From Deltaproteobacteria bacterium (lineage in GTDB: Bacteria > Desulfobacterota > GWC2-55-46), in assembly GCA_016213015.1 (NCBI GenBank), contig JACRCE010000073.1:1-42303 (forward strand): a DNA stretch of 42,303 bases, in the 5' to 3' direction. The notes beneath the pieces are model-generated. The model was given only the letters and a program-made list of their open reading frames with translations. It made no database searches and was not told the DNA's origin. The translations under genes were made by a program, and so were the position numbers. This document shows, piece after piece, positions 1-42,303 of this stretch; position 1 is the stretch's first letter; each line of letters starts with the position of its first letter.

Positions 1-235
1 CTCAAGCCGCGCATCTGCTTTGTTGTCTCGTCGCTCAGAACTGCGCCCAGCACCACTTTGTTGCACGAGGAAATTTGTTAAGCAACATGCTTTCGTAATC
101 TAAAGTGGTGCTGGGCTCGTTCTTCGCAACTTCCCATTGCAATAGAAGAAAAGACGCAATGGGAACCCTGCCGCCTCGCATCTGCGTCTTTTTGAGCGGC
201 CTTTGACATTTTTGGTTTTTTCAGCAACCTGTTAG
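1..235 (-). repeat. Type-2 miniature element (partial, cut by window edge)
   Basis: This non-coding stretch matches, in reverse orientation, the element at 30407-30717. The shared end is the segment 186-235 (reverse complement CTAACAGGTTGCTGAAAAAA, then a CCAAAAATGTCAAAGGCC block). The opposite end (CTCAAGCCGCGCATCTGC at 1-18) matches the other terminus of the 30.4-kb copy. It contains a 10-bp hairpin (TTCCCATTGC 131-140 with GCAATGGGAA 156-165) where the other copy has a different hairpin. It also carries the 72-bp palindrome at 45-116. There is no ORF or transposase, so it looks like a non-autonomous mobile element; that label is inference from repetition and palindromic ends. Confidence 0.75.
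45..116 (+). repeat. 72-bp inverted-arm element, copy A
   Basis: The arms are GCCCAGCACCACTTT (45-59) and its exact reverse complement (102-116). They enclose a 42-nt asymmetric core containing GGAAATTTGTTAAGCAAC and TGCTTTCGTAATC. The element sits inside a reverse-oriented type-2 host element. Its core orientation relative to that host is opposite to that of the 30590-30661 copy. Confidence 0.9.
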
Positions 236-245
236 GGAGGGATAA

Positions 246-518
246 ATGAAAAATCAGAGCGAGTTTGTTTCAGCAAAGTCTTACGCCGCGCTTTCAACTG
301 GAGAAGTCATTCGAATGCTCCGTGAGTTGAAAGGTTGGACACAGGGCGAACTTGCCGATCACTCCGAAATCAGCGTTACGAATATCAGCCTTTTAGAAAA
401 TGAAAAGGTTGAGATTGGTAAAAAGCGAGCCGTGCGTCTTGCAAAGGCTTTCAATGTTCATCCTGCTATTATCATGTTTCCAGAGTACGAGGCTATGGAA
501 ATTGATAAGGCTGCCTAA
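246..518 (+). CDS. Small XRE-family HTH regulator
   Basis: This is a 90-aa protein, essentially one Cro/C1-type helix-turn-helix domain (about residues 18-75). The recognition region is GELADHSEISVTNISLLENE, followed by the helix KKRAVRLAKAFNVHP. Proteins of this size are usually DNA-binding repressors or the antitoxin partner of a toxin pair, but no toxin gene is adjacent. ATG 246 has a strong ribosome binding site (GGGAGGGA, 235-242) formed at the boundary of the upstream repeat element. The gene is more AT-rich than the housekeeping genes, consistent with accessory origin. The operator and targets cannot be read from the sequence. Confidence 0.8.
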   Translation: MKNQSEFVSAKSYAALSTGEVIRMLRELKGWTQGELADHSEISVTNISLLENEKVEIGKKRAVRLAKAFNVHPAIIMFPEYEAMEIDKAA

Positions 519-595
519 CAAAAAAATCCAATCGAAGCCGCGTTGTAGCGCTGACAAACCATAATGCTCCCCAAAATTCAGACTTGGAACTCACG

Positions 596-1198
596 ATGAA
601 GCGTATGAAAGAAAGTAATGTGCCTCCTCCGAACCGCTGTCTCGTTCACGTCTGCTGCGGCCCGTGCTCCATCATGCCGCTAAAGGCCATGCTTGGCGGG
701 CGCGTGGAGATAACCGGTTTCTTCTACAACCCGAATATCCATCCACGCGATGAGTTCCTTAAAAGGGTCGAGGCCGTGAAGACCATGTCAAGGCTGTTGG
801 GCGTTGACTGTATCTGCCATGATGAGTACGCGCCTGCCGAGTTCTTGCGCGGTCTTGCGGCCTCATGCGATGACGGCAAGAAACATCCGTTGTTCGGCCA
901 GAGGTGTTTGTTCTGTTATCGCACAAGGCTTGAGGCAACGGCAAGGTGCGCCGCTGAGCGCGGTTTCGACGGCTTTACGACCTCGCTCCTGTACAGCAAA
1001 TACCAGAGGCACGACGAGATAAGAAGGATAGGCGGCCAACTCGGCGAACAATACGGCGTGCGTTTTTATTACGCGGACTTCAGGGGACTCTGGCAGGACG
1101 GCATCGAGGCGGCCAAGGATATGAACCTTTACAGACAGAAGTATTGCGGGTGCGTGTACAGCCGCGCCGAGAGATACGCGAATAAAGGTTGCCTCTAA
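596..1198 (+). CDS. queH: Epoxyqueuosine reductase QueH
   Basis: QueH (DUF208 family) reduces epoxyqueuosine to queuosine in the wobble base of GUN-anticodon tRNAs; it is a non-homologous replacement for QueG. The family cysteines are visible: CCGPC at residues 20-24, a CLFC pair mid-protein and YCGC near the C-terminus, which bind the metal/iron-sulfur centre. The length of 200 aa is normal. ATG 596 is preferred over the in-frame TTG at 584; ATG 605 is also possible, and the ribosome binding site is weak. The last codons lie within the left arm of an 18-bp inverted repeat (1186-1203). No other queuosine gene is in the window. Confidence 0.88.
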   Translation: MKRMKESNVPPPNRCLVHVCCGPCSIMPLKAMLGGRVEITGFFYNPNIHPRDEFLKRVEAVKTMSRLLGVDCICHDEYAPAEFLRGLAASCDDGKKHPLFGQRCLFCYRTRLEATARCAAERGFDGFTTSLLYSKYQRHDEIRRIGGQLGEQYGVRFYYADFRGLWQDGIEAAKDMNLYRQKYCGCVYSRAERYANKGCL

Positions 1199-1220
1199 AA
1201 ATTGCTATTTTTCCCGATTT

Positions 1221-1349
1221 CGGTGTCAGGGCGGAAATACACCGGTTGCCCGTCGGCTTGCGCCGAAGGCGCAATAAGACGGGCTTCAAAGAGAGCGTGA
1301 GCTTCCTTACCGGGGCTAACCGCGCTTTTGCGGTTGGCCCAATGCTCAC
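1221..1349 (+). ncRNA. Candidate structured RNA/leader upstream of metK
   Basis: Four consecutive pairings can be drawn on the plus strand. P1 is CGGTGT (1221-1226) with ACACCG (1239-1244). P2 is GCCCGTC (1248-1254) with GACGGGC (1278-1284), enclosing TTGCGCC-GAA-GGCGCAA (1258-1274). P3 is GTGAGC (1297-1302) with GCTCAC (1344-1349). Inside P3, P4 is an 11-bp stem (1313-1323 with 1330-1340) with a 6-nt loop. No T-run follows P4, so it is not a plain terminator. The position before an S-adenosylmethionine synthetase suggests cis-regulation, but I recognise none of the known SAM riboswitch cores, and a repeat element separates it from the gene. It could simply be another palindromic repeat. Confidence 0.35.
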
Positions 1350-1352
1350 ATA

Positions 1353-1555
1353 TTAGGGAAGGTCTGATTAATTCCCTTTTCTGTCATTGCGAGCCCAGCA
1401 CCACTTTATTGCAGGAGGAAATTTGTTAAGCAACATGCTTTCGTAATCGAAAGTGGTGCTGGGCGAAGCAATCTCTAAGTTGTTGATTTCCTTGAAGACG
1501 AGATTCTACGCTGCGCGAGAATGACGGGTCGGCGAATTAATCAGAGCTTCCCTAA
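1353..1555 (+). repeat. Type-1 miniature element, full copy
   Basis: The element is about 203 bp with terminal inverted repeats AGGGAAGGTCTGATTAATTC (left, from 1355) and its near-complement GAATTAATCAGAGCTTCCCT (ending 1553). It contains a GTCATTGCGA segment and a GAGAATGACG segment typical of dispersed palindromic repeats. The 72-bp element is nested at 1393-1464. Related copies lie at 11422-11519 (deleted), 23062-23272 (reverse), 27155-27316 (degenerate) and 42135 onward. No coding capacity. Confidence 0.85.
1393..1464 (+). repeat. 72-bp inverted-arm element, copy B
   Basis: Arms GCCCAGCACCACTTT (1393-1407) and AAAGTGGTGCTGGGC (1450-1464) are perfect complements around a 42-nt core. The sequence is identical to copy E (42174-42245), and the type-1 host is in the same orientation in both. 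Confidence 0.9.
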
Positions 1556-1591
1556 TTTTTAGAGGCAACCTAAACGCAAGAAGGCCGGTTG

Positions 1592-2821
1592 ATGCCGAAT
1601 ATCGTGCCAAACATTGTAATCGAGATAAGCAGGGACCGGAGCGTGTCCGAATCCCCGGTTGAGATAGTGGAGAGAAAGGGGCTGGGGCACCCGGACTATA
1701 TCTGCGACGCCTCGCTTGAGGCGGCCTCGATAGCGCTCTCAAAAGAGTACCTTAAAAAGACCGGAAGGGTGTTGCACTATAACCTTGACAAAGGGCTTCT
1801 CGTTGCGGGGCAAGCGGATAAGGGCTTCGGTTACGGCAGGATAGTCGAGCCCATGGAGCTTATCATCGGCGACAGGGCGACCTATTCTTTCGGTAAAGTA
1901 AAGTTGCCGGTTGAGGCGATTGTCAAGGATGCCGTGAGGGCGTGGTTTAAGGCGAACCTGCCTCTTGTTGACGTTAAAAGGCATCTGAAGATTCGCGTCG
2001 CGTTGGAGCCCGGGTCAGCCGCGCTCAAAGGCATATTCTCGGAGGCGGATGCAATCATGGGCGCAAACGACACGTCAGCGGTCGTCGGGTCCGCGCCGAT
2101 GACCACGACCGAGACGGCCGTGTACGGGATGGAGCGGCTTATCAATTCAGCCGACTTCAAGGCGCGTTTTCCCGAAACCGGAGCGGACGTGAAGGTCATG
2201 GGGGTAAGAACGGCAGACGCTCTCGACATTACCGTTGCCTGTCCGTTTTTCGCGAGGCTTATCAAAAACGAAGGCGAGTATTTCAGGAAGAAGGCCGAGG
2301 CGCTCGCCGCCATGCGCGCCTTTGCAAAAAAACTTCCATTCAAGCGCGTATCAATCGGGATCAATACCCTTGACAAACGAGGGCAAGGCGCTCAAGGCGT
2401 GTATCTTACGGTGATCGGCACGTCGGCTGAGGACGCGGACTCGGGTCAGGTCGGCAGGGGCAACAGGGTCAGCGGCGTTATTTCCCTTAACCGTCCGTCA
2501 GGCGCCGAGGCCGCCGCAGGTAAGAATCCGGTCAGCCACGTCGGCAAGATATACGCGCTGCTGGCGCACCGGATGGCGCACGAGGCGCGCGCGAGCATAA
2601 GCGGAATAGCCGAGATTGACATCTGGCTTGTGAGCAAGATCGGCGCGCCCATCAACAGGCCGCATAGGATATACGTTAAGATTCACCCGTCGGAGCAGGG
2701 GAGGTCGAAAGTCAGGCAAGCGGCTGTCAAAGAGCAGATTACCCGGCTTATCGCCCGGCGCCTGTCGCGGATCGGCGCGTTTACGTCGGAGCTTATGAGC
2801 GGCGTTTATCCGATCTGCTGA
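1592..2821 (+). CDS. Archaeal-type S-adenosylmethionine synthetase
   Basis: This is a 409-aa methionine adenosyltransferase of the archaeal-type family (PF01941), which makes S-adenosylmethionine from ATP and methionine. It is not the classical bacterial MetK: it has the family opening VEIVERKGLGHPDYICD, the GANDTS segment and the GRGNRVSGVI glycine-rich loop, and no GHPDK-type N-terminus. The family is universal in archaea and sporadic in bacteria. ATG 1592 is chosen over TTG 1589 because AAGAAGG (1577-1583) is well spaced from it. It starts right after the 1554-1571 inverted-repeat arm and is followed 9 nt later by a Nudix gene, probably co-transcribed. Confidence 0.9.
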   Translation: MPNIVPNIVIEISRDRSVSESPVEIVERKGLGHPDYICDASLEAASIALSKEYLKKTGRVLHYNLDKGLLVAGQADKGFGYGRIVEPMELIIGDRATYSFGKVKLPVEAIVKDAVRAWFKANLPLVDVKRHLKIRVALEPGSAALKGIFSEADAIMGANDTSAVVGSAPMTTTETAVYGMERLINSADFKARFPETGADVKVMGVRTADALDITVACPFFARLIKNEGEYFRKKAEALAAMRAFAKKLPFKRVSIGINTLDKRGQGAQGVYLTVIGTSAEDADSGQVGRGNRVSGVISLNRPSGAEAAAGKNPVSHVGKIYALLAHRMAHEARASISGIAEIDIWLVSKIGAPINRPHRIYVKIHPSEQGRSKVRQAAVKEQITRLIARRLSRIGAFTSELMSGVYPIC

Positions 2822-2830
2822 AAATCACAA

Positions 2831-3271
2831 ATGCAAACCGAACGGCAAATATCAGCGGGCGGCGTCGTCTTTAGGCGCACAGATTCAGGCGTGGAGGTTG
2901 CGCTGATTTCGACCGTGGGCGGCAAGCCTTGGGGTCTGCCCAAGGGGCTTGCCGAAAAAGGCGAGTCCCTTGCAAGAACGGCACACCGCGAGGTCAGGGA
3001 GGAGACCGGTCTTGACGGCAGGATAGTTGAAAAGATCGGGCATATAGAATATTTCTATACGCACAAAGACGACGCCGGAACACGACGATACTTCAAGGTC
3101 GTCTACTTTTTTCTCATGGAGTATATAGGCGGGGACGTGGCAAACCACGACGCGGAGGTGAGCGAATGCCGATGGTTTCCGATACGAGATGCAATCGGCG
3201 CGTTGAGGTACGATGATGAAAAAAAGGCGCTTGAGAAGGCCGTTAAGATTATAAGCGGGATGCAAGGTTGA
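2831..3271 (+). CDS. Nudix hydrolase
   Basis: This 146-aa single-domain Nudix protein carries an intact Nudix box (G-x5-E-x7-REVREETGL) at about residues 38-60, which binds the metal for hydrolysis of nucleoside diphosphate derivatives. The N-terminus (SAGGVVFRR, then a KPWGLPKG segment) resembles the Ap4A/(di)nucleoside polyphosphate hydrolase group, but substrate cannot be fixed from sequence. It begins 9 nt after the metK stop, so the two are likely one transcript. The strand shadows beneath it are not genes. Confidence 0.88.
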   Translation: MQTERQISAGGVVFRRTDSGVEVALISTVGGKPWGLPKGLAEKGESLARTAHREVREETGLDGRIVEKIGHIEYFYTHKDDAGTRRYFKVVYFFLMEYIGGDVANHDAEVSECRWFPIRDAIGALRYDDEKKALEKAVKIISGMQG

Positions 3272-3272
3272 A

Positions 3273-3351
3273 GGCCGTGAACCATGACCGTGTAAAAATA
3301 AATCCTTTACGTTCACAATTTACGGACATGCATCACGGCAGTTACACGGCC
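3273..3351. repeat. CCGTGAAC-type palindromic repeat (family 3)
   Basis: The segment starts GGCCGTGAACCATGACCGTG and ends ACACGGCC, giving an imperfect long hairpin. Related CCGTG/CACGG palindromes occur at 15306-15363, 24753-24830 and 28149-28206, always between genes. Confidence 0.65.
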
Positions 3352-3358
3352 TTTAAGT

Positions 3359-3387
3359 TTGATTTAAGGCGCAAAATGCCCTATTAT
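3359..3387 (+). promoter_or_regulatory. Predicted sigma70 promoter for the kinase-regulator pair
   Basis: TTGATT (3359-3364), a 17-nt spacer and TATTAT (3382-3387) would start transcription about 20 nt before ATG 3414. The ribosome binding site for the kinase is weak (GGTGGG, 3405-3410). Confidence 0.5.
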
Positions 3388-3413
3388 ACGAATTTAAGCA
3401 CAATGGTGGGTCT

Positions 3414-4865
3414 ATGCGCGTCGTGTTTTCCAACCTGAGTTTCAAGACGAAGTTTCTCCTTATGATGGTCTCGCTCTTTTCCCTCCTCGTGGTCTGTCTT
3501 TTCATACTCTACGCCATGGCCGAACAGGAGCTTATAGAGGAGGTCAGGCATCAGACCGAGGAGCTTTCCACCGCCATTCAATTGAGCGTCGAGGAGATAT
3601 CGAAGTCGGACGAGGCCGTTGACATCGAGAAGATAAAGGGCATCACCAGCTTCAAGAAGAAGGGGATAAAGGAGCTGTCCGTCATAGACAGCGCCAGAGA
3701 CGTCATCGCAAGCTCCAATGCGAGTCTGATAGGGAAAAAGTTGAAGCTCAAGGGAGAGAGCTTCAAGACCATTGGAAACGTAACGGAATACACGTCCACC
3801 TCGGACGGTCAGAAACGGTTCGACATACTGCTCCCGGTGGTGGTTGACAGGGAGCTTTTGGGCTACGTCCATATCGCCACAGAGTTCGACGATTTTACGG
3901 ATCTGGCGAGGAGCAATCACCTAAGGCGTCTTACGGCGACTATAATCATATTCGCGATCGGGATACTCCTTACGCTGTATTTCGCAAAGACGTACACCGG
4001 GCCTATTCAGGAGATAGCCGACGCGGCGAGGAAGGTGGCGGCAGGGGATATGACCGTGCAACTCAAGGTCAGGGGCTTAGACGAGATAGGCGCGCTTACC
4101 AGTAACTTCAACGACATGGTAAGAAGGCTGAGCGACAATAACGCCCTGCAAGAGAAGCTCAAGGAGGCCGAGCAGATGTCCAAGATCGGCGTTTTAGCCT
4201 CCGGCATCGCGCATGAGGTGCGAAACCCATTGAACTTCATCAACCTGAGCATAGATCATCTCAGGGTCGCCTACGGCCCGGAGGACGCTTTGAGGCGTGA
4301 GGCGTATCTTGCCTCCATCGCGGGCATCAAGTCCGAGATAGACAGGCTCAACGGCATGGTGTCGAACTTCCTTGATTACGGCAGGCGGTTGACGCTCAAT
4401 CTCAAGCGCATGGACTTGAGGCCGATAATCGCCGAGACGCTTGTCCTCGTATCGGACAGCGCTGGAGCGCAGAACATAACGATTGAGACGATTCAGAGCG
4501 ATGAGGCCGTGGAGGTTCAGGCCGACTACAGACATTTGAAGACCTGTTTTATAAACATCTTCCTGAACGCGATACAGGCGATGCCGGACGGCGGGAAACT
4601 GACGATCAACGTTGCCCTAAGTAACGACAACGGCATTGCCGGCGTCATGGTGAGCGATACCGGATGCGGCATCGCGCCGGAGAACCTGTCCAAGATATTC
4701 GAGCCGTACTTCACGACAAAGGAGATAGGCATCGGGCTTGGGCTTGCGCTCACGAGGCGCATCATCGAGGAACACGGCGGCTCTCTTACCATTGAAAGCG
4801 AGCAGGGCAGGGGAACCGACGCGAGCATCAAACTGCCGGCGGCCCGCCGCTTGAGCGGAGTGTAA
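3414..4865 (+). CDS. Membrane sensor histidine kinase (NtrB/AtoS-like)
   Basis: This 483-aa kinase has a first membrane helix at about residues 12-33, a periplasmic sensor region to about 170 and a second membrane helix at about 173-193. These are followed by a HAMP linker (TGPIQEIADAARKVAAGDMT), a HisKA domain with H267 in GIAHEVRNPL, and a HATPase domain. The ATPase boxes are all present: N box FLNAIQAMP near 384, G1 DTGCGI and G2 GIGLGLALTRRI. It should autophosphorylate H267 and donate phosphate to the regulator encoded 5 nt downstream. The signal sensed is unknown. The sensor region shows no obvious heme or metal motif, and its fold (possibly Cache-like) is a guess. Confidence 0.92.
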   Translation: MRVVFSNLSFKTKFLLMMVSLFSLLVVCLFILYAMAEQELIEEVRHQTEELSTAIQLSVEEISKSDEAVDIEKIKGITSFKKKGIKELSVIDSARDVIASSNASLIGKKLKLKGESFKTIGNVTEYTSTSDGQKRFDILLPVVVDRELLGYVHIATEFDDFTDLARSNHLRRLTATIIIFAIGILLTLYFAKTYTGPIQEIADAARKVAAGDMTVQLKVRGLDEIGALTSNFNDMVRRLSDNNALQEKLKEAEQMSKIGVLASGIAHEVRNPLNFINLSIDHLRVAYGPEDALRREAYLASIAGIKSEIDRLNGMVSNFLDYGRRLTLNLKRMDLRPIIAETLVLVSDSAGAQNITIETIQSDEAVEVQADYRHLKTCFINIFLNAIQAMPDGGKLTINVALSNDNGIAGVMVSDTGCGIAPENLSKIFEPYFTTKEIGIGLGLALTRRIIEEHGGSLTIESEQGRGTDASIKLPAARRLSGV

Positions 4866-4870
4866 TCATA

Positions 4871-6289
4871 ATGAACGGAACCGTGCTCATAGTAGACGAC
4901 GAAAAGGGACAGAGGGAGATAGTAAAGACCATACTCGAATCCGAAGGGTACGACGTCGGCGTCGCGTCAACGGGCAAAGAGGCGCTTCAAGCCGTGGAGC
5001 ACGGCAACTTCGACCTTGTGGTTACCGACCTCAAGATGCCGGGTATGGACGGGGCCGAGCTTCTGCGTTCGATCATGCGCGAGCGCCCCGGCCTGAGCGT
5101 GGTGATGATAACGGCGCACGGGAGCATCGATTCCGCGGTGGAGGCCATCCGCGACGGCGCCTTCGATTATCTCACCAAGCCGCTCGACAGGGAAAAACTC
5201 CTGATAGTCGCGGGCAAGGCCGTTGAGAAGTCAAGACTCGTCGCCGAGAACATCAAGCTCAGGCAGCAGCTTGAAAGACAGTTCAGGCCGGACGGCATCA
5301 TAGGCAACGACGGCAGGATGAGGGAGATATTCAGGATAATAAGAAAGGTCTCGTCCAGCTCGGCCTCCGTGCTGATCTGCGGCGAGAGCGGCACGGGCAA
5401 GGAGCTTATCGCAAGGGCCATTCACAATACAAGCATACGTTCATCATGCCCGTTCATGGCGATAAACTGCGCGGCGATACCGGAAACGCTCCTTGAAACC
5501 GAGCTGTTCGGCTATGAAAAGGGCGCATTCACCGGGGCTTACGCGAGAAACATCGGACTTTTCGAGACCGCCGACAACGGTACGATACTCCTTGACGAGA
5601 TAGGCGACATGACCCTTGCGTTGCAGGCAAAGCTCCTCAGGGTGTTGCAGGAAAAGGAGATAAGAAGGGTAGGCGGAAGCGCGAGCATAAAGGTCAACGT
5701 AAGGATAATATCGGCCACCAACAAAGACCTCTCCGTCGAGATAAAGAACGGCAGGTTCAGGGAGGATCTGTTTTACAGGTTGAACGTCATATCCTTCAAG
5801 CTTCCCGCGCTCAAGGAGAGAAGGGAGGACATCCCCGAGCTTGTCGGCTATTTCATCAAAAGGCACAATGAAATCGGCGCCGCGGTCGTTACAGGCGTTA
5901 CCGAAGAGGCCATGAATATATTGATGAACTATAACTGGCCGGGAAACGTCCGCCAGCTCGAGGCGGTAATCGAGCGCGCGGCCATATTGAGCGACGACAC
6001 GATGATAGACGTCGAGGCTCTGCCTATAGAGATAAAGACGATGCCCGCCACGCTCGGCAGGTTCGACTTCGATATCCCGGACGAGGGCATGTCCTTCGAG
6101 GAGTTCGAAAAGGAGATGATAATAAAGGCGATGGACAAATCCAACGGCGTGCTCGGCAAGGCGTCTCAACTGCTCGGCATGAGTTATAGAACCCTTCAGT
6201 ACCGGCTCAACAAGTTCGGGCTTGTAAAAGAGTCCTTCTCCGCGCGAAAAGGTGCGCTCAATAAACCAAAAGGTTTATCGAGGGATTGA
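4871..6289 (+). CDS. Sigma54-dependent response regulator (NtrC family)
   Basis: This 472-aa three-domain activator has a receiver with the phospho-acceptor D53 in VTDLKMPG, an AAA+ domain and a C-terminal Fis-type helix-turn-helix. The AAA+ domain carries Walker A GESGTGKE near 171-178, the sigma54-contacting GAFTGA loop near 217-222 and Walker B ILLDEIGD. The helix-turn-helix includes LGKASQLLGMSYRTLQYRL near 430-452. Phosphorylation by the adjacent kinase should drive oligomerisation and ATP-dependent opening of sigma54 promoters. A -24/-12-like site lies 59 nt after its stop, ahead of the lipoprotein gene, which makes that gene a candidate target. It is probably co-transcribed with the kinase (5-nt gap). 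Confidence 0.95.
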   Translation: MNGTVLIVDDEKGQREIVKTILESEGYDVGVASTGKEALQAVEHGNFDLVVTDLKMPGMDGAELLRSIMRERPGLSVVMITAHGSIDSAVEAIRDGAFDYLTKPLDREKLLIVAGKAVEKSRLVAENIKLRQQLERQFRPDGIIGNDGRMREIFRIIRKVSSSSASVLICGESGTGKELIARAIHNTSIRSSCPFMAINCAAIPETLLETELFGYEKGAFTGAYARNIGLFETADNGTILLDEIGDMTLALQAKLLRVLQEKEIRRVGGSASIKVNVRIISATNKDLSVEIKNGRFREDLFYRLNVISFKLPALKERREDIPELVGYFIKRHNEIGAAVVTGVTEEAMNILMNYNWPGNVRQLEAVIERAAILSDDTMIDVEALPIEIKTMPATLGRFDFDIPDEGMSFEEFEKEMIIKAMDKSNGVLGKASQLLGMSYRTLQYRLNKFGLVKESFSARKGALNKPKGLSRD

Positions 6290-6337
6290 CCCGTCCCCGT
6301 GCGCCTCGATTTGCGGCGTTTTTGTGTGTTTTTGTGG

Positions 6338-6367
6338 TTGACGAGTCGGCACGTAAAATGCTATTTT
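6338..6367 (+). promoter_or_regulatory. Overlapping sigma54-like and sigma70-like promoter
   Basis: The sequence GGCACGTAAAATGCT puts GG at 6348-6349 and GC at 6360-6361 with exactly 10 nt between them, the spacing of a -24/-12 sigma54 promoter (GGCAC element conserved, TTGC replaced by ATGC). TTGACG (6338-6343), 18 nt and TATTTT (6362-6367) form an overlapping weaker sigma70 candidate. The position directly downstream of an NtrC-type gene supports the sigma54 reading. Confidence 0.45.
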
Positions 6368-6432
6368 AATAGACTGAGTTCAAGGCATACTTCAGAACAG
6401 TCTTATGAAAAAAAGCAAAAGGAGAGAAGGAA

Positions 6433-6735
6433 ATGATGAAGAAGATAGGAACGCTTGGCGTTGTTATGGCGGCCCTGCTTTTTGTGTCGGGTTGCGGCCA
6501 GCAACTCAAGCAGGAGAACGAGCAGCTCAAGGGGCAGGTCTCCACGCTGACCGAGGAGAACAACTCGCTGAAGAACAAGGTCGCAGGCCTCGAGAAGGAG
6601 ACCGCCGACCTCAAGACTCAGAACGCAAACCTTTCCGCCGAGAAGGACGCGCTCAAGAAGGAGCTTGAGGCAAAATCCAAGTCAAAGGCCCCAAAGCCTG
6701 CGGCAAAGACCGCGGCACAGAAGAAGCATAAGTAA
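6433..6735 (+). CDS. Small coiled-coil lipoprotein
   Basis: This 100-aa protein has a type II signal peptide (MMKK, hydrophobic stretch, lipobox VSGC with acylated C21). A heptad-rich helix follows (leucines in QLKQENEQLKGQVSTLTEEN and onward) to about residue 80, then a Lys/Ala/Pro tail ending in KKHK. The architecture resembles Lpp or other murein-spacer lipoproteins, but no Lpp-like peptidoglycan-linking sequence is certain. The Lys-rich C-terminus could contact or be linked to peptidoglycan. ATG 6433 has GGAGAGAAGGAA just upstream. It is a single-gene unit with a promoter at 6338-6367 and a terminator at 6757-6796. Confidence 0.85.
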   Translation: MMKKIGTLGVVMAALLFVSGCGQQLKQENEQLKGQVSTLTEENNSLKNKVAGLEKETADLKTQNANLSAEKDALKKELEAKSKSKAPKPAAKTAAQKKHK

Positions 6736-6756
6736 GCTGCGACCGTCAGTTCATAA

Positions 6757-6796
6757 AAACCCGCGCGCCTGTCAAAAACAGGCGCGCGGGTTTTTT
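6757..6796 (+). terminator. Rho-independent terminator
   Basis: A perfect GC-rich stem (AACCCGCGCGCCTGT with ACAGGCGCGCGGGTT) and a short A-rich loop are followed by a run of T. It closes the lipoprotein unit. Confidence 0.93.
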
Positions 6797-6801
6797 CATA
6801 A

Positions 6802-6895
6802 AAGCGGTTATTAGTTATCGGTTAACGGTTATCAGTGAAGGTAAAAATAATTGTCCTTAAACCGATAACGGGTCTTTCAAGAAAGGCAGGGGGGC
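6802..6895. repeat. Intergenic palindromic repeats
   Basis: The segment GTTATCGGTTAACGGTTATC and a downstream AACCGATAACGG form inverted repeats. TCTTTCAAGAAAGGCAGG (6873-6890) belongs to the GGCAGGC hairpin family also seen at 15222, 25723 and 32066. No gene. Confidence 0.5.
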
Positions 6896-6924
6896 TTTCA
6901 TTCAATCAAACCTCATGTTATAAT
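6896..6924 (+). promoter_or_regulatory. Predicted promoter for the 6973 gene
   Basis: A perfect -10 hexamer TATAAT (6919-6924) has only a weak -35 (TTTCAT, 6896-6901) 17 nt upstream. Confidence 0.4.
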
Positions 6925-6972
6925 ACCGAGCCTAATGGGTAATCAAGCCATTACTTTTGCAAACGGGTTGAC

Positions 6973-7536
6973 ATGGGTCTTGCAGAGGACATCGTTGTAT
7001 TGGAATCGAAGATCGCAAGGCTAAAGCTGGAGTATGAGCAGTACTTCATGCGGGTCTTGAGGCGCGAGCCCGCGAACCTTCGCGCGGAGTTGGACAGATT
7101 GATGCTTTCCTACTCGGGCATAGTTACCACCAACTCCATGCTCAAGTTCAGGCTCAATAGCGCCATCGCAAAGTACAACGTCTACAGGCAGTATTGGAAC
7201 AGGACGCTCCGTGAGATAGAGGAGGGCACGTACTCCAGAAGAGGCGAAGGCGGCGTTGTGCCTGCGGCCTCCAACGGCGCGGCAAGGCAGTCTCCGCCGG
7301 ATGCCGCCGGTGCGCCTGTCGTCTCCGGCGCGGATATAAATGAGGCATATAAAAGCTACATCGCCGCAAAGCGCGAGTGCAATGAACCAACGGACGGCAT
7401 AACCGCGGAATCGTTTACCAGGAGCATAGAGGCCGCAAGGAAGAAGCTGGAGGCTCAGTACAATACGAGCGAGATCGACCTTAAGGTTTCCATAAAGGAC
7501 GGGAAGGCAAAGATAAGCATGTTGCCGAAGAAGTGA
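6973..7536 (+). CDS. Hypothetical cytoplasmic helical protein
   Basis: This 187-aa protein has no signal peptide. The first 90 residues are predicted helical and rich in charged residues (coiled coil), with aromatic positions in YEQYFMRVLRREP and KYNVYRQYWNRTLREIEEGT. A Pro/Ala/Gly linker at about 92-116 leads to a second helical region (EAYKSYIAAKRECNE) and a short beta-like end. The pattern is reminiscent of the deltaproteobacterial MXAN_5187 C-terminal-domain proteins, but that is from memory and unverified. ATG 6973 has no clear ribosome binding site. It converges on the PBP1C gene. Confidence 0.72.
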   Translation: MGLAEDIVVLESKIARLKLEYEQYFMRVLRREPANLRAELDRLMLSYSGIVTTNSMLKFRLNSAIAKYNVYRQYWNRTLREIEEGTYSRRGEGGVVPAASNGAARQSPPDAAGAPVVSGADINEAYKSYIAAKRECNEPTDGITAESFTRSIEAARKKLEAQYNTSEIDLKVSIKDGKAKISMLPKK

Positions 7537-7559
7537 GCGTCGCCGCAATATGAATCGAG

Positions 7560-9929
7560 CTACTCCACCTTTATCTTGATTGAATCCCCGACGTCGTCCG
7601 GAGTCGAGATGCTTATGGTGTGAGGCCCCCTTTCAGGCTTCCAATATACGTGGTAAGGGGGGGCCGCCTTTTTATACGACTGGCCGTCTATGAACCATTC
7701 GACGTGCTTTACCGGTTTATCCGATATAGCCTCAAGTTTGATCTTCTGTTCAGCGCCGCGCTTTTCAAGGATGAATCCGTCGTTAGGGAGGGGATAGGTT
7801 ATTCTGACCGCGTAGTCGGCGTCAGCGGCGCGGCCTACATGTTTTTTCTCGTCCGCGTTTCCTATCGAATAGCGCCCGTTTTTGCCGATGCGCGCTTCAT
7901 CCTGCGGGGCATCGAGCGCCGCCGTCGGCATACCCTTTAATCCGTAGTTGCCCGCTGTCCCCGTTTTTTTCTTGTCAAAGACCCATGACGCATAAGCGGC
8001 AGGGAGCTTATGAAGAGAATCGGCGTCGTCGTGAAATGAGCAGGTCTTGGTCGGTTCGCCGCCCTTTATAAAAAATTCATCCGTAAGGTGAGGGCAAAAG
8101 CGCCCCGGCTTCATCCCTGAGATGCCGCATACCTTTGCGCTGACAACGCCCGCGGGCCGGTCGGGTATCGACGGGGATTTGTTCCTGTACAGCAGTTTCA
8201 TTACGTCGTTCAATATGGGGCCTGCGCCCTCGGCGCCGCTCAGGTTGAACGTGGGGTTGCCTTCAAAGTTTCCGGTCCATACCCCGACCGTATATTCAGG
8301 CGTATATCCGATTGCCCAGCCGTCCCTGTACTTGGTGCTGGTGCCGGTCTTGATCGACACCCGGAAGGGATACCTCATGGCCTCGGCGTTGCCGAACGTG
8401 ATAAACCTTGCGGACGGGTCGGACAGGATGTCGGAGATGATGAAGGCGGCCTCTTCCGAAAACACGCGCGCCTCATCCGAACCGTGGTCCCGCGTCGTTG
8501 ACGGGGCAAGCGTGTATTTGAGCGGCCGCAGTACGCCCTTGTTTGCAAGCGCTGCATAAGCAGAGACAAGCCTTTCAATAGTTACCTCGGGGTTGCCGAT
8601 TACAAGGCCAAGACCGTAGTCGGCCTCTGTCCCGGCCGTGTCATTGACGAGATCCAATTCCTTGAGCAGTTCATAAAAACGCTCCTGCCCAACGGCCTCA
8701 AGCATCTTTATGGCCGAGATGTTCAGGGAATTGCCGAGCGCCGTCCGCATAGTAACAGGCCCGTACTCTCTCCGGTCGAAGTTGAGCGGCGCATAATCGC
8801 CTTTTTGAGTCTTATATTTTCTCAGGGTGTCCTCAAGGAGCCGCGTCGCGCTCAAGCCGTCATCCAGCGCCATGCCGTAGATGAACGGCTTGAGCGTAGA
8901 GCCCGCGGAGCGCGGCGCAATCGTGCCGTTGTTGAATCCCTTGTTTTTTTCATCGAAGGAGATCGATCCGACCGAGGCCAGCGCCTGCATGGTTGGATTA
9001 TGAATCACCATCACTCCGGCTTGATGCGCGCCTCGGTAGGAAAGCCTCGCATAGTGAGACGAGACGATGCGTTCGGCCTCGGTTTGAACGGCCATGTCAA
9101 TGGTTGTATCCACCTTGCCGCGCACAGCCGGCGTTCTTTTGACAAGAAGGTCCACGAGATGCGGGGCGTCGTTGGGGAAGGACGGTCTTTGAAATGATAG
9201 TTGTTCCGACTTCGCGTGAGCGGCCTGCGTTTCCGTCAAATACCCGGCCTCGGCCATCTGCGTCAGGATACGGTCTTTCCTTGCGAGGAGGCGGGTAATA
9301 TCCTTGCCATAAGGGTGTAGCCTTCCGGGCGACTTTGGAATGGAGGCAAGAAGCGCGGCCTCTTGGACATCGAGGTCTTTTGCGGGTTTGCCGAAATACG
9401 TACGCGAGGCAAGCTCTATGCCGACGATGTTGTTGCCCATGGGCGCGCGGTTCAGATACTGCTCAAGTATCTCGTCCTTGGACAGGGTAAGCTCCATCCT
9501 GCCGGCCTTCAATATCTCGATGAGCTTGGCATGGTACGTCTTTTTTCTCGGATGCAGGAGGCGCACCGTCTGTTGGGTGATGGTGGACGCGCCCGACGTG
9601 ATCCTGCCGGCGACGAGGTTGTCCTTTACGGCCCGCGCAATCGCGGTCAGGTCGAATCCGTTATGGGAATAAAATCTCTGATCCTCGGCTGTAATGAAGG
9701 CGTTCTTTACGATGACGGGTATCTCAGAGCCCCTGAGCCATAGGCGCCGCTCGCCTTTTTCATCGGGGATGAAGCGCAGGAGCGCCCCGCTCCTGTCGAA
9801 AAACATGGCGTTGTCAAGAAGGAGCAGGGAGTTTTTATCGAAGCCGGAGGCGATGAAAAGATATAAGGCTATCAGCGCGATGGGCGTTGAAAGCAGGAGG
9901 ACGTATCTCAAAAGGCGTTTTCTTGACAT
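7560..9929 (-). CDS. pbpC: Penicillin-binding protein 1C
   Basis: This bifunctional class A enzyme makes peptidoglycan strands and is anchored by one N-terminal membrane helix (about residues 8-28). The glycosyltransferase domain has the catalytic Glu at residue 82 in TAEDQRFYSHNGFD, with ITQQTVRLL following. The transpeptidase domain shows STLKPF (nucleophile Ser), SLN and KTGTS motifs, and the C-terminus is the PBP1C-specific domain. The ATG at 9929 (MSRKRLLR) is chosen because longer in-frame starts to 10007 run into the repeat at 9962-9991. The ribosome binding site is weak. In many bacteria pbpC pairs with an alpha-2-macroglobulin gene; here only a decayed fragment of that gene lies upstream. 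Confidence 0.93.
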   Translation of the reverse strand: MSRKRLLRYVLLLSTPIALIALYLFIASGFDKNSLLLLDNAMFFDRSGALLRFIPDEKGERRLWLRGSEIPVIVKNAFITAEDQRFYSHNGFDLTAIARAVKDNLVAGRITSGASTITQQTVRLLHPRKKTYHAKLIEILKAGRMELTLSKDEILEQYLNRAPMGNNIVGIELASRTYFGKPAKDLDVQEAALLASIPKSPGRLHPYGKDITRLLARKDRILTQMAEAGYLTETQAAHAKSEQLSFQRPSFPNDAPHLVDLLVKRTPAVRGKVDTTIDMAVQTEAERIVSSHYARLSYRGAHQAGVMVIHNPTMQALASVGSISFDEKNKGFNNGTIAPRSAGSTLKPFIYGMALDDGLSATRLLEDTLRKYKTQKGDYAPLNFDRREYGPVTMRTALGNSLNISAIKMLEAVGQERFYELLKELDLVNDTAGTEADYGLGLVIGNPEVTIERLVSAYAALANKGVLRPLKYTLAPSTTRDHGSDEARVFSEEAAFIISDILSDPSARFITFGNAEAMRYPFRVSIKTGTSTKYRDGWAIGYTPEYTVGVWTGNFEGNPTFNLSGAEGAGPILNDVMKLLYRNKSPSIPDRPAGVVSAKVCGISGMKPGRFCPHLTDEFFIKGGEPTKTCSFHDDADSLHKLPAAYASWVFDKKKTGTAGNYGLKGMPTAALDAPQDEARIGKNGRYSIGNADEKKHVGRAADADYAVRITYPLPNDGFILEKRGAEQKIKLEAISDKPVKHVEWFIDGQSYKKAAPPYHVYWKPERGPHTISISTPDDVGDSIKIKVE

Positions 9930-9961
9930 GAGAGATCGGATCGTCGAAAAGGGTCGCCTAC

Positions 9962-9991
9962 CCCTCGATAGAGACATTCGAGGGCAGGCTT
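9962..9991. repeat. 29-nt CGATAGAGACATTC repeat unit
   Basis: CCTCGATAGAGACATTCGAG plus GGCAGGCTT is identical at 9963-9991 and 15263-15291, and related sequence occurs in reverse at 30261-30280. CCCTCG/CGAGGG make a small hairpin. Confidence 0.7.
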
Positions 9992-10032
9992 GGCTGACGA
10001 TTACCAATATTGCCCGTGCGGCTTGTCCCCCA

Positions 10033-10933
10033 CTATCTTGCTTCCACCGTTACCTTGCCTGTCGGCGTATAAGAGACGACGCTCGGATCGTACATCATCT
10101 GTATCTTGGACGAAGGCATGACGAACTCCCCCTCGATTACGGCGCGCGCGTAGTAACTGTACTGGTATCTGCCGCGCCACGACCTGTCCTTGAAGGCTAT
10201 CACCCTGTCGTCTCTTATCTCGAAGTAGTTGGGCACGAAACGATAGAAGCCTCCGGCATAATCCCAATCTCCCCAGTAATAACCGTTGTCATCGTCGTCC
10301 TCGTCCTGATACTCGCCCTCCTCGTCGTAATGCGCGGCCTTTTTCCGGGAGGGCCTCTTCGGTCTTTATGGCGTTGTTTATGGCCACGAATCCGGCGGGG
10401 AGGGGATCGTCAAGGACAAGGTAGTTCGCGTTGTCTCCCTCCACGTCGAGATCCAGCGTAACCTTGACCACGTCGCCGACCTTTATGGCCTTTGACCAGT
10501 CGGTATTTTCTATCCTCTTATTTATCGCAAAGCCGTTGGAGTAGCCGTCTTTAGCATAATCGTATCTCGGATACGTGATGGACAGCGAGTATGTTATCGC
10601 CGCCTTCGAGTCCACGAATACGCTGATCTCCGGTTTCTTCAGGAAGGAGGCGGCATCAAGGCTATAGATATACGGCCTTTTAGGGTCGAGGGTTATCGCG
10701 GTCTCCGGCCAGCCCTCCTGTCTGAGAGTAATCCTTAACGGCGCGTCGGCGAATGAGACGCCCTTGAAATATTCGCCGAGCGCCGCGAGCGACCAGCCTG
10801 TGTCGCTCGTGGAGGTCCAGATGCCTTCCTTGTTGACGCCGCCCATAAGCTGAGCGGCGAGGTTGCCGACAATCGCTTCTTTCGGGATGATTGCGTTGGC
10901 GGCTAAGAGCGCAATGGCCGGCTCTCTGTAGCG
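10033..10933 (-). pseudogene. Bacterial alpha-2-macroglobulin, C-terminal remnant
   Basis: The minus strand encodes the last roughly 300 residues of a bacterial alpha-2-macroglobulin (YfhM-like periplasmic protease trap). Starting near 10933 there is helical thioester-domain-type sequence (REPAIALLAANAIIPKEAIV, then TSTSDTGWSLAALGEYFKG). The receptor-binding-like region follows (YLVLDDPLPAGFVAINNAIK). The N-terminal more than 1000 residues are absent. A one-base shift near 10336-10346 (GGCC next to five T) breaks the frame. Removing one base continues AAHYDEEGEYQDEDDDNGYY into the terminal 67-aa segment with VIEGEFVMPSSKIQMMYDP. So it is doubly broken. It lies just upstream of pbpC, its usual partner. 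Confidence 0.82.
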
Positions 10934-10939
10934 GTTTTT

Positions 10940-11419
10940 TTGATTGTCGCTGTCGCGGCTTCAGCCTGCAATAAGAAGGAGGAGGCGTCGCCAACCCATG
11001 CTGTATCGGCAAAGCCTGAGCCGGTAAACGCCACAGGCACGGTTCGAGAGACGTCGATTGAGGCGAAGCCCGTTGAGACTGTGGTTGTGCCGGACAACGT
11101 GAAGACAAAGTTCAAGGACGTCAAGATAGATGTCTTGAGCAGGCAGGACAACAAAAAGACCGTCGTTAACGTGCCCATAGGAGGCGCGTCAACCGTATCA
11201 GGCATGACGATAACGGTCAAGAACTTTTTGCCTGACTTCAAGATGGAAGACGGCAAGATAACCTCAGCGTCAAACGAGCTCAATAATCCGGCGGCCTACA
11301 TAACCGTGGCAGAAGGCGGCAAGGAAATATACGCGGGCTGGTTCTTTGCCAACCATCCTTCCATGAACCGTTTCGATCATCCGAACTTCGAGGTAACGCT
11401 GGCGGGGCACGGGAAATAA
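10940..11419 (+). CDS. DUF2155-like lipoprotein, start probably lost
   Basis: The product resembles deltaproteobacterial DUF2155 proteins: a globular C-terminal domain (VNVPIGGASTVSGMTITVKN, then NPAAYITVAEGGKEIYAGWF and HPNFEVTLAG). A lipobox-like ASAC precedes it after a hydrophobic stretch, so it should be an envelope lipoprotein of unknown function. The only start in frame is TTG 10940, without a ribosome binding site and leaving no charged n-region. The frame stays open upstream to a TAA at 10904-10906, and its codons (GRLSVAVFLIVAVAASAC) continue the signal peptide. This suggests the true 5' end was removed at a junction around 10915-10925, where the alpha-2-macroglobulin fragment also breaks off. 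Confidence 0.7.
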   Translation: MIVAVAASACNKKEEASPTHAVSAKPEPVNATGTVRETSIEAKPVETVVVPDNVKTKFKDVKIDVLSRQDNKKTVVNVPIGGASTVSGMTITVKNFLPDFKMEDGKITSASNELNNPAAYITVAEGGKEIYAGWFFANHPSMNRFDHPNFEVTLAGHGK

Positions 11420-11421
11420 AA

Positions 11422-11519
11422 TAAGGGAAGCTCTGATTAATTCGCCGACCCGTCATTCTCGCGCAGCGTAGAATCTCGTCTTCAAGGAAATCAACAACTT
11501 AGAGTCAGAGGTTCCCTAA
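11422..11519 (-). repeat. Type-1 miniature element, internally deleted
   Basis: Both termini are present (AGGGAAGCTCTGATTAATTC at the left, GAGGTTCCCT at the right), as is the GACCCGTCATTCTCGCGCAG segment. The section that normally carries the 72-bp element and the GTCATTGCGAG part is missing. About 98 bp, reverse orientation compared with 1353-1555. Confidence 0.75.
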
Positions 11520-11553
11520 GAAGAAAGACGCCCGCATTACTTTGCCTCGCAAT

Positions 11554-11582
11554 AAAAAAATCGCCAAAAGGGCGATTTTTTT
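11554..11582. terminator. Bidirectional rho-independent terminator
   Basis: Stem ATCGCC (11560-11565) / GGCGAT (11571-11576) is flanked by seven A on one side and seven T on the other. It can end the lipoprotein transcript from the left and the atp operon from the right. Confidence 0.85.
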
Positions 11583-11629
11583 GCTTTTTTACCTGAAAAA
11601 AAGTCCGGCAGGATGTTACCGTTTTGCAA

Positions 11630-11659
11630 CTCGTTCCCAAGCCGGAGCTTGGGAACGAG
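11630..11659. repeat. Perfect 13-bp hairpin
   Basis: CTCGTTCCCAAGC, loop CGGA, then GCTTGGGAACGAG. A related GTTCCCACG...CGTGGGAAC hairpin lies at 30246-30297. It is a dispersed palindrome with no T-tail. Confidence 0.7.
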
Positions 11660-11679
11660 CGCGAATTAAAAGTTTTTGG

Positions 11680-11705
11680 CTCACCTTTTTTACAAAAAAG
11701 GTGAG
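11680..11705. terminator. Hairpin directly after atpC
   Basis: CTCACCTTTTTT (11680-11691) pairs with AAAAAAGGTGAG (11694-11705), immediately downstream of the atpC stop on the minus strand. There is no separate T-run, so its terminating strength is uncertain; the terminator at 11554-11582 is the better one. Confidence 0.5.
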
Positions 11706-12115
11706 TTACCGGCCGCCTTCCTTCACCCGTATTCTCGTCATGTTAAGTTCGATGTTGTCAACGGTTGCCATGTATTGAGGGTCTTCGGGCAAGAGCGTCT
11801 GCATGGCCTCTTCCGATTCGGCAAGGGCGCTTCGCGCCGCGTCAAGGTCGATCTCATCGGCGGTCTCGGCAACGTCAACCAAGAGGAGCGTTCTTTCGGA
11901 GTTCACCTCTGCGTAGCCCTTGCCGACGGCGAGGGTGCCGGCTTCGGAGCCTGATTTGTATGTAAGCACGCCCGGCGCAAGGATCGTCGTGAACTGCGTA
12001 TGCCCGGCAAGCACGCCGAACTCGCCCATGGCCCCCGGGGCTTGAACCTCGGTAACCTCTTTTGAAAAGAGCCGCTTTGCGGGCGTTACTATCTCAAGCC
12101 GGAATGTGTCGGCCA

Positions 12116-12116
<1 letters not shown>
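11706..12116 (-). CDS. atpC: ATP synthase epsilon subunit
   Basis: This 136-aa F1 epsilon subunit is part of the rotating central stalk and an inhibitor of ATP hydrolysis. It shows an N-terminal beta-sandwich opening (FRLEIVTPAKRLFSKEVTEV, then GAMGEFGVLAGHTQFTT) and a C-terminal helical hairpin (about residues 88-132). Its ATG overlaps the atpD stop by one base (TAATG), indicating translational coupling. It is the last gene of the operon. Confidence 0.95.
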
Positions 12117-13555
<1,439 letters not shown>

Positions 13556-13571
13556 TTATAGCTATATGTCA

Positions 13572-13599
13572 TATATAGGCAATATATTTTTCTTGACAA
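13572..13599 (-). promoter_or_regulatory. Predicted internal promoter for atpD-atpC
   Basis: On the minus strand TTGTCA (13599-13594), 16 nt and TATATA (13577-13572) form a sigma70-like site upstream of atpD. It may compensate for the insertion of foreign DNA into the operon. Confidence 0.4.
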
Positions 13600-13621
13600 C
13601 TGTCTGACACTTGTCTAATAT
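13593..13621 (+). promoter_or_regulatory. Predicted plus-strand sigma70 promoter
   Basis: Consensus TTGACA (13593-13598), a 17-nt spacer and TAATAT (13616-13621) point away from atpD into the small hairpin region. It overlaps the minus-strand candidate at 13572-13599. Confidence 0.5.
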
Positions 13622-13627
13622 TAAATC

Positions 13628-13711
13628 AGATAAAGCCCCCATCGTTGCACCGCAACAATGGGCATATTAACTCCAAGGGGTTGAAAGCAATTTCAACCCC
13701 TTGCTTATTTT
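13628..13711 (+). ncRNA. Candidate small RNA with two hairpins
   Basis: About 7 nt after the plus-strand promoter a transcript would contain hairpin 1, CCCATCGTTGC/GCAACAATGGG (13638-13662, one mismatch). Hairpin 2 is AAGGGGTTGAAA-GCAA-TTTCAACCCCTT (13675-13702, 12 bp perfect, tetraloop), followed by the T-rich TGCTTATTTT that would act as terminator. The length would be about 84 nt. It ends at the stop codon of the convergent NYN gene. No known RNA family is recognised, and the alternative is that both hairpins only serve the minus-strand transcript. Confidence 0.4.
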
Positions 13712-14279
13712 ACGACAGCCAACAGTCTTTCAAAAAGGCTGCATCTAAGTCTACAAACTTATCGCATACCCGCATTAACTGCTTTGAATGCCCCATATTA
13801 ACATAAGCATTCTCAACATGCTTACCTAAATCTTTTACTCCCTTAATGGCTTTCTCAAAATCTCCATCTCCTGACACTAAGATTGCAGTATCATAAATAT
13901 TCTTAAATCCCATCGTCAGCATATCAACTGCTATTGATACATCTATGCCTTTTTCATTATGGGATACAATGCGTTCACTTGCTTTACAATTTGAACATAT
14001 TGCGGCTCTTTCTCTTCTAACCAACCTTCCTAAAGTCGTCTCAAAGTATTGAATTTTATCCAGATACGAAAAAATTTTTTGTTGTTCCTTATAGCGAATG
14101 GGATCTTCATTTTGATCGACAGGGACATTATAATAATATGTCCTTACAAGTTTTCTTCCATTGGCGAGTTTGTGTGCGATTTTTCCGAAATCCACCTTTG
14201 TTTTTTTGTGGCTTGTTTTTAGTCCGTGATAAAAATTACTGCCGTCTATAAAAATTACAACCCTCTCTTCGGTTGGCAT
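13710..14279 (-). CDS. NYN/LabA-like PIN-fold nuclease domain protein
   Basis: This 189-aa protein of the NYN (LabA/DUF88) family is a PIN-like predicted ribonuclease. The acidic residues expected to bind metal are present: D12 in FIDGSNFYHGL, D113/D119 in GIDVSIAVDM, and D138/D140 in VSGDGDFEKA. It has a good ribosome binding site (GGAGGT) before ATG 14279. Base composition is clearly more AT-rich than all neighbouring atp genes, and the gene splits atpG from atpD, where no extra gene is normally found. It therefore looks like a recent insertion, co-transcribed with the operon. Substrate and role are unknown. Confidence 0.88.
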   Translation of the reverse strand: MPTEERVVIFIDGSNFYHGLKTSHKKTKVDFGKIAHKLANGRKLVRTYYYNVPVDQNEDPIRYKEQQKIFSYLDKIQYFETTLGRLVRRERAAICSNCKASERIVSHNEKGIDVSIAVDMLTMGFKNIYDTAILVSGDGDFEKAIKGVKDLGKHVENAYVNMGHSKQLMRVCDKFVDLDAAFLKDCWLS

Positions 14280-14323
14280 TCCCTATACCTCCGAACTTAG
14301 ATGTTCTGGATATGCAAATACCA

Positions 14324-15202
14324 TTACTTCAACGCCTCTGCCCCGCCGATAATCTCCATCAGCTCCTTGGTGATGGCCGCCTGACGGAGCCTGTTGTACT
14401 TGAGCGTAAGAGCGCCCATCATCTGAGTGGCGTTCTTCGAGGCCGAGTCCATAGCCGTCATGCGCGCGCCGTGCTCGCTCGCGGCCGATTCGAGCATTGC
14501 CTTGAATACCTGAATCTGAACGTACCTCGGAAGAAGCGATGAGAGCAGAGCTTCCCTGGACGGCTCGAATATAGGCTCTATGCCGTGCTTTTCCTGAGCC
14601 TCTTGATTCTCAGCCTCCGCAGGCGGCGTGGAAATAGGCAATATCCTCTGCGCCACGGGGCGTTGCGTGAGCGCTGATTTGAACTCCGTGTATACCATGT
14701 ATACTTCCTTGACCTCGCCCTTGAGAAACGACTCCATGACGACCTCGGCTATCTTGACCGCGTCCGCGTATTGCGGCCGTTTAGAGCCTAACGGCCTTGA
14801 CTGGAGGATGCTTGCGGAACTCCTCTTGAAGTATTCGACGCCCCTCCTGCCGAGAAGGTAAAGATTCGTGTCGGAGGCGTCCCTTTCGCGCAGGAATCGT
14901 TCGACCGTCCGCAGGATCACGGCGTTGAAACTGCCGCAAAGCCCCCTGTCCGAGGTAAGCAGTAAGGCCGCCACCTTGTTTGTCTCAGCCTTTGAGCTGA
15001 GGAGAGGGTGGCTGTCGGGTGAAGCGGTGGAGGACAGGGACAACGTCAACTCCTGTATGCTCGCGGCATAAGGCCTGGCCGCGGTTATCTCGTCTTGCGC
15101 CCTTTTGAGCTTTGCCGCCGAGACCATCTTCATGGCCTTGGTTATCTGTTTGGTGTTCTTGACGCTCTTTATGCGTCGTTTTATGTCTTTAAGCGATGGC
15201 AT
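14324..15202 (-). CDS. atpG: ATP synthase gamma subunit
   Basis: This 292-aa F1 gamma subunit is the central rotor shaft. It shows the family N-terminus (IKRRIKSVKNTKQITKAMKM), the TSDRGLCGSFN segment and the C-terminal helix KYNRLRQAAITKELMEIIGG. It is preceded by a 166-nt gap of repeats (15203-15368) instead of the usual tight spacing to atpA, and followed 44 nt later by the NYN gene. The ribosome binding site is modest. Confidence 0.96.
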   Translation of the reverse strand: MPSLKDIKRRIKSVKNTKQITKAMKMVSAAKLKRAQDEITAARPYAASIQELTLSLSSTASPDSHPLLSSKAETNKVAALLLTSDRGLCGSFNAVILRTVERFLRERDASDTNLYLLGRRGVEYFKRSSASILQSRPLGSKRPQYADAVKIAEVVMESFLKGEVKEVYMVYTEFKSALTQRPVAQRILPISTPPAEAENQEAQEKHGIEPIFEPSREALLSSLLPRYVQIQVFKAMLESAASEHGARMTAMDSASKNATQMMGALTLKYNRLRQAAITKELMEIIGGAEALK

Positions 15203-15368
15203 TTATGGTTTCCAGTCCTTACCTTTCTTGAAAGAAAGGCAGGCCCCCCGATAGAGACATTCCCTCGATAGAGACATTCGAGGGCAGGCTTAGGCAGGCT
15301 CCGATACCGTGTACGTGAACCGTGTAAAATCTTTTACCGTCACGGACAACGGTCACGGTTCACTGTAG
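15203..15368. repeat. Repeat-filled gap between atpA and atpG
   Basis: The gap holds three repeat types. One is hairpin CCTTTCTT/AAGAAAGG (15222-15239, GGCAGGC family). The second is two tandem CGATAGAGACATTC units, one being the 29-nt copy 15263-15291. The third is a family-3 palindrome (15306-15363, ACCGTGTACGTGAACCGTG to CACGGTTCAC). All are inside one operon transcript. Confidence 0.7.
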
Positions 15369-16883
15369 TTATTTCTGTTCCGCTACGAACAGTCCCTTGA
15401 ACTCGTCAAGCGCCTTGTTCAGTCTTTGCTTGAGATCGGCGTCTATGTTCTTCTTATCCCGAACCTCGTTTAATACGTCCGAGCGTCTGGATTCGAAGAA
15501 GTCCATAAGCCCCTCCTCGTACCTCTTGAGCGCGCTTGTCGGATATGAGTCGACGTACCCGTTGGTGGCCGCGTAGATTACGATGACCTGCTTTTCGACC
15601 GGAAGCGGCTTGTACTGCCCCTGTTTCAATATCTCCACGAGCCTTGCGCCCCTTGCAAGCTGTTTTTGAGTGGCAGGGTCCAAGTCTGAGCCGAACTGAG
15701 CGAATGCGGCAAGCTCCCTGTACTGGGCAAGCTCAAGCCTCAAGGTTCCCGCGACCTGCTTCATGGCCTTTATTTGCGCCGAGCCGCCGACGCGGGAGAC
15801 CGAAAGCCCGACGTTGATGGCCGGCCTTATGCCGGAGTAGAAAAGGTCGGTTTCAAGGTAAATCTGTCCGTCGGTAATGGATATGACGTTTGTCGGGATG
15901 TAGGCCGATACGTCTCCTGCCTGCGTCTCGATTACCGGAAGCGCGGTAAGCGAGCCGCCGCCAAGCTCGTCCGATAGTTTAGCGGCCCTCTCGAGAAGCC
16001 TTGAGTGGAGATAAAAAACGTCCCCGGGATATGCCTCGCGTCCCGGCGGTCTTCTCAAAAGGAGGGACAACTGTCTGTAGGCCACGGCGTGTTTGGAAAG
16101 GTCGTCGTATACGATGAGCGCGTGCTTGCCGTTGTCCCTGAAGTACTCGCCGATGGCGCATCCGGTGTACGGGGCGATGAACTGCAACGGAGCAGGGTGC
16201 GAGGCCGTTGCTGCGACCACGACCGTATAGTCCATTGCGCCGAACTGCCTGAGTTTTTCCACTATCTGCGCCACGGTGGACTGTTTTTGCCCGATGGCCA
16301 CGTATATGCAGAAGACGTCAAGACCCTTCTGGTTGATTATGGTGTCTATGGCGACCGCGGTTTTTCCGGTCTGCCTGTCTCCGATGATAAGCTCCCGTTG
16401 ACCGCGTCCGATGGGTATCATGCCGTCTATGGCCTTGATGCCGGTCTGGAGCGGCTCCTTGACCGACTTTCTCGCGACGATGCCCGGGGCCTTTATCTCG
16501 ACGCGCTTCATCTCTGCGGCTTCGATAGGCCCTTTGTCGTCAATGGGCTGGCCAAGGGCGTTGACGACCCGGCCCATGAGAGAGGCGCCCACCGGAACCT
16601 CGACTATCTTTCCGGTGCGTTTTACCGTGTCGCCTTCCTTGATCGTGTGGCACTCGCCGAGGATGGCCGCGCCGACGTTATCCTCCTCAAGGTTCAAGAC
16701 CATGCCGTATATCTGTCCCGGAAACTCCAACAGCTCTCCGGCCATGGCCTTTTCAAGGCCGTATATCCTGGCTATGCCGTCGCCGACCGAGATGACGGCG
16801 CCGACCTCTTTTATGTCAATCTCTTTTTCAAAGCCCTGTATCTGCGTCTTTATCAGCTGGCTTATCTCTCCGACGTTTATCAT
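15369..16883 (-). CDS. atpA: ATP synthase alpha subunit
   Basis: This 504-aa F1 alpha subunit has the standard length. It shows the nucleotide-binding GDRQTGKT at residues 168-175, the [16 protein letters not shown] segment and the [20 protein letters not shown] region. It binds non-catalytic ATP and forms the alpha3beta3 head. It starts 4 nt after the atpH stop, with AAGGGGCG ahead of the ATG. Confidence 0.97.
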
Positions 16884-16887
16884 GACT

Positions 16888-17433
16888 TCATATCGCCCCT
16901 TCCAATATTTTTTCCTTCATCCGTTCGATTTGAGTCTTGAGGCTGCCGTCGAGTATGGTGTTGCCGACCTTCACGACCATGCCCCCGATGAGCGAGGCGT
17001 CCTTGGAGCAGGAAACGGCCGCCTCCTTGCCGGTTGCCGCGCTTATCTTCTTTTTTATCTCGTCAAGCGCCGCGGCGTCCATGTCGACCGGGGATAGCAC
17101 GGTTACCCGAATCTTGCCGGAAATGTCGTCTTCAAGCCTTGAGTATGCCTCGGCTATATCGGCAAGGAGGCGCAGTCCGCGCGTCTTGACAAGGATGCCG
17201 AGAAAGCGCTCCACGGGTTTTGACAGCTTGAGAGAGGCCGAGACCTTTTCCGTCAGGCCGAGCCGGTCTTCAACGGGGAACATCGGATTCATAAGCGTCT
17301 TATATAGCTCCGGCGCGGATTCAAAGGCCGCGTACACGGTGCGGACTTCCTTGCCGTACGCGCCGACCTCGCCGGTTTCGGAGGCGATCTCGATGAGCGC
17401 TCTTGCGTATCTTCTTGCAACGGATGTCTTCAT
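16888..17433 (-). CDS. atpH: ATP synthase delta subunit
   Basis: This 181-aa OSCP/delta subunit joins the peripheral b stalk to the top of F1. It opens with [17 protein letters not shown] and has the conserved C-terminal [20 protein letters not shown]. It begins directly after the stop of the b'/b ORF with no spacer. Confidence 0.95.
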
Positions 17434-18414
17434 CTAATTGAGCCTTAGTTTTTCGATGTTGTCTTTTACGAGTCTCTGTTGATCCGTGGGCGTGAGTTCT
17501 TTCTTGAGTATTTCCTCGGCAAGCTTGGAAGCAATCTCCGTCGCCTCCCGCCGCAGTTCTATCTTCGCCTTCTTTATCTCCTGCGCCGCCGTTGCTCTTG
17601 CTTGTTCCATGAGCCTTGTCGCCGCGGCCTCGGCCTCTTTTATTATGCGTGCGCGCTCCGATGCGCCTTCTATCTCAAGCTCCTTTAATACGTCGGATAC
17701 GTTTTTTTCGAGTTCGCCGAGTTTGTCCCTGTACTCCGCGGCCCTTATCTCGGCCGTCTTCTTGGCCTCCTCGGCGCTCTTGAGAGCTTCTTCTATGTCA
17801 ACGCTTCTCTTGTTGAGGAGTTTGCCTATGACCTTCTTCCATATTATAACAATGCCGACGACAAGGATGGCGAAGTTAATAACCTTCCAGAGCATCCCGC
17901 TATCCGCCTTATGAGCGGCGCCTTCGCCGCCGGTTGAGGCCATGACAAGCGCGGGCGCGAGGGTAAGCGCAAAAAGCGCGAGCATTACGGCGATGTTTCT
18001 GTCAAGCATCTTCGAGGCTATCGAGCGTGATAAGCGATGAGCCTCGTCCTTGACCGATACCCTGATCGATGCGACGTTTTTTTCAAGTTCGGTCTTGAGG
18101 CGCGCCGCCTCTTTCTCAGCCGTGGCGCGCGCCTTGTCCAGCATATCTTTTTCGCAGGCGCGCGCCTCCTGCCTCAATCTGTTTTTTTCCTCAGCGCCTT
18201 TTATTGCCGCCTCTTTGAGCTTCTTTTCGTAAGCGGCTACGCCGTCAGCCACTTCTTTATCCATGTCGGAGGCCTTCTTGAGCGCGCCAACGGTCTTTTC
18301 GTCGCGTTCCGCAAGGAGTTTCAAGACGGGTTTGTACAGCAGTCTGTTGAGGATGGGCAGAAGGATTACGAATCCGATCATCTGATAAAGCAAGGTAATG
18401 TCGAGCGTTAACAT
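17434..18414 (-). CDS. ATP synthase b' and b subunits read as one ORF
   Basis: The single 326-codon frame contains two complete peripheral-stalk subunits. Residues 1-135 are b': membrane helix LLYQMIGFVILLPILNRLLY, a long charged coil, then the usual b' end (SIASKMLDRN). From the ATG at 18009 (17434-18009, 191 aa) it reads b: signal-like segment, short Gly/Ala loop, membrane helix VINFAILVVGIVIIW and a coil. No stop separates them. ATG 18414 is chosen for its GAGGAG site; the frame is open to 18519 without b'-like sequence. A single chain is hard to reconcile with the two parallel stalk helices, so internal initiation at 18009 or a sequence error removing a stop should be considered. Genes for a and c subunits are not here. 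Confidence 0.88.
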   Translation of the reverse strand: MLTLDITLLYQMIGFVILLPILNRLLYKPVLKLLAERDEKTVGALKKASDMDKEVADGVAAYEKKLKEAAIKGAEEKNRLRQEARACEKDMLDKARATAEKEAARLKTELEKNVASIRVSVKDEAHRLSRSIASKMLDRNIAVMLALFALTLAPALVMASTGGEGAAHKADSGMLWKVINFAILVVGIVIIWKKVIGKLLNKRSVDIEEALKSAEEAKKTAEIRAAEYRDKLGELEKNVSDVLKELEIEGASERARIIKEAEAAATRLMEQARATAAQEIKKAKIELRREATEIASKLAEEILKKELTPTDQQRLVKDNIEKLRLN

Positions 18415-18533
18415 TGAAACTCCTCTATAAGTCGGCAAGACGCGGCAGACCCAAGCGCAGGCGCAATGGGTTGTCCATCGAATGACTTTTTGCTGTTCAG
18501 AACAGAGTATTCCTAACATACGGCAAAGTTTGT

Positions 18534-18539
18534 TGTCAA
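18534..18539 (-). promoter_or_regulatory. Possible -35 box of the atp operon
   Basis: TTGACA on the minus strand lies about 120 nt before the b' start. The -10 region 17 nt downstream (TTAGGA) is poor, so this is weak. Confidence 0.25.
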
Positions 18540-18626
18540 GGAATTAATGTATGCGGCCTCTATGTTATTGTGTTTTTTCCGGCTGCGGCAGGACCGTTTC
18601 GTATAGGCCGGTTATGAGGGGCAAAC

Positions 18627-18655
18627 AAAAGCGGCGCGCCATGCGCGCCGCTTTT
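18627..18655 (-). terminator. Terminator for the Met/His-rich gene
   Basis: AAAAGCGGCGCGC, loop CAT, GCGCGCCGCTTTT: a strong symmetric hairpin downstream of the 18674 stop, usable on both strands. Confidence 0.85.
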
Positions 18656-18673
18656 GGCCGTCGGCAAGGATAA

Positions 18674-19048
18674 TTACTTCGAGGGCTTCGTCTCCTCTTT
18701 TTTCTCATCGCGCTTTTTCATCATCTCTTCATGGTGCTTGGTCATCTCCTCATGATGCTTGGCCATATCGTCCATCATCGCGTCCGTCCTCCTCATCATC
18801 TGTTCGAGCGTCTTTTTCTGCTCAGGCGTGGGCGTGTGGTTCATATCCTTCATCATCCCCATCATGCCCTTCATCATGCCCATCATTTCCTTCATCATCC
18901 CGTGGAGCATCTTGTGCTTCTCCTGCATCTCCTTGGGGCCGCCCATGCCCATCATCCCGTGTCCCTCGCCCTTCATCTCGGCCATGGCCGGGGCAGCAAC
19001 GTATAGCATGACGGAGAAGAGCAGCATTGCAGCCAAGATTCTTTTCAT
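18674..19048 (-). CDS. Met/His-rich exported protein
   Basis: This 124-aa protein has a clear Sec signal peptide (MKRILAAM... cleavage after APAMA, about residue 23). The mature part is dominated by Met, His, Lys and Glu, with repeated MMGMMKGMMGMMKDMNH and the direct repeat KHHEEMTKHHEEMMKK. Met-rich clusters and paired His suggest periplasmic binding of copper/silver or another soft metal; this is inference from composition. It may also resemble CpxP/Spy-like helical proteins. AAGGAGG precedes the ATG, and a perfect TATAAT lies at 19083-19078 on the minus strand. It is a stand-alone unit, divergent from tmk. Confidence 0.83.
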   Translation of the reverse strand: MKRILAAMLLFSVMLYVAAPAMAEMKGEGHGMMGMGGPKEMQEKHKMLHGMMKEMMGMMKGMMGMMKDMNHTPTPEQKKTLEQMMRRTDAMMDDMAKHHEEMTKHHEEMMKKRDEKKEETKPSK

Positions 19049-19150
19049 AGTTTGAGACCTCCTTGTTTGATTGTGCTATTATACACGACTTTTCGGGATT
19101 GTGGAGGGGGGACTTGCTTTGAGCCGGTTCTTTGCTGTAATATCCGGGCA

Positions 19151-19789
19151 ATGGCGATCTTCATAACATTCGAGGGCGTGGAAGGGTGCGGCAAATCCAC
19201 GCAGGCTGAGCTTCTAAAGGGGCATCTTGAGGCCGTCGGGCGAAAGGTTGTCGCGGTCAGGGAGCCGGGCGCGACGCCTGTAGGCGAGAAGATTCGCTCC
19301 ATACTCGTGGGTTCGGAAGGCGAGGGGATGAGTCCGCTGACCGAGCTTTTTTTGTACGAGGTGTGCAGAGCAGAGCTTGTTCACAAGGTTATAAAGCCCG
19401 CCCTTGAAGCCGGCGTTGACGTTATATGCGACAGGTTTACCGATTCAACCCTTGCCTATCAGGGCTGGGGCAGGGGTCTTGACGTCGGCGTCATAAAACG
19501 GCTCAACTCCATTGCCACGAGCGGCCTTGTCCCTTTTGTCACGTTCTTTCTCGACTGCCCGCCGGAGGTTGGTTTAGGCAGGGCGTTCAAGAGGATGCGC
19601 CAAGGAACCCCTGAAGACCGTTTTGAAAAGGAGGCGCTCTCCTTTCACTCCAGCGTTAGAAAAGGGTTCATGGAGCTTGCCGCTCAAGAGCCGGACAGGG
19701 TGAGGATAATAGACGCCAACCGCGATATATCTTTAATACACGGCGAGATATGTGATATTATAAAAAGATGCGTATCTCGGAAATCATAG
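19151..19789 (+). CDS. tmk: Thymidylate kinase
   Basis: This 212-aa enzyme phosphorylates dTMP to dTDP. P-loop FEGVEGCGKST is at residues 7-17, the DRF motif is in CDRFTDSTLAYQGWGRG, and the LID region follows after FLDCPPEVGL. The acidic and Gly-rich P-loop is E. coli-like or intermediate in type. ATG 19151 begins the conserved sequence; longer in-frame starts are upstream of the homologous region. It overlaps holB by 22 nt. Confidence 0.93.
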   Translation: MAIFITFEGVEGCGKSTQAELLKGHLEAVGRKVVAVREPGATPVGEKIRSILVGSEGEGMSPLTELFLYEVCRAELVHKVIKPALEAGVDVICDRFTDSTLAYQGWGRGLDVGVIKRLNSIATSGLVPFVTFFLDCPPEVGLGRAFKRMRQGTPEDRFEKEALSFHSSVRKGFMELAAQEPDRVRIIDANRDISLIHGEICDIIKRCVSRKS

Positions 19790-20718
19790 GACACGAAAGG
19801 GAGATAAACGCGCTGTGCGCCTCGTTCAAGGGCAACAGGTTCGCTCATGCCTATCTGTTCGCGGGGCCGGACGGGGTCGGCAAGCGGATGGCCGCAAGGG
19901 CTTATGCGGCGTTTCTTAACTGCACGGCCGGACTTGACGACTCATGCGGGGTCTGCCGCTCATGCGTTGCCGTCGCGTCAGGGGCGCATCAGAACGTAAT
20001 CGAGATATGGCCGACCGACAAAGACGGGGACAAGGACTTGAACGGCCTTATAAAGGTCGACGCGATACGGGACGTTCAATCAAGGTTGAGATGCAGGATC
20101 GAGTCCGGCATGAAGGTCGTCATAGTGGAGGCCGCGGACAGGTTCATGCCGCAGGCCGCCAACGCCTTTTTGAAGACCCTTGAGGAGCCGCCCGAGGCGA
20201 CCGTAATTTTTCTTGTTACGGCGCGTCCGTTCGCGCTCTTGCCCACGGTGTTGAGCCGTTGCCAGAGGGTGAACTTTGCCCCGCTTGACGTCAAGAAGGT
20301 TGTTGATTACCTTGTCGATAAAAAATCTTATCCGTCTTCGGAGGCGGGCTTGGCTGTCCGTATGAGCGAAGGGTCGATATCAAAGGCAATGGCGTGGCTT
20401 GATGACGGGCAGGGCATGCTGCGTCTTCAATTGGCGGAGGCGCTCGGTCGGTTGACCGGACAGGACGCGGATCAAGCGCTTAGATTGGCCGACGAACTCT
20501 CGAAAAGAGATGACATTGACGAGGCGCTTGAGGCGTTCAAGGTCTGGTACAGGGACATGGCCGTAGCCTGTAACAAGGGCGGGGCGTCCCATGAAATATT
20601 GCGGGCAATCGCCTGTTATTCGGCCATAAACGCGGCTCAGGAAGAGATACGCCCGCCGCGCAACGCGAATAAGCTCCTTGCGATGGAGACGTTGGTTTTG
20701 AAGCTGGCGGGGCGCTGA
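19768..20718 (+). CDS. holB: DNA polymerase III delta' subunit
   Basis: This 316-aa clamp-loader AAA+ subunit has a P-loop-like GPDGVGKR near residues 33-40, four zinc cysteines (C51, then C60GVC and C66), and the sensor segment NAFLKTLEEPPEATVIFLVT. The SRC motif (VLSRCQRVNF) is also present. It loads the beta clamp together with tau/gamma and delta. It starts inside the end of tmk, the usual tmk-holB arrangement, and is followed by ricT. Confidence 0.92.
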   Translation: MRISEIIGHEREINALCASFKGNRFAHAYLFAGPDGVGKRMAARAYAAFLNCTAGLDDSCGVCRSCVAVASGAHQNVIEIWPTDKDGDKDLNGLIKVDAIRDVQSRLRCRIESGMKVVIVEAADRFMPQAANAFLKTLEEPPEATVIFLVTARPFALLPTVLSRCQRVNFAPLDVKKVVDYLVDKKSYPSSEAGLAVRMSEGSISKAMAWLDDGQGMLRLQLAEALGRLTGQDADQALRLADELSKRDDIDEALEAFKVWYRDMAVACNKGGASHEILRAIACYSAINAAQEEIRPPRNANKLLAMETLVLKLAGR

Positions 20719-20747
20719 AAGGCGAGCAAATAAGGAGAGGCTTATAG

Positions 20748-21512
20748 ATGATCTATCTAACGGGCGTCAGGTTCAGGCGGGCAAGCAAGGTCTACGACTT
20801 CGACGCCAACGGCCTTGATTTGAAAATAGGCAATACCGTTATAGTCGAGGTGGAAAAGGGTCTCGGCATCGGCGTCGTGTCCAAACCGCCAAGGGAGGTC
20901 GACCCGGTCGTCATGCAGCGCCATGTCAGAAAGGTGGTGCGAAAGGCCGACGCCGTAGACATGGAGCGCAACGTCTTCAACACCGAGAGGGAACGCGAGG
21001 CCATGAGGCTTTGCAGGGAAAAGATTGCCAAGTACAAGCTCCCGATGAGGCTTATCCGCGTGGAGTACATGTTCGACTCCAGCAAGGCGGTCTTCTACTT
21101 TACCTCCGAGAACAGGGTGGACTTCCGCGAGCTTGTAAAAGACCTGGCAAGCGGCTTTCACACACGCATAGAGATGCGTCAGGTGGGCGTGAGGGACGAG
21201 GCGAAGATGCTCGGCGGGCTTGGCCCGTGCGGCAGGGAGCTTTGCTGTTCCGGTTTTTTATCCAGCTTCGAGCCGGTTACGATAAAGATGGCGAAGGATC
21301 AGAACCTTGCGCTCAATCCGGCCAAGATATCCGGCATCTGCGGCAGGCTCATGTGTTGTCTGTCCTACGAACACGCGATGTATAAGGAAGAAAAACGCCT
21401 CAAGGTGAAAGATAAGGATAGCGTCGGCGGCCATAACTGCGGAGGCTGCGGAAAACATCCGGCGCTCGTTGAAACGCCGTTGCCGGCTAATACGAGCGAT
21501 AAAGGAGCCTGA
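20748..21512 (+). CDS. ricT: PSP1-domain protein RicT (YaaT)
   Basis: This 254-aa PSP1 C-terminal-domain protein shows the family cysteine motifs CGRELCC and CGRLMCC around 162-205, plus an extra C-terminal CGGCG. In Bacillus its orthologue forms an iron-sulfur RicA/F/T complex that acts with RNase Y on mRNA processing; in other phyla the role is less clear. AAGGAGAGG precedes ATG 20748. The tmk-holB-ricT-metG order is widely conserved. Confidence 0.92.
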   Translation: MIYLTGVRFRRASKVYDFDANGLDLKIGNTVIVEVEKGLGIGVVSKPPREVDPVVMQRHVRKVVRKADAVDMERNVFNTEREREAMRLCREKIAKYKLPMRLIRVEYMFDSSKAVFYFTSENRVDFRELVKDLASGFHTRIEMRQVGVRDEAKMLGGLGPCGRELCCSGFLSSFEPVTIKMAKDQNLALNPAKISGICGRLMCCLSYEHAMYKEEKRLKVKDKDSVGGHNCGGCGKHPALVETPLPANTSDKGA

Positions 21513-21519
21513 CCGACTA

Positions 21520-23064
21520 ATGGCTCCATTAAATCAGGACGCAAAACGCTTCTACGTTACCACGCCCATCTACTACGTCAACGACGCGCCGCACATCGGC
21601 CACGCCTACACGACCGTTTCCGCGGACTGTCTTGCGAGGTTCAAAAGGCTAAAGGGGATGGACGTCTTATTCCTTACCGGCACGGACGAGCACGGCGAGA
21701 AGGTTCAAAAGGCGGCCTTGTCTGCCGGGCTCAGCCCCATCGAATTTGCGGACAAGGTTAATCTGCGCTTTGTCGAACTCTGGAAAAAACTCGACATCTC
21801 CAACGACTCATTTATTCGCACGACCGAGGAGAGGCACAAGAGGGCGGTAAAGGCGTTTTGGAAGGTCATAAGCGAGAAAGGACTCATCTATAAGGGAGAG
21901 TACGAGGACTGGTACTGCACCCCGTGCGAAAATTTCCTTACCGAGACCCAGCTTGCGGCCGGAAAATGTCCCGACTGCGGCAGACCGGTTCAAAAGTTAA
22001 AAGAGGAGAGCTACTTTTTTAAGCTCTCCGACTACGGCGGCGTGTTACTTGATGCGATAAACTCCGGCGAGCTCGTCATCCAGCCGGACTCCAAACGCAA
22101 CGAGGTAACGTCCTTTCTCAAGGATGGGCTCAGAGATCTCAGCATAAGCAGGACGACCTTCTCGTGGGGCATCCCGGTGCCCGGCGACGACAAGCACGTC
22201 ATGTACGTCTGGTTCGACGCGCTCACAAACTACCTTTCGGCAACCGGCTATCCTGATGTTGCATTGCGCTGGCCTGTTGACGTGCACATAATCGGCAAGG
22301 ACATACTTAGATTTCATGCCGTGTACTGGACCGCGTTTTTAATGGCCGCAGGACTGGCGCTTCCGAAAAAGATATTCGCCCACGGCTGGTGGACCATTGA
22401 CAACGAGAAGATGAGCAAGTCAAAGGGCAACGTGGTTGACCCTCAAGCAGTGGTTGACAGGTATGGCGTTGACCAGTTTAGGTACTTTCTCATGCGCGAG
22501 GTGCCGTTCGGACTTGACGGCGACTTCTCCATAAAGGCGCTTGAAGGCAGGATAAACGCGGACCTTGCAAACGACCTTGGAAATTTGTTGAGCAGAACGG
22601 TTTCGATGATTGAAAAATACAGGAAAGGCGAAGTCCCGTCCGAGTGCGCCTCTCATGCGCTTGATACCGGAAGATACCTGAAAGACGCGCTCCCGGATAT
22701 GGCAAAGACGTATGCGGGGAACATGGACGCCCTTGAGTTTCATAAAGCGCTTGACGTTATCTGGGTCTTTGTCCGAAAGCTCAACGCCTTTGTAGACGAG
22801 GCGGCCCCGTGGAAACTCGCCAAGGAGGAGGGAGCGGCACAGGCGAGGCTCTCCAACGTCCTTTATACCCTTGCCGAGGGTTTGAGGATAATCGCGGTGT
22901 GCGCATATCCGTTCATGCCGTCATCCGCTGAGAAGATGTGGCTCTCGCTTGGCATGGATGCCCGGATTGCGAACGTTGATTTCGATAAGGCCACGGCATG
23001 GGGCGGTCTCAAGGACGGCCTTCGCGTGCAAAAGGGCGCGTCGCTTTTCCCGAGGATAGAGTAA
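21520..23064 (+). CDS. metG: Methionyl-tRNA synthetase
   Basis: This 514-aa class I synthetase charges tRNA-Met. The HIGH motif is in NDAPHIGHAY near residue 25 and the KMSKS motif in KMSKSKGNVVDP near 300. A CxxC pair with a second CxxC (CTPCEN, then CPDCG) forms the zinc knuckle. It is the short form without a C-terminal tRNA-binding EMAP domain. ATG 21520 starts the conserved part; the frame is open back into ricT (21469). The TAA stop (23062-23064) is contributed by, or directly abuts, the left end of a type-1 miniature element. Confidence 0.95.
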   Translation: MAPLNQDAKRFYVTTPIYYVNDAPHIGHAYTTVSADCLARFKRLKGMDVLFLTGTDEHGEKVQKAALSAGLSPIEFADKVNLRFVELWKKLDISNDSFIRTTEERHKRAVKAFWKVISEKGLIYKGEYEDWYCTPCENFLTETQLAAGKCPDCGRPVQKLKEESYFFKLSDYGGVLLDAINSGELVIQPDSKRNEVTSFLKDGLRDLSISRTTFSWGIPVPGDDKHVMYVWFDALTNYLSATGYPDVALRWPVDVHIIGKDILRFHAVYWTAFLMAAGLALPKKIFAHGWWTIDNEKMSKSKGNVVDPQAVVDRYGVDQFRYFLMREVPFGLDGDFSIKALEGRINADLANDLGNLLSRTVSMIEKYRKGEVPSECASHALDTGRYLKDALPDMAKTYAGNMDALEFHKALDVIWVFVRKLNAFVDEAAPWKLAKEEGAAQARLSNVLYTLAEGLRIIAVCAYPFMPSSAEKMWLSLGMDARIANVDFDKATAWGGLKDGLRVQKGASLFPRIE

Positions 23065-23272
23065 GGGAAGGTCTGATTAATTCGCTAACCCGTCATAAAC
23101 CGTCATTCTCGCGTAGCGTAGAATCTCGTCTTTAAGGAAATCAACGACTTGGAGATTGCCGCGCCCAGCACCACTTTGTTGCACGAAGGAATTTGCCAAG
23201 GAACACGCTTTCATAATCCAAAGTGGTGCTGGGCTCGCAATGACAAAATAGGAATAAATCGGAGCTTCCTAA
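23062..23272 (-). repeat. Type-1 miniature element, reverse orientation
   Basis: This full-length copy with termini TAAGGGAAGGTCTGATTAAT and GGAGCTTCCTAA is about 211 bp and contains the 72-bp element at 23163-23234. It overlaps the metG stop codon. It has a small internal duplication of CCGTCAT. Confidence 0.83.
23163..23234 (+). repeat. 72-bp inverted-arm element, copy C
   Basis: Perfect 15-bp arms (23163-23177, 23220-23234) surround a core that is diverged but alignable to the others (GAAGGAATTTGCCAAGGAAC). Relative to its type-1 host the core is inverted compared with copies B and E, at the same host position (TCATTGCGA | element). Confidence 0.9.
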
Positions 23273-23354
23273 GGGTAACCTTCTTTCGTTCCGTTAAGCA
23301 AGACGGCAGGGTAATCCCCTGCCATATATTTTTTTGAAGGACACCGTAGATACA

Positions 23355-24749
23355 ATGGAAAAACCGTTGTTCATAGACACCCACGCGCATCTTGACGATG
23401 CGCGTTATGACGCTGACAGGGAAGCCGTGGTACAGAGGGCAAAGGACGCTGGTCTTAAAAACGTCATAACCATAGGCTGCTGGAACGCTAAACGCGGCTT
23501 TGACGGGCCGCTTTCCATAGTTCGCGATAACGCATTCGCCTATCTCTCCCTTGGGGTCCATCCGCATGAGGCCGGACAGGTCGGAGACGACGTATTCGCC
23601 CTCATAAGACGCCTTGCGCTTGACGAGGCCAACAGGGTAGTGGCGCTCGGCGAGACAGGGCTTGACTATCATTATGAACATTCGCCGCGGGACAAACAGA
23701 AGGCCGTCTTCATAAAACATATCCGGTTGGGCCGGGAGTTAAACCTCCCCCTTATTATCCATTCAAGGGAGGCGGACAAAGACACGATGGAGATACTCGA
23801 ATCCGAAGGCGCCTCCTCCATCGGCGGCGTGTTTCATTGCTTCTCAGGCGACGCGAGCATTGCGCGCAAGGCGCTTGACATCGGTTTTTATCTGTCGTTT
23901 GCAGGCATCATTACGTTCCCGAAGGCCGACGCGGTGCGTGAGGTTGTACAGACTGTGCCCATTGAAAGGATGCTCATAGAGACCGACTGCCCCTACCTTG
24001 CCCCATCGCCGCACAGGGGCAAGAGGAATGAACCGGCCTTTGTCGTGCGCACGGCTCAGGAAATAGCAAAGATAAAGAAGATGAGCGTTGCCGACGTTGC
24101 GCGCATAACCACGGCGAACGCGGAAGGGGTTTTCGGCCTTGAAAAGCGTGAGGCGATAAAGATAGCCTACCCGATAAGAAACTCCCTTTATCTCAACGTG
24201 ACCAACAGGTGCTCGAACCATTGCTCTTTCTGCGCCAAGTTCAAGTCATACACGGTCAAGGGGCATTATCTGAGGCTCAAAGAGGAGCCGTCCTTTGAGG
24301 AGGTTTTGAAGGCGATAGGGGATAATCCCCTCAAGTACGATGAAATAGTCTTTTGCGGTTTCGGCGAGCCGCTCCTGAGGCTTGACCTCGTAAAAAAGAT
24401 CGGACTGCATCTCAAGAAGATGGGTTGCAGGATACGCATTGACACCGACGGTCTTGCCAACCTCGTGCACAATAGAAATATTTTGCCTGAGCTTGGCTTT
24501 GTTGACGTAATATCGGTAAGCCTCAACGCGCCTGATTCGGCGGCTTATCAGAGGCTCATCAAGACGCCGTTCGGCGAGGCGGCCTATCCGGCGATACTGT
24601 TTTTTCTCCGCGAGGCAGGCAAGCACATCGCAAAGGTGGTCGCAAGCGTGGTTGCCGTGCCCGGGCTCGACGTGGAGGCGTGCAGAAAGGTCGCCGAGGA
24701 CGAGCTTGGCGTGGCTTTCAGGGTAAGGGAGTACGACAACGTAGGATAA
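23355..24749 (+). CDS. TatD nuclease fused to a radical SAM domain
   Basis: This 464-aa two-domain protein has at residues 1-255 a TatD-family metal-dependent hydrolase: FIDTHAHLDD, ALGETGLDYHY, PLIIHSREA, GVFHCFSG, and ETDCPYLAP are all present, so the metal site looks intact. From about 270 on is a short radical SAM domain with the cluster-binding C286-x3-C290-x2-C293 (CSNHCSFC) and GFGEPLL, matching the group found next to or fused with tatD. ATG 23355 is preferred to TTG 23334. The reaction of the radical SAM part is unknown. The gap to metG is filled by a type-1 element. Confidence 0.9.
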   Translation: MEKPLFIDTHAHLDDARYDADREAVVQRAKDAGLKNVITIGCWNAKRGFDGPLSIVRDNAFAYLSLGVHPHEAGQVGDDVFALIRRLALDEANRVVALGETGLDYHYEHSPRDKQKAVFIKHIRLGRELNLPLIIHSREADKDTMEILESEGASSIGGVFHCFSGDASIARKALDIGFYLSFAGIITFPKADAVREVVQTVPIERMLIETDCPYLAPSPHRGKRNEPAFVVRTAQEIAKIKKMSVADVARITTANAEGVFGLEKREAIKIAYPIRNSLYLNVTNRCSNHCSFCAKFKSYTVKGHYLRLKEEPSFEEVLKAIGDNPLKYDEIVFCGFGEPLLRLDLVKKIGLHLKKMGCRIRIDTDGLANLVHNRNILPELGFVDVISVSLNAPDSAAYQRLIKTPFGEAAYPAILFFLREAGKHIAKVVASVVAVPGLDVEACRKVAEDELGVAFRVREYDNVG

Positions 24750-24752
24750 AAT

Positions 24753-24830
24753 ACCGTGTAACTACCGTGTCCGTGACCGTGAACCGTGAAAAGATTTTTT
24801 TTATACGGTCAACGGACACGGTTCACGGTA
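24753..24830. repeat. CCGTGAAC-type palindrome (family 3)
   Basis: ACCGTGTAACTACCGTGTCC at the left and GGACACGGTTCACGGT at the right form a long hairpin filling the gap between the tatD fusion and era. Confidence 0.7.
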
Positions 24831-24840
24831 CTATCTATCT

Positions 24841-25722
24841 ATGTTCAGATCAGGCTTCATAGCCATAGTCGGCAGGCCCAATGCCGGAAAGTCAACGCTC
24901 CTCAACGCGCTGTTGGGCGAGAAGATAGCTATCGTTTCTCCAAAGCCCCAGACCACGAGGACAATCATAAGGGGCATAAAGACAAGCGTGGACAGTCAGA
25001 TGATATTCGTGGACACCCCGGGCATCCACAAGGGCACATCCCTTTTGAACGCCTCGCTCGTGGCCGGGGCACGGGCCGCACTCAAGGATGCGGACGCGAT
25101 AGTCTATCTTTTCGACGTTGCCTCAAAACCACACGAAGACGACGAGATTATAATGGAGACGCTCAAGAAGCTGCGCTCCCCAATCGTGCTTGCGTTGAAC
25201 AAGGTTGACAAGCTGGAAAAGAAGTTGCTTTTGCCGATGATAGACGGGTTTTCCAAACGCATGAACCTTGCCGCGATAGTGCCGGTGTCGGCCTTGAAGC
25301 GCACGGGACTCGACGCGCTTGTCCATGCGCTCTCCGGTCTTTTGCCGGAAGGCCCAAGATATTTTCCGGACGATCAGCTTACCGATTCAACGGAACGCTC
25401 GATAGCCTCGGCCATCATAATGGAAAAGGTCTTTCTGAACACGTCCAAGGAGATACCGTACTCGGTCGCCGTTACTATTGACAAGTTTGAGGAGAAGAAG
25501 TCCAAAGGCGTCGTAGCCATAACCGCTACGATCAACGTGGAACGCGACTCGCAAAAGGGCATAGTCATAGGTAAGGGCGGAAGCATGTTAAAGCGCATAG
25601 GCACAAGCGCGAGGCTTGATATGGAAAGGATGCTTGCCAAAAAGGTCTTCCTTGAGCTGTTCGTGTCCGTGCGTAAGGACTGGACCAAAAAGCCGGGCGC
25701 ATTGAAGGAGTTCGGGTATTAA
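24841..25722 (+). CDS. era: GTPase Era
   Basis: This 293-aa ribosome-assembly GTPase binds the 3' end of 16S rRNA. G1 is GRPNAGKST (residues 11-19), the switch-region TTRTIIRGI follows, G3 is DTPGIH and G4 is NKVD. The C-terminal KH domain carries GKGGSMLKRIG. ATG 24841 directly follows the family-3 palindrome with no good ribosome binding site, so the exact start is slightly uncertain. Confidence 0.95.
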   Translation: MFRSGFIAIVGRPNAGKSTLLNALLGEKIAIVSPKPQTTRTIIRGIKTSVDSQMIFVDTPGIHKGTSLLNASLVAGARAALKDADAIVYLFDVASKPHEDDEIIMETLKKLRSPIVLALNKVDKLEKKLLLPMIDGFSKRMNLAAIVPVSALKRTGLDALVHALSGLLPEGPRYFPDDQLTDSTERSIASAIIMEKVFLNTSKEIPYSVAVTIDKFEEKKSKGVVAITATINVERDSQKGIVIGKGGSMLKRIGTSARLDMERMLAKKVFLELFVSVRKDWTKKPGALKEFGY

Positions 25723-25748
25723 CCTGCCTTTTTTGAAAAAAAGGCAGG
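25723..25748. terminator. Hairpin downstream of era
   Basis: CCTGCCTTTTTT (25723-25734) and AAAAAAGGCAGG (25737-25748) make a 12-bp stem right after the era stop. It belongs to the GGCAGGC hairpin family, and no T-run follows. Confidence 0.5.
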
Positions 25749-25816
25749 CTGAAAAACTTTAATAGGGAATAAACAGCCGGGCTGATGAATATGAATATTG
25801 CCCGTGCGGCAAGCAG

Positions 25817-27133
25817 ATGAAACCAATAGTCGCCATAGTAGGACGCCCCAACGTGGGCAAGTCAACGCTGTTCAACAGGCTCATCGGCAGGAAAAGGGCG
25901 GTTACGGCCGACGAGCCGGGCGTTACGCGGGACTTGAACTACGGAGACGCCGTGGAGCGCGGCGTTCCGTTTACGCTCATAGACACCGGAGGGTTCGATT
26001 CCGCGAGCAATGACGACATCATGGTTCAGGTGCGCGAGCAGGCAGCCATTGCCGTAGAGGACGCGGACGTTATCGTCTTTGTCATGGATGGGCGCACAGG
26101 GCCGACGTCTCAGGACAAAGACCTTGTCAGGATGCTCAGGAAGTCCGGCAAGCCGGTGATCTATGCGGCCAACAAGCTCGACACGCCTTCGCGGGCCGAG
26201 TCGACCGCGGACTTTTATTCCCTTGGCATCTCCGAGGTGTTCGGCGTCTCCGCGGAGACCGGCATAGGGCTTAATGATCTGCTTGACGCGGTAATCGAAA
26301 GACTGCCTTCGCAAGACGTCTCCGATGAAGCCGATGAGCGCGTGAAGGTCGCCATAGTCGGCAGGCCGAACGCCGGAAAGTCTTCGCTCCTCAACAGGCT
26401 CATCGGCAAGAAGCGCTCCATCGTAAGCGATAAGGCCGGAACCACGAGGGACTCGATAGACACGGCTTATGAACTTTACGGAAAGAAGTACCTGTTCATA
26501 GATACCGCAGGCATAAGGCGAAAGGGCAGGATCAGCAGAACCGTAGAGGGATACTGCGTCGTGGAGGCGATAAGGAGCATAGAACGCTCAGACGTGGCCA
26601 TCCTTGTCATTGACGGCAAGGCCGGGCCAACGGTTCAGGACGAGAGCATAGCGGCAATCATAGACGAAAATAAGCGGGCCTGCATAATAGTGGTCAACAA
26701 GTGGGATCTGGTCGAGAAGGAGACCATGACCACGGTTCACGTAACGGACACGCTGCGCGAGCGGATGCCGTTTCTGACTTTTGCCCCGGTCGTCTTTACC
26801 TCCGCTCTTACCGGACAAAGGGTCGCGAACGTCTTTTCCATAATCTCCGCGGTCGTTGATCAGAATATGACGAAGGCGGCCACAGGAAGGCTCAACGCCG
26901 CGCTTGAGATGATTGTAAGACGGCATAGACCCGCCTCGTTCAAGGGCAAGGAGGTCAAGTTTTACTACGCGGCCCAGACCGGGGTAAGCCCGCCGTCGTT
27001 CCTTATATTCACCAACAGACCGGCCGGGGTGGAGGAGTCCTATAAACGCTACCTTGCCAACGGATTGAGAGAGCATCTTGGTCTGGAGTTATGCCCCATA
27101 AGGCTCTCCTTCAGGTCAAGGCATGAATCATAA
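25817..27133 (+). CDS. der: GTPase Der (EngA)
   Basis: This 438-aa double-GTPase is required for 50S ribosome assembly. The first G domain has GRPNVGKST (residues 8-16) and the second has GRPNAGKSS near 181-189. Two NK(L/W)D motifs and a C-terminal KH-like domain are present. The ribosome binding site is weak. It comes after a 94-nt gap with the era hairpin and a short AATATTGCCCGTGCGGC repeat (also at 10006-10022). Confidence 0.95.
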   Translation: MKPIVAIVGRPNVGKSTLFNRLIGRKRAVTADEPGVTRDLNYGDAVERGVPFTLIDTGGFDSASNDDIMVQVREQAAIAVEDADVIVFVMDGRTGPTSQDKDLVRMLRKSGKPVIYAANKLDTPSRAESTADFYSLGISEVFGVSAETGIGLNDLLDAVIERLPSQDVSDEADERVKVAIVGRPNAGKSSLLNRLIGKKRSIVSDKAGTTRDSIDTAYELYGKKYLFIDTAGIRRKGRISRTVEGYCVVEAIRSIERSDVAILVIDGKAGPTVQDESIAAIIDENKRACIIVVNKWDLVEKETMTTVHVTDTLRERMPFLTFAPVVFTSALTGQRVANVFSIISAVVDQNMTKAATGRLNAALEMIVRRHRPASFKGKEVKFYYAAQTGVSPPSFLIFTNRPAGVEESYKRYLANGLREHLGLELCPIRLSFRSRHES

Positions 27134-27154
27134 TGAAGGCTGTAGGCTGTTAGG

Positions 27155-27316
27155 TTAAGGAATTTTTGATTTATTCCTTTTCTGTCATTGCGAGGAGCGC
27201 TTTTGCCCAGCGGCATCCTCGTAATTCGCTGATTTACCAAAGAACGGGATTCTTAGCTGCGCGAGAATGACGCGCACGGGAATCAATCAGAGATACTTTA
27301 ATCAGACGTTCCTTAT
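27155..27316 (+). repeat. Degenerate type-1 miniature element
   Basis: It retains TTTTCTGTCATTGCGAG, GCTGCGCGAGAATGACG and diverged ends (TTAAGGAATTTTTGATTTAT, GACGTTCCTTAT). It lacks the 72-bp insertion; a GCCCAGCGGCAT fragment lies near the expected site. It ends exactly at the start codon of the next gene. Confidence 0.6.
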
Positions 27317-28153
27317 ATGAAAAAACTTTTCCATGACATCTGGAAGGGCATAGGCGTCTTCCGCGAGGCCGACTGTTTCAACAGGGCCGCGGCAATATCC
27401 TTCTACGCCCTGTTCTCGCTCATCCCGCTCATGCTTCTTTTGACCGCCGGCGTGGGCTTTGTCCTCGGTAGAGAGGCAGGGGCAATGGACAAGGTGATCG
27501 CCTTCGTAAAGCAGAGCCTGCCGTATCTCGGCGACAGGGTGATAGGGGACTTGAAGGGCCTGTCAAAGGGCTGGAAGGCGCTTGGATGGGTCGGCGTCAT
27601 CTCTTTAGTCTGGAGCGCCGAGTTCGTGCTCGACGCGCTCGCGACCGCGCTTACAGCCGTCTTCGACATGACCCATAGGTTCGGCTTTTTCAGGAAGAAG
27701 ATAATAAACCTGCTCGTCGTCCTCATCGCACTCGTTGCCGCCATTGCGTCCGTAACCATGACCGCGACGGCAAAGATATTGAAGGCGATAGACATAAAAG
27801 TTTACGGCGTTGACGTGGCCGATTATTTCATCGAGAGTATCACCTTCAAGTACGTGATCCCGGCCGCCATACTCATCGTCTCCGTGGCCTTCGTGTACAG
27901 GATGTTCGCCGGGGCCAATCTCAATATCAGGCGCGCCTTTGCCGGGAGCATCATGTTCACCGTGCTGTGGGAGGCGGCAAAACACCTCTTTGCGCTGTAC
28001 ATAACCAACTTTCAGACCTACAACAGGTTCTACGCCTCCCTTGGGGCGCTTATGATACTCATGGCGTGGATATTTTTTTCGGTGTGCATATTCCTGTTCA
28101 GCGCCTCTTACGCAAGGGCCTCTTTTTCCGGCGGCAGGGAAAAAAGATCGTGA
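27317..28153 (+). CDS. YihY/BrkB-family inner membrane protein
   Basis: This 278-aa polytopic protein of the YihY/virulence factor BrkB family was once mis-assigned as RNase BN. The family N-terminus (DCFNRAAAISFYALFSLIPL) is followed by about six membrane helices (for example FLVLIALVAAIASV-type and AYGALMILMAWIFFSV-type stretches), with a basic C-terminus. Transport substrate is unknown. There is no recognisable ribosome binding site, since a degenerate type-1 element ends at the ATG. The TGA stop lies in the next palindromic repeat. Confidence 0.88.
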   Translation: MKKLFHDIWKGIGVFREADCFNRAAAISFYALFSLIPLMLLLTAGVGFVLGREAGAMDKVIAFVKQSLPYLGDRVIGDLKGLSKGWKALGWVGVISLVWSAEFVLDALATALTAVFDMTHRFGFFRKKIINLLVVLIALVAAIASVTMTATAKILKAIDIKVYGVDVADYFIESITFKYVIPAAILIVSVAFVYRMFAGANLNIRRAFAGSIMFTVLWEAAKHLFALYITNFQTYNRFYASLGALMILMAWIFFSVCIFLFSASYARASFSGGREKRS

Positions 28154-28206
28154 ACCGTGCTCCGTAAAAGACCTCTTTTTTTGCGCTGTTCACGGTCACG
28201 GACGCG
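28149..28206. repeat. CCGTGAAC-type palindrome (family 3)
   Basis: CGTGAACCGTGCTCCGTAAA at the left pairs with TTCACGGTCACGGACG at the right. It overlaps the stop codon of the YihY-family gene. Confidence 0.65.
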
Positions 28207-28265
28207 GCCTTTCCACTTTTCTATTGTAAAACATCCCTTACCTGTGAGAGAATTAATATGTTTTG

Positions 28266-28293
28266 CGCGGACTCATCGGTGGACGAGTCCGCG
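28266..28293 (+). promoter_or_regulatory. Hairpin in the ftsH leader
   Basis: CGCGGACTC (28266-28274), a 10-nt loop and GAGTCCGCG (28285-28293) form a 9-bp GC-rich stem 30 nt before the ftsH start. No T-run follows. It may stabilise the mRNA or regulate translation; function unknown. Confidence 0.4.
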
Positions 28294-28323
28294 TATTCAT
28301 CCATCGTCAGGAGAAAGGCTTAG

Positions 28324-30231
28324 ATGAATCAGTTATATAAGAATATAGCCATGTGGCTCATAATAATAGCCACCGTGGTGTTGATGTTCAACCTGATAAG
28401 TTATAAGCAGACAACGAGCGAAAAGACCGTTTTCAGCGACTTTATCCATGAGGTTGAAAAGGGCAACGTAACCGAGGCGCTCATCCAAGGCAACGACATC
28501 AGCGGCAAATACAAGGACGGCAAGCCGTTCAAGACATACTCGCCGCTCTACCCGGAACTAATAACCAAGTTGAAGGATAACGGCGTTAAGATAACGGCCG
28601 AGCCGGTGCAGGAGAGCGTGTCATGGGGCGCGATAATATTTTCGCTCCTGCCGACCGCGCTTCTCATAGGCGTGTGGATATTCTTCATGCGCCAGATGCA
28701 GGGCGGAGGCGGAAAGGCCATGAGCTTCGGCAAGTCCCGCGCCAAGCTCCTTACCGAGAACCAGCAGAAGATTACCTTTAAGGACGTGGCCGGCATCGAG
28801 GAGGCCAAGGAGCAGGTCGAGGAGATAATAGATTTTCTGAAAGACCCCAAGAAGTTCACGCGCCTCGGAGGCAGGATACCCAAGGGCGTGCTTCTCGTAG
28901 GCTCTCCGGGCACGGGCAAGACGCTCCTTGCCAAGGCCATAGCGGGCGAGGCAGGGGTGCCGTTCTTTTCCATTTCAGGCTCGGATTTCGTGGAGATGTT
29001 CGTGGGCGTGGGGGCGTCCCGCGTAAGGGACCTCTTCTTGCAGGGCAAGAAGAGCGCGCCGTGCATCATTTTCATAGACGAGATAGACGCCGTGGGACGC
29101 CACAGGGGCGCCGGGTTAGGCGGCGGCCACGACGAGCGCGAGCAGACGCTCAACCAGCTTCTCGTGGAGATGGACGGCTTCGAGAGCAACGACGGGGTGA
29201 TTATCGTTGCGGCGACCAACAGGCCGGACGTGCTCGACCCTGCGCTCCTTCGTCCCGGCAGGTTCGACAGAAACGTGCTCGTGCCCAAGCCCGACGTAAA
29301 GGGCAGGGAGGCCATACTCAAGGTGCATACGTCAAAGACGCCGGTGTCGCCGAACGTGAACGTGGACGTTATAGCGCGGGGCACACCTGGCTTTTCAGGG
29401 GCGGACCTGTCAAACCTCGTCAACGAGGCCGCGCTCCTTGCGGCCCGGCGCGGCAAGGACAGGGTGGACATGTCCGAGTTCGACGAGGCAAAGGACAAGC
29501 TGCTCATGGGCGCCGAGCGCAGGAGCATGATCATAAGCGACGCGGAAAAGAGGAACACCGCCTACCATGAGGCGGGGCATACGCTTGTCGCGCGCCTCAT
29601 ACCGGGCACGGACCCCATACATAAGGTCTCGATCATCCCGCGAGGCATGGCCCTTGGACTTACTCAGCAGTTGCCGATAGACGAGAGGCACACGTATAAC
29701 AAGGAATACCTCCTCAACAATATAGCGGTGCTCATGGGCGGCAGGGCCGCCGAGGAGTTGATACTGCACCACAAGACCACCGGCGCGGGCAACGACATCG
29801 AGAGGGCCACCGAGCTTGCAAGGAAGATGGTCTGCGAATGGGGGATGAGCGAAAAGCTGGGGCCATTAACCTTCGGCAAGAAGGAGGAGCACATCTTCCT
29901 CGGCAAGGAGATGACGCAGAGGAGGGACTTCAGTGAGGAAACCGCCATTGACATAGACGCCGAGATAAAGGAGATCGTGTCAAGCAACTACGCGAGGGCG
30001 ACCGGACTGCTTGTTTCCCGTGCGGACGCGCTTCATAGGATCGCAAACGCGCTTCTCGTGAAAGAGGTGCTTGACGCCGTTGAGATAGACAGATTGATAG
30101 CCGGCGAAGCCATTGATGAGCCGACGCAGACAAAGGCAACGCCTGATTCCATAAGGGCAACGGCGAAACCGGCGCCCGTACCGGACGTGGTTCACCCCGA
30201 CGCGCCGCCGTTCGGCGCTGCGGCCAAGTAA
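28324..30231 (+). CDS. ftsH: ATP-dependent zinc metalloprotease FtsH
   Basis: This 635-aa inner-membrane AAA protease degrades misfolded membrane proteins and regulatory substrates. It has two membrane helices (about 8-25 and 103-121) around a periplasmic domain. The AAA module has Walker A GSPGTGKT (193-200) and Walker [11 protein letters not shown], and the protease module has zinc-binding HEAGH at 415-419. The C-terminal tail is Ala/Pro-rich. AGGAGAAAGG lies before ATG 28324. It heads the conserved ftsH-folP-glmM block. Confidence 0.96.
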
Positions 30232-30406
30232 TCCGACGTTGTTGCGTTCCCACGGCCCGCCCTCGAATGTCTTTATCGGGAGCCGGAGCGTGGGAACTAT
30301 AACGCGGGGGGGATAAGATGGAGGGTGAAAGGCGTAAATACTTGCCTCCACGCTTTTGACGTTAGACGGAATTAATCGGACGCTCCCCTTCAATAAGCCA
30401 ATCCCC
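30232..30406. repeat. Intergenic hairpins after ftsH
   Basis: No gene is seen here. GTTCCCACG (30246-30254) and CGTGGGAAC (30289-30297) enclose a reverse copy of the CGATAGAGACATTC unit (30261-30280). TGGAGG/CCTCCA forms a second stem. GGAATTAATCGGACGCTCCC (30369-30388) resembles a type-1 right terminus and may be a remnant. Confidence 0.5.
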
Positions 30407-30717
30407 TAACAGGCTGCTGAAAAACCAAAAAATGTCAAAGGCCGCTGATCGGTTGCTCGCCGACTTCTTCGCAACAAGGCGAGCTTAAAAGAGACATCTT
30501 CTAATCCTTGCCGACAAAATCATGCCGTCGCAACGGCGGCATGATTTTACAAAAGGTGCAGATGCAAGGCGTTGAGGAGCGACGAATGAGCCCATCACCA
30601 CTTTGCTACACGAAGGAATTTGTCAAGCAACATGCTTTCGTAATCCAAAGTGGTGCTGGGCGCAGTGAGGAGCTTTGATGCCAACGCCGCAGATGCGCGC
30701 CTTGAGGCGGCCTGCTA
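30407..30717 (+). repeat. Type-2 miniature element, full copy
   Basis: The copy is about 311 bp. The left end is TAACAGGCTGCTGAAAAACC followed by AAAAAATGTCAAAGGCC; the right end is GGCGGCCTGCTAAC, and the termini are imperfect inverted repeats (TAACAGGCTGC versus TAGCAGGCCGC). Internal hairpins are GCTCGCC/GGCGAGC (30454-30483) and AAAATCATGCCG/CGGCATGATTTT (30516-30548). The 72-bp element sits at 30590-30661. It ends 5 nt before the folP ATG. Confidence 0.75.
30590..30661 (+). repeat. 72-bp inverted-arm element, copy D
   Basis: Arms GCCCATCACCACTTT (one mismatch) and AAAGTGGTGCTGGGC flank a core with GAAGGAATTTGTCAAGCAAC. Flanks AATGA | element | GCAGT match the flanks of copy A read on the opposite strand, while the core direction differs. 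Confidence 0.88.
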
Positions 30718-30722
30718 ACTGA

Positions 30723-31931
30723 ATGATACCAGTCAGATGTCTCGATATTACCTCTCTTGAGAGGGCGTCCCGCGAGATGAGGCGCATCGGCGTTGACCCG
30801 GCGGGCGTCTCGATAATGTCCCCAAAGCAGTTCCATTATAATCTTCTCGTCAAAGGACTCACACCGGCGCAGGCGAATATCATAAAGCAGGAGATGCTCG
30901 CTCTCGGGGGCGAGGCCGCCGTCAACAAAGGCGCGGTATCGTCGTCGATAGACTCAACCGACGCCGTCATCTCCGGCACGGCAAGGCAGTTTGACTCACT
31001 CGGTGATAAACTCGCAATCCAACCGTTTCGATTGGCTGAAGCAGCCTCAGCCTTGAAGCGCGCCATCGAAAACATCGGGAGAGACGAATATACGCTCGTC
31101 TCCCGTTCAAGGTCATGGACGCTCGGCCGCTCTACGCTCATCATGGGCATATTGAACGTAACGCCTGATTCGTTTTCAGACGGCTCGGATTTTTCCGATG
31201 TAACGGGCGCGATTGCCCGTGCAAGGCAAATGCGCGACGAAGGCGCGGACTGGATAGATGTCGGCGGCGAGTCCACGAGACCGGGCGCAGCGCCGGTATC
31301 GGAGGATGAGGAGCTCAGGCGCGTCATGCCGGTCGTGGAATCAATCGCCGCAAGCGGGGTTGCCGTATCCATAGACACGTCAAAGGCCGGGGTTGCAAGA
31401 AGGGCGCTTGAGGCCGGCGCGCTGATAGTCAACGACGTAACCGCTCTCTCCGACCCGCTCATGGCCTCCGTGTGCGCGGAGTATAAGGCCGTGGTCGTGC
31501 TCATGCATAAGCGGGGAACCCCTTCAACCATGCAAAGCAACGTGGACTATGAAGACCTCATCGCTGAAACGTTCGAGTTTTTAGCCTCAAGGCTCGACTA
31601 TGCACGGAAGGCCGGTATCGCGTCCGATTCGCTCGTCATAGACCCCGGGCTTGGGTTCGGCAAATCAGGCGAAGGAAACCTGACGCTTCTTAAATCCCTT
31701 TGCGAGTTCAAAAGCCTTGGCGCGCTGATATTGATCGGCGCGTCGAGAAAGTCGTTCATAGGAAAGATTATCGGAGGCGAGGCCGAGGCAAACGCATCCG
31801 CGAGACTTTCCGGCACCCTTGCGGCTAATACAGCGGCCATATTGAACGGGGCGCATATCGTCCGCGTTCACGACGTAAGGCAGGCCAAGGAGGCCGCGCT
31901 TGTGGCCGACGCGATTAAAAATGCAGGATGA
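30723..31931 (+). CDS. folP: Dihydropteroate synthase with N-terminal extension
   Basis: This 402-aa enzyme condenses p-aminobenzoate with the pterin diphosphate in folate synthesis. The catalytic pterin-binding domain covers about residues 135-402, with GILNVTPDSFSDG (142-154), DVGGESTRPGA, DPGLGFGK and GASRKSF. About 130 extra N-terminal residues (from MIPVRCLDITSLERASREM) form an extension also present in other deltaproteobacterial and clostridial homologues; its role is not known to me. ATG 30723 follows 5 nt after a type-2 element, without a good ribosome binding site. Confidence 0.92.
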   Translation: MIPVRCLDITSLERASREMRRIGVDPAGVSIMSPKQFHYNLLVKGLTPAQANIIKQEMLALGGEAAVNKGAVSSSIDSTDAVISGTARQFDSLGDKLAIQPFRLAEAASALKRAIENIGRDEYTLVSRSRSWTLGRSTLIMGILNVTPDSFSDGSDFSDVTGAIARARQMRDEGADWIDVGGESTRPGAAPVSEDEELRRVMPVVESIAASGVAVSIDTSKAGVARRALEAGALIVNDVTALSDPLMASVCAEYKAVVVLMHKRGTPSTMQSNVDYEDLIAETFEFLASRLDYARKAGIASDSLVIDPGLGFGKSGEGNLTLLKSLCEFKSLGALILIGASRKSFIGKIIGGEAEANASARLSGTLAANTAAILNGAHIVRVHDVRQAKEAALVADAIKNAG

Positions 31932-32194
31932 TTCAACGGAAGGGATACCCATCGGAAATGAGGGACTCAAGCCGTGTAACGTCAATTATTTCGTGTAATT
32001 GTCTGAGGGGCAGCACAAGGCGGTTGTTGCTCCTTGAGACTGTTCCTATGTTAAAGTTCTTGGGTCCTGCCTTGCTTTCAAGAAAGGCAGGCTAATATCC
32101 CTTGCCTTTGCAATTGCTTTATGGTTTTTTGTGAGGCAGTGGCGCTTAAGCCGCTTGGGTTTTTAAGAAAATCGTTGCATGAGAGGCGTTGCCA
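31932..32194. other. Non-coding gap between folP and glmM
   Basis: No gene is recognised. It contains a GGCAGGC-family hairpin (CCTGCCTTGCTTTC with AGAAAGGCAGG, 32066-32091) and CAATTGC-rich sequence. In many relatives the diadenylate cyclase gene cdaA and ybbR lie exactly here; no trace of either is visible. Confidence 0.5.
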
Positions 32195-33559
32195 ATGAGC
32201 GCGAGGAAAAAACTTTTCGGCACGGACGGCGTAAGGGGGATAGCAAACATAAATCCCATGACCGCCGAGATGGCCTTGCAACTCGGCAGGGCCATAGCCC
32301 ATATCTCAAAAAAAGAGAATCGCAGGCACAGGATCGTCGTGGGCAAGGACACGAGGCTCTCAGGCTACATGCTCGAGAGCGCCATGATGGCCGGAATATG
32401 CTCGATGGGGGTAGACGCCCTGATGGTGGGGCCTTTGCCGACACCGGGCATCGCCTTCATAACCTCGTCCATGCGCGCCGACGCGGGGGTGGTGATATCG
32501 GCCTCCCATAATCCGTATCAGGACAACGGCATAAAGTTTTTCTCCCGCGACGGATTGAAGCTCCCTGACTCGGTGGAGCTTGAGATTGAGGAGTTCGTAT
32601 TCAATAAGACGGACCCGACGCACAGACCCACGGCCGGCGAGGTCGGCAAGGCATACCGCGTAGAGGACGCCATCGGCAGGTATGTGGTCTTCGCAAAGAA
32701 CACCTTCCCCAAGGAGCTTACGCTTGACGGGCTTAAAGTGGCCGTTGACTGCGCCAACGGCGCGGCCTATAAGGTCGCCCCGGCCGTGTTCTACGAGCTT
32801 GGGGCCGAGGTCGTGTCCATCGGGGTTCATCCGACCGGAGACAACATAAACCTCGACTGCGGCGCGCTGTATCCTGAAAACGTCGGGAAGGCGGTGAGGG
32901 AATCCGGCGCACATATCGGCTTTGCCATCGACGGAGACGGCGACAGGTGCATGATGACCGATGAAAACGGCAACGTCCTCGACGGGGATCATATCATGGC
33001 GATATGCGCCTCCGACATGTTGAAGGACGGCGCGCTCAACAAGAAAACGCTCGTGTCCACCATTATGAGCAACTCAGGGCTTGAAGAGGCCATAGCAAAG
33101 GCCGGCGGCAACATGGTCAGAACCAACGTCGGCGACAGGTACGTGGTCGAGGAGATGTTAAAACACGGCTACAACCTCGGCGGAGAACAGTCCGGCCACG
33201 TCATATTTTTAGATCACACCACGACCGGGGACGGGGTCATAACGGCCCTTCAGATATTGAAGAGCGTGGTAAAGTCCGGCAGGAAGTTATCCGAGCTTGC
33301 GAGCGTAATGCAGACCTATCCGCAGGTGCTTGTCAACGTAAAGGTTAAAGAGAAAAAGGATATTGACAAACTGCCGTCGGTTCAAAAGGCGCTCAAAGAC
33401 GCGGAGGTAAAACTCAAGGGCAAGGGCAGGGTGTTCATAAGATATTCCGGCACAGAGCCTCTTGCGCGAATCACCATAGAGGGCGAGAAGGCGGACGAGA
33501 TACGGACAATGGCCGACGAACTTGCAACACTTCTGAAAAAGGAGGTCGGATGGGGATAG
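32195..33559 (+). CDS. glmM: Phosphoglucosamine mutase
   Basis: This 454-aa enzyme interconverts glucosamine-6-phosphate and glucosamine-1-phosphate for UDP-GlcNAc synthesis. The start [14 protein letters not shown] is typical. The catalytic phosphoserine is S104 in ISASHNP, the metal loop is DGDGDR near 247-252, the sugar loop is GGEQSGH and the phosphate loop is [14 protein letters not shown] 32195 (GAGAGG upstream) is chosen over TTG 32189. Confidence 0.95.
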
Positions 33560-33595
33560 AAGGCATAGATACACCGCTAAAGGCCGGAGGGGGAT

Positions 33596-33910
33596 ATGGA
33601 TATTGAAGGTTATTTGAAAGAGGCAGTAAGAAAAATTTTAAGCATCGGCGTCGCCGAAAAGATAATTCTTTTCGGGTCTTATGCTTATGGTAAGCCGACA
33701 ACGGACAGCGATATCGACCTTATGGTCGTTATGGATACGAATGAAAGACCGCATAAAAGGTCTGTAGCCTTGAGGAAGGCGCTAAAGGGTTTGGGCATCC
33801 CCAAAGATATAATTGTAAAGACGCCTGAGGAGTTCAAACGATTCAAGGATATCGTCGGCACTATAGTCTATACCGCCGCTCACAGGGGAAGGGTGATATA
33901 TGAGCGATAA
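33596..33910 (+). CDS. MNT-type nucleotidyltransferase
   Basis: This 104-aa minimal nucleotidyltransferase carries the GSx10DxD catalytic motif (GSYAYGKPTTDSDIDLMV, about residues 26-43). Such proteins are commonly the antitoxin of HEPN/MNT modules, acting by nucleotide transfer to the HEPN partner. GGAGGGGG precedes the ATG. It overlaps the next gene by 11 nt. Composition is more AT-rich than the neighbouring glmM and pdxJ, which suggests that this pair was acquired. Confidence 0.9.
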   Translation: MDIEGYLKEAVRKILSIGVAEKIILFGSYAYGKPTTDSDIDLMVVMDTNERPHKRSVALRKALKGLGIPKDIIVKTPEEFKRFKDIVGTIVYTAAHRGRVIYER

Positions 33911-34301
33911 GCTGACGGTTGTGAGCGCATGGTTTAAGAAGGCCGAGAACGATTTGATAAATGCCGAGCATACGCTTACGATGGAAAATCCGCCATGCGA
34001 TACGGTCTGTTTCCATGCCTCACAGCGTGCGGAGAAGTATCTCAAGGGACTTCTTACGTTTTATGGAATAGACTTTCCTAAAACACATTCGATAGAAGAC
34101 CTTGTTGTGTTGTGCAAGCATCCAGTCCCTTTGATCGAATCGGAGATGGGAGAGGTTGAGGTATTGTCAAGTTATGGGGTGGAGGTTAGGTATCCGGGTG
34201 AGGATTATTATGATATTCCCAAAGAAGACGCTCAAGAAGCCGTTGGGTTAGCGAAGGGCGTCAAAGAGGCCGTGCTTAAGCATCTTAAGGGTAAGATTTA
34301 G
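33900..34301 (+). CDS. HEPN-domain protein
   Basis: This 133-aa all-helical HEPN protein (PF05168-like) has ASQRAEKYLKGLLTFYGIDF and a SYGVEVRYPG segment. It pairs with the overlapping MNT gene, a typical toxin-antitoxin-like arrangement. The RNase motif Rx4-6H of the HepT-type toxins is not evident near the C-terminal helix, so nuclease activity is doubtful. It is followed by a 90-nt gap before pdxJ. Confidence 0.87.
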   Translation: MSDKLTVVSAWFKKAENDLINAEHTLTMENPPCDTVCFHASQRAEKYLKGLLTFYGIDFPKTHSIEDLVVLCKHPVPLIESEMGEVEVLSSYGVEVRYPGEDYYDIPKEDAQEAVGLAKGVKEAVLKHLKGKI

Positions 34302-34391
34302 GTATTTTGCGGCGTTAAGAGTTTGCTCCCGGCGCCGCACACCTTTAACCGGCGACTTGTCGGCAAAAAAAAACCGAAAGGCATCTGAAAT

Positions 34392-35114
34392 ATGGCCAGA
34401 CTTTCAGTGAACGTGGATCATGTGGCGACGCTCAGGAAGGCGCGGGGAGGAAAGACGCCGGACCCTGTTATGGCCGCGGCCATTGCCGAGATTAACGGAG
34501 CGGACGGCATAACAGTGCATCTGCGCGAGGACAGGCGGCATATTCAGGACAGGGACGTCTTTCTTCTCAAGAACACAGTAAAGACCTGTTTGAACCTTGA
34601 GATGGCCGCGACCAAGGAGATGCTATCCATAGCGCTTGAGGTGAAGCCGGATATGGTAACGCTCGTGCCGGAGAAGCGCGCCGAGCTTACCACCGAAGGC
34701 GGGCTTGACGTAAAGACCAGCCCCGAACCGCTTAAAAACATAGTGGCAACGCTCAAAGAGGCGGGCATACACGTAAACCTTTTCATAGACCCCAATATCG
34801 AGGCTGTAAAATCCGCTCACAGGATAGGGCCGACCGGGGTCGAGATACACACAGGCAGGTACGCGGACGCAAAAGCCGTGGACAAAGAGGCCGAGTTCAA
34901 GAGGCTCTCGGACGCGGTTGCATTGTCGGGAAAGCTCGGCCTTGCCACGCACGCGGGGCACGGCCTCGACTATCATAATATAGCCGAGGTTGCCGCGCTC
35001 TCTGAGATTGACGAATTCGCCATCGGCTTTTCCATCGTGGCAAGGAGCGTCTTCTCCGGTTTTGAAGAGGCTGTTAGGGAGATGAAAAGATTGATAGTTT
35101 CAAGCCGCTCCTGA
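34392..35114 (+). CDS. pdxJ: Pyridoxine 5'-phosphate synthase
   Basis: This 240-aa TIM-barrel enzyme makes pyridoxine 5'-phosphate from 3-amino-2-oxopropyl phosphate and deoxyxylulose 5-phosphate. Present are NVDHVATLRKARGG, the general-base His in ITVHLREDRRHIQDRDV, Glu in NLEMAAT and the His in THAGHGLDYHN. In the conserved IGHSI phosphate-binding turn near the C-terminus the His is replaced by Phe (FAIGFSIVARSV). It is followed immediately by acpS. Confidence 0.93.
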   Translation: MARLSVNVDHVATLRKARGGKTPDPVMAAAIAEINGADGITVHLREDRRHIQDRDVFLLKNTVKTCLNLEMAATKEMLSIALEVKPDMVTLVPEKRAELTTEGGLDVKTSPEPLKNIVATLKEAGIHVNLFIDPNIEAVKSAHRIGPTGVEIHTGRYADAKAVDKEAEFKRLSDAVALSGKLGLATHAGHGLDYHNIAEVAALSEIDEFAIGFSIVARSVFSGFEEAVREMKRLIVSSRS

Positions 35115-35465
35115 ATGATACACGGCATAGGCATAGAGATAATCGACGTTGACAGGTTTTTCCGCGTCATGGAGAGGCGAGGGGAGAGATTTTTGAAAAG
35201 GCTTTTCACCGCCGACGAGCTCGATTACTGCATGAGGAAAAGACGGCCTGAAGAGCGCCTTGCGGCGAGGTTTGCCGCAAAGAAGAGTTTTATGAAGGCC
35301 GTCGGAAAGACGGTAAACTTTCTCGACATGGAGATTCGCAGCGACGTTGACGGTCGGCCGACGCTCCATGTAAACGGCCTTGACGACTCGTTCAGAATCG
35401 TTATCTCCCTGTCGCACGACAAAGGACTGGCAATAGCACAAGCCATCGTATATAAATTACCATGA
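35115..35465 (+). CDS. acpS: Holo-ACP synthase-like protein, metal ligands altered
   Basis: This 116-aa AcpS-fold protein should transfer phosphopantetheine from CoA to acyl carrier protein. Family features are the N-terminal GIGIEIIDVDRF, FTADELDYC, RFAAK and SLSHDKGLAIAQ. The usual magnesium ligand Asp of GIGxDIV is Glu here, and the Glu of the highly conserved AAKE motif is Lys (FAAKKSFMKAVG). The following Gly-Thr-Gly loop is also shortened. The gene abuts the pdxJ stop and shares ATGA with nnr, so it is well kept in the operon. Activity is uncertain. Confidence 0.85.
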   Translation: MIHGIGIEIIDVDRFFRVMERRGERFLKRLFTADELDYCMRKRRPEERLAARFAAKKSFMKAVGKTVNFLDMEIRSDVDGRPTLHVNGLDDSFRIVISLSHDKGLAIAQAIVYKLP

Positions 35466-37036
35466 AACTTGCAACCGCAAAGACCATAAAGAAGATTGAC
35501 CACGCGGCCGTTTCCATGTACGGTATGCGCTCCATCCAACTCATGGAGAACGCCGGAGCCGGCGTTGCAGGGGTCGCCGTGAAAGAGTTCGGCGGACGCA
35601 TCGAAGGGCGTAAGGTCGCGGTTATCGTCGGCAAGGGCAACAACGCCGGAGACGGTTACGTCTGCGCCAGACTCCTTGCCAACATGGGGGCGCGCGTTAC
35701 CGTATTTTCGCTTGCCTCTTCCAATGAACTCAAGGGGGATTGTCTCCTTAACGAGCGCATCTGGCGACAGATGCACGGCGAGGTTCGCTCTATTGCCGAC
35801 GGCGCGTCCTTCCGTAACGAGCGAAACCGGAATTCCTTGAAACATGCGTCAATCGTCGTTGACGCGATATTCGGCACAGGGCTTTCCGTTCCGGTAAGCG
35901 GCGTTTACGCGGATGCAATCAAACTCATCAACGAACTCGGCAAGAAGGTGGTTTCAATAGACATACCGTCCGGCATTGACGCGACTACCGGCGCAGTGCT
36001 CGGCATAGCCGTGAAGGCCGCGGTTACGGCCACGATGGCCATGCCTAAGCTCGGAACGTATATCTATCCTGGACGCGAATACGCCGGACGATTGGAGACG
36101 ATTGACATAGGGTGCCCTGCGTGTCTGTTGACCGATGAGACGATAAAGGAAAACCTCGTAACCGGCCGATGGGTTGCCGGAATATTAAAGAAGATGCGCA
36201 GGCCGCCGGATTCGCACAAGGGCAGTTTCGGCCACACGCTGATAATAGGCGGCTCTACGGGCAAGACCGGCGCGCCTTACATGGCCGCGATGGGGGCCAT
36301 GAGGGCGGGCGCCGGGCTTGCGACGATAGCGCTGCCAAAGGGTCTTGAGCCGATGATGTCGGCAAAGACGACCGAGGTGATGACGCTCGGCCTTCCCGAT
36401 GAGAAAGACGGGACGCTTGGGCCGGAGGCGGCCAAGGTGGTCATAAAGGCCATGAGGTCAAAGGCCGTTATTTGTATCGGCCCCGGGCTTGGGTTTTCAT
36501 CCGGCTCTACATCTCTCGTGTCGAGCATTATCGGGCGCGCCGGAGCGCCGGTTGTAATCGACGCTGACGGCCTTAATGCAGTGGCCGCCTCCGTTGCCGC
36601 GTTGAAAAAGGCAAAGACGCCTCTTGTCCTTACCCCGCATCCCGGGGAGGCCGCCCGGCTTCTCGGCAAAGACATTTCAGCGGTTCAATCGGACAGGGTA
36701 GGAGCCGCGAGGACGCTTGCCGAACGCGCGGGGGCAGTAGTATTATTGAAGGGCGCATCGAGCGTGGTCGCGGAGCCGGACGGATGTATCTACGTCAATC
36801 CAACCGGCAACCCGGCGCTTGCCACGGCTGGAACCGGCGACGTGCTCTCAGGCATTGTCGCCGGTCTCTTGAGTCGGGGGTTATCGCCGGTTGAGGCCGC
36901 TTCTTGCGGCGCTTATCTGCATGGAAAGGCCGCCGACGACTATAAAACACTGCATGGCGGCACGGGAATGATCGCAACGGACCTGCTGCAACTTATCCCT
37001 TCCGTTATCGTCCGCCTTATTAACGATGAACGCTAA
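35462..37036 (+). CDS. nnr: Bifunctional NAD(P)HX epimerase/dehydratase
   Basis: This 524-aa metabolite-repair enzyme has an N-terminal YjeF_N epimerase (about 1-215; VGKGNNAGDGYVCARLL, DAIFGTGL, DIPSGID). A C-terminal ADP-dependent dehydratase follows (about 225-524; KGSFGHTLIIGGSTGKTGAP, TPHPGEAARLL, NPALATAGTGDVLSGIVAG). Together they restore hydrated NADH/NADPH. Its start overlaps the acpS stop (ATGA) and its end overlaps tsaE by 11 nt. Confidence 0.94.
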   Translation: MKLATAKTIKKIDHAAVSMYGMRSIQLMENAGAGVAGVAVKEFGGRIEGRKVAVIVGKGNNAGDGYVCARLLANMGARVTVFSLASSNELKGDCLLNERIWRQMHGEVRSIADGASFRNERNRNSLKHASIVVDAIFGTGLSVPVSGVYADAIKLINELGKKVVSIDIPSGIDATTGAVLGIAVKAAVTATMAMPKLGTYIYPGREYAGRLETIDIGCPACLLTDETIKENLVTGRWVAGILKKMRRPPDSHKGSFGHTLIIGGSTGKTGAPYMAAMGAMRAGAGLATIALPKGLEPMMSAKTTEVMTLGLPDEKDGTLGPEAAKVVIKAMRSKAVICIGPGLGFSSGSTSLVSSIIGRAGAPVVIDADGLNAVAASVAALKKAKTPLVLTPHPGEAARLLGKDISAVQSDRVGAARTLAERAGAVVLLKGASSVVAEPDGCIYVNPTGNPALATAGTGDVLSGIVAGLLSRGLSPVEAASCGAYLHGKAADDYKTLHGGTGMIATDLLQLIPSVIVRLINDER

Positions 37037-37475
37037 CGCCGCTCAATACTCCTCCGATTCCGTTGCCCACACCGAACGCATCGGCGAGGAGTTGGCAAGG
37101 GGATTGAAATCAGGCGAGTGCGTCTGTCTCATCGGCGAACTTGGCGCGGGAAAGACCTCTTTTGTGCGCGGCATGGCAAGGACGCTTGCCCCCGGGACAA
37201 AGGTTAAAAGTCCAAGCTTCACGCTCCTTAACGTCTATGAAGACGGCTCTATTCCATTTTATCACATTGACCTTTACAGGCTGGCCGGCGCTGTTGAATT
37301 GGAGGCGGCCGGGCTTGAAGATTATATTTACGGCAAGGGAGTTTGTGTTATAGAATGGGCGGACAGGGCGGCTGGTCTTATCCCCTCCTGTTCGGTAGTC
37401 GTAAGGTTTTCTCACGCGGGACAAGGCCGCAGACTGTTGATAGTGGAAAGGAGAGGCGCGGATGAAAGAGTTTGA
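37026..37475 (+). CDS. tsaE: tRNA threonylcarbamoyladenosine ATPase TsaE
   Basis: This 149-aa P-loop protein is needed with TsaB/TsaD for t6A modification of ANN-decoding tRNAs. Walker A GELGAGKTSFVRG is at residues 37-49, followed by VKSPSFTLLNVYE and the HIDLYRL and IEWADR motifs. It overlaps both flanking genes (nnr and the lipoamide dehydrogenase), so the block is one tight operon. Confidence 0.94.
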   Translation: MNANAAQYSSDSVAHTERIGEELARGLKSGECVCLIGELGAGKTSFVRGMARTLAPGTKVKSPSFTLLNVYEDGSIPFYHIDLYRLAGAVELEAAGLEDYIYGKGVCVIEWADRAAGLIPSCSVVVRFSHAGQGRRLLIVERRGADERV

Positions 37476-38853
37476 CGTTATAGTCGTCGGAGGCGGGCCC
37501 GGCGGATACGTGGCCGCGATACGCGCATCTCAGATGGGCGCAAAGACCGCGCTTGTAGAAAGGGCAAGGCTCGGGGGCACCTGCCTTAATCGCGGATGTA
37601 TCCCGACAAAGGCGCTTTATTATTCAGCAAAGACCCTTAATACCGTTCGCCGCGCCACTGCCTTCGGTGTAAACGTCTCTGAGGTAGGTTTTGACCTTGC
37701 AAGAGCGGTTGAGCGCAAGGACGGGGTTGTAAATAAACTGGTGAGCGGCGTCGAGGCGCTTCTCAAAGGCAACGGCGTTGAGGTAGTCAGGGGCGATGCG
37801 TTCATCGAATCAGCGGGGAGAGTGAAGGTTTCAGCCGCCTCATCGCCTCAGACGCTGGCCTCGAAAAACATCGTCATAGCGACAGGCTCCGAGCCTGCGA
37901 TGATACCGGCCTTTAATATTGATGGCGTCAACGTGCTTACGTCAACGGAGATGCTTAATCTGAAAAAGACCCCGCAAAGCCTTCTTATAATCGGCGGCGG
38001 CGTGATGGGGTGCGAGTTTGCGTCCATCTTTTCCTCGTTCGGCTCAATCGTTACCATCGTGGAACTTTTGCCGACGATACTGTCAACGGAGGATAAGATC
38101 GTGTCGCGTGTCGTGGCAAAGCGGTTCAAGGAGACCGGCGTCAACGTGTTGACCGAGGTTTCGGTAGAGAGCGTTGAGCCACAGAACGGCGCGGTTAAGA
38201 CAAGGCTCAAAGACGGCAGAGAGTTCATTACGGAAAAGGCGCTCGTGTCAATAGGCAGGAGTTTTAATTCAAAGGACATGGGACTGGAGGCGCTTGGGGC
38301 CGCTATCGAGCGCGGGGCAATAGTCGTTAACGAGCGGATGGAGACCAATGTGAAAGGTATCTATGCCATCGGCGACGTAACGGGCAAACTGCTTTTGGCG
38401 CACGTGGCCTCTGCTCAGGGCATCGTGGCAATGTCGAACGCGCTCGGCAAGACGGCTGAGATGGACTATAGTTGCATACCGGCCGGGATATTCACAGACC
38501 CGGAGATCGGCAGCGTCGGGCTTAAAGAGAAAGAGGCTGAGGAAAAGGGCATACCCGTGAAGGTCGGCAGGTTCCCTTACGCGGCAAGCGGCAAGGCGCT
38601 CGGCATGGACGAGACCGAGGGTTTTGTTCAGATACTGACAGACCCCGGCACGGACAGGGTGCTTGGCGCTTCAATCGTGGGCGCGCACGCCACAGACCTT
38701 CTCGGCGAGGTAACGCTTGCGGTGAAGGCCGGAGTAAAGGCAACGGAGTTGGCCGGAGTTGTTCACGCGCATCCGACGCTACCGGAGTTGATCATGGAGG
38801 CCGCCGAAGACGTGCACGGCATGGCAGTACACAAGATAGGGAGAAAGAGATAG
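37462..38853 (+). CDS. lpdA: Dihydrolipoamide dehydrogenase
   Basis: This 463-aa FAD-dependent disulfide oxidoreductase has the FAD-binding GGGPGGYVAAIRA at the N-terminus. The redox disulfide is in GGTCLNRGCIPTKA, the NAD-binding loop is IGGGVMGCEFA, the second FAD motif is YAIGDVTG, and the dimer-interface catalytic HAHPTLPE is present. It reoxidises lipoamide of 2-oxoacid dehydrogenases or the glycine cleavage system. No E1/E2 genes are nearby; it sits between tsaE (14-nt overlap) and lysC (no gap). Confidence 0.93.
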   Translation: MKEFDVIVVGGGPGGYVAAIRASQMGAKTALVERARLGGTCLNRGCIPTKALYYSAKTLNTVRRATAFGVNVSEVGFDLARAVERKDGVVNKLVSGVEALLKGNGVEVVRGDAFIESAGRVKVSAASSPQTLASKNIVIATGSEPAMIPAFNIDGVNVLTSTEMLNLKKTPQSLLIIGGGVMGCEFASIFSSFGSIVTIVELLPTILSTEDKIVSRVVAKRFKETGVNVLTEVSVESVEPQNGAVKTRLKDGREFITEKALVSIGRSFNSKDMGLEALGAAIERGAIVVNERMETNVKGIYAIGDVTGKLLLAHVASAQGIVAMSNALGKTAEMDYSCIPAGIFTDPEIGSVGLKEKEAEEKGIPVKVGRFPYAASGKALGMDETEGFVQILTDPGTDRVLGASIVGAHATDLLGEVTLAVKAGVKATELAGVVHAHPTLPELIMEAAEDVHGMAVHKIGRKR

Positions 38854-40089
38854 ATGCCTCTCATCGTTCAAAAGTACGGCGGCACGTCCGTGGCCGGCGT
38901 GGAGCGCATAAAAAATGTCGCCGGCCGCGTGGCGCGGACGCATAAAGACGGCAACAAGGTGGTGGTCGTTCTTTCGGCCATGTCCGGCGAGACGAACAGG
39001 CTTGTGGCGTTTGCCAACGAGGCAAGCGAGTTTCCGGTAGGCCGCGAATACGACATGATAGTGTCGACCGGCGAACAGGTTACGATAGGGCTTCTGTCGC
39101 TCGTGCTCAAGGAGATGGGCCTGAAGGCGAGAAGTTTCGCCGGGCATCAGGTGCCCATAATAACGGATTCGCAGTTCGGGAGCGCGCGCATAGAGCATAT
39201 CGGGAGCGAGGCGATAATGCGGGAGTTGGCCTCCGGAGGCATAGCAATCGTGGCTGGTTTTCAGGGCGTTGACACGGACGGCAATATTACCACGCTTGGG
39301 CGCGGCGGCTCGGATACCACGGCGGTCGCTTTGGCCGCGGCATTGAATGCAGACCTGTGCGAGATATACACGGACGTGGAGGGCGTATACACGACTGACC
39401 CGAACATCTGCAACGACGCAAGAAAACTTGCCAAGGTGTCGTATGACGAGATGCTTGAGATGGCCAGCCTTGGCGCAAAGGTGCTTCAGACACGCTCCGT
39501 CGAGTTTGCGCGAAAGTACAACGTGCCGGTGATGGTGCGCTCCTCTTTCACCGACACCCAAGGCACTCTTGTTTGCAAGGAGGATATTGAGATGGAAAAG
39601 GTCGTGGTTTCAGGCGTTACGTACAACAAGGACGAGGCCAAGATTTCGGTGCTTCGCGTTCCCGATAGGCCCGGCATAGCGGCAAGGCTGTTCAAGCCGT
39701 TGACCGAGGCCGGCATCAACGTTGACATGATAGTGCAGAACATCAGCCATGACGCGCATACGGACCTTACCTTCACGGTATCCAAGTCCGAGTTCAAGCG
39801 GGCGTTGAAGCTCGTCAAGGAAACGGCCTCGGACATAGAGGCAAAAGAGGTCGTCGGGGACCCGAACATAGCAAAGGTCTCGATAGTCGGCGCGGGCATG
39901 AGAAGCCATGCCGGGGTTGCCTCGAAGATGTTCGACGTAATGGCCGCCGAGGGCATAAACATCCAGATGATCTCCACCTCCGAGATAAAGATATCGTGCG
40001 TCGTGGACGTGAAGTACACGGAGCTTGCGGTAAGGGTGCTCCATGACGCATTTGAGTTGGGCAAGGAAGAGGTCAACGAGGAGAGGTGA
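38854..40089 (+). CDS. lysC: Aspartate kinase
   Basis: This 411-aa enzyme makes aspartyl phosphate, the first step to lysine, threonine and methionine. The kinase domain opens with [19 protein letters not shown] and contains [16 protein letters not shown]. Two ACT domains (about 265-410) provide feedback control, with [12 protein letters not shown] at the first. It starts directly after the lpdA stop with GGGAGAAAGAG upstream. It is followed by cimA, which is common in deltaproteobacteria. Confidence 0.95.
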
Positions 40090-40103
40090 GGGCGTTAGGA
40101 CGG

Positions 40104-41693
<1,590 letters not shown>

Positions 41694-41712
41694 GAAGACG
41701 AGGTGTAAGAAG

Positions 41713-42075
41713 ATGACAGCCGTAAAAGACCCGCGATACCTTGCCTTCATTGTCATTGCGTTGTTTCTTTTTACGTTTCACCTTATCTCCTCATCGTCGT
41801 TTTTTCGCGCATGGCAAGACGGCTCTTATGGAGAGCGGCAAGAGGTTCCGGCTCACGACGCGGCTTTGCCTTTCCCGGTATTTCCAATCAACATAAACAC
41901 GGCAACGTTCGACGAACTGGTGCTCTTGCCGGGCATCGGCGACAAGACCGCAACCCGTATAATCGAGCGCAGGGACAGGATCGGGGCTTTCAACTCCCTT
42001 GATGAGTTGAAGGAGATCAAGGGCATTGGCCAAGCCGTCGTTGAAAAGCTAAACGGTCTTGCAACGGCGGGGTAA
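41713..42075 (+). CDS. Membrane-anchored ComEA-like helix-hairpin-helix protein
   Basis: This 120-aa protein has one N-terminal membrane helix (about 9-30, LAFIVIALFLFTFHLISS). A periplasmic linker and a double helix-hairpin-helix DNA-binding domain follow (ININTATFDELVLLPGIGDK, then GAFNSLDELKEIKGIG). ComEA relatives bind incoming DNA outside the inner membrane in natural transformation; many short versions are of unproven role. ATG 41713 has GAGGTGTAAGAAG upstream. It is last in the lysC-cimA run. Confidence 0.9.
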   Translation: MTAVKDPRYLAFIVIALFLFTFHLISSSSFFRAWQDGSYGERQEVPAHDAALPFPVFPININTATFDELVLLPGIGDKTATRIIERRDRIGAFNSLDELKEIKGIGQAVVEKLNGLATAG

Positions 42076-42090
42076 GAAAAGTTTTTTGTC

Positions 42091-42118
42091 TTGACAAAGG
42101 TGGCAGGTTTGATATAGG
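42091..42118 (+). promoter_or_regulatory. Predicted sigma70 promoter toward the window end
   Basis: TTGACA (42091-42096), 16 nt and TATAGG (42113-42118) point rightward. A type-1 element follows at once, so the transcript would read through it to a gene outside the window. Confidence 0.4.
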
Positions 42119-42134
42119 AAAGGTACGATAAAAT

Positions 42135-42303
42135 TAGGGAAGGTCTGATTAATTCCCTTTTCTGTCATTGCGAGCCCAGCACCACTTTATTGCAGGAGGA
42201 AATTTGTTAAGCAACATGCTTTCGTAATCGAAAGTGGTGCTGGGCGTGGCAATCTCTAACTTGTTGATTTCCTTGAAGACGAGATTGCTTCGCGGAGCGA
42301 GAA
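42135..42303 (+). repeat. Type-1 miniature element (cut by window edge)
   Basis: TTAGGGAAGGTCTGATTAAT and the following GTCATTGCGA are identical to the 1353 copy over the left part. It includes a 72-bp element and runs off the end of the window. Confidence 0.8.
42174..42245 (+). repeat. 72-bp inverted-arm element, copy E
   Basis: This copy is identical to copy B (1393-1464), with perfect 15-bp arms, and is in the same orientation within its host element. The identity over 40 kb suggests recent copying or gene conversion. Confidence 0.9.

Follow-up and report, generated by a model that had tools for sequence, protein, structure and literature searches.

The closest counterparts of the locus studied here are the split genes atpX and atpF, which encode the peripheral-stalk subunits b' and b of F-type ATP synthase in related families of its class and phylum. 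These genes have the same domains in the same order, the same b' C-terminus, the same mature b N-terminus, and a signal peptide on b with an AXA motif; however, a stop codon lies between the two genes, and b has its own start and a basic n-region. Fused peripheral-stalk subunits are also found in mycobacteria, where a b-delta fusion functions uncut and has no internal signal peptide. This F-type ATP synthase protein (PDB 7jg5 chain d) joins b to delta, unlike the fusion described here, which joins b' to b.

Polyprotein maturation is rare in bacteria. One example from an energy-conserving enzyme is the cytochrome b/c1 polyprotein FbcH of Bradyrhizobium, which signal peptidase cuts at an internal signal sequence. 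FbcH belongs to a different complex, and what is left of the signal sequence can stay on its N-terminal product as a normal membrane segment; b', in contrast, should lose this remnant. In the proteolysis of RseA, the first cut is made by DegS, not by signal peptidase. Our literature search, whose coverage excluded most subscription journals, found nothing direct on FbcH or on fusions of b' with b; such a fusion may have been described before. In the core-E1 region of the hepatitis C polyprotein, a cytosolic protein is followed by an internal signal peptide, and a cut by signal peptidase and then an intramembrane cut free the upstream protein (PMC5402940); this system is viral and eukaryotic and is an analogy of mechanism only. 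RseA and RseP offer a cytosolic domain on a helix that runs from inside to outside, with a periplasmic cut before the S2P cut (PMC10470546), although that pathway serves signaling rather than the maturation of a subunit.

The fused gene and its distribution

We analyzed a window of 42,303 nucleotides in which, as a preliminary description of this DNA had claimed, b' and b share one uninterrupted frame. The fusion gene (17434..18414) is on the minus strand and runs from the ATG at 18414 to the TAG at 17436-17434; it encodes 326 amino acids with no internal stop, and GAGGAG lies directly 5' of the start codon. The Pfam family ATP-synt_B (PF00430) matches the protein twice above the cut-off, at residues ~7-137 (18396..18004) and ~175-303 (17892..17506). 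The gene is directly followed, on the same strand, by atpH (16888..17433), which encodes the delta/OSCP subunit (Pfam OSCP, 3e-42), and atpA (15369..16883), an open reading frame for the alpha subunit whose orthologs in genomes G007 and G016 are 88-90% identical.

Among 48 sampled genomes from the same order, the fusion gene was matched in 42, and it is free of stops in all 42. These represent 24 genera and 43 distinct proteins, each a single open frame of 307-385 amino acids; the relatives are roughly 36-58% identical to the window's protein. The usual arrangement of one subunit per gene does not hold here, as both ATP-synt_B domains share a single frame in all 43 proteins. Each genome has exactly two matches to PF00430 above the cut-off, both in the fused frame, and no separate b or b' was found above the Pfam cut-off in the 42 fusion-bearing genomes. 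The exception to the count of two is G034, which has two fused genes (L037 and L038) on different contigs. Both are open and they are similar to each other; they may stem from a mixture of strains or represent a genuine second operon.

The other six genomes of the order (G007, G016, G025, G043, G044, and G046) had no match to the gene, but they are not counterexamples, as each case is explained or uninformative. The relevant contigs of G007 (C39) and G016 (C178) begin inside atpA, right where the upstream fusion gene would be expected. G025, which is 61% complete, and G043 had no match to atpA, and G044 and G046 had distant atpA matches only. G043, G044, and G046 belong to one family (f4), and their completeness is 90% or higher. 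They have neither b' nor b, nor a close match to the window's F-type alpha subunit; these bacteria may lack F-type ATP synthase.

We surveyed the window's own phylum for the fusion and did not see it outside the order, either in the other families of the class or among the listed matches from a sample of 395 genomes of the phylum. In the other families of the class, b' and b are split by a stop in the matching genomes (G049 has a fragment only), and each of the full-length matches listed from outside the class has at least one stop between b' and b. The preliminary description had suggested a comparison with orthologous loci, and this comparison disposes of one of its own explanations, the loss of a stop codon through a sequencing or assembly error: the junction is open in the same way in 42 genomes of the order, which refutes it and makes its probability negligible. 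The fusion is genuine.

The junction compared with split genes

The b' domain of the window's protein (residues 1-139, 17998..18414) consists of an N-terminal membrane helix and a stalk helix that ends in KMLDR. Its length is the same in all full-length relatives: across our alignment of the 43 distinct fused proteins, b' has no internal indel and runs for 139 residues to an Arg (Lys in two), and a hydrophobic segment follows directly, without a linker. The MLDR of the fusion is the conserved b' C-terminus, whose split counterpart is KILERKVA and then a stop; more generally, split b' proteins of the class end in IAEKILERKAA or RKVA, three residues beyond residue 139 of the fusion. The ATG at 18009, which had been taken for the start of b, is the codon of M136 (18007..18009) and lies within this conserved C-terminus; the relatives have Ile, Val, Leu, or Met there.

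Split b proteins of the class begin with a basic n-region, followed by a hydrophobic stretch, AXA, a loop rich in Gly, Glu, and His, and a membrane helix with the motif W-K/R-x-x-N-F. In the fusion, b' is followed by this signal peptide minus its n-region, a hydrophobic stretch of about 15 residues, and after it come a probably disordered loop and mature b. Split b' stops where the hydrophobic segment of the fusion starts, and the sequence of mature b is common to both. In one split locus (L042), b' and b share a reading frame, with one TAA between them. Because b' is free of internal indels and the hydrophobic segment follows immediately, in comparison with the split relatives, the fusion appears to have arisen when the stop and the n-region of b were lost, with the basic tail of b' taking the n-region's place. 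Not every b in the phylum has a signal peptide: in two split relatives (L068 and L069), the listed b open reading frame begins with MWWDLLWK and has none.

Residues 140-159 (NIAVMLALFALTLAPALVMA; 17938..17997) resemble a signal peptide, and A159 (17938..17940) would be the -1 position of a signal peptidase I site, with the cut between VMA and STGG. In the alignment of 43 fusions, the -1 position is Ala in 41 and Gly in 2, the -6 position (P154) is Pro in 38, and the -3 position (residue 157) is mostly small (Ala, Val, Gly, or Ser). The mean pairwise identity of residues 140-159 is 0.37, versus 0.46-0.59 for the helices, and only the loop is lower (0.33). Nearly fixed site positions in a variable segment suggest that selection maintains a signal peptidase I site and not a packed helix. 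A test that tolerates shifts in position found a site in 40 of the 43 fusions, versus 28 ± 3 (maximum 37) in shuffled segments; this is only moderately above the shuffles, owing to the high alanine content of the segment, and it is the aligned column that provides strong evidence.

The putative N-terminus of mature b is a loop rich in Gly, Glu, and His (residues 160-172, 17899..17937) that varies in length, would lie in the periplasm, and is probably disordered. The membrane helix and stalk helix of b, with the second ATP-synt_B domain, make up residues 173-326 (17437..17898). AlphaFold2 placed helices at residues 3-136, 139-160, 173-306, and 309-325, with a break (pLDDT below 50) at 160-173, but this shallow model (5 sequences, pLDDT of 65.5, pTM of 0.25) says little about the fold. 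The genome encodes signal peptidase I (Peptidase_S26, E = 1.4e-54), with LepA encoded on the same stretch, and an RseP-like S2P protease (L077), in which we recognized by eye the motifs HELGH and LDGGH and what look like two PDZ regions.

Explanations for the fused frame

We considered whether the chain might stay intact and serve as a stalk in which b' and b form a single chain. In its favor, none of the 43 distinct proteins has an interruption in the frame, and other fusions of stalk subunits are known, such as the mycobacterial b-delta protein. However, matches in the PDB align b' up to about residue 140 of E. coli b, which we take to sit high on F1. Estimated from helix rise, residue 139 of b' would be ~150-170 Å from the membrane, which itself adds ~35 Å, for a return path of the order of 190 Å, and the 37 residues from R139 to W176 reach at most ~133 Å when fully stretched. 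Since these residues are too few to lead from the F1-level end of b' to the periplasmic face, an uncut chain looks geometrically impossible, and the preliminary description was right to doubt it. An intact chain also gives no reason for the near-invariant Ala at -1, and we consider it very unlikely. The same description had proposed that internal initiation of translation yields b besides the fusion. Some in-frame ATG, GTG, or TTG is present near the junction in 29 of 43 fusions, and codons 136 and 144 of the window's gene are ATG, but the position varies, and the other 14 have none of these codons from four codons before to twelve after the end of b'; a conserved internal start codon was rejected on these grounds. 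The candidates in the window lack a Shine-Dalgarno-like sequence, in contrast to the GAGGAG at the true start. Internal initiation would also leave b' without a stop, and hence no free b', and the conserved AXA unexplained, which makes it highly improbable.

As had been noted, a TGA overlaps the ATG at 18009 in another frame, and a programmed -1 frameshift into this TGA could end b'. The TGA is present in the window, but only 10 of the 43 fusions have an out-of-frame stop at that place, the -1 frame often continues without a stop for 50-250 nt beyond the junction, and just two of the 43 have any slippery heptamer nearby. With the conserved AXA again unexplained, we give a frameshift only the slightest chance. 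A further alternative keeps the cut by signal peptidase I but has no other: b' would retain the former signal peptide, now a membrane anchor at its C-terminus, and its stalk half would fold back or kink, unlike in known F-type stalks. The length of the hydrophobic segment would suffice for a membrane span (mean hydropathy of 1.9-2.9), and the sequence shows no other conserved site for a cut. Yet fusions and split b' alike conserve the C-terminal motif I-A-E-K-I-L-x-R, which suggests that b' makes its usual contact with F1/delta, and with ~113 helical residues from the membrane helix of b' to R139, the chain would seem to have no space to come back to the membrane. A single cut is therefore doubtful.

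Proposed maturation of the precursor

We think it likely that the b'-b polyprotein is cut by signal peptidase I after A159 and that the tail of b' is probably trimmed later, by RseP or another protease. Separation by a protease was among the options in the preliminary description, and the near-invariant site after A159 supports it. Judging from the sequences, an entire order of uncultured bacteria probably synthesizes an essential part of the ATP synthase stalk as a polyprotein and cleaves it afterward.

The single gene would give a precursor made up of b', the signal peptide, and b. The membrane helix of b' would insert with its N-terminus outside, and the b' stalk would remain in the cytoplasm; the basic C-terminus of b' (K-x-x-D-R) would act as the n-region for the retained b signal peptide, which would insert from inside to outside. 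Signal peptidase I would cut after A159 at the periplasmic face, giving mature b, whose N-terminus would match that in the split-gene relatives. With a cut at A159 only, the remnant of the signal peptide would still hold b' at the membrane, so a second step would be needed to free the C-terminus of b' to reach F1/delta. Release would most plausibly be by an RseP-type S2P protease and would leave b' near its ancestral length of 142 amino acids; RseP clears remnant signal peptides and acts after a prior periplasmic cut (PMC10470546). We infer cleavage of the fusion at both places, and less firmly at the second, where b' would be released from its C-terminal membrane tail. Maturation in precisely two steps, first by signal peptidase I and second by an intramembrane protease, as at the hepatitis C core-E1 junction, with ATP synthase assembly depending on the machinery that disposes of signal peptides, is a substantial possibility that we put forward tentatively.

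The fusion would supply b' and b at a 1:1 ratio, and, as it is fixed across the order, it would tie the 1:1 stoichiometry of the stalk to proteolysis. If the precursor is cut, ATP synthase assembly would be a client of signal peptidase and possibly of S2P. The locus may also illustrate a route to polyproteins, in which a stop and an n-region are lost and the basic tail of the upstream protein replaces the n-region.

Just upstream of the fusion gene, at 18674-19048 on the minus strand, the window encodes a small protein that is rich in Met and His and has a signal peptide (MKRILAAMLLFSVMLYVAAPAMA...). It has no NCBIfam match above the cut-off and is possibly a metal-binding periplasmic protein.
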